This document shows, piece after piece, positions 1 to 34,478 of a stretch of DNA of 34,478 nucleotides. The DNA is taken from assembly GCA_017524385.1 (NCBI GenBank), contig JAFWSS010000082.1, positions 1 through 34,478 of the forward strand, written 5' to 3'. Source of the stretch: Prevotella sp. GTDB taxonomy: Bacteria > Bacteroidota > Bacteroidia > Bacteroidales > Bacteroidaceae. Under the pieces are notes generated by a model. That model was given only the letters and a program-made list of their open reading frames with translations, was not told the DNA's origin and did no database searches. Position numbers and translations under genes: made by a program. Positions within the stretch are counted from its first letter, which is position 1. Each line of letters starts with the position of its first letter.

Positions 1-147
1 GGTTATGCGTAAACAAAAAAAGGGAGAGTGATTTCCGGCGGGTCGCTTTTCATAACCATGTTTTCTCCACCTTTACAAATAACATCATCACCCTTTTTTA
101 CAGAGGCAGGTTAGGATGCTGGTAGTATATTGTAGATGTACGTGGGG

Positions 148-181
148 GATTGGTCGAAAGAATACTAATGATTGGTCGAAA
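148..181 (+). promoter_or_regulatory. Direct-repeat operator upstream of the TonB-like gene
   Basis: GATTGGTCGAAA occurs twice, at 148-159 and 170-181, with a period of 22 bp (two helical turns). The second copy ends 5 nt before the -33 element of the promoter at 187-217. Direct repeats at this spacing abutting a promoter suit an activator that binds as a head-to-tail dimer, as LytTR-type response regulators do; the regulator itself is unknown. Confidence 0.55.
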
Positions 182-186
182 ACCAT

Positions 187-217
187 TTTGAAAACGGCTG
201 ATGTGAACGTAACTTTG
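187..217 (+). promoter_or_regulatory. Promoter of the TonB-like gene
   Basis: TTTG at 187-190, 19 nt, then TAACTTTG at 210-217. This is an exact match to the Bacteroidetes -33/-7 consensus with ideal spacing. The start codon lies 53 nt downstream of the -7 box. Confidence 0.8.
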
Positions 218-270
218 CATCAGAAATAACAAAAATAATAAAAATAACAAACATTAAACCCCAAAGCATT

Positions 271-654
271 ATGAAAAAGATTTTCACATTCATCGCCGTT
301 TGTCTGATGTCACTCCAGTTTGCAATAGCCCAAGAGGTTTGCTTTGCAGAAACCATACAAGAGCAGATGCCTGAGTTCGTAGGAGGAGAGGAAGCCCTGA
401 CTGAATGGATTGAGAACAACATCTCCTATCCCATGATGGCAGAAGTATATTCAATTGAAGGAAAAGTGGTTGTCGCCTTCGACATCAACGAGGATGGAAG
501 CGTAGGCAACGTCCAATTGGAAAGCGCAGCCGACCCCATCTTTGCCGATGAAGTGGTGAGCAGGATTGAAAAGATGCCACAATGGATTCCCGGCATGCAA
601 AACGGAAGGTATGTGAAGGTGCGCTACACCTTGCCCATCTCCTTCGTCTTCTAA
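271..654 (+). CDS. Secreted stand-alone TonB C-terminal domain protein
   Basis: A 127-residue protein with an N-terminal signal peptide (MKKIFTFIAVCLMSLQFAIA, cleavage near residue 20) followed directly by a TonB C-terminal-like domain at about 33-127. The typical signature is visible: MPEFVGGEEAL, a YP-x-A pair, GKVVVAFDINEDGSV, MPQWIPGMQNG and a final V-x-Y-x-LPI-x-F strand. It lacks the transmembrane anchor and proline-rich spanner of true TonB, so it is unlikely to transduce energy itself; such single-domain proteins are common in Bacteroidales and their role is unclear. It has its own promoter (187-217) with a putative operator (148-181) and is followed by a hairpin at 681-716. Monocistronic. 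Confidence 0.8.
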   Translation: MKKIFTFIAVCLMSLQFAIAQEVCFAETIQEQMPEFVGGEEALTEWIENNISYPMMAEVYSIEGKVVVAFDINEDGSVGNVQLESAADPIFADEVVSRIEKMPQWIPGMQNGRYVKVRYTLPISFVF

Positions 655-680
655 AACACGAAGTCTTTCATATCATAGGT

Positions 681-716
681 GCTGACGAGCATGTCCTTCG
701 GGATGTGCTCGTCAGC
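681..716 (+). other. 16-bp RNA hairpin with C(UUCG)G loop
   Basis: Arms 681-696 and 701-716 pair over all 16 positions, with two G-U wobbles in mid-stem, closed by the exceptionally stable C(UUCG)G tetraloop (697-700). It begins 27 nt after the stop codon of the TonB-like gene. No U-tract follows, so it is not a classical intrinsic terminator; 3'-end stabilisation or a U-less terminator is possible. Confidence 0.6.
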
Positions 717-803
717 GCATTGAAGGGGGTGGAAAGCCATGGTGGATTCTTCGACGACCGAAGCGGCAAAGCAGGGCGTGGATTGCAAAAAATACGCTGA
801 ATG

Positions 804-835
804 GGCTTACCTTGGAGGTGCCATGCCTTTTTTTT
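804..835 (+). terminator. Weak possible intrinsic terminator
   Basis: A small bulged hairpin (GGC-tt-ACCT / AGGT-GCC, 804-822) is followed after 5 nt by eight T residues (828-835), just upstream of the kduI -7 box. The stem is short and the T-run is displaced, so this is tentative. Confidence 0.3.
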
Positions 836-868
836 CCAAAAATATGCGCTCGTTTCATTTTTTTTGTG

Positions 869-876
869 TAAGTTTG
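869..876 (+). promoter_or_regulatory. kduI promoter -7 element
   Basis: TAAGTTTG at 869-876 matches TAnnTTTG and lies 28 nt before the kduI start codon. No TTTG is present at the expected -33 position, so basal activity may depend on an activator. Confidence 0.5.
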
Positions 877-904
877 CAGCAAACAAACTAACAAAACCCT
901 AAAA

Positions 905-1747
905 ATGAAAACAAATTACGAAATTCGCTATGCGTCCCATCCCGAGGACGCCAAAAGTTATGACACCACTCGCATACGCCGTGACTTCCTGATTGAGAAG
1001 GTGTTCGCCGCCGACGAGGTGAACATGGTCTATTCCATGTACGACCGAATGGTGGTCGGTGGAGCAATGCCTGTGAAGGAAGAGTTGAAACTCGAGGCCA
1101 TCGACCCGCTAAAGGCCGACTTCTTCACCACCCGCCGCGAAGTGGGCATCTTCAACGTAGGAGGACCGGGCGTGGTCAAGGTGGGAGACGAGGTTTTCGA
1201 ACTCGATTACAAGGAGGCGCTCTACATCGGACGTGGAGACCGCGACGTGGTGTTCTGCAGCAAAAATGGCAAAAAACCTGCCAAGTTCTATTTCAACAGT
1301 TGCACCGCGCACAAGGAGTATCCCTGCAAGAAGGTCACCAAGGACAACGCTGTCGTGGCACACATGGGAAGCCTTGAGATGAGCAACGAGCGCGACATCA
1401 ACAAGATGATTGTCAACCAGGTGCTACCCACATGCCAGTTGCAGATGGGAATGACAGAACTGGCCAAGGGCAGCGTGTGGAACACCATGCCTGCACATGT
1501 GCACAGCCGTCGTATGGAAGCATATTTCTATTTCGAGGTGCCTGAGGACCAGGCCGTCTGCCATTTCATGGGTGAAGTGGAGGAGACACGCCACATATGG
1601 ATGCGTGGAGACCAAGCTGTGCTCTCGCCAGAATGGAGCATACACAGCGCTGCTGCCACACACAACTACACCTTCATCTGGGGTATGGGAGGAGAGAACC
1701 TTGACTATGGAGACCAGGACTTCTCACTCATCACCGACCTGAAATAA
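905..1747 (+). CDS. kduI: 5-dehydro-4-deoxy-D-glucuronate isomerase
   Basis: KduI converts 5-keto-4-deoxyuronate, the product of oligouronide lyases acting on pectin or glycosaminoglycans, to 3-deoxy-D-glycero-2,5-hexodiulosonate in the cytoplasm. The 280-residue length is that of the family, and the cupin metal site is intact: H198 and H200 in MPAHVHSRRMEAYF, E205, and H247 in SPEWSIHS. The start at 905 is 28 nt after a -7 box with an A-rich leader. kduD follows 41 nt downstream, so the pair is a two-gene operon carrying out consecutive steps. No lyase, transporter or kdgK/kdgA gene lies in the window, so the rest of the pathway must be elsewhere. Confidence 0.96.
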   Translation: MKTNYEIRYASHPEDAKSYDTTRIRRDFLIEKVFAADEVNMVYSMYDRMVVGGAMPVKEELKLEAIDPLKADFFTTRREVGIFNVGGPGVVKVGDEVFELDYKEALYIGRGDRDVVFCSKNGKKPAKFYFNSCTAHKEYPCKKVTKDNAVVAHMGSLEMSNERDINKMIVNQVLPTCQLQMGMTELAKGSVWNTMPAHVHSRRMEAYFYFEVPEDQAVCHFMGEVEETRHIWMRGDQAVLSPEWSIHSAAATHNYTFIWGMGGENLDYGDQDFSLITDLK

Positions 1748-1788
1748 AGGGAGGTTCATAGAACACACCTTATTAAATAAAACAACTT

Positions 1789-2592
1789 ATGACTACAAAT
1801 CCATTTTCATTAGAGGGAAAGAATGCCTGGATTACAGGAGCATCCTATGGCATCGGTTTCAACATCGCCAAGGCTTTCGTCGCCGCTGGCATCAAGAACA
1901 TCGTGTTCAACGACATCAACGAGGCTGCCGTGGAGCGGGGCCTGGCAAATTACCGTGAGGCTGGCATTGAGAACGTGAAAGCATACGTCTGCGACGTGAC
2001 AAAGGAGGACGACGTGAAGGCGCTCGTCGAGAAAATCCACCAAGAGGTAGGGCAAATAGACATCCTTGTCAACAATGCCGGAATCATCAAGCGCATACCC
2101 ATGCATGAGATGAAGCGTGCTGAGTTCCAGCAGGTCATCGACATCGACCTCGTTGGACCGTTCATCTGCTCCTCTGCAGTGCTGCCGGAGATGATGGAGC
2201 GCCGAGAGGGAAAAATCATCAACATCTGCTCCATGATGAGCGAACTGGGACGAGAGACAGTGTCGGCATACGCCGCCGCAAAAGGTGGCTTGAAAATGCT
2301 CACACGCAACATCTGCTCGGAATATGGCGAGTACAACATACAGTGCAACGGCATCGGGCCGGGATATATCGCCACTCCGCAGACTGCACCGCTGAGAGAG
2401 CGTCAGCCCGACGGATCACGCCACCCCTTCGATTCCTTCATCTGTGCAAAGACACCGGCAGGAAGATGGCTCAAGCCGGAGGAACTGGGCGGTCCCGCTG
2501 TGTTCCTTGCTTCCAAGGCTTCCGATGCCGTCAACGGACATGTGCTCTATGTTGACGGAGGAATACTTGCATACATCGGAAAGCAACCATAG
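1789..2592 (+). CDS. kduD: 2-dehydro-3-deoxy-D-gluconate 5-dehydrogenase
   Basis: KduD reduces 3-deoxy-D-glycero-2,5-hexodiulosonate to 2-keto-3-deoxygluconate with NAD(P)H, the step after KduI. The 267-residue protein is a classical short-chain dehydrogenase: cofactor motif TGASYGIG (16-23), NNAG (95-98), catalytic S148 and the Y161-x3-K165 pair in SAYAAAKGG, and the C-terminal YVDGG (254-258). The insertion with RERQPDGSRHPFDSF around 203-217 distinguishes it slightly from E. coli KduD but is within family variation. It is the last gene of the kduID operon and ends before a strong bidirectional terminator (2628-2663) facing the convergent HU gene. Confidence 0.95.
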   Translation: MTTNPFSLEGKNAWITGASYGIGFNIAKAFVAAGIKNIVFNDINEAAVERGLANYREAGIENVKAYVCDVTKEDDVKALVEKIHQEVGQIDILVNNAGIIKRIPMHEMKRAEFQQVIDIDLVGPFICSSAVLPEMMERREGKIINICSMMSELGRETVSAYAAAKGGLKMLTRNICSEYGEYNIQCNGIGPGYIATPQTAPLRERQPDGSRHPFDSFICAKTPAGRWLKPEELGGPAVFLASKASDAVNGHVLYVDGGILAYIGKQP

Positions 2593-2627
2593 GAGCAAAG
2601 ACTAAAGTCTAAAGCAATACATATAAC

Positions 2628-2663
2628 AAATGAGCGGGTTGCCTTTTGGCAGCCCGCTCATTT
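2628..2663. terminator. Bidirectional terminator between kduD and hup
   Basis: Arms 2628-2643 and 2648-2663 form a 16-bp stem (one G-U) with a TTTT loop. The AAATGA/TCATTT ends give short U-rich tails in both directions. It separates the convergent kduD (+) and HU (-) genes. Confidence 0.8.
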
Positions 2664-2687
2664 AATTGTGTGAATTTTCTTTACATT

Positions 2688-2960
2688 TTAAGCAATAGCG
2701 TCGGCCAAATCGGCACCAGCCTTGAAATTTGCAACCTTCTTTTCTGGAATCTGGATCTTCTCCTTCGTACGGGGGTTGATGCCCTCACGAGCAGCGCGGA
2801 CACTGACACTGAATGTACCAAAGCCAATAAGGGCAACTTTGTCGTTGGCTGCAAGAGCCTCTTTGATGGCTTCCAAAGTAGCCTCCAATGCTTTCTTTGA
2901 ATCAGCTTTTGTCAAACCTGCCTTCACTGCGATTTTGTCGATCAATTCTGTCTTGTTCAT
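2688..2960 (-). CDS. hup: HU family DNA-binding protein
   Basis: A 90-residue nucleoid protein of the HU/IHF family that bends DNA as a dimer. The N-terminal helices MNKTELIDKIAVKAGL and the arm sequence GFGTFSVSVRAAREGINPRT with the proline that intercalates at DNA kinks are intact, and the length is canonical. An upstream in-frame ATG would add 27 unrelated residues, but it lies beyond the -7 box (3012-3019), so the start at 2960 is correct. The promoter at 3012-3042 has perfect spacing. It is transcribed divergently from the rhomboid gene. Confidence 0.96.
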   Translation of the reverse strand: MNKTELIDKIAVKAGLTKADSKKALEATLEAIKEALAANDKVALIGFGTFSVSVRAAREGINPRTKEKIQIPEKKVANFKAGADLADAIA

Positions 2961-3011
2961 AATTTTATGGTTTAAATGATGGTGTGAAACAATAATGTCA
3001 TTAATTTTTCG

Positions 3012-3042
3012 CAAATATAGAAGAATCATTTCACAATTCAAA
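3012..3042 (-). promoter_or_regulatory. Promoter of hup
   Basis: Reading the minus strand: TTTG (3042-3039), 19 nt, then TATATTTG (3019-3012). An exact consensus match, 51 nt upstream of the HU start codon; it excludes the longer N-terminal extension of the open frame. Confidence 0.85.
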
Positions 3043-3124
3043 CAAAAATCAGAAAAAAGTGACTAAAAAAGTGAAAAAATGTATCTATGACGCTGATTAA
3101 GTGCGGAATAACAGATATTTTTCG

Positions 3125-3132
3125 TAATTTTG
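3125..3132 (+). promoter_or_regulatory. -7 element of the rhomboid operon
   Basis: TAATTTTG at 3125-3132, 29 nt before the ATG at 3162; no clear TTTG at -33. An AAGGGA sequence lies just before the start codon. Confidence 0.5.
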
Positions 3133-3161
3133 CCCAGTTTTTTAATCATTAAGGGAAAAAA

Positions 3162-4064
3162 ATGAATAGCATACCTACTGTTACAAAAAACCTTCTGATA
3201 ATTAACATATTGGCATTCATCGCCTATTATGTGCTTGCCGGACGGGGCATCGACCTTAATGACATGTTCGGCTTGCACATCTTTCTGGCATCGGATTTCC
3301 ATATCTATCAATTCATCACCTACATGTTCATGCACGGAGGGTGGACACACCTCTTTTTCAATATGTTCGCACTCTGGATGTTCGGATGTGTGATGGAAAG
3401 GACCTGGGGACCGAAGAAATTCCTTTTTTATTACATTTTCTGCGGAATAGGAGCGGGTGTCGTGCAAGAAATAGCACAATATGTCGAAGTGTATAACTAT
3501 GTGGACAACGTTGGCTTCTTCGAAATGGCATTTGCCAAATGGGACGCCGGAAGCATGGCTAATCTCAACGCTATGACCACCGTGGGAGCTTCTGGCGCGA
3601 TATATGCCATCCTGCTTGGTTTCGGCATGACATTCCCGGAAGAACGCATCTTCATTTTTCCCTTGCCCTTACCTATCAAGGCGAAGTGGTTTGTCATAGG
3701 ATATGCTGCAATTGAAGTCATCATGGCTTATTCCTCATTTAATGACGGTGTGGCACACATCGCACACCTTGGTGGCATGCTTTTCGGCTTCATCCTTATC
3801 AAGTATTGGCAGAAACATCCCTATGTTGGTTCGAACTACGGGAGAAGCAGTGGGGAGCAGTTCTTCAAACGTTTCAGGAATTGGGGTAAGAAAGGCAACT
3901 CTGCTGATGACATCAGGCGCAAGACGGATTGGGATTACAATGCCGACAAGAAAGCAACCGAGGAGGAGATAGACCGCATCTTGGACAAGATACGGAAGAA
4001 CGGTTACGGAAGCCTCACCGAGGAAGAGAAGAAACGCCTCTTCGACTATAGCAACAGAAAATGA
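3162..4064 (+). CDS. Rhomboid family intramembrane serine protease
   Basis: A 300-residue polytopic membrane protein. The catalytic dyad is intact: S144 in GASGAIYAI and H202 in HIAHLGGMLFG; the oxyanion/gating residues H63-x3-N67 (HLFFN) are also present. About six membrane segments span residues 8-215, with a loop-1 insertion between them (about 108-135). A hydrophilic, charged C-terminal tail (about 220-300) rich in Lys/Glu faces the cytoplasm. Rhomboids cleave transmembrane helices within the bilayer; the substrate here is unknown. The next gene begins one base after the stop codon, so the two are translationally close and form an operon. Confidence 0.93.
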   Translation: MNSIPTVTKNLLIINILAFIAYYVLAGRGIDLNDMFGLHIFLASDFHIYQFITYMFMHGGWTHLFFNMFALWMFGCVMERTWGPKKFLFYYIFCGIGAGVVQEIAQYVEVYNYVDNVGFFEMAFAKWDAGSMANLNAMTTVGASGAIYAILLGFGMTFPEERIFIFPLPLPIKAKWFVIGYAAIEVIMAYSSFNDGVAHIAHLGGMLFGFILIKYWQKHPYVGSNYGRSSGEQFFKRFRNWGKKGNSADDIRRKTDWDYNADKKATEEEIDRILDKIRKNGYGSLTEEEKKRLFDYSNRK

Positions 4065-4065
4065 G

Positions 4066-5148
4066 ATGATGCTCTTCCGTAAGGTCACAAAGTTTGTGCG
4101 CAACATCCTCGTGGCGGTCAACGTCTTGGTGATTGCTGCCTTGTGCGCATGTGCATATGCCGGCCATGTCAGCCCGGAGCACCATTCGTGGCTGGAACTG
4201 TTGGTGCTGGCTTTCCCCATACCCTTGACCCTCAACATCCTCTTCGTCATCATCTGGTTCTTCATAAGTCCTCGGCGCATGCTGATACCACTTGCTGGAT
4301 TGTTGCTCTGCTGGGGACCTGTGAGGGCTTACTGCCCTGTCAACATACCCCAGTCGCCCGATGACGAATGCATCAAGGTGATGTCTTTCAACGTGGCGGG
4401 ATTCTCCATCGCAAAGCAAAAGGAAGGGGTGTTGAACACCTGTGTTGAATACCTCCTCTCCCATGAAGCCGATATCTTGTGCCTGCAAGAGGCAAACATG
4501 GGATCTGCTTCGCAAAAACAGTGGAAAAAACTCATCGCCAAGGTCTATCCCTATTCAGAAACCATCAAAAGGGGGACAAAGGAGGCGGTGTCGTTCCATA
4601 GCAAGTTCCCAATACTCGCTAGCGAGAGAATCATTTATGGGGCTGAGAGAAACACCTGCGGGGCATGCTTGCTCGACGTAGATGGAGACACCGTGCTTCT
4701 GGTCAACCTACACCTGGAGAGCATCTTCCTCAAGGATTATGAAAAAGAGGAAATAGGGTCTATGATACATCAAAGGAAAATCGACAGGGAGAAAGGCTCT
4801 TTGCTGAAAAAGTTGTGCCACGCCGCTGCAAAGAGGGCTGTGCAAACCGATTCCGTCGCTGTGTTCCTGGAGAGGCACAAGGAGATGCACACCATACTTT
4901 GTGGTGATTTCAACGACCCACCGAACGCATATCCCTACCAACAGGTGTCTCAATGGCTCGACAACTGCTATCAAACCACGGGGATGGGGACGGCATGCAC
5001 CTTTAGCAACAAGGGGATGAACGTGCGAATCGACAACATTTTCTGCTCCAAAGACTTTGAGGCCGTAAAATGTGAAATTGACGGCAATACTGATGTGTCA
5101 GACCATTTTCCTATCACCGCTTGGATAAAAAAACGACCAAAAAGATAA
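4066..5148 (+). CDS. Membrane-anchored endonuclease/exonuclease/phosphatase family protein
   Basis: A 360-residue protein: two to three N-terminal membrane segments (about 12-32, 44-68, 72-86) followed by a full EEP fold (about 103-357). Metal and catalytic residues are visible: N109 in VMSFNVAGF, E142 in LCLQEAN, H216 in NLHLES, D281 and N283 in CGDFND, D323 in RIDNIF, and the terminal D346-H347 in SDHFP. The family cleaves phosphodiesters or phosphomonoesters of nucleic acids, inositol phosphates or sphingolipids; the substrate cannot be told from sequence. After two to three segments the domain may lie in the periplasm, but topology is uncertain. Second gene of the rhomboid operon. ATG at 4069 is an equally good start. 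Confidence 0.88.
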   Translation: MMLFRKVTKFVRNILVAVNVLVIAALCACAYAGHVSPEHHSWLELLVLAFPIPLTLNILFVIIWFFISPRRMLIPLAGLLLCWGPVRAYCPVNIPQSPDDECIKVMSFNVAGFSIAKQKEGVLNTCVEYLLSHEADILCLQEANMGSASQKQWKKLIAKVYPYSETIKRGTKEAVSFHSKFPILASERIIYGAERNTCGACLLDVDGDTVLLVNLHLESIFLKDYEKEEIGSMIHQRKIDREKGSLLKKLCHAAAKRAVQTDSVAVFLERHKEMHTILCGDFNDPPNAYPYQQVSQWLDNCYQTTGMGTACTFSNKGMNVRIDNIFCSKDFEAVKCEIDGNTDVSDHFPITAWIKKRPKR

Positions 5149-5174
5149 AAAAAGAATAATATTCCGATAGAAAT

Positions 5175-5205
5175 TTTCCCAAAAGTGAAAAAATGACTAT
5201 CTTTG
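5175..5205 (+). promoter_or_regulatory. Promoter of secDF
   Basis: TTTC at 5175-5178 (3 of 4 match to TTTG), 19 nt, TATCTTTG at 5198-5205. The start codon is 54 nt downstream. Confidence 0.65.
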
Positions 5206-5259
5206 CACCCTATTACGCAAAACGGCGAGAAACAACAAATTAAATATTAAAAAACAGAA

Positions 5260-8200
5260 ATGCAAAACAAAGGTATTGTAATTGTCGTAGCGGTCTTGAT
5301 GACCCTGGCAAGTATCTTCTATTTGTCCTTCTCTGTGGCGTCGAACGTCATCGACAAGAAGGCGGCCCTTATCACGGACCCCGTCAAGCAGCAGGACTAC
5401 AAAGACTCCGTCAAGTATTTGGGGTATTCCTATCAAGAATGTTTGGAAACACAGGTTGGCTTGGGACTTGACCTCAAGGGTGGTATGAACGTCATCCTTG
5501 AAGTCTCCGTACCCGACCTGGTGGATAATCTCGCCGGATACAAGAAGGATGCGGCTTTCGTCAAGACGATGAAGGCGGCAAAAGAGGAGGCTAGTGATTC
5601 TCGTGAGGACTTCATCACTCTCTTCATCAAGCATTATAAAGTGAATGCCCCGGGGCACAGCCTCGCTGAGGTCTTCGCCACACAGCAGTTGCCTGATGTG
5701 AAAACCAACAGCTCGGATAAAGAGGTGGAGGACATACTCAGGCAAAAGGTGGCTGAAACATTGGCTGATGCCAAAAACGTCATCACAAACCGTGTCGACC
5801 AATTCGGTGTAGTGCAGCCCAACATACAGATGCTCGAAGGACAAGGAGGGCGCATTATGGTGGAAATGCCTGGTGTGAAAGACCCGGAGCGCATGCGTAA
5901 ACTACTCCAAGGAAGTGCAAACCTCGAGTTCTGGGAGACATACCCCTCTCAGCAAATCTCACCTTATCTTCGCCAACTCGACAGCAGGCTTGCCAATGGC
6001 GAAGTTAACGATACCACTAATGTCAATAAGGATGAGGCTAAGGCCGACACTGCAAACCTGAAGAAGGAGGTGGCTATGGCCGACTCGGCTGCTCCAAAAA
6101 AGGAAATAGCAAAAGCAGACACTTCCAAGGCTGTAGCTAAAGATAAGGAAAAGGCTGAATTGGAGACTTTCAAAAAGAGCCATCCTCTGCTGGGATTGTT
6201 CAACGGCTTCAACCTGCGTAACGACCAGTATTGCGTGGTGGGGTATGCCAACGTCGTGGACACCGCTGCCATCAACAAGTTTATCCATTCAGAATTGGCA
6301 AAGTCCATCCTGCCTTCCGACGTGAAACTACTCTGGGGTGCCAAGCCGGAGCCGGCTCTGGGTAAGCACACCTTTGAACTCTACTGCCTTCGCATGACTG
6401 GCAACGGCGACCGTGCACCTCTCGAGGGCGATGTCATCGAAAGTGCAAAGGACGACTTCGACCATTTCACCGGAAAGCCCGTCGTGACCATGCAGATGAA
6501 CCAAACCGGTGCTCGGGAGTGGGCTGCGCTCACCAAGAAGAACATCAACAAGCCCGTGGCCATCGTGCTCGACGACCTCGTCTATAGCGCACCAAATGTC
6601 AACCAGGAAATCACCGGTGGCAATTCCCAAATCAGCGGCAATTTCACTGTGCAGGACACAAAGGACCTCTCCAACACACTCAAGTCGGGACGTATGAAGG
6701 CTCCCGTGCGCATCGTGCAGGAAGAGGTGGTCGGACCGTCGCTTGGCGCTCAGTCCATCAAGCAGGGTATCATCTCGTTCATCGTCGCATTCATCGTGCT
6801 CATGATCTACATGATCCTCATGTATGGATTCATACCGGGAATGATGGCCAACTGCGCACTGATCATCAACCTCTTCTTCACCATGGGCATCATGGCATCA
6901 TTCCAGTCGGCACTCACCATGCCGGGTATCGCCGGTATCGTACTCACTTTGGGTATGGCGGTTGATGCCAACGTGCTCATCTATGAACGCACCAAGGAAG
7001 AACTGAAGGCTGGCAAAAATACCATGCAGGCGCTCACAGCAGGATACAGCAACGCCTTCTCGGCCATCTTCGACTCCAACCTCACCTCTCTTATTACGGG
7101 TATCATTCTCGCATTGATTGGTACCGGACCTGTGAAGGGATTTGCTGTCACACTCATCATCGGTATCTGCTGCTCGTTCTTCACCGCCGTGTTCCTCACA
7201 CGTATCGTTTACGAGTACATGATGAAAAAGGGAAAGTGGCGCAACCTCACTTTCACTACACCCATCTCGCGCAATTTCATGCAGGACAAAAACTTCAATT
7301 TCATGGGTGGATACAAGAGGTCGTACACCATTTGGGGCATCCTCGCTGTCGCCTTCATCGCTTTCTTCGCTATCCGCGGACTTAGCAAGAGTATTGACTT
7401 CACCGGTGGCCGCAACTATGTGATCGCATTGGACAAACAGACCGAGGTGGAGAATGTGCGCACAGCTTTGCAAGGAGCTTTTGTCAACAACATCGGCAGC
7501 AAGAAGGGCCAGGAGGCCAACACCAGCGTCATCGCTCTCGGTACAGATGGAAAGACCATCCGTGTGTCTACCAACTGGAACATCGAGTCGAACAGCCCGA
7601 CTGTGGACGACGAGGCTGAGGCCATCCTCTTCAACGCCTTGAAGAAGGCTGGCATTGTCACTCAATCTTCTGAAGAAGACTTCAAGAACCCTGAAGTGCG
7701 TGAGGGCGGTTCCATCATCAGTAGTACGAAGGTTGGACCTTCCATTGCACGTGATGTCACCAACAAGGCCATCATCAGTGTCATCATCGCATTGATTGCC
7801 ATCTTCCTCTACATACTCTTGAGATTCAGAAACGTGGCATTCTCCATCGGGTCCATCGTGGCTTTGGCTTTCGATACACTCATCGTCATCGGATTCTTCT
7901 CCGCTCTTTGGGGCATCGTACCTTTCTCATTGGAAATCGACCAGACGTTCATCGGCGCAATCCTTACCGTGATTGGTTATTCCATCAACGACAAGGTGGT
8001 GGTCTTCGACCGTGTGCGCGAGAACCTCAGAATACACAAGAAACGTGAGTTGCAGACACTCTTCAACGACTCGCTCAACCAGACGTTGGCACGTACAATC
8101 AACACCTCTGTGTCTACGCTCATCGTGCTACTTTGTATCTTCACCTTCGGTGGAGCTAGCATCCGAAGCTTCGCTTTCGCCATGATCCTGGGCGTGGTCT

Positions 8201-8313
8201 TCGGTACACTCTCGTCCATCTTCATCGCTGCACCCACTGCTTATCTCACTATGGGACGCAAAATCAAGAATGAAGAGACTGTGGTTGAAGGTGATGCCAT
8301 TGCTAAGAAGTAA
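5260..8313 (+). CDS. secDF: Protein translocase subunit SecDF (SecD-SecF fusion)
   Basis: A single 1017-residue polypeptide joining SecD and SecF, the proton-driven accessory subunits of the Sec translocon; fusion is normal in Bacteroidetes. SecD: TM1 at 5-27, GLDLKGGM at 69-76, periplasmic P1 region, then the five-helix RND-type membrane block (about 505-660) with LTLGMAVDANVLIYERTKEE around 563-582. SecF: starts near 687, IDFTGGRN at about 712-719, and LTVIGYSINDKVVVFDRVREN at about 902-922 before the final helices. An Asp/Lys/Ala-rich low-complexity stretch at about 248-304 interrupts the first periplasmic domain; it resembles a lineage-specific linker. Monocistronic: own promoter (5175-5205) and strong terminator (8340-8378). 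Confidence 0.97.
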   Translation: MQNKGIVIVVAVLMTLASIFYLSFSVASNVIDKKAALITDPVKQQDYKDSVKYLGYSYQECLETQVGLGLDLKGGMNVILEVSVPDLVDNLAGYKKDAAFVKTMKAAKEEASDSREDFITLFIKHYKVNAPGHSLAEVFATQQLPDVKTNSSDKEVEDILRQKVAETLADAKNVITNRVDQFGVVQPNIQMLEGQGGRIMVEMPGVKDPERMRKLLQGSANLEFWETYPSQQISPYLRQLDSRLANGEVNDTTNVNKDEAKADTANLKKEVAMADSAAPKKEIAKADTSKAVAKDKEKAELETFKKSHPLLGLFNGFNLRNDQYCVVGYANVVDTAAINKFIHSELAKSILPSDVKLLWGAKPEPALGKHTFELYCLRMTGNGDRAPLEGDVIESAKDDFDHFTGKPVVTMQMNQTGAREWAALTKKNINKPVAIVLDDLVYSAPNVNQEITGGNSQISGNFTVQDTKDLSNTLKSGRMKAPVRIVQEEVVGPSLGAQSIKQGIISFIVAFIVLMIYMILMYGFIPGMMANCALIINLFFTMGIMASFQSALTMPGIAGIVLTLGMAVDANVLIYERTKEELKAGKNTMQALTAGYSNAFSAIFDSNLTSLITGIILALIGTGPVKGFAVTLIIGICCSFFTAVFLTRIVYEYMMKKGKWRNLTFTTPISRNFMQDKNFNFMGGYKRSYTIWGILAVAFIAFFAIRGLSKSIDFTGGRNYVIALDKQTEVENVRTALQGAFVNNIGSKKGQEANTSVIALGTDGKTIRVSTNWNIESNSPTVDDEAEAILFNALKKAGIVTQSSEEDFKNPEVREGGSIISSTKVGPSIARDVTNKAIISVIIALIAIFLYILLRFRNVAFSIGSIVALAFDTLIVIGFFSALWGIVPFSLEIDQTFIGAILTVIGYSINDKVVVFDRVRENLRIHKKRELQTLFNDSLNQTLARTINTSVSTLIVLLCIFTFGGASIRSFAFAMILGVVFGTLSSIFIAAPTAYLTMGRKIKNEETVVEGDAIAKK

Positions 8314-8339
8314 CATTTGACAATCACTCACACGACGAT

Positions 8340-8378
8340 AGTTCCCCGCAGGCCATGGTGCTTGTGGGGAACTTTTTT
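8340..8378 (+). terminator. Intrinsic terminator of secDF
   Basis: A 13-bp stem (8340-8352 with 8361-8373, two G-U pairs) around AGTTCCCC/GGGGAACT, with an 8-nt loop and six T residues (8373-8378). Confidence 0.88.
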
Positions 8379-8410
8379 AGATGGAAGATGAAAGATGAAA
8401 AATCAAATTC

Positions 8411-8441
8411 TTGCATTTTAGACGGAAAATCACTATTTTTG
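8411..8441 (+). promoter_or_regulatory. Promoter of the dockerin-like gene
   Basis: TTGC at 8411-8414 (or CTTG at 8410-8413 with 20-nt spacing), then TATTTTTG at 8434-8441. It overlaps the first 10 codons of the longest open frame, so translation must start downstream at 8462 or 8468. Confidence 0.6.
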
Positions 8442-8467
8442 CATGTCCAACATCCATACGCATGCCT

Positions 8468-8926
8468 ATGAGACATTTCACTGCAATAATGGCTTTCATC
8501 ATCACCGTCTGTCTGACGGCGGAAGCACGGGTGTGTCCTATGGAAGAATGCCTACCTCAATCTTCAATTCTCAATCTTCAATCTTCAATTCTCAATCTTC
8601 AATCTTCAATTCTCAATTCTCAATCTTCAATCTTCAATTCCCAATCTTCAATCTTCAATTCTCAATCTTCAATCTTCAATTTTCAATCTTCAATAATAAA
8701 AGGTGATGCCAACGGCGACGGCGACGTCAACATATCCGATGCTGTGCTATTGGTGAACAACTTGTTAGGCACAACGGCCATCGGCTTCATTGCAGAAAAT
8801 TGCGACATGAATTCCGACGGTGACCTCAACGTGTCGGATGTGGCACTCATTATCAAATTGATCATGGAGGGCGACAACACCATGGGGCCTGGAGACGCCG
8901 AAGACCCCGACGTGAATGGCAATTAA
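8468..8926 (+). CDS. Small secreted dockerin-like protein with in-frame heptamer repeat
   Basis: A 152-residue protein in three parts. Residues 1-20 (MRHFTAIMAFIITVCLTAEA) form a signal peptide. Residues 31-75 are a low-complexity stretch of seven-residue units (QSSILNL, QSSIFNS) translated from 19 tandem 7-bp repeats at 8558-8690. Residues 79-140 carry two dockerin type I-like calcium loops, GDANGDGDVNISD (ligands D80, N82, D84, D91) and CDMNSDGDLNVSD (D113, N115, D117, D124), each followed by a hydrophobic helix. The tail is acidic. ATG at 8462 is an alternative start; the still longer frame is excluded by the promoter. Because 133 nt is not a multiple of three, unit gain or loss would uncouple the dockerin domain from the signal peptide. 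No cohesin partner lies in the window. Real expression is not proven. Confidence 0.65.
   Translation: MRHFTAIMAFIITVCLTAEARVCPMEECLPQSSILNLQSSILNLQSSILNSQSSIFNSQSSIFNSQSSIFNFQSSIIKGDANGDGDVNISDAVLLVNNLLGTTAIGFIAENCDMNSDGDLNVSDVALIIKLIMEGDNTMGPGDAEDPDVNGN
8558..8690 (+). repeat. 19 tandem heptamers CAATYYY inside a coding sequence
   Basis: Nineteen consecutive 7-bp units without interruption, mostly CAATCTT and CAATTCT (also CAATTCC and CAATTTT once each). In this orientation the repeat has no stop codon in any of the three frames; the reverse complement has TGA in every frame. The same heptamers occur in intergenic tracts at 19081-19115, 19243-19273 and 34281-34308. Confidence 0.95.
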
Positions 8927-8981
8927 GACTTTGTTTCGCATTTTTTAATAGTACAAACGCGGAAAAATGCTTGAAATTGCC

Positions 8982-8989
8982 TACCTTTG
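8982..8989 (+). promoter_or_regulatory. -7 element of dapB
   Basis: TACCTTTG at 8982-8989, 32 nt before the ATG at 9022; no TTTG at -33. It lies inside the longer TTG-initiated open frame and so argues against that start. Confidence 0.55.
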
Positions 8990-9021
8990 TACATCATTCT
9001 GCAATCATAAACATCAGACAC

Positions 9022-9777
9022 ATGAAGATAGCATTGATCGGTTATGGAAAGATGGGGAAGATGATAGAGCAAATCGCCATCTCCAGAGGACATGAGATTG
9101 TCAGCATCATCGACATCGACAACCAGGAAGAGTTTGAGTCACAGGCTTTCGCATCAGCAGATGTGGCCATTGAGTTCACTTCACCTACCGCAGCTTATGG
9201 CAATTATCTCAAGGCTTTCGCTAAGAATGTGAAGGTCGTTTCGGGTTCAACAGGATGGATGGACGAACATGGAGAGGAGGTGCGACGATTGTGCACTGAA
9301 GGCGGACAGACTCTCTTCTGGGCATCCAATTTCTCCATCGGAGTAGCAATCTTCTCCGCGGTCAACAGATACCTTGCACGCATCATGGACAGATTCCCCC
9401 AATATGACGTGGAGATGGTGGAAACCCATCATGTGCATAAACTCGACGCTCCGTCGGGGACGGCCATCACTTTGGCTGAAGAATTGGTGCAGAACATCGG
9501 TAGGAAGAACCGATGGGTGAAGGGCACGCTCCTTGCTCCTGACGGAACACTCACGGGTAGCACCGCCTGCGGCGACGACGAGGTGCCCGTGAGCAGCATA
9601 CGGCGCGACGAGGTGCCGGGCATCCACACCATCACCTATGACTCTGAGGCCGACTGCATCACCATCACTCACGACGCACATTCCAGAAAAGGCTTCGCAC
9701 TGGGGGCTGTTCTCGCCGCCGAATACACGGCTGAGCACAGCGGCTTGTTGACCACCAGCGACCTCTTCCAGTTTTAG
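9022..9777 (+). CDS. dapB: 4-hydroxy-tetrahydrodipicolinate reductase
   Basis: DapB reduces the DapA product with NAD(P)H on the way to diaminopimelate and lysine, in the cytoplasm. The 251-residue protein has the nucleotide-binding GYGKMG (7-12), STGW (76-79), and the catalytic block ETHHVHKLDAPSGTA with H136, H137 and K140; residues LDAPSGT contact the substrate. The start at 9022 gives the canonical N-terminus MKIALIGYGKMG; a TTG-initiated frame from 8971 would overlap the -7 box and add 17 unrelated residues. lepB and aat follow on the same strand after a 216-nt repeat-filled gap without a terminator or a clear new promoter, so the three may be co-transcribed. Confidence 0.96.
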   Translation: MKIALIGYGKMGKMIEQIAISRGHEIVSIIDIDNQEEFESQAFASADVAIEFTSPTAAYGNYLKAFAKNVKVVSGSTGWMDEHGEEVRRLCTEGGQTLFWASNFSIGVAIFSAVNRYLARIMDRFPQYDVEMVETHHVHKLDAPSGTAITLAEELVQNIGRKNRWVKGTLLAPDGTLTGSTACGDDEVPVSSIRRDEVPGIHTITYDSEADCITITHDAHSRKGFALGAVLAAEYTAEHSGLLTTSDLFQF

Positions 9778-9788
9778 ATAAACTCCCA

Positions 9789-9880
9789 TAACTCCTGGTA
9801 AAAACAAATGTCCCTTTAACTCCTGGTAAAAACAAACAAATGTCCCTTTAACTCCTGGTAAAAGCGAACAAATGTCCCTT
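9789..9880 (+). repeat. Three tandem copies of a 28-32 bp repeat
   Basis: Units beginning TAACTCCTGGTAAAA and ending ACAAATGTCCCTT start at 9789, 9817 and 9849 (lengths 28, 32, 32). They run directly into the 11-bp array at 9881. Confidence 0.85.
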
Positions 9881-9990
9881 TAACTCCTCTTTAACTCCTC
9901 TTTAACTCCCCTTTAACTCCCCTTTAACTCCTCTATAACTCCCCTTTAACTCCCCTTTAACTCCTCTATAACTCCTTTTTAACTCCTAAA
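9881..9990 (+). repeat. Ten tandem 11-bp units TAACTCCYCTT
   Basis: Ten uninterrupted 11-bp units (TAACTCCTCTT, TAACTCCCCTT, TAACTCCTCTA and variants) fill the space up to 3 nt before the lepB start codon. The period is about one helical turn. No Bacteroidetes -7 box is visible in it. Confidence 0.9.
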
Positions 9991-9993
9991 AAA

Positions 9994-11448
9994 ATGATAG
10001 ACAAGCGCAAGAAAAACCTCAATATGAAAGTGCAGTGGACGAAGTTCATCATCGTTCTCGTCCTTTACCTCATCTTCCTCTTCTGGGTGAAGAGTTGGCT
10101 TGGACTCGTCGTCGTGCCATTCATCTACGATGCATACATATCCAAGAAAATCAACTGGCAGTGGTGGAAGGACTCCACAGGGCCTGTGAGGTTCATCATG
10201 AGCTGGGTGGATGCCATCGTCTTCGCACTCATTGCCGTTTATTTCATCAACATATTCTTCTTCCAAAACTATGTCATACCGTCAAGTTCTTTGGAGAAAT
10301 CACTGCTCAGGGGCGACTACCTCTTCGTCAGCAAGATGAGTTATGGACCGAGAATTCCACAGACACCCCTTACCATGCCGCTCACTCAGCATACTCTGCC
10401 CATCTTCAATTCCAAGTCTTACATTGAATGGCCGCATTGGGACTACAGGCGAGTGAAGGGCTTCGGCGACGTGCAACTCAACGACATCGTGGTGTTCAAC
10501 TATCCGGCGGGAGACACCGTGATGATGGCCGACAAATACCAGGCACAAGATTATTACGAAACCTGCTATAGCTATGGCATGGATGTCTATGGGAAGAATG
10601 TGAACCACGACTCGCTCACCTCGCAGCAGCAATGGGACTTCTACCAAAAGGTGTTGGCTGAGGGAGCAAAAGTTATAAAAGACAATCCGGGAGAATTCGG
10701 CGTCGTTGATTCCAGACCTACCGACCGTCGTGAGAACTATGTGAAGCGATGCGTGGGACTGCCGGGCCAGACACTGCAAATCAAGGAGAAAATCGTCTAT
10801 CTAGATGGAAAACCCAACAAGGAACCCGACAACGTGCAATATACTTACTGGGTGGATTTTATAAACTCTCCCATTCCGATGCCTGAGGAACTTCAAGTGG
10901 AACTTGACATCACCAATGAAGACTTGAGGGAATGGGATGGAAAGGTATGCTGCGTGCCGATGACCAAGCATGCGGCTGAGGAATTGTCCAAACACACTGA
11001 TTTGGTCAACAGTGTGAAAATGGTGACCGATGCCGACCATGCCGATATGGGAAAGACCTACCCGGTGAATGCAAATACGGGATGGACTCGAGACAACTAT
11101 GGGCCCATCTGGATTCCCGCCAAGGGAAAGAGCATCAAACTCACGATGGACAACATCGCCGTGTATGAAAGGCCCATACGAGTGTATGAGGACAATCAGC
11201 TTGAGGTGAAAAACGGGAAAATCTACATCAATGGTAAAGAGACGACTGAGTACACCTTCAAGATGGATTACTATTGGATGATGGGCGACAACCGACACAA
11301 CTCCCTCGACTCACGCTATTGGGGCTTCGTGCCTGAAGACCACGTCGTGGGAAAACCCATCTTCATCTGGCTTTCCATCAACCCCGAGAACATAGGGTCG
11401 AAAATCAGGTGGAACAGGCTCTTCAACATGGTGGACAACATCAAGTAG
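9994..11448 (+). CDS. lepB: Signal peptidase I
   Basis: LepB removes signal peptides from exported proteins at the outer face of the inner membrane. This 484-residue form is longer than E. coli LepB, as is usual in Bacteroidales. Three hydrophobic segments are visible near 17-31, 35-47 and 72-90. The catalytic serine is S99 in IPSSSLEKSL and the general base K251 in RRENYVKRCVGLPG; the C-terminal box YWMMGDNRHNSLDSRYWGF (about 426-444) is intact. A large insertion lies between the Ser and Lys boxes and another between the Lys box and the C-terminal box. An internal ATG at 10024 is an alternative start. aat begins 6 nt after the stop, so the two are an operon. Confidence 0.95.
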   Translation: MIDKRKKNLNMKVQWTKFIIVLVLYLIFLFWVKSWLGLVVVPFIYDAYISKKINWQWWKDSTGPVRFIMSWVDAIVFALIAVYFINIFFFQNYVIPSSSLEKSLLRGDYLFVSKMSYGPRIPQTPLTMPLTQHTLPIFNSKSYIEWPHWDYRRVKGFGDVQLNDIVVFNYPAGDTVMMADKYQAQDYYETCYSYGMDVYGKNVNHDSLTSQQQWDFYQKVLAEGAKVIKDNPGEFGVVDSRPTDRRENYVKRCVGLPGQTLQIKEKIVYLDGKPNKEPDNVQYTYWVDFINSPIPMPEELQVELDITNEDLREWDGKVCCVPMTKHAAEELSKHTDLVNSVKMVTDADHADMGKTYPVNANTGWTRDNYGPIWIPAKGKSIKLTMDNIAVYERPIRVYEDNQLEVKNGKIYINGKETTEYTFKMDYYWMMGDNRHNSLDSRYWGFVPEDHVVGKPIFIWLSINPENIGSKIRWNRLFNMVDNIK

Positions 11449-11454
11449 GAGTTC

Positions 11455-12129
11455 ATGGTATTCCAACTCAATGAGGAAATAGCATTTCCTGACCCGCGCT
11501 TAGGGGAGGACAGCGGCTTGTTTGCCGTGGGAGGAGACCTGTCAACAGAGAGACTGTTGCTAGCCTACTCCCATGGCATCTTTCCTTGGTTCTCTTTCCG
11601 CCACGGACAAATCCAATGGTTTTGTCCCATGCAACGCTTTGTCATCTTTCCAAAGGAAATCCATGTGTCGCATTCCATGCGTACGCTCTTCAGAAAGGAA
11701 AAATATCGGATGAGCATCAACAGGGATTTCCCCCAGGTCATACGCAACTGCAGCACAGTCAACGGTAGAGTGAACGAGGAATATGCATGGCTGGGTGATG
11801 ACATCATAAAGGCTTACACACGCTTGCATGAGTTGGGGTATGCGGCCAGCGTGGAAGTGTGGGAAGGTGAGAGACTGGTGGGGGGACTTTATGGAGTCAC
11901 CATCGGAAGAGCATTCGTAGGGGAGAGCATGTTCTCGCTCGTCCCAAGCGGAAGCAAGATGGCACTCATATACCTTGCCGCTTTCTTGGAGCAACACGGA
12001 GGAACACTCATCGACTGCCAGATAAGAACCCCGCACCTCGAGACCATGGGAGGAAGATACATCTCATACGACGAGTATCTCTATTTGCTAAGAGGAGGAT
12101 ATAAGGCAGGGGAAGAAGATAACCCTTGA
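11455..12129 (+). CDS. aat: Leucyl/phenylalanyl-tRNA--protein transferase
   Basis: Aat attaches Leu or Phe from aminoacyl-tRNA to proteins with N-terminal Arg or Lys, creating degrons read by ClpS and destroyed by ClpAP. The 224-residue protein shows all family marks: FP (11-12), GLFAVGGDLS (21-30), LLLAYSHGIFPW (34-45), VGGLYGV (142-148), GESMFS (156-161), and DCQ (187-189). Six nt separate it from lepB, so it is the distal gene of that operon. clpS and clpA lie just beyond the intergenic small-RNA/repeat region, placing three successive components of the N-degron pathway together. Confidence 0.96.
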   Translation: MVFQLNEEIAFPDPRLGEDSGLFAVGGDLSTERLLLAYSHGIFPWFSFRHGQIQWFCPMQRFVIFPKEIHVSHSMRTLFRKEKYRMSINRDFPQVIRNCSTVNGRVNEEYAWLGDDIIKAYTRLHELGYAASVEVWEGERLVGGLYGVTIGRAFVGESMFSLVPSGSKMALIYLAAFLEQHGGTLIDCQIRTPHLETMGGRYISYDEYLYLLRGGYKAGEEDNP

Positions 12130-12161
12130 GGTCTTTAAGGGCCTTGAAAATTTTGCACTCT

Positions 12162-12177
12162 CTTGACATAAATCAAG
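12162..12177 (+). promoter_or_regulatory. Crp/Fnr-like palindrome upstream of small RNA copy 1
   Basis: CTTGACATAAATCAAG is a perfect CTTGA-N6-TCAAG palindrome and fits the TTGA-N6-TCAA pattern of Crp/Fnr-family sites. It ends 59 nt before the -7 box at 12237. The same 16 bases stand at exactly the same distance from the -7 box of the second copy (23060-23075). Confidence 0.7.
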
Positions 12178-12212
12178 AAAAAGGGTATTTTTTACAATCA
12201 TTCTTCCTGCCT

Positions 12213-12244
12213 CTTGGAAATATGGGAAAATGTCCTTACCTTTG
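12213..12244 (+). promoter_or_regulatory. Promoter of small RNA copy 1
   Basis: CTTG at 12213-12216 (3 of 4), 20 nt, TACCTTTG at 12237-12244. The paralogous promoter at 22993-23024 has TTTG at the same spacing. Confidence 0.75.
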
Positions 12245-12248
12245 CATC

Positions 12249-12313
12249 GTGTTTTTCATAGTATTAGATTTAAGGTTAACAAGGTAGGGACTCGGCGGAG
12301 CCCCATTTTTTTT
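12249..12313 (+). ncRNA. Candidate small RNA, copy 1
   Basis: A transcript of about 65 nt is predicted from the promoter at 12213-12244 to a terminator hairpin (12287-12293 with 12298-12304, one A-C mismatch) followed by eight T residues (12306-12313). From 12236 to 12282 the sequence matches the minus-strand locus at 23001-22955 in 46 of 47 positions, including GTATTAGATTTAAGGTTAAC, whereas the terminator hairpins differ in sequence. There is no ATG and no conserved frame to a common stop, so it is read as non-coding. A second 9-bp inverted repeat (12283-12291 with 12314-12322) encloses the terminator. The 5' end is estimated from the -7 box. Function unknown. Confidence 0.7.
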
Positions 12314-12360
12314 GTCCCTACCCGAAGTGGTCTTTTGTGAAGTAACGAAGATGTCGAACG

Positions 12361-12492
12361 ATACTCCTTTTATGTAAGAAGTTAGAGAAGTTAAAGAAGT
12401 TATCGCTTCGCTCGAAGTTAGAGACAATACTCCTTTTATGTAAGAAGTTATAGAAGTTAAAGAAGTTATCGCTTCGCTCGAAGTTAGAGACA
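12361..12492 (+). repeat. Two tandem copies of a 66-bp repeat
   Basis: Copies at 12361-12426 and 12427-12492 begin ATACTCCTTTTATG and contain AAGTTAGAGAAGTTAAAG and TCGCTTCGCTCGAAG; they are nearly identical. The purine-rich part is complementary to the pyrimidine-rich nonamers at 12535-12599, so a transcript could fold back on itself. The section 12468-12542 is related in inverse orientation to 26691-26761. Confidence 0.9.
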
Positions 12493-12534
12493 ATGGTTCG
12501 TATATGATGAATTAGATCGCAGAACATATGTCTT

Positions 12535-12599
12535 TAACTTCTCTAACTTCTCTAACTTCTTTAACTTCTAAAAAACTTCTCCAACTTCTCCAACTTCTC
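12535..12599 (+). repeat. Nonamer repeat TAACTTCTC upstream of clpS
   Basis: Four contiguous 9-bp units TAACTTCTC/T/A at 12535-12570, a short A-rich break, then CAACTTCTC twice at 12582-12599. It ends 10 nt before the clpS -33 box. Confidence 0.85.
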
Positions 12600-12609
12600 A
12601 AATATTTAT

Positions 12610-12640
12610 TTTGTCTTTTGCCTCCAAAGCATTACCTTTG
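12610..12640 (+). promoter_or_regulatory. Promoter of clpS-clpA
   Basis: TTTG at 12610-12613, exactly 19 nt, TACCTTTG at 12633-12640: a perfect consensus. The clpS ATG begins only 7 nt after the -7 box, so the mRNA should have no or almost no leader. Confidence 0.85.
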
Positions 12641-12647
12641 CAATATC

Positions 12648-12950
12648 ATGGCAAAGGAACAGTCTTCAGTAAAAGAGCGCCAGCGCACAGGTTTGCGCGA
12701 GCCGCGTCGCTACAAGGTTTATATCCACAATGATGACTTCACCACGATGGACTTTGTGGTGAAAATTTTGAAAGTGGTCTTTTTCAAAAGCGAGGCCGAG
12801 GCACAAACCATCATGCTCAACGTGCACCATAGCGACAAGGGATTGGTTGGGGTGTATAGTTATGATATGGCGGTATCGAAGATGCGGCTTGCCACGCAGA
12901 TGGCCCGTGATGAAGGCTTTCCTTTGCGTATCACCATCGTTCCTGAATAA
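12648..12950 (+). CDS. clpS: ATP-dependent Clp protease adaptor ClpS
   Basis: ClpS delivers N-degron substrates (N-terminal Leu, Phe, Tyr, Trp) to ClpAP. The 100-residue protein has a charged N-terminal extension (1-20), the recognition motif YKVYIHNDDFTTMDFVV (22-38; N28, D29, D30 as in the family), MLNVHHSDKG (56-65) and VGVYSYDMAVSKM (67-79). The long open frame begins upstream in the nonamer repeat, but the promoter at 12610-12640 shows that the first usable codon is the ATG at 12648. Two nt separate it from clpA. With aat just upstream, this sets out tag, adaptor and unfoldase in a row. Confidence 0.95.
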   Translation: MAKEQSSVKERQRTGLREPRRYKVYIHNDDFTTMDFVVKILKVVFFKSEAEAQTIMLNVHHSDKGLVGVYSYDMAVSKMRLATQMARDEGFPLRITIVPE

Positions 12951-12952
12951 AA

Positions 12953-15175
<2,223 letters not shown>

Positions 15176-15180
15176 GTGGC

Positions 15181-15250
15181 TTTAGGAGAAAATAGGAGCT
15201 TTTAGGAGAAAATAGGAGGTCATGGGAATCCTTGTCCTATGACCTCCTAT
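15181..15250. terminator. Bidirectional terminator after clpA, with a 20-bp tandem repeat
   Basis: Arms 15212-15227 and 15235-15250 pair over 16 bp (one G-U) around a 7-nt loop, separating convergent clpA (+) and the hydrolase gene (-). The left arm grows out of a 20-bp tandem repeat (TTTAGGAGAAAATAGGAGCT at 15181-15200 and a near copy at 15201-15219). U-tracts are weak on both sides. Confidence 0.6.
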
Positions 15251-15259
15251 GATTGTTTG

Positions 15260-16255
15260 TCATTGCCCTCCGAGGCGACTGAAATACTCTGCGATTTCAT
15301 CCCATGTCTTGAAGGCGTCGCTTCCGATGGGGATGACCGTTCCCAGGAATTGCTCGTTGGTGGAGGTGTCGATGAGATAGTCGCCTATGAGCAGCTGCTT
15401 GTCGTTGGTGAAGACGACGTGGTTGTAGGTGGGGGCGTCGAACTGCTGTTCGAGCCAGGTGAGGGTTTCTGCCATCGCCGGGCGGTCGTTGAAGTCGGCG
15501 GGAGCCACGAAATACACGTTGTAGGATTCCAAGAGTTGGCGGAAGGTCTTTTGCGAACTGCTTCGAGGCTGCCCGAGCCGGTCGGTGACGCTGTCGGCCG
15601 TGATGAATACCACGGGACGCTGCCGGCCTTCCTGAAGGTCGTCTATCCACCTGATGACAGGCATCACGGCGTGCATGTAGGAGCGGTCGTCCACACGGTG
15701 CTCGCCGTGGAAATGTATGGCGGTGGGGTAGTGCTCGAGGAAGAGGTCCCAGGTGTTGACGGTGGTGTCGGCATCGCCGAAAAGACCCCACACACGCTTG
15801 CGTTCCTCATCGTTCACACCACTGAAGCGTTGCTCTGAGACGAGACGGTATTCCTTCACTATGTTGTTGTCGACGAAGAATTTCTGTACACCATCCTTGC
15901 GAGGGTTGAAATAGGTTTGAGCGCCTGTGAGACCGTGCTGCTGCATGGTGTCTGCGATGCAGAAGGCTGGATTGATGACGATGCGGTCGTAGCCGTAGAG
16001 TTGCTCGGTGTACATGCCTCCCATCGACGTGCCTATGATGAGGTCGGGCTGCTCCTCTTCGCATAGGCGGTGGAGCAAGTCGAGCGCCTCTTGAGGGTGC
16101 AGTGGCATGTCCTCCGCGATGACCGTGGCGTTGCACATCACTTTGCGCAAGCGTTCCACGGTGCCGGTTTGGGCGGAAGAACCGAAGCCATGCACATACA
16201 TCACCTTCTTTCCCGACATCAGGTCGGGAAATTGCTTCATGTATTTGTTTTCCAT
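15260..16255 (-). CDS. YqiA/YcfP-like alpha/beta hydrolase fused to a degenerate NT5C/HAD domain
   Basis: A 331-residue protein with two regions. Residues 15-205 look like a UPF0227 (YqiA/YcfP) alpha/beta hydrolase: oxyanion HGFGSS (22-27), nucleophile elbow GTSMGGMY with S77, an acidic residue in FGDADTTV (D161 or D163) and a histidine in HFHGEHRVDD (H183 or H186). Residues 213-331 resemble the cytosolic 5'(3')-deoxyribonucleotidase type C group of HAD enzymes: FTNDKQLLIGDYLID (282-296, K286, D292, D296) and a W-x-E-I tail. However, the expected DxDG nucleophile motif is replaced by ITADSVTD (218-225), so phosphatase activity is doubtful. It lies 45 nt downstream of hpt-adk on the same strand and may be co-transcribed. 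Substrate unknown. Confidence 0.75.
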   Translation of the reverse strand: MENKYMKQFPDLMSGKKVMYVHGFGSSAQTGTVERLRKVMCNATVIAEDMPLHPQEALDLLHRLCEEEQPDLIIGTSMGGMYTEQLYGYDRIVINPAFCIADTMQQHGLTGAQTYFNPRKDGVQKFFVDNNIVKEYRLVSEQRFSGVNDEERKRVWGLFGDADTTVNTWDLFLEHYPTAIHFHGEHRVDDRSYMHAVMPVIRWIDDLQEGRQRPVVFITADSVTDRLGQPRSSSQKTFRQLLESYNVYFVAPADFNDRPAMAETLTWLEQQFDAPTYNHVVFTNDKQLLIGDYLIDTSTNEQFLGTVIPIGSDAFKTWDEIAEYFSRLGGQ

Positions 16256-16300
16256 CGGGATTGTGATACTTTCTTCCTCGTTGCCAGGGTGGGCCGGGGG

Positions 16301-17437
16301 TTATAGTTCGTCTATCACCTTGCAGATGTCGGCGAAGATGCGGTCGAGTTCACCCAGTCCGTTGATTTGATGGCGTATGCCTTCCTTCTCATACCATTCG
16401 ATGAGGGGGGATGTCTGGTCGTGGTAGACGTTGAGGCGCTTCTTGATGGTTTCCTCGTTGTCATCGCTCCTGCCGCTCTCCTGACCCCTTTTGAGAAGTC
16501 GCGTCATCAGTTCCTCCTCAGGGACGCTGAGCTCCACCATGGCAGCCACCTTGTGACCTCTCTTGGCAAGCATCTTCTTCAGCTCCTCGGCCTGGTTGAC
16601 GGTGCGTGGGAAACCGTCGAAAATGACGCCCTTGTGCTGTGCACCATAGGTGTCATACTCTTTGGCAAGCATGTCCACGATGAGCGTGTCGGGCACGAGC
16701 ATGCCATCGTCGATATACTGCTTGGCCACCTTTCCCAGTTCGGTGCCGTTTTTGATTTCGCCTCTCAACACATCGCCGGTGGAGATGTGGTTGAATCCAT
16801 ATTTCTCGATGAGCAAATCGCTCTGGGTGCCTTTTCCCGAACCGGGCGCACCGAAAATGACAATGTTTCTCATATTTGTGTTTGTTGGTGTTTGTTCTTC
16901 TTCTGGAACGAGGGTGTAGATGTCTTTCAAGCCCCTTCCCTGCTGGTTGTAGTCGAGGCCGTATCCTAAGATGAAGTCGTTGGGAATGCGCAAGGCCACA
17001 TATTTGACATCGATGTCCACCTCCAGCCTTTGCGGCTTGAGCAGCAACGTGCATACGTGTATTGACTCCGGGTTTCGTGTTCCGAGTGTCTCCATCATGC
17101 GTTTGATGGTGAGTCCTGTCTCTACGATGTCCTCGAGGATGATGACCGTCCTGCCGGCGAGCGACTCGTTGATGCCTAAAACTTCCTTTACCTTTCCTGT
17201 GGAGGTGGTCCCTTGGTATGAAGCGAGTTTGACAAACGAGATCTCACAAGGTATGGTGATTCTTCTCATAAGGTCTGCTGCAAAGATGAACGAGCCGTTC
17301 AGGACTGCGATGAAGATGGGGTTCTTCCCAGCCATGTCATGGTTGATTTGCTCTGCAACGGCTTCTACGCGTTTCAACACCTCCTCTTCCGGGATGGAAA
17401 TGCGGAATTTTTTGTCTAGTACTTGAATGGTGTCCAT
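16301..17437 (-). CDS. hpt-adk: Bifunctional hypoxanthine phosphoribosyltransferase / adenylate kinase fusion
   Basis: A continuous 378-residue frame. Residues 1-181 are a type I phosphoribosyltransferase of the Hpt group, with the PRPP loop VIILEDIVETGLT (98-110); it salvages hypoxanthine/guanine to IMP/GMP. Residues 189-378 are a complete adenylate kinase: P-loop GAPGSGKGT (196-204), STGDVLR (219-225), DGFPRT (274-279) and a short LID without zinc cysteines. The 7-residue joint QTPTNTN is encoded by A/C-rich DNA resembling a typical leader before the Met at 189 (ATG at 16871-16873), as if the hpt stop had been lost. The longer upstream frame is rejected because its ATG precedes the -7 box (17461-17468). 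adk may still also be initiated internally. Confidence 0.88.
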   Translation of the reverse strand: MDTIQVLDKKFRISIPEEEVLKRVEAVAEQINHDMAGKNPIFIAVLNGSFIFAADLMRRITIPCEISFVKLASYQGTTSTGKVKEVLGINESLAGRTVIILEDIVETGLTIKRMMETLGTRNPESIHVCTLLLKPQRLEVDIDVKYVALRIPNDFILGYGLDYNQQGRGLKDIYTLVPEEEQTPTNTNMRNIVIFGAPGSGKGTQSDLLIEKYGFNHISTGDVLRGEIKNGTELGKVAKQYIDDGMLVPDTLIVDMLAKEYDTYGAQHKGVIFDGFPRTVNQAEELKKMLAKRGHKVAAMVELSVPEEELMTRLLKRGQESGRSDDNEETIKKRLNVYHDQTSPLIEWYEKEGIRHQINGLGELDRIFADICKVIDEL

Positions 17438-17460
17438 AACTGTGTTTTTGGAATTTGCAG

Positions 17461-17468
17461 CAAATTTA
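17461..17468 (-). promoter_or_regulatory. -7 element of hpt-adk
   Basis: On the minus strand TAAATTTG (17468-17461), 23 nt upstream of the ATG at 17437. No convincing TTTG at -33. It is divergent from the nnr element at 17513-17520. Confidence 0.5.
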
Positions 17469-17512
17469 ATAAAAATATGGAAAAGAAAGGTCATGAGTTG
17501 ATAATATTTTTG

Positions 17513-17520
17513 TAATTTTG
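17513..17520 (+). promoter_or_regulatory. -7 element of nnr
   Basis: TAATTTTG at 17513-17520, 19 nt before the ATG at 17540. No clear -33 match. Confidence 0.5.
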
Positions 17521-17539
17521 CTCTCGATTTTTCGTAACC

Positions 17540-19078
17540 ATGCTACGTATGAAGATTTTTACAAGTACACAAATCAAGGAGCTCGACAAATATACCATTG
17601 AAAATGAGCCCATCAAGTCGATTGACCTTATGGAGCGTGCGGCCAAGGCGCTGACGCTGGCTGTCATCGACGAGTGCAGTATCAGCACGCCCATCGTTGT
17701 CTTCGCCGGTCCTGGCAACAACGGAGGTGACGCACTTGCCGTCTCCCGAATGCTTGCAGACCGTGGCTACAACGTGTCTACCTATCTGTTCAACATCAAC
17801 AACAAGTTGTCGGACGACTGCATGGAGAACAAGCAGCGTGCCATGGATTGCAAGCGCCTCAAGAATTTCACGGAAGTGACGAAGGAGTTTGATCCACCAC
17901 AACTCACAGCCAACACAGTGGTAATCGACGGGCTTTTCGGAACTGGGCTTGTCAAACCTTTGGAGGGTGGCTTCCCCTCGTTGGTGAAATACATCAACCA
18001 GTCTCCTTGCAAGGTCATCAGCATAGACATGCCATCGGGCTTGATGGCGGAGAGCAATACATACAATTCACATTCGAGCATCATACGTGCCGACGTGACA
18101 CTGACGCTCCAGATGAAGAAGTTGTGTTTCCTCTTCTCCGACATCCAACAATACATCGGCCGCCTCAAGGTGCTCGACATCAGATTGTCCAAGGAATATA
18201 TGCAGAAGACTCATTCCAATTACACGATGCTGGAGGCCAGGGACGTGAAAGCTATGCTGATGCCTCGTAACGACTTCGTGCACAAGGGATTGATGGGCCA
18301 CGCACTACTCATCGCCGGCAGTTATGGCATGGCGGGAGCGGCTGTTCTTGCGGCGCGCGCATGCTTGCGCTCAGGTGCGGGAAAACTTACCGTCCATACA
18401 CCGAAGAAAAATTGCGACATCATGCAGATGGCCGTGCCGGAAGCGGTTTTGGAAGTGGACTATGAGGATGCTTTCTTCTCTGATGCCGTGCCGGCTGAGC
18501 ATTACGATGCTCTCGGCATTGGTCCGGGGCTGGGGCAGGTGGAGAACACTGCCATTGCCTTGAGCGCACAACTGCGCCGCACACAAGCACCCATCGTGGC
18601 AGACGCCGACGCCATTAACATACTTGGTAGCCACAAGACATGGTTGCAGCAACTTCCTAAGGGATTGATCCTCACACCGCACCCAAAGGAGTTCGACAGA
18701 CTCTGCGAGACAAGAAGCAGCGATGACTATGAGCGGTTGATGAAGGCGGTGGACATGGCTGTGAGGCTGCAGGTCTTCATCATTCTAAAAGGGCATTACA
18801 CTGCTCTTTGTCTTCCTGAAGGAAGGGTGGTCTTCAACTCCACTGGCAATTCCGGCATGGCTACTGCCGGTTCTGGCGACGTGCTCACGGGCATCATCAC
18901 AGGCCTGCTTGCAAGGGGGTATCACCAGCGAGAGGCTTGCCAACTGGGTATGTATCTCCATGGTCTTGCCGGCGACCTTGCTGCGAAGGAGAAAGGGAAG
19001 GAGAGCCTCATGGCCAGCGACTTGATTGACTTCCTGCCCAAAGCCTTCATGACTCTGGAAAAGATTGAAGAAGATTGA
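17540..19078 (+). CDS. nnr: Bifunctional NAD(P)H-hydrate epimerase / ADP-dependent dehydratase
   Basis: Nnr repairs damaged NAD(P)H: the N-terminal domain epimerises R- and S-NAD(P)HX, and the C-terminal domain dehydrates S-NAD(P)HX back to NAD(P)H using ADP. The 512-residue protein has the epimerase phosphate loop GPGNNGGDA (57-65) and VIDGLFGTG (128-136), then the ribokinase-like dehydratase with HKGLMGHALLIAGSYGMAG (248-266), GIGPGLG (326-332), VADADAIN (353-360), TPHPKEF (379-385) and NSGMATAGSGDVLTG (437-451). ATG at 17549 is an alternative start. The last codons (KIEED) are written by the first units of an AAGATTG repeat that continues past the stop codon. Divergent from hpt-adk. Confidence 0.95.
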   Translation: MLRMKIFTSTQIKELDKYTIENEPIKSIDLMERAAKALTLAVIDECSISTPIVVFAGPGNNGGDALAVSRMLADRGYNVSTYLFNINNKLSDDCMENKQRAMDCKRLKNFTEVTKEFDPPQLTANTVVIDGLFGTGLVKPLEGGFPSLVKYINQSPCKVISIDMPSGLMAESNTYNSHSSIIRADVTLTLQMKKLCFLFSDIQQYIGRLKVLDIRLSKEYMQKTHSNYTMLEARDVKAMLMPRNDFVHKGLMGHALLIAGSYGMAGAAVLAARACLRSGAGKLTVHTPKKNCDIMQMAVPEAVLEVDYEDAFFSDAVPAEHYDALGIGPGLGQVENTAIALSAQLRRTQAPIVADADAINILGSHKTWLQQLPKGLILTPHPKEFDRLCETRSSDDYERLMKAVDMAVRLQVFIILKGHYTALCLPEGRVVFNSTGNSGMATAGSGDVLTGIITGLLARGYHQREACQLGMYLHGLAGDLAAKEKGKESLMASDLIDFLPKAFMTLEKIEED

Positions 19079-19115
19079 GGAAGATTGAAAATTGAAAATT
19101 GAAGATTGAAAATTG
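19061..19115 (+). repeat. AAGATTG/AAAATTG heptamer tract at the nnr 3' end
   Basis: Two AAGATTG units with 3-nt spacers inside the end of nnr (19061-19077), then five contiguous heptamers at 19081-19115. Reverse complement of the heptamer in the dockerin gene. Confidence 0.85.
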
Positions 19116-19185
19116 CCATTCGGGCAGATTTTATTACAATTGAGTCCACTTTAAAAAGTCTCATTATTGAAAATTGAAAAAATCT

Positions 19186-19229
19186 AGACAAATTTGGGGC
19201 GGGTGTTATACCCGCCCCAATGTCTTTTT
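19186..19229. terminator. Bidirectional terminator between nnr and the esterase gene
   Basis: An 11-bp perfect GC-rich stem (19194-19204 with 19210-19220), extended by AGACA/TGTCT after a 3-nt bulge, is followed by T5 on the plus strand (19225-19229) and by a T-run on the minus strand (complement of the A-run at 19177-19182). Confidence 0.85.
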
Positions 19230-19242
19230 GCGACCAAAAGGC

Positions 19243-19273
19243 CAATTTTCAATCTTCAATCTTCTTCAATTTT
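19243..19273 (-). repeat. CAATTTT/CAATCTT heptamers flanking the terminator
   Basis: Units at 19243-19249, 19250-19256, 19257-19263 and 19267-19273. They are the inverted counterpart of 19081-19115 on the other side of the terminator hairpin. Confidence 0.8.
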
Positions 19274-19281
19274 CAAAAAAA

Positions 19282-20400
19282 TTATCTCGTGATTTCCAGT
19301 GAGACAGAGGCGCCGTCGGTGTCGTAGAAGACGATGACAAGGCGCTTTTCCTCAGGGAAGAGTTTCGTGTCCAGGTCAACGGAGGTCTCTCCAGATATGT
19401 TGAGTGTTTTGAGTACTTTTCCCGAGAAACTCACATATTCAATCTTCGTGATGGGTTTGGTGGCTTTTCCGTGCAGCATCCCGTTGGAGTCGATGGAAGC
19501 ATCCACGTCGATGGGGGTCACCGTCGTTGCCGACACGGTGGGGGTGAGCGACAAATCCTTTCCCTCGCCTAGTTCCTTGAACCCCATGGTTTGCAGCATC
19601 TTGATGCCATAGCGCTTCCCAAGCGTGCGGTATCCTTCTGCAGAGAAATGCACATGGTCGGGGCCTGCCTCGCAACCTTCCGATGACACCACGTAGGAGT
19701 TGGGAATGAACGTCGGCAGACGGTTGATGGTGGGGTTGGCATGTGCACATACGCCATGCTGGTCGTCGCCAACCACCTCTCCGGCTATGAGCGGCACCTT
19801 CGTAGGGTCAAGATTGAGGTCTGCCATCAGGTTGTTGTATATTTTCTTCACTTTCTCCAACCATTGGTCGTTATAAGCATCGGTCTCCCCTTGATGGAGG
19901 AGAATACCCCTGATGACCCCTTCCTTTTGTGCCTTCCTTGCCATGTCGACAAGCCGCTGGTAGGGATTGTTACCGTATGCTGCTATTTCGTCGCGCATCC
20001 AGTCTTCCTTCACGTTGGCAATGTAGTCTTTGCAGGCATCCTTGTCGAATAGGTCGATGGCGCATCCATCGACAGCAACATGCACCACGCCGATTTTGAC
20101 GTTGAGAGGATGGTTCTTACGCAGCACACGAAGGAAATAGTCCACCGGAGAGAGACCGGTGTTGGCCCTGCACAGCGGGGGGACGGCCTTGCGCCACTCG
20201 CCTACGCGGCGTCCGTCTGGGCCGTCGACAGCCGACAGGCTGAGCACGCCTTCCTCGATGTTGCAATCCTCGGGCGAGATGGTGCCCTGACCCACCATGT
20301 TCGACTGTCCGATGCAGAGGTAAATGTAAAAAAACGGGTCTTGCGCCGATGCAACCATGGGAAGGAATGCCATCATCAATATGTAAAATAGTTTTTTCAT
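19282..20400 (-). CDS. Secreted SGNH/SASA-type carbohydrate esterase
   Basis: A 372-residue exported protein: signal peptide 1-19 (MKKLFYILMMAFLPMVASA), then an SGNH hydrolase of the sialate O-acetylesterase/CE6-like group. Catalytic serine S33 in CIGQSNMVGQG, HQGETD (169-174), and the Asp-His pair D248/H251 in GPDHVHFSAEGYR are visible. A C-terminal beta-rich segment (about 285-372) follows. Such enzymes remove acetyl groups from xylan, other polysaccharides or sialic acid; the substrate is not determined. It lies downstream of fba on the same strand, only 22 nt after the fba terminator, with no recognisable promoter, so it may depend on read-through or an atypical promoter. It ends before the bidirectional terminator. 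Confidence 0.85.
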   Translation of the reverse strand: MKKLFYILMMAFLPMVASAQDPFFYIYLCIGQSNMVGQGTISPEDCNIEEGVLSLSAVDGPDGRRVGEWRKAVPPLCRANTGLSPVDYFLRVLRKNHPLNVKIGVVHVAVDGCAIDLFDKDACKDYIANVKEDWMRDEIAAYGNNPYQRLVDMARKAQKEGVIRGILLHQGETDAYNDQWLEKVKKIYNNLMADLNLDPTKVPLIAGEVVGDDQHGVCAHANPTINRLPTFIPNSYVVSSEGCEAGPDHVHFSAEGYRTLGKRYGIKMLQTMGFKELGEGKDLSLTPTVSATTVTPIDVDASIDSNGMLHGKATKPITKIEYVSFSGKVLKTLNISGETSVDLDTKLFPEEKRLVIVFYDTDGASVSLEITR

Positions 20401-20422
20401 CTTGCTCGTGGGTTGGTAGTTG

Positions 20423-20464
20423 AAAAAGGCGGGAGTCCACCCCCGAAGGGCAGATGCTCCCGCC
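20423..20464 (-). terminator. Intrinsic terminator of fba
   Basis: On the minus strand arms GGCGGGAG (20464-20457) and CTCCCGCC (20435-20428) enclose a 21-nt apical part with CCC-UUCG-GGG, followed by five T residues (20427-20423). Confidence 0.75.
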
Positions 20465-20508
20465 GCTGTCTCACTGTGTGTATGTATGCAGTTTTAGCCG
20501 AGCTGGGA

Positions 20509-21519
20509 TTAGTCGAGTTGTGCAAGCTTGTTGTCGGAGCCGAGAACTTCCTTGATCTTGTGCTTGTACATCTTCTCCATTTCGTCGCGAGCGGGACCGC
20601 AGTACTTGCGTGGGTCGAACTCACCGGGCTTGGTGGCGAGGACCTTGCGCACGGCGGCGGTGAAGGCAAGGCGGGAGTCGGAGTCGATGTTGATCTTGCA
20701 GACGGCGCTGGCGGAAGCCTTGCGGAGTTGCTCCTCGGGGATGCCTACTGCATCGGGCAGCTTGCCGCCATACTCGTTGATGATGTCGACATACTCCTGT
20801 GGTACCGACGAGGAGCCGTGGAGGACGATGGGGAAACCGGGGAGTTTCACCATGATGGCGTCGAGCACGTCGAAGGCCAGTGGAGGAGGTACGAGCTTGC
20901 CGGTTTTCGGGTCGCGGGTGCACTGCTCGGGGGTGAACTTGTATGCACCATGGGATGTGCCGATGGAGATGGCGAGGGAGTCGACACCTGTACGGCTCAC
21001 GAAGTCGATGACCTCTTCTGGTTTGGTGTAGTGGCTCTCTGCTGCCGCAACCTCGTCTTCCACGCCGGCGAGGACGCCGAGCTCACCTTCTACGGTGACG
21101 TCGAACTGGTGAGCATACTCCACCACTTTCTTGGTGAGTGCGATGTTCTCCTCGTAAGGCAGGGAGGAACCGTCGATCATAACGGAAGAGAAACCGAAGT
21201 CGACACAGCTCTTGCAGGTCTCGAAGCTGTCGCCATGGTCGAGGTGCAAGGCGATTTCAGGATGGTGGCAACCTAGTTCCTTGGCATATTCCACGGCACC
21301 TTGTGCCATGTATTTGAGCAATGTCTGGTTGGCGTAGTTGCGTGCACCTTTAGACACCTGAAGGATGACAGGGCTCTTGTAGTCGCTGGCTGCCTTGATG
21401 ATGGCTTGCAACTGCTCCATGTTGTTGAAATTGAATGCGGGGATGGCATAGCCTCCGTTGATGGCACGTGCGAACATATCACGAGTGTTCACAAGGCCCA
21501 AAGATTTGTAGTCTACCAT
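20509..21519 (-). CDS. fba: Class II fructose-bisphosphate aldolase
   Basis: The zinc-dependent aldolase interconverts fructose 1,6-bisphosphate with dihydroxyacetone phosphate and glyceraldehyde 3-phosphate in glycolysis/gluconeogenesis. The 336-residue protein shows LHLDHGD (91-97) with catalytic D94 and zinc ligand H95, VEGELG (143-148), zinc ligands H190 (IGTSHGAYKF) and H234 (VLHGSSS), and NIDSDSR near residue 275-285 for phosphate binding. The start at 21519 gives MVDYKSLGLVNT; the 26-residue upstream extension in the open frame overlaps the promoter (21568-21598) and is rejected. Monocistronic or with the esterase gene downstream. Confidence 0.96.
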   Translation of the reverse strand: MVDYKSLGLVNTRDMFARAINGGYAIPAFNFNNMEQLQAIIKAASDYKSPVILQVSKGARNYANQTLLKYMAQGAVEYAKELGCHHPEIALHLDHGDSFETCKSCVDFGFSSVMIDGSSLPYEENIALTKKVVEYAHQFDVTVEGELGVLAGVEDEVAAAESHYTKPEEVIDFVSRTGVDSLAISIGTSHGAYKFTPEQCTRDPKTGKLVPPPLAFDVLDAIMVKLPGFPIVLHGSSSVPQEYVDIINEYGGKLPDAVGIPEEQLRKASASAVCKINIDSDSRLAFTAAVRKVLATKPGEFDPRKYCGPARDEMEKMYKHKIKEVLGSDNKLAQLD

Positions 21520-21567
21520 AAATTTGACTGAAATGTTATAAATAAATGATTGGTTGCTATTGTTTTG

Positions 21568-21598
21568 CAAAATTAGCATTTTTAATTGGCAATGCAAA
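21568..21598 (-). promoter_or_regulatory. Promoter of fba
   Basis: On the minus strand TTTG (21598-21595), 19 nt, TAATTTTG (21575-21568). Perfect spacing, 48 nt upstream of the fba start codon. Confidence 0.82.
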
Positions 21599-21931
21599 GC
21601 ATTTGGGCGTTTTTTTTGTTGTCTTTAACCTATTAAGACCTCATGCTTTGCATCCAATAGACTTGTTTCATCCTGATTTGCTAAATTCACATTGCAATTT
21701 GTGGAAAGAATCAACCTTTCACAGAGGATTGTCGTTGCTTTTTTTTTTTCATAATAAAGAACACGCGCTCGACTCTGCCGCTTGGCTCGTCCAAGAATTG
21801 ACCAAAAAATCTGACGCACAAGAATTTATGATTAATTGTATGGTAATTATATGTTAAAATAGTACCAAGTTATTTTTTAACTTTTACTTAATGGATGATT
21901 CGTGGAAAAAGGGGCTTCAAATGCCTAGAAA
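21599..21931. other. Intergenic region between fba promoter and aqpZ terminator
   Basis: About 330 AT-rich bases with a T11 run around 21740-21751. Short open frames exist on both strands but none has a promoter, a recognisable domain or a plausible start. No tRNA-like or riboswitch-like fold was recognised. Confidence 0.5.
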
Positions 21932-21972
21932 AGACACAGCGGTTTTCCGTATCGGAAAACCGCTGCGCGTCT
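21932..21972 (-). terminator. Intrinsic terminator of aqpZ
   Basis: A 13-bp perfect stem (CAGCGGTTTTCCG at 21937-21949 with 21953-21965) and an outer AGAC/GTCT extension (21932-21935 with 21969-21972), closing a 3-nt loop. A short TTTT lies on the minus strand just after it. It stands 19 nt past the aqpZ stop codon. Confidence 0.8.
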
Positions 21973-21990
21973 ATAAAAAGTCTTGAAAAA

Positions 21991-22668
21991 TTAATCCTCT
22001 GTATCTGTATCTATAGCCCTCCAGATGAGTGAGGCAATGGCGCCTCCAATGAGTGGCCCTACGATGAAAACCCACAATTCCGAAAGCGCTTGGCCACCGG
22101 TGAAAATGGCGGGGCCGATGGAGCGGGCTGGATTGACTGACGTTCCGGTGAAGCGTATGCCCACAAGGTGAATCAAGATGAGGGCAAGGCCGATGGCTAT
22201 GCCGGCGATGTTGTTGGTGGCGCCGTTGGTCTTTGATGTCGCACCAAGCACTACAAGCACGAAAAGAGTGGTGAGAACGATTTCAACAATCAAACCATTG
22301 GTGACGTCGAAAGCACAGGTGTTGGCTCCGAGGCCGTGAAGCACTGTGGGGTTTGATGTCACAACGATGCCCAATAGCAACGCTGCAGCCAAAATAGCAC
22401 CAATCACCTGGGATATCATATACATCAAGCAATCTTTTTTCCTCATCCTTCCACATAGGAAAACGCCCAATGTGATGGCGGGATTGATGTGGCATCCTGA
22501 GATGCCGCCAATGGTATAGGCCATGGCAACCACTGAAAGACCGAAAGCCATCGCCGTGCCTACTACTGTTGCCGGGGAAGAAACATCGCATCCCAAGGCT
22601 ACGGCTGCTCCACATCCCAAGAAAGTGAGGACGAATGTTCCCACCAATTCTGCTAAATACTTCTTCAT
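21991..22668 (-). CDS. aqpZ: Aquaporin Z-type water channel
   Basis: A 225-residue six-helix major intrinsic protein. Both NPA boxes are intact (62-64 in GCHINPAITLG, 179-181 in GTSVNPARSIGPA). The selectivity-filter residues are those of water-specific AqpZ: F42, H167, T176 and R182, so water rather than glycerol passage is expected. The C-terminus is short and acidic. Own promoter at 22783-22814, with a leader of about 110 nt containing a 20-bp direct repeat; terminator at 21932-21972. Confidence 0.95.
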   Translation of the reverse strand: MKKYLAELVGTFVLTFLGCGAAVALGCDVSSPATVVGTAMAFGLSVVAMAYTIGGISGCHINPAITLGVFLCGRMRKKDCLMYMISQVIGAILAAALLLGIVVTSNPTVLHGLGANTCAFDVTNGLIVEIVLTTLFVLVVLGATSKTNGATNNIAGIAIGLALILIHLVGIRFTGTSVNPARSIGPAIFTGGQALSELWVFIVGPLIGGAIASLIWRAIDTDTED

Positions 22669-22683
22669 AAACTTCTATTTTTT

Positions 22684-22729
22684 AATGTTTTGAATTATCT
22701 CGCAATGTTTTGAATTATCTCGCAATGTT
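22684..22729 (-). repeat. 20-bp direct repeat in the aqpZ leader
   Basis: AATGTTTTGAATTATCTCGC occurs at 22684-22703 and 22704-22723, followed by AATGTT. It lies between the aqpZ -7 box and its start codon, so it is transcribed into the 5' leader. Confidence 0.85.
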
Positions 22730-22782
22730 AAAAAATGACAAATAATCACAGCTTTCCAAACTAGGCTTGAACATATAACGTG

Positions 22783-22814
22783 CAAAGATAACAATTATTT
22801 TATATTTTCGCAAC
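22783..22814 (-). promoter_or_regulatory. Promoter of aqpZ
   Basis: On the minus strand GTTG (22814-22811, 3 of 4), 20 nt, TATCTTTG (22790-22783). Confidence 0.6.
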
Positions 22815-22924
22815 ATTTTTTAAGATTTTTCTCTTGGAAAAATTGAAAATACAGAAAAACAAGAAAGGCTGGAAAAATACAGAATATATGGAAAGTCTAA
22901 GAAGACGATGAAATCACAGGAAAC

Positions 22925-22988
22925 AAAAAAAGGAGTACCGCTGTACTCCAACCTTTGTTAACCTTAAATCTAATACTATGAAAAACAC
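22925..22988 (-). ncRNA. Candidate small RNA, copy 2
   Basis: A transcript of about 64 nt is predicted on the minus strand from the promoter at 22993-23024 to a perfect 7-bp hairpin (GGAGTAC/GTACTCC, 22949-22943 with 22938-22932) followed by seven U (22931-22925). It shares the 47-nt block 23001-22955 with copy 1 (12236-12282), one mismatch. The terminator stem sequence is unrelated to that of copy 1, so the shared part is likely the functional region. A GTG-initiated frame runs through it but is not kept in copy 1. The 5' end is inferred from the -7 box. Function unknown; it lies between aqpZ and the divergent secreted-protein gene but has its own terminator. Confidence 0.72.
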
Positions 22989-22992
22989 GTTG

Positions 22993-23024
22993 CAAAGGTA
23001 ATGACTTTTGACCAAACCTCCAAA
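22993..23024 (-). promoter_or_regulatory. Promoter of small RNA copy 2
   Basis: On the minus strand TTTG (23024-23021), 20 nt, TACCTTTG (23000-22993). Confidence 0.8.
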
Positions 23025-23059
23025 CGTTTTGAAAAGAAAAAGTGTAAAAACTACAATTA

Positions 23060-23075
23060 CTTGACATAAATCAAG
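23060..23075 (-). promoter_or_regulatory. Crp/Fnr-like palindrome upstream of small RNA copy 2
   Basis: The 16 bases CTTGACATAAATCAAG on the plus strand, a CTTGA-N6-TCAAG palindrome, begin 59 nt beyond the -7 box (bases 23001-23059 lie between). The distance equals that at copy 1; the asymmetric centre is inverted relative to transcription, as is harmless for a palindromic site. Confidence 0.7.
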
Positions 23076-23170
23076 AAACCGGATGCGGGTAGCTGAATCC
23101 TCTTTACACACCTCAGCCAAAAAATTATAAATAATTCGAGCAAAAAAAGGAGGTTTTAAAAAAAAAGTTG

Positions 23171-23178
23171 TATTTTTG
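23171..23178 (+). promoter_or_regulatory. -7 element of the secreted-protein gene
   Basis: TATTTTTG at 23171-23178, 39 nt before the ATG at 23218; no TTTG at the -33 position. Confidence 0.5.
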
Positions 23179-23217
23179 CATTCAGTTATAACTATTATTT
23201 ATTTTATACCTTATTTT

Positions 23218-26200
23218 ATGAAAAAATTAAGACTACTAACCTTGGCAGTCATTGCCCTCTTCACGGGCTTGGCTGCATTTGCGCAGCGAGATGTCACCTC
23301 GCAGTACATCACGAATGCAACGCTGTCTGACGGAACAAGCGGCTGGACAACAAGTTTTGTTAAATCTGATAATCCCAATGCTCCTGCCGATGCGTTCTCA
23401 AATTCTGTTAAAGGAAATAACACTGCAGGATGGGCTTCTGAAGCATATGCTGGTTGGGGGGACCTTTATCAAACTGCTTTTTCCATGAAGCAGAGCATTA
23501 CCCTACCAAAGGGTAACTATACTTTGGTGAACTATTCTTTTTTCCGTCAAGGAGATATAAATGATGATGAACATAACAACAAATCATTGGCATATCTGAG
23601 AGCAGGAGAAAACAACATACTGCTGAAAACGCTACGAAGCATTCCAGCTGCCGGCTATGCCAACTCTCAATCAGAAGGAGCAAACGTTTTCGACTCCAAG
23701 ATGTACCGCAACACGATTGATTTCACTATTGATGCAGACGGCACCACTATTGAAATTGGCGTTGATGGCACCTTTGACGAAGCGCGTTCCTGGTGCATCG
23801 TTGGTCAATTCGAACTCATCAACAATGACCTGCCTGCAAGTTTGGAAGCACCATTCGATGTGACGGGTTACATTACCAACCCTGGATTCGAATATCGTGA
23901 CATGACGGGATGGACGATGTCTCCTCAAGGGTATTTCGGCACGCAAAAAAACGATCAAGGTTTCAAAGTTGGTGGTTGGTATGCAGAGAAATGGCAACCA
24001 CAAGCATCCGGCGCACTTCCAGAAGGCAGCATGAGCCAAACATTGACCAACCTGCCGCAAGGTTATTACAAACTGACTGCCAACTTAGGTGGCAATGGCA
24101 CTTATGTCAGTCTGAATGACCAAACCGCAAACTGGACTGCCGACAAAGACTATGAGTTGATTTGTATTATAGGAGAAGGCGAGCCCCTCACCATCACTGC
24201 TGGAAAGACGGCCGAGGGAACAGCCAACTGGGTGCACTTTGACAACTTCAAACTATATTTCTGTGGCGAACCTACCATATCCGTTGTCGCGAAAGACTTC
24301 ACCAGTGGTGACCAAGCACTGGCAGACACGTGGTATGCCGTGCAAATCCCAACCAACGGGGAATACAGCATTGAAGCAGGTTCAAGCTTGAGCAATGTGG
24401 TATATACGGTGGATGGCACCATTGTCCTCTCCCAAGCCAACAATGTGAATGACCAATTCACCTCTCCCATGACACTTACTGCCGGGACTTATTATTTCAA
24501 GTCTTCTTCAGCACAAACACTTGCCTTCTCACCACTGAGTTATACATATACATTGGGAGAACCATCATTAAGCATCAAAGACGGTGATTATGTGAATACT
24601 CTGTCCACATGGGAGATCACTTTTAATCCATTCACCGACGACCCCAATGCCACCTTTGCTCTTCTTGGTAGCGCAAAAGCTGCTCTGAAGAATGGGGAGA
24701 CATTGGTGGCTGAAGGTGCATTGACATTAGACGGGAACAAGCTGACAGCTACATTCTCCGACGTGCAACTCGAAAATGCTGCTGTCTATACCCTGACTTT
24801 GCCCGCCGGCGCAATCGGGTTTGAAGGACAAGCAGAAAACGAGGAGATTGCCATTTCCTTCAACACGCCGCTCATTGCCGATGGTCTCTATTACCTCTAT
24901 GACTCCAACGCAGAATTGTTCCTTGCCAGAGGTGGTGCCTGGGGTACAGAAGCTGTAGCCGACAAATATGGCGTGCCATTCAACTGGAAAAACGGTGCCG
25001 ATGGAGCAGGAAGCATAGAGTTCATCGATTGGCTGGGCGTGTATCTCTTCATCACAGGCGATGGTGGAATATTTACAGACAATGCCTCCACTGGTTGGAA
25101 GTTTGAGGAAACCTCCAATGGTTATAAACTGCTCAAGGCAGACGGAACTGTTTACGCCACCCATGAGCTTGGAACATTGGGAGAATATGTACATACCACT
25201 GATGACGCATCCCTCGCCACCGTATGGACTTTGATGAGCAAAGAAGAACATGATGCCATCGTAGATGCATATCCAACGGCCAACAAGGCTTCTGTGATGA
25301 CAGCTGCCGGCAAGAGCGAAGAGGACTTGGACACCTATGTCGCTACATTGGATGCTGTCGATATGACAGACAAGATCGGCACCGCCACATTCAGTGGAAA
25401 TGTTGGAGACTGGACTTTCTCTAAGGTAAGGAATCAAGATGGTCAGCCAGCTTATGGCAATAATTTCTGCGAGGCATGGAATGCAACAGGTTCTTGGTCG
25501 CAGACAGTCTCAGACCTTCCGTCAGGAATCTACAAACTCACCGTAAATGGATTCGAAAGAAGAACTAACAACGGCGCAGCGTATAGTCTGGGAGAACAGG
25601 GTTACAACCTTGTCAGCACTTATATGGCCGCCAATGGCGAGCAGGTACGGTTCGCAAACTGGTTTGATGCAGTAGAAAGAAATGGAAACAATTATAATCC
25701 CAACAGCCCAGGTGAAGCTATAGCCAAATTCGCTGATGGCAAGTATCTCAACGAACTCTACGTCTATGTGGGCGATGATGGCAAACTCGACATCACCATC
25801 AACAAGTCAAATTACGTTTGGGACTGCTGGGTGTTGTTCAACAACTTCACACTCACTTATTATCCTGAACCAATAGAGGTTGAAATCACGGATGTGGGAT
25901 GGGCCACCTTGTATTATGAAGACCTGAACCTCGCCATTCCTGAAGGTGTTACTGCACATATCGTATCTGCCATCGATGGGAACATCGTCACGCTGACAGA
26001 ATTGAGCGATGTTATCCCTGCCGGAACGGGTGTCATCCTCAACGGTCCCGCCGGCACTTACAAATTCAATATTTTGCCAGAGGCAAATTATGTTGGCGAA
26101 AACTTATTAGAAGGCAGCGACGAGGAAACCACATTTGAAGAGGATGGCTACAAGTTCTATATGCTCTCTACCAACACTGCTGGCAAAGTGGGCTTCTATC

Positions 26201-26445
26201 TTTATGAAGAAGGTGGTGAAAGAATCGTCAATGGTGCCCACAAGGCTTTCTTGAGAGTGGAGAAGAAATCAGATGGTTCGAATGCCGACTTCTACCTCCT
26301 CTTCAACGAGGCCGACGGCATCGACAATGCTGCCATCGACACGGAGAACGGCAATGAGGTTTACACCATCTCTGGTATGCGTGTCAACGGCCAGCTCCAG
26401 AAGGGCGTTTACATCATGAACGGAAAGAAAGTAATCATCAAATAA
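23218..26445 (+). CDS. Large modular secreted protein with C-terminal sorting-like tail
   Basis: A 1075-residue exported protein of unknown function. Signal peptide 1-22 (MKKLRLLTLAVIALFTGLAAFA). Three related beta-rich modules begin near 30 (ITNATLSDGTSGW), 215 (ITNPGFEYRDMTGW) and 724 (TFSGNVGDWTFSK). The last two share an AE/EAW, Q, LP-x-G-x-Y-KLT pattern, resembling galactose-binding-like carbohydrate modules. A central part (about 555-680, YYLYDSNAELFLARGG) resembles Prevotella cell-surface proteins. The C-terminus (about 1040-1075) has VYTISGMRVNG and KGVYIMNGKKVIIK, the form of a type IX-like sorting domain seen in Prevotella. No catalytic motif was recognised. The start at 23218 lies downstream of the -7 box, unlike the longer frame. 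A 54-residue gene follows 22 nt downstream in the same unit. Confidence 0.75.
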   Translation: MKKLRLLTLAVIALFTGLAAFAQRDVTSQYITNATLSDGTSGWTTSFVKSDNPNAPADAFSNSVKGNNTAGWASEAYAGWGDLYQTAFSMKQSITLPKGNYTLVNYSFFRQGDINDDEHNNKSLAYLRAGENNILLKTLRSIPAAGYANSQSEGANVFDSKMYRNTIDFTIDADGTTIEIGVDGTFDEARSWCIVGQFELINNDLPASLEAPFDVTGYITNPGFEYRDMTGWTMSPQGYFGTQKNDQGFKVGGWYAEKWQPQASGALPEGSMSQTLTNLPQGYYKLTANLGGNGTYVSLNDQTANWTADKDYELICIIGEGEPLTITAGKTAEGTANWVHFDNFKLYFCGEPTISVVAKDFTSGDQALADTWYAVQIPTNGEYSIEAGSSLSNVVYTVDGTIVLSQANNVNDQFTSPMTLTAGTYYFKSSSAQTLAFSPLSYTYTLGEPSLSIKDGDYVNTLSTWEITFNPFTDDPNATFALLGSAKAALKNGETLVAEGALTLDGNKLTATFSDVQLENAAVYTLTLPAGAIGFEGQAENEEIAISFNTPLIADGLYYLYDSNAELFLARGGAWGTEAVADKYGVPFNWKNGADGAGSIEFIDWLGVYLFITGDGGIFTDNASTGWKFEETSNGYKLLKADGTVYATHELGTLGEYVHTTDDASLATVWTLMSKEEHDAIVDAYPTANKASVMTAAGKSEEDLDTYVATLDAVDMTDKIGTATFSGNVGDWTFSKVRNQDGQPAYGNNFCEAWNATGSWSQTVSDLPSGIYKLTVNGFERRTNNGAAYSLGEQGYNLVSTYMAANGEQVRFANWFDAVERNGNNYNPNSPGEAIAKFADGKYLNELYVYVGDDGKLDITINKSNYVWDCWVLFNNFTLTYYPEPIEVEITDVGWATLYYEDLNLAIPEGVTAHIVSAIDGNIVTLTELSDVIPAGTGVILNGPAGTYKFNILPEANYVGENLLEGSDEETTFEEDGYKFYMLSTNTAGKVGFYLYEEGGERIVNGAHKAFLRVEKKSDGSNADFYLLFNEADGIDNAAIDTENGNEVYTISGMRVNGQLQKGVYIMNGKKVIIK

Positions 26446-26467
26446 TAAAAAATTTAAGGAGAAAAAA

Positions 26468-26632
26468 ATGAAGTACATTCAACCGATTACGAAAGTTATC
26501 ACAAAGAGCCCTGAACTGATGCAAACCCTGCCTGTCGTAGATAGCCACGGAAATGAGCAACTCGGAAACGAAGTGGAATTCGACGACAAACAAGAAGATG
26601 CTTTGGGCTCACAAAAATCCGTGTGGGAATAA
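26468..26632 (+). CDS. Small acidic peptide of unknown function
   Basis: A 54-residue frame (ATG 26468, TAA 26630) beginning 22 nt after the secreted-protein gene behind AAGGAG (26456-26461), and ending 19 nt before a strong terminator, so it sits cleanly inside the transcript. It starts MKYIQPITKVITKSPELM, has a glycine/asparagine centre and an acidic second half (EVEFDDKQEDALG), and ends SVWE. There is no signal peptide or membrane segment. Its layout, basic-hydrophobic front and acidic tail ending in an aromatic, would also suit a modified-peptide precursor, but no modifying enzyme lies nearby. Function not assigned. Confidence 0.6.
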   Translation: MKYIQPITKVITKSPELMQTLPVVDSHGNEQLGNEVEFDDKQEDALGSQKSVWE

Positions 26633-26651
26633 AAGACCACAGCAACTTATG

Positions 26652-26690
26652 CCAAAGGCGGCTCCAATCATTGGAGCCGCCTTTGGTTTT
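26652..26690 (+). terminator. Strong intrinsic terminator after the small peptide gene
   Basis: A 16-bp perfect stem (26652-26667 with 26671-26686) with a 3-nt loop, followed by TTTT (26687-26690). Confidence 0.92.
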
Positions 26691-26761
26691 AGAAGTTAAA
26701 GACATTTGTTCTGAGAATTCATCACACACAGACTTTCGTCTCTAACTTCGAGCGAAGCGAT
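26691..26761 (+). repeat. Dispersed repeat element, inverse relative of 12468-12542
   Basis: Starts AGAAGTTAAAGACATTTGTT and ends TCTAACTTCGAGCGAAGCGA. Both blocks, in the same order and spacing, are found on the minus strand at 12542-12468. The centre is less conserved. Confidence 0.7.
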
Positions 26762-26822
26762 GACTACTTTAATAGGATGTTCAATTTGTTGTATCAACTT
26801 TTAATCAAAGACCCCACCCCAG

Positions 26823-26844
26823 CCCCTCCCCTCGAGGGGAGGGG
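26823..26844. repeat. C-rich perfect palindrome
   Basis: CCCCTCCCC, TCGA, then the complement of the first block: a perfect 22-nt inverted repeat preceded by GACCCCACCCCAG. Repeats of this look are scattered in Bacteroidetes genomes. No U-tract, so not an obvious terminator. Confidence 0.7.
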
Positions 26845-26945
26845 ATATGCGCACCGACTGTTGGACAAGACCTCTTGGCATAAAAAGCGAAACGGAATCT
26901 TTATGAAAGAACAGTTTACAAATTGGACACCTTACTCCTTTAACT

Positions 26946-26994
26946 TCTCTAACTTCTCCCATAAAAGACAATTGTCTCTAACTTCTCCCATAAA
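26946..26994 (+). repeat. Two copies of TCTCTAACTTCTCCCATAAA
   Basis: 20-bp copies at 26946-26965 and 26975-26994 (period 29), just beyond the 3' end of the DUF58 gene. Part of the TAACTTCTC repeat family at 12535-12599. With the element at 26691 and the palindrome at 26823 this accounts for most of the 300-nt gap before 26998; the rest shows no gene. Confidence 0.8.
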
Positions 26995-26997
26995 GCC

Positions 26998-28311
26998 TCA
27001 TCCCAACAATTGCCGTGACTTCATCTCCATGTACTTGTTGATGACATCCACGGAGAGTTTGTGGGGAGTGGTGAGGAGGCAGTAGATGCCATTCTGCATA
27101 AGGGTGTTGGCGATGAGCCTGCGCTCATAAATGAGTTTTTCGGCCACGACATGCTGGTAGGTGTCCTCCATGGATTCCGAAGGGGTGCGTGTGAACTCAT
27201 TCAGTTCTACATCCTCGAAAAACACCACGAGCAAGCGGTGGTAGGTGTTGAGCAGCTTGAAGTAAGGCAGTTGCCGCTCTAGACTACCGAAATCGGTGAA
27301 GTTGGTATATAGCATCATGAAACTTCTTCTTCCCACCAAACGGTTGACATTGGGGCAGAGCATGGAATAGTCCGACTCACCGAAAAGGGTCTGTTGGTGG
27401 TAGAGACTCTCTAGGATCAGTTGCATCTGCGTGTTTTTCCTGTCTGCGGGAACGAAGGTGTCGAACTTGTCAGCAAAGGTGATGAGGCCAGCCTTGTCCT
27501 GCTTGTTGATGGCGACATAAGAGAGCACCAGAGCCGCATTGATGGAGTGGTCGAGGAGCGTCATGCCATTGAATGCCTGCTGCATCAGCCTTCCCTTGTC
27601 GATGACGGAGAAAATCTGCTGAGAGCGCTCGTCCTGGTAGGCGTTCACCATCAGGTGGTTCCTACGGGCACTCGCCTTCCAATTGATGGTACGGTAGTCG
27701 TCGCCCTGCACGTAGTCCCTGATCTGCTCAAACTCGGTGTTGTTGCCCGCTCTACGGATACGCTTGATTCCCATCTCAGAGAAATTGTTGGAGAGAGCCA
27801 TCAACTCATATTTCCTCAACATCAGGTAGGAGGGATAGACTTTCACGTTGAATGGTTCTGCAGTTATGATGCGTCTCTGCACCATTCCCAACCTTGTGGA
27901 GACGAAGAGCAAGACACGTCCGAAGGCATATACGCCACGCTCCGTTGGCCGTAGTGTGTAGGTGAAGGTCTTGCTTTCGTTGGGTTCGACTTTCCCCTTG
28001 ATGGAGAAGTCTCTTTTTTGGAATTGGAACGGCAGCTCATCGACAACCTCCATGGCGAGACTTAACGGCGAGCGATTGGCCACTACGATGGACAACTCGT
28101 TTTCATCTCCCAGGGAGAACCTTGTGGGGCAGTCGCGCCGGGCTGCCATACGCACTCTGACATAGACCACGAGCGCGTCGAGCACCACGACCAGGAAGAG
28201 AGCCATAAGCAGCCACTTCCCCACCGTGAGCAGTGGTTCAAACAACACGCCGGAAGCCATCACCAAGGCAACCAACCCCATCGCCCAGTAAAATCTATGC
28301 GTCAGAAACAT
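26998..28311 (-). CDS. DUF58 domain-containing protein (MoxR-associated)
   Basis: A 437-residue protein: two N-terminal membrane helices (about 9-25 and 31-52), a beta-rich region (about 60-160), the DUF58 signature EFEQIRDYVQGDDYRTINWK (193-212), then a von Willebrand A-like part. The MIDAS sequence DxSxS is replaced by VIDKGRL (about 236-242), so metal binding there is doubtful. DUF58 proteins accompany MoxR AAA+ ATPases. It is the last gene of the six-gene minus-strand cluster, separated from moxR by a 209-nt gap holding 11-bp repeats. Confidence 0.85.
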   Translation of the reverse strand: MFLTHRFYWAMGLVALVMASGVLFEPLLTVGKWLLMALFLVVVLDALVVYVRVRMAARRDCPTRFSLGDENELSIVVANRSPLSLAMEVVDELPFQFQKRDFSIKGKVEPNESKTFTYTLRPTERGVYAFGRVLLFVSTRLGMVQRRIITAEPFNVKVYPSYLMLRKYELMALSNNFSEMGIKRIRRAGNNTEFEQIRDYVQGDDYRTINWKASARRNHLMVNAYQDERSQQIFSVIDKGRLMQQAFNGMTLLDHSINAALVLSYVAINKQDKAGLITFADKFDTFVPADRKNTQMQLILESLYHQQTLFGESDYSMLCPNVNRLVGRRSFMMLYTNFTDFGSLERQLPYFKLLNTYHRLLVVFFEDVELNEFTRTPSESMEDTYQHVVAEKLIYERRLIANTLMQNGIYCLLTTPHKLSVDVINKYMEMKSRQLLG

Positions 28312-28411
28312 TTTATTCTGTTGTTAAAGAGGAGTTAAAGAGGAGGGTTAAATAATTAATAATTAATAATTTATAATTAACAAGGGGAGTTAAAGGGACA
28401 TATGTTCACTT

Positions 28412-28466
28412 TTAATGCCTTTTTAATGCCTTTTCGGTGCCTTTTTAGTGTCTTTTTAATGCTTTT
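28412..28466 (+). repeat. Five 11-bp units between moxR and DUF58
   Basis: TTAATGCCTTT twice, TCGGTGCCTTT, TTAGTGTCTTT, TTAATGCTTTT: five contiguous 11-bp units at 28412-28466. Nearby, 28386-28400 (GGAGTTAAAGGGACA) is the complement of the TGTCCCTTTAACTCC unit found before lepB. Confidence 0.85.
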
Positions 28467-28520
28467 TCACTCCGCTGATAATTCTCTAATTCTCCAATTC
28501 GTGATAAAAAGAATTCTTGA

Positions 28521-29495
28521 CTACTTCGGGACTTCCACTTGGTTGATCAACGTTTCCACAATGCGTGGTGCGTTGTATCCCTCCATTTCGGCCTCGGCAG
28601 AGAGGATGAGGCGATGGCGGAGCACAGATGGAGCCACCCGCTTGATGTCTTCTGGTGTGACGAAGTCGCGACCCTGAAGCAGTGCAAGTGCCTTAGAGGC
28701 TTGCAACATTGCGACACCGGCCCTGGGAGATGCACCCAGATACACAGCCTTGGTGTTGCGTGTCAACTGCACCACCTCGACGATGTATTTCAGAAGGCTT
28801 TCCTCCACCATCACTTTCGACAAGAGAGAACGGAACTGAAGAAGTTCGTCATGTGTCAGCACAGGTGTGATGCTGTCCAGTTTCACCAGTCTCATATTCT
28901 CATGATGACGCTTGAGCACCAACACCTCCAGTTCGGGCGTGGGGTAGGAGATGACTACCTTCATAAGGAAGCGGTCGAGCTGTGCCTCAGGCAACTTGTA
29001 GGTGCCCTCTTGCTCCACGGGGTTTTGTGTGGCGAGGACGGTGAAAAGGTCGCCCATGGGATAGGTGACACCGTCGATGGTGGCCTGACGCTCCTCCATC
29101 ACCTCGAAGAGTGCAGCCTGCGTCTTCGCTGGGGCTCGGTTGACCTCATCCACAAGCACCAGGTCGGCAAAAACAGGACCTTGGTGGAACTCAAACTCCG
29201 ACTCTTTCACGTTGAACACAGAGGTGCCAAGGACATCGGCTGGCATCAGGTCGGGCGTGAACTGCAAGCGGCTGAACTTGGCATCGATGAGTTTGGCGAT
29301 GAGCCGGGCAAGCAAGGTCTTTGCAACACCGGGTACACCCTCGAGCAACACATGGCCATCGGCAAGGATGGCTGTAAGGAGCATGGTGACTGCCTCGTCC
29401 TGCCCCACAACGACAGTGCCTATCTGCTGTCGCACCAGCTGGATCTTCTCCGAGAACGCCGTCAAGTCGAGGCGTTGAAATTGGGTTTCTTCCAT
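28521..29495 (-). CDS. moxR: MoxR family AAA+ ATPase
   Basis: A 324-residue MoxR-type ATPase, a chaperone-like enzyme thought to act on VWA/DUF58 partners. Walker A GVPGVAKT (53-60), Walker B LVLVDE (112-117), sensor 1 in ATQNP (155-159) and the PEAQLDRF box (169-176) are intact, followed by the C-terminal helical lid. It lies fifth in the cluster, after DUF4350 (103-nt gap) and before DUF58, the usual Bacteroidetes context. Confidence 0.94.
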   Translation of the reverse strand: MEETQFQRLDLTAFSEKIQLVRQQIGTVVVGQDEAVTMLLTAILADGHVLLEGVPGVAKTLLARLIAKLIDAKFSRLQFTPDLMPADVLGTSVFNVKESEFEFHQGPVFADLVLVDEVNRAPAKTQAALFEVMEERQATIDGVTYPMGDLFTVLATQNPVEQEGTYKLPEAQLDRFLMKVVISYPTPELEVLVLKRHHENMRLVKLDSITPVLTHDELLQFRSLLSKVMVEESLLKYIVEVVQLTRNTKAVYLGASPRAGVAMLQASKALALLQGRDFVTPEDIKRVAPSVLRHRLILSAEAEMEGYNAPRIVETLINQVEVPK

Positions 29496-29598
29496 CTTAT
29501 ATATGTCTTTTTATATGGTTTTTTCTGTCTTTTCTAACTTTTGGGGCTGCGGCAAAGCCGCTGCCTGCGGAGAACGACTAAAGTCTAAAGTCTAAATA

Positions 29599-30984
29599 CT
29601 AAAGCCTTGCCAGTATGTCATCAATCTTTCGTATGCATTCCAGCAGCTGCACGTTGCCCAATTCATCCGCATCTGCCATTGCTCTCAGCAACTTGAGGGT
29701 GTTTACCATATCCGATTCTTCTGTCTTGGTGCGCAAGGCGAGCATCCTGGCATTGCTCTCTTGCATCCGCTCGTCTTCAAGGTCGATCATCTGCTTCCTT
29801 CGCAACTCCTCCTTGAAATAGGTGTATTTCTTGAGGAAGAGGTCATGGTTGTCGTGGCGCCTGTAGTAGATGGTTCCCAAAAGTTTCACAAACTCCATAT
29901 TGCGGTTGACGGGTTTTCCCATCACAGGAATCACCCTCTGGCGGTGACGCGCGGAGAAGAACATGAAGATGAGAGCGACACACAGCATGGTGTACAATGC
30001 CCATTGAAGGGGTTCGTATTTCAGCAAGTGGGCGAGTGGTGATGACTCCCGGGAATCATTATAGTCACTAGGATGATAGGCACCGTGTGCATAGTTGTAT
30101 TCTGCCAGCGAGTGTTCTGTAACCCTCACCACGGGGAGGTCGGCCAACTGCCCCATCTGGTAACCAAGGTAACGGGAGATATTCTTGTCGAGCACGCCGT
30201 AGTTGGTGAACAACAACGGTGCAGCCACCACATAAGCAGTACCCTTGCCCACCTTGATCTCATAGGAAAGGGCACGGTAAATTTTATCATCCTCTTTTTC
30301 ACCATAAGGTAATGCCTCAACGGCAGAATCTGCTTCCTCGTCCTCTTCAGTGTAAGCAGTTATGATTTTTAAGTCGGTATTGTCTATGGAAGGTTTTTCC
30401 AACATATATTCCGGAATCGAGGAGTCACGCGAAACGGATGTCATTTTCGCCCCTTCTGGCATCGTATTCAAATGACCAAACAACACGTCTGGAACGAGCA
30501 TATTATCTTCCACCGACATCATCATCACCGTCGAAGGCTCGCTCTCCCCTGTGAGATATTTTTTCAAAACATCTGGTGAAAAGTTATACCATGTCCCATT
30601 AACATCTGATTGGAAAGGAGTGCCTTGTGCCGGCGAAGACCATTGCCTGTCACATACGAGCATCACCTTGTTGCCTTTTTCCACAAACTGTCCCAATGCC
30701 TCATAATAGGCTTTCACGTCATTCAAATCCATATAGAGCAGCAGAAGTGCACACCGCTCGTCAGAGTCGAGTAACTTCTTGAAATCTCCATCATAGACAC
30801 GGTAACCATTGGGAAGAGTGGCCTGAGCCATCTTGTCAAACAACTGCGAACCGAAGGGTTCGTCATCTTCAGGTAGGAACTTCGTGTCCACATCCCAGAC
30901 GAAATGGCGCTCCTTGGTGAAATAGAACAACGCCAACAGCCCTATGGCGAGGATACCCACAACCGTCATCCATACATTTTTCAT
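29599..30984 (-). CDS. DUF4350 domain-containing membrane protein
   Basis: A 461-residue protein with an N-terminal membrane helix (about 5-22), a large periplasmic DUF4350-like region (about 30-315; early GSQLFDKMAQATLPNGYRVY), a second helix (about 325-342) and a charged, helical cytoplasmic tail. The ATG at 30984 overlaps the TGA of the upstream DUF4129 gene as ATGA, which fixes the start and implies translational coupling; the open frame's earlier ATG would put 11 extra residues inside the upstream gene. Function unknown; conserved partner of MoxR-DUF58. Confidence 0.82.
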   Translation of the reverse strand: MKNVWMTVVGILAIGLLALFYFTKERHFVWDVDTKFLPEDDEPFGSQLFDKMAQATLPNGYRVYDGDFKKLLDSDERCALLLLYMDLNDVKAYYEALGQFVEKGNKVMLVCDRQWSSPAQGTPFQSDVNGTWYNFSPDVLKKYLTGESEPSTVMMMSVEDNMLVPDVLFGHLNTMPEGAKMTSVSRDSSIPEYMLEKPSIDNTDLKIITAYTEEDEEADSAVEALPYGEKEDDKIYRALSYEIKVGKGTAYVVAAPLLFTNYGVLDKNISRYLGYQMGQLADLPVVRVTEHSLAEYNYAHGAYHPSDYNDSRESSPLAHLLKYEPLQWALYTMLCVALIFMFFSARHRQRVIPVMGKPVNRNMEFVKLLGTIYYRRHDNHDLFLKKYTYFKEELRRKQMIDLEDERMQESNARMLALRTKTEESDMVNTLKLLRAMADADELGNVQLLECIRKIDDILARL

Positions 30985-31595
30985 ATGGCACCTCCTTCCA
31001 TCACCTGCCGCTGCCAAGAAAGCATCTGTTCGTAAAGTGCCTTGTCGGCGGGATATTTGCCATATCTCACCTTGACAAACTCGTGTGTCATTTGGTGGAA
31101 AGCGGGTTTGCCCATCTCGGCGTCATACTGCGAGGGAGTCTTGTAGATGCGCCACACGATGCGCCCGGCCTCGTCGAGAGAGCGCAGTGTGCGAAGATAG
31201 ACCAGGCGCAGAAGAGTAGCATAGTCGCCCTTTGCCAATGCCTCTTGAGTATCCTTCTCAAAGTCGATCTCATAGATGTTGTCGGCCTCGTCCACATTCA
31301 CTTTTGCGGAGGAGAACCCCATACCCAGCATTCCACTTGCATACAAACGATAAAGGACAAAGGCGAGCAATATCGACAGGATGATGACCCACACCTCCCA
31401 AGGCACAGTCTCGATGATGTCAGTAATCGCTTGCTCTAAACTGTTTTCGGCGTCATTTATCGTTTGCTCTGCTGAATCCATCAACTTGCCATCCATCAGT
31501 TTGTCACCCGCCAACGACCGCTTGTAATCATGATCCTTGGCTAAATTCGCCACCAAGGTGTCGTTTTGCATCACATTCATCAGTTGTTCTTTCAT
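30981..31595 (-). CDS. DUF4129 domain-containing membrane protein
   Basis: A 204-residue protein with a hydrophilic N-terminal region (1-64), one membrane helix (about 68-85) and a cytoplasmic DUF4129-like domain (about 117-200) with AKGDYATLLRLVYLRTLRSL and KTPSQY. It ends in ATGA overlap with DUF4350 and starts 13 nt after the preceding gene, so it is an internal operon gene. A cleavable signal peptide, frequent in relatives, is not evident here. Confidence 0.8.
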   Translation of the reverse strand: MKEQLMNVMQNDTLVANLAKDHDYKRSLAGDKLMDGKLMDSAEQTINDAENSLEQAITDIIETVPWEVWVIILSILLAFVLYRLYASGMLGMGFSSAKVNVDEADNIYEIDFEKDTQEALAKGDYATLLRLVYLRTLRSLDEAGRIVWRIYKTPSQYDAEMGKPAFHQMTHEFVKVRYGKYPADKALYEQMLSWQRQVMEGGAI

Positions 31596-31608
31596 ATGAG
31601 CCTACCTT

Positions 31609-32436
31609 TCATTTTCCAAAATTTGCAACCTCTCCCTCCAAGGATGAAGCATCCTTCTCCTCGGACATGCTGCCATAGTGATAAGCGCAGACTAGAACCA
31701 CCATGGACTGGACCACACACAAACCAAAGAAGGCCAAAACGGTGAACACAAACCCCATGGCTGTGACAAACAGCTTCTCCAACTCATGGAGTTGTGAGGT
31801 GGAAATCGTTTCCATTAACCATGAGAGCAAACCTGTGGGGAGGAACAACATTACGAAGACATAGAATCCGAGCAAGGAGACCAAGATGATGTTGAAGGCC
31901 AACTTGAACCAGATGGGGAATCCACGGGTGAGAGCCTTTCCTATTGAATTCATAAGACTAAGTCTTTCAATAAGATGTAGGGCTGGGAGCAACGCCATCG
32001 GAACCATTACAGCTATTATGAAGATGATTGAAAATGGCGCCTCGTTACTCAGAAACCAAGCCAGGACAAAGAATAAAGGCAAATACCAAGAGCGGGCGGC
32101 AGTACGTATGAGGATAGGTCTCAACTCCTTGAGTGTCATCCCTTCTGCACCATCGGGACGCTCCTCGTTGGCTAGCAATAGGGAATGTATCTGGACCAGA
32201 ACCGCAAAGACGGCCACATACCATGCCAACAAGATGATTGTGGAATAGTTTTCTATGTGGTCGAAATTCTCAAACCAGAAAGAGGCTTTGTTGCCCATCG
32301 AATCCTTCTCCATTGAGGAGAACATCAGCAGTGAAACCACCACGCAGATAGGGAGGAAGAGCAATAGAGCCGAGCGGAACCACACACGGCGGTTGGCGCG
32401 CAGGAAGTCAAAAGTGGCTTCCAGGCATTCAAACAT
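31609..32436 (-). CDS. Polytopic membrane protein of unknown function in the MoxR cluster
   Basis: A 275-residue protein with about six hydrophobic segments (near 22-40, 62-85, 117-133, 136-152, 178-205, 228-256) and an acidic C-terminus. The start is placed at 32436 because GGAG lies 6 nt before it and it follows the SpoIIM stop (32447) by 10 nt; ATGs at 32466 and 32508 would overlap that gene. I do not recognise a family. Its constant place between SpoIIM and DUF4129 suggests a structural or regulatory part of the MoxR membrane system. Confidence 0.72.
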   Translation of the reverse strand: MFECLEATFDFLRANRRVWFRSALLLFLPICVVVSLLMFSSMEKDSMGNKASFWFENFDHIENYSTIILLAWYVAVFAVLVQIHSLLLANEERPDGAEGMTLKELRPILIRTAARSWYLPLFFVLAWFLSNEAPFSIIFIIAVMVPMALLPALHLIERLSLMNSIGKALTRGFPIWFKLAFNIILVSLLGFYVFVMLFLPTGLLSWLMETISTSQLHELEKLFVTAMGFVFTVLAFFGLCVVQSMVVLVCAYHYGSMSEEKDASSLEGEVANFGK

Positions 32437-32446
32437 TGTGCGCTCC

Positions 32447-33424
32447 TTATACAGAGAAATCTTCATAAGCTGTTGACTCACGGTGACGCCTGACAGGCAA
32501 AATAACATAATAATAGATGACGAAAGCTGCAGAGAGCAGGATGACCATCAGACGCCACAAGTCGCCCGCATGGGTGTAACGGGTGAAATAGCCCTCTATG
32601 AAACCGGCCGTGATGAAGATGGGTATGGTGGATACCAACACCTTGATGCTGCGACGTCCTGCCCTGAGAAAAGACTCCAAACGGCCATAAGTGCCAGGGA
32701 ACAGCCATCCGTTGCCTAGCATGATGCCCGCACCTCCGGCGATGACGATCGCCGAAAGTTCAAGGGTGCCATGGAGCATCACTGCCAGAAAACTTTGCAC
32801 AAACAAACCTCTTCCGATGAAAAACATCATGAAGGAGCCATACATCACACCGTTGAACAGCAGGAAGAGACCTGTGCCGAAACTGGTGAACAACCCATAG
32901 GCGTAAGCCCTGAAAGACACCAACACGTTGTTGAGGGTGATGCCCAGAAAACTCCCCAACTGCGTACCTTGAGCATAAACAGCCATCGGCTCTCCGTTCC
33001 TGATGTTTTCCTCTGTCATGTTCACATAATCGTCTCCGAGGATGAGCCGTGGGAACTCAGGGTCGCCAAGGGTGGAGACCACACCCACCAAGGTGGACAA
33101 GACGAAAATGACAAAAGAGAGGAGCAACGCCTTGCGGGCATCATAAACTGCGAGCGGAATCTCATGGGTCCAGAAACGCAGCATCTGTTTCGCCGTGGTG
33201 TGCTTGTGTCGATAAAGGTCGCGGTGCAACCCCAATGCGATGTCGTTGAGATAGGAGGTGATGGGGGAGTCGGGGTAGTGTGTCTGTGCAAACGCCAGGT
33301 CGGAGGTGATGTCATTGTAGGCATTCACCATATCGTCGGGGGTTGTGAATACGTCATCGCCTTCCATCATCTCCATCCTACGCCATTTTTCTATGTTGCG
33401 TCGTATGAAAACTGCTTCGTTCAT
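32447..33424 (-). CDS. Stage II sporulation protein M-like membrane protein
   Basis: A 325-residue SpoIIM-family protein: cytoplasmic N-terminal helical region (1-95), then about six membrane segments from residue 97, with the family block FNGVMYGS (190-197) and HGTLELSAIVIAGGAG (218-233). SpoIIM in sporulators belongs to the engulfment DMP complex; in non-sporulating Bacteroidetes it is found with MoxR and RDD genes and its role is unknown. First gene of the minus-strand operon, divergent from the RDD gene. Confidence 0.88.
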   Translation of the reverse strand: MNEAVFIRRNIEKWRRMEMMEGDDVFTTPDDMVNAYNDITSDLAFAQTHYPDSPITSYLNDIALGLHRDLYRHKHTTAKQMLRFWTHEIPLAVYDARKALLLSFVIFVLSTLVGVVSTLGDPEFPRLILGDDYVNMTEENIRNGEPMAVYAQGTQLGSFLGITLNNVLVSFRAYAYGLFTSFGTGLFLLFNGVMYGSFMMFFIGRGLFVQSFLAVMLHGTLELSAIVIAGGAGIMLGNGWLFPGTYGRLESFLRAGRRSIKVLVSTIPIFITAGFIEGYFTRYTHAGDLWRLMVILLSAAFVIYYYVILPVRRHRESTAYEDFSV

Positions 33425-33481
33425 ATAAGTCTATTCTTCGAGTGTTCTTATGGTAAAACACCTTGTAGTATAAATGTTGTG

Positions 33482-33489
33482 CAAATATA
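33482..33489 (-). promoter_or_regulatory. -7 element of the SpoIIM-MoxR operon
   Basis: On the minus strand TATATTTG (33489-33482), 57 nt before the SpoIIM start codon. The -33 element is poor. Divergent from the RDD promoter 43 nt away. Confidence 0.55.
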
Positions 33490-33531
33490 AATTTTTTTTC
33501 TATAATATTAGCAACAGAAATAAAAAAAATG

Positions 33532-33539
33532 TAATTTTG
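33532..33539 (+). promoter_or_regulatory. -7 element of the RDD gene
   Basis: TAATTTTG at 33532-33539, 17 nt before the ATG at 33557; no clear -33 element. Confidence 0.5.
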
Positions 33540-33556
33540 CAACAAAATAGTTTTTC

Positions 33557-34273
33557 ATGGCACAAACCAGCATCATCACCGGACAAAACGTAAGAATCCA
33601 ACAGACTGCGGCCACCGTGCTACAACGTGTGGTGGCTTGGGTTATCGACTATTTCGTCCTCATGGTCGGTTTTTTTGTTATTGCCGCCATAATAACAGTT
33701 GTCGAAACAAACGTAAGCAGTGACTTCATGTATTTCTTTTTTGTCATTATGCTTCTATGTCTCCTTTTGTATCCCTTCTGGATGGAGCTCTTCAACAATG
33801 GACAGTCTTTGGGGAAAATGGCGGTGAAAATCAGGGTGGTATGCCTCGATGGCACAAAACCTTCCATCAGTGCTTTTTTCATACGGTGGATTACTTTGAT
33901 GATTGACAGTGCTCTAGGGCTCGCATTCATCATATTCTCGAAAAACAGCCAGCGCATCGGAGACCTCGCGGCCGGTACCACCGTGGTGAAAATTTCCGAA
34001 GCCGCCCAACCTGCCATCTTCAACTCATTATTCTTCATTTCACAGAATTTCCAACCCACATTCCCTGAAGCCAGCAAACTGACCATGCACCAGATTGGCA
34101 TCATTGAGAAAGTGCTCGACTTGGAATTTGGAGAAGAACGCAAATACTACATCGACCAACTCACCGAAAAGGTCACCGAGATGTTGGGCATCATGCCGAA
34201 GGACAACAACAGAGAGCAATTCCTCATCACCCTTTACAACGACTTCCAATTCTATGCCACCAAAGTGGTTTAA
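33557..34273 (+). CDS. RDD family membrane protein
   Basis: A 238-residue protein. An RDD domain spans about 16-146 with R24 and D31 in LQRVVAWVIDY, NNGQSLGKMAVKIRVV (80-95) and RIGDLAAGTTVV (133-144); membrane helices lie near 26-48, 58-75 and 108-127. The cytoplasmic C-terminal part (about 150-238) is a soluble helical extension. RDD proteins may be transporters, but the substrate is unknown. Divergent to SpoIIM, completing the usual MoxR neighbourhood of Bacteroidetes. Its stop is 2 nt before a heptamer repeat tract. Confidence 0.88.
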   Translation: MAQTSIITGQNVRIQQTAATVLQRVVAWVIDYFVLMVGFFVIAAIITVVETNVSSDFMYFFFVIMLLCLLLYPFWMELFNNGQSLGKMAVKIRVVCLDGTKPSISAFFIRWITLMIDSALGLAFIIFSKNSQRIGDLAAGTTVVKISEAAQPAIFNSLFFISQNFQPTFPEASKLTMHQIGIIEKVLDLEFGEERKYYIDQLTEKVTEMLGIMPKDNNREQFLITLYNDFQFYATKVV

Positions 34274-34280
34274 GCAATTG

Positions 34281-34308
34281 AAGATTGAAGATTGAAAATT
34301 GAACATTG
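34281..34308 (+). repeat. AAGATTG heptamer tract after the RDD gene
   Basis: AAGATTG, AAGATTG, AAAATTG, AACATTG: four contiguous 7-bp units, the same family as at 19081-19115 and, inverted, 8558-8690. The last unit leads directly into the 74-bp repeat. Confidence 0.85.
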
Positions 34309-34478
34309 GCCTGCAGCCGAAGTTGCTCACGCTCGGTAGACTCCAAGCAAGCTTGGTCTGCACTCGCTTAATCGCAACATTGGCCTGCGGCCGAAGTTGC
34401 TCACGCTCGGCAGACTCCAAGCAAGCTTGGTCTGCACTCGCTTAATCGCAACATTGGCCTGCGGCCGAAGTTGCTCAC
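34303..34478 (+). repeat. 74-bp tandem repeat, cut by the window end
   Basis: Units start at 34303, 34377 and 34451 with ACATTGGCCTGC and an exact 74-bp period; two full copies differ at a few bases, the third has 28 bases before the window ends. Each holds CCAAGC-AA-GCTTGG (6-bp inverted arms) and CGAAGTTGCTCACGCTCGG. No spacers, so not CRISPR. Confidence 0.92.

Follow-up and report, generated by a model that had tools for sequence, protein, structure and literature searches.

The window, a stretch of 34,478 nucleotides from a Prevotella assembly, contains two small RNA genes that match Rfam family RF04319 (BTncRNA_FopS) over the full length of the model (cmscan, positions 1-71 of 71). Copy a scores 73.1 bits and copy b 77.4 bits against a cut-off of 56. 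Copy a (12249..12316, + strand) is located between aat, encoding leucyl/phenylalanyl-tRNA-protein transferase (11455..12129, +; PF03588, E 5.8e-67), and clpS (12639..12950, +; PF02617, E 2e-30), the latter followed by a clpA-like Clp ATPase gene (12953-15175, +; Clp/AAA domains). Copy b (22922..22988, - strand) lies upstream of a gene for an aquaporin-type channel (MIP; 21991..22668, -; PF00230, E 2.7e-56). An earlier note on this DNA had found the same two loci but did not recognise the RNA as a known family; it belongs to FopS, published in January 2025 from Bacteroides thetaiotaomicron (Ruttiger et al. 2025, PMC11697453). The window genes are thus members of an already known RNA family, and the gene itself is no discovery.

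As that note had stated, the two loci share a 47-nt block with 46 identities (12236-12282 on the + strand and 23001-22955 on the - strand). Searched with one free position, the block gives two exact matches in the window and none in 100 dinucleotide shuffles. The sole mismatch, T/A, falls immediately before the predicted RNA start, which we set at the first model position (the G of GTGTTTTTCAT; 12249 in copy a and 22988 in copy b). The block starting at 12236 does begin at the promoter, with the -7 box, but the gene proper of copy a occupies 12249-12316.

In copy a, a TTGG element at -33 (12214..12217, +) and a -7 element TACCTTTG of the TAnnTTTG type (12237..12244, +) together form a predicted Bacteroidetes-type promoter, and copy b carries the same -7 element at 22993..23000 (-). 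By sequence, both genes have a putative sigma-ABfr-type promoter, with TACCTTTG at -12..-5 and TTGG/TTTG near -33, and TTG at the -33 place is prominent in the promoter logos of both Prevotella and Bacteroides-like copies (the latter from genera g3 and g13). A scan for sigma-70 promoters and terminators between 12100 and 12500 detected no terminator and a single promoter-like match (0.5 expected), TTGACA at 12163, which lies inside the upstream dyad described below.

The two copies have a common 5' part of 34 nt, followed by a hairpin and T tract that differ in sequence. The 5' seed region (R1/R1') of copy a, delimited by its identity to other copies, spans 12249..12282 (+), and its first 24 nt are unpaired in the predicted fold. 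At least positions 1-24 are likewise predicted to be unpaired in four of the five copies of the source genome, the exception being the copy on contig C3. The putative intrinsic terminator of copy a (12287..12313, +) consists of the hairpin GGGACTC-GGCG-GAGCCCC with one A-C mismatch (12287-12304) and a T8 tract (12306-12313); that of copy b (22925..22949, -) consists of GGAGTAC-AGCG-GTACTCC (22949-22932) and a T7 tract (22931-22925), so that the hairpin and U7-8 tract noted earlier soon after the block are found at each locus. It was also correct that neither copy holds an ATG, although both open with GTG; copies elsewhere with a G at position 12 have an ATG at positions 10-12.

Directly 3' of copy a, window positions 12361-12610 contain imperfect direct and inverted repeats of the AAGAAGTTAGAGAAGTTA / TAACTTCTCTAACTTC type. 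Elsewhere in the window (8440-8930), a frame at 8411-8926 appears by eye to encode repeated SSIFNSQ-like units and then a dockerin-like segment.

FopS across the genus and the family

The assembly of the window comprises 5.05 Mb in 272 contigs and is 99.9% complete with 6.6% contamination; given this fragmentation and contamination, copies outside the window may not all belong to the source genome. Five FopS genes exceed the cut-off, two in the window contig and one each on contigs C72, C155, and C3, and the gene is therefore multicopy in one genome, as FopS is in B. thetaiotaomicron. FopS is present in 141 of 150 sampled genomes of the window's genus and in all 69 of those with at least 90% completeness and at most 5% contamination. 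At the family level it is found in 277 of 301 genomes and 29 of 30 genera. Genus genomes having FopS carry 1-6 copies and genomes elsewhere in the family up to 14, the filters in these large-sample counts being such that weak copies may be missed. A search of named genomes for the exact combination of -7 element and core recovered 71 stretches, mostly in Prevotella or Prevotellaceae and several from rumen samples, with a few matches in Bacteroides, Phocaeicola, Alloprevotella, Paraprevotella, and Marseilla. In genus g20, 16 listed genomes have no FopS match, 10 of them at least 90% complete.

The earlier note's view that each locus is an independent sRNA gene of about 65 nt with its own terminator, and that the two are paralogues, agrees with the full-length RF04319 matches, and homologues in B. 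thetaiotaomicron give bands of about 65 and 70 nt on northern blots (PMC11697453). Its observation that the hairpins differ in sequence while keeping their place extends to a larger set: a terminator hairpin and T run follow the core in 135 of 139 distinct copies, starting 35-43 nt from the 5' end and comprising 42 different stem arms, whereas shuffling of the 3' part leaves 18 of 139. That set was picked by similarity of the core, and conservation of the core within it is consequently no evidence. In a set of 65 copies picked by family score, position 12 is the only variable one among the first 22, and the window copies are identical to all 20 Bacteroides-like copies over the first 31 nt. A short peptide gene, with a GTG-initial transcript serving as a leaderless open frame, can practically be dismissed: the frame GTG TTT TTC ATA GTA TTA GAT TTA AGG TTA ACA is open through the core and a seed variant with a 3-nt insertion preserves it, but the two copies end it differently (in copy a it stops at a TAG, 12285-12287, immediately ahead of the stem, and in copy b it reads on through the terminator), the near-invariance of the first 22 positions includes third codon positions and so fits pairing rather than coding, and the B. 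thetaiotaomicron authors excluded sORFs (PMC11697453).

In B. thetaiotaomicron, the RRM-1 protein RbpB associates with the FopS RNAs and lifts the repression that they exert (PMC11697453). This association is a feature of the B. thetaiotaomicron system and stands outside the definition of the RNA family. A PF00076 profile search of the source genome gave no match, and the RbpB association thus has no counterpart by this search, which was positive in a Bacteroides control genome. Judged by the PF00076 domain only, RRM-1 proteins are scarce in the genus (5 of 150 genomes; 4 of 69 of the better ones) and occur in 49 of 301 family genomes and 14 of 30 genera, some of these matches being weak. As FopS is near-universal and RRM-1 rare, the RNA is common where no RRM-1 protein is detected, and the published Bacteroides model of RbpB and FopS is not simply transferable to Prevotella. 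The five RRM-1-bearing genus genomes (G024, G030, G051, G112, and G125) hold 5, 4, 4, 3, and 5 FopS copies, respectively, in the upper part of the 1-6 range; any link between RRM-1 presence and copy number may reflect one clade.

Two upstream dyads and the paralogue lines

Upstream of each window copy lies a 14-bp dyad on which the earlier note was silent, TTGACATAAATCAA for copy a (12163..12176, +) and TTGATTTATGTCAA for copy b (23061..23074, -). The two are mutual reverse complements and are centred at -79.5 from the predicted FopS 5' end. The window has no TTGAYN4RTCAA sites other than these two, against 0.29 expected, and both lie before FopS. We refer to promoters with this TTGA-N6-TCAA dyad as class A. 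In a first set of 156 copies, reduced to 140 by dropping repeats and short upstream stretches, the dyad occurs within 200 nt in 79 of 140, while three control dyads match 0-1 times and every altered spacing once; within 100 nt it occurs in 78 of 140, compared with 0-3 in 20 shuffles. Because this set leans towards Prevotella, a dyad-blind set of 65 promoters was fetched (40 copies from 15 genus genomes, 20 Bacteroides-like copies, and the 5 of the source genome). Class A accounts for 24 of its 45 Prevotella copies, including both window copies, with the centre at -79.5 in 21 and at -80.5 in 3; it is absent from the Bacteroides-like copies (0 of 20). Across the 301 family genomes, a dyad-plus-core pattern identified 84 sites in 67 genomes and 9 of 30 genera (reversed control, 0). 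With lengths of 87-111 nt allowed, 59 of the 84 sites measure 97 nt and 82 measure 96-98 nt. The record of Prevotella sp. oral taxon 299 has TTGATAAAAATCAA at about the same upstream place.

We take the consensus of a Crp/Fnr dyad to be TTGAT-N4-ATCAA, and the class A box is presumably FNR-like in look, the window boxes being one base off in one half-site. In sequence and fixed position the dyad resembles the site of a Crp/Fnr-type activator, and we infer that it serves as one. FnrS and other FNR-activated enterobacterial sRNAs are preceded by an FNR-type TTGAT-N4-ATCAA dyad, and FopS is similar to these in being an sRNA gene behind such a dyad. However, the dyad is typically at -41.5 in FNR-activated promoters and at -79.5 in FopS, and we know of no sequence kinship between FnrS-type sRNAs and FopS.

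The class A dyad is not confined to FopS. In the source genome, TTGAYNNNNRTCAA followed by TAnnTTTG at 50-80 nt occurs at 14 sites (reversed control, 0). Seven of these have the FopS span of 82 nt, namely three FopS genes and four other sites, for which the next frames encode an aminotransferase class IV protein (C72), a protein with no Pfam match (C48), a DUF6242 protein (C188), and nothing clear (C105). Another three sites, with the TTGATTTATGTCAA dyad at a span of 92, precede an rRNA-type leader (C97:10733, L230; C223:15232, L236; C49:247, L226); a 16S gene follows on C97, while the other two sites are close to contig ends and were assigned by the shared leader. Compared with FopS, these rRNA-type promoters have the dyad shifted away from the -7 element by exactly 10 bp (span 92 vs 82). 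We also fetched 80 upstream stretches of 16S genes over the family, 76 of them with a candidate -7 element and two of only 17 and 172 nt owing to contig ends. The exact dyad is present at a span of 91-92 in seven of the 80 (6 of 21 in the genus and 1 of 1 in g2), and a further two exact dyads are situated 600-800 nt upstream of 16S, away from the promoter. As all seven belong to g1 or g2, we rejected the dyad as a general rRNA control in the family; its rRNA link is real but limited, comprising those genus and g2 operons and the three contigs of the source genome. E. coli rRNA promoters have upstream Fis sites at helix-phased distances, and the class A dyad is comparable as a helix-phased upstream site at rRNA operons, although the motif differs. 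The span-82 dyad on C72 (C72:1881-1962, L227) stands before a leader of about 350 nt of the aminotransferase class IV (ilvE-like) gene, with a short frame, MDIFIMAVRILGVMAEIKEKTHKVFG, inside the leader. Three non-FopS dyad promoters (L227, L231, and L234) have a TGTGTGCGCACAC-like palindrome across their -33 region.

It is conceivable, though we consider it unlikely, that the -79.5 dyad is a repressor site, or a curved-DNA or UP-like element that merely resembles an FNR box. The regulatory reading of the dyad is drawn from sequence only, and an A/T-rich upstream element at rRNA promoters could act directly on RNA polymerase. Against this, the outer bases show two-fold symmetry, the position is fixed, and the dyad is shifted by 10 bp at rRNA promoters (span 82 vs 92), all of which is usual for an upstream-bound activator and not for an UP element. 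We thus favour an activator site.

Most copies outside class A share another dyad. A TTAA-N6-TTAA-like dyad near -67.5, which we take to be PrfA-like in look, is found in 37 of 41 such copies (21 Prevotella and 20 Bacteroides-like) when 6 or more of the 8 positions of TTAA-N6-TTAA must match and the centre must fall between -70.5 and -66.5, a motif and thresholds that were set after viewing the sequences and applied to related copies that are not independent. With shuffling (20 rounds) the corresponding counts are 1-12, and class A copies give 2 of 24; by the criteria used 4 of the 65 promoters have neither dyad. When a weight matrix was derived from the Bacteroides-like promoters and applied to those of Prevotella, the shuffled 95th percentile was exceeded by 14 of 21 non-A copies as opposed to 2 of 24 in class A (rank test p = 8e-5). 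A sub-group of 10 of the 21 non-class-A Prevotella copies is marked by an insertion of 3 nt behind GATT, in the 3' part of the seed; it includes the source genome's own C3 copy (C3:22827-22897), which also has CATGG for CATAG.

Class A and non-A copies occur side by side in the genus: among 22 genomes counted for both FopS and the dyad-plus-core pattern, class A is represented in 16, with a non-A copy alongside it in 15 of them, and the remaining six are without an exact class A dyad though FopS is present. Moreover, the promoter class stays with the neighbourhood across genomes. Among 130 loci of other genomes, fetched irrespective of the dyad and scored for neighbour genes within 3.5 kb, the MIP (aquaporin) gene of the copy b line is shared by 16 loci and the PPDK_N gene of the C155 line by 16 (15 distinct), and all 16 are class A in each case. 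The holin-like gene of the C72 line is shared by 10, of which 9 are non-A and 1 is too short to judge (8 and 1 distinct), and the DUF3256 gene of the C3 line by 3, all non-A. For copy a, aat or clpS is shared by only one locus each. Since class follows neighbourhood, at least three paralogue lines seem to have been inherited with their own promoter rather than freshly copied. Promoter class, and in part the seed, therefore separates paralogue lines whose class is stable from one genome to the next, which bears on why the copies are kept.

These fixed neighbours (MIP 16, PPDK_N 16, and holin-like 10 of 130 loci) also make it very improbable that FopS is a mobile repeat or phage-derived piece copied about the genome, with promoter and terminator incidental. 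Dissemination by phages was suggested in the 2025 paper (PMC11697453), and we found FopS in 13 viral contigs. However, the five copies of the source genome share little beyond the promoter elements and the RNA, and the terminators differ in sequence while keeping their place, so that inherited sRNA genes remain the better account. By eye, 10 viral contigs with a visible promoter resemble the second class, and one (L157) has too little upstream DNA for a class to be given. The viral copies at L155:5870-6080 and L163:4700-4855 have no recognisable promoter; one of them starts soon after a tRNA-like sequence, again by eye, as if excised from a longer transcript, and ARAGORN and Rfam found no tRNA at that sequence. 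Among the plasmid and phage records listed, some of them unannotated, no annotated feature lies under the FopS match.

Proposed mechanism and relation to known systems

FopS of B. thetaiotaomicron is a family of sRNAs of about 65-70 nt whose 5' seed blocks translation of susC-like mRNAs, and the family thereby regulates, by switching off, sugar-uptake genes in gut bacteria (PMC11697453). Induction by bile salts is a further trait of the B. thetaiotaomicron system. The window genes agree with the family in the 5' seed, the size, the single-stranded 5' part with intrinsic terminator, the multicopy state, and the sigma-ABfr-type promoter. By contrast, 12-15 copies are reported in Bacteroides as opposed to 1-6 per genome in our Prevotella sample, and Prevotella differs further in that an RRM-1 protein is rarely found, a class A dyad lies upstream of about half of the copies, and a sub-group bears the seed insertion. 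GibS (RF04182), an RNA of about 145 nt, shares the R1 seed at its 5' end, but FopS is half its length and far below its cut-off: copy a scores 38.7 bits against 115, and the best match in the source genome, which overlaps the C72 FopS copy, reaches 42.6 bits, below the cut-off for membership. The promoter motif PM2 used by GibS was likewise rejected as the upstream element, as it lies at -10/-30 (PMC7366714) and neither dyad matches it.

We estimate a probability of roughly 80% that both loci encode FopS sRNAs with the following mechanism, which combines a TAnnTTTG promoter, an own terminator, seed pairing, and a regulator at -79.5. Each gene would be transcribed from its Bacteroidetes-type (TAnnTTTG, sigma-ABfr-type) promoter and end at its own intrinsic terminator, yielding an RNA of about 65 nt. 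The single-stranded 5' end GUGUUUUUCAUNGUAUUAGAUUUAAGG would pair with translation start regions (the complement begins AUGAAAAA). By analogy with B. thetaiotaomicron, pairing at AUGAAAA-type starts, particularly those of susC-like outer-membrane transporter mRNAs, may block initiation. Because an RRM-1 (RbpB-type) protein is rarely found, Prevotella FopS probably acts without one or with another protein. A regulator acting as a dimer, most probably a member of the Crp/Fnr superfamily, would bind TTGAY-N4-RTCAA at -79.5 and activate the class A paralogues, while the other paralogues, whose seed is identical or almost so, may answer to the TTAA-N6-TTAA-type dyad near -67.5.

A broader proposal, to which we give about even odds, is that the FopS genes of the family are wired to two largely exclusive, position-locked Crp/Fnr-type dyads (TTGAY-N4-RTCAA at -79.5 and TTAAW-N4-GTTAW near -67.5), such that one Prevotella cell would hold same-seed paralogues under two inputs. 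As the first input is common to rRNA operons in some species, FopS output would track a growth- or redox-responsive activator, and all of this would take place without an RRM-1 protein. The B. thetaiotaomicron paper refers to the FopS regulator only as unknown, asks why many copies are kept, and describes little sub-diversification among them (PMC11697453). If true, the two-dyad wiring would offer a concrete reason for keeping several sRNA copies and a candidate for the FopS regulator, and the RRM-1 protein thought to be central to the FopS network would be dispensable in it. The dyads themselves provide a directly testable handle on that regulator. Within the open-access literature searched on FopS, FNR sites, rRNA promoter control, and RRM proteins in Prevotella, we found nothing on these dyads, on their division among paralogues, or on the scarcity of RRM-1 beside FopS.

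Seed pairing was scored as duplex energies at 207 start regions, 26 of them SusC, in about 398 kb (about 8%) of the source genome, each start being the most upstream ATG, with more than one possible in-frame ATG in several SusC genes. The mean energy is -9.78 for the seed and -8.62 (sd 0.42) for shuffled seeds, better than 59 of 60 of these, and the 26 SusC starts average -10.54 as against -8.56 (sd 0.60). Over the 207 start regions strong duplexes (<= -15) are not in excess, with 5 compared with a mean of 3.2 and a maximum of 9 in 60 shuffles, and the same number, 5, is obtained at this threshold from stretches lying downstream of the starts. Across the whole genome, the complement of the 27-nt seed, with as many as 3 mismatches allowed, matched only the FopS genes themselves. 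The duplex scoring thus lends weak support to the published susC mechanism in the source genome.

It is possible, although we consider it the less probable case, that Prevotella FopS no longer controls susC and targets other AUGAAAA-rich starts, such as those of lipoprotein, lpxB, and glycosidase genes. The best predicted duplexes are those of a pectinase-like 467-aa gene (-18.8) and an lpxB-like gene (-18.4), both labelled by eye, and a susC ranks behind them at -16.7. However, this ranking comes from the same sample of about 8% of the genome, and the SusC starts as a group pair better than the other starts (-10.54 vs -9.67).
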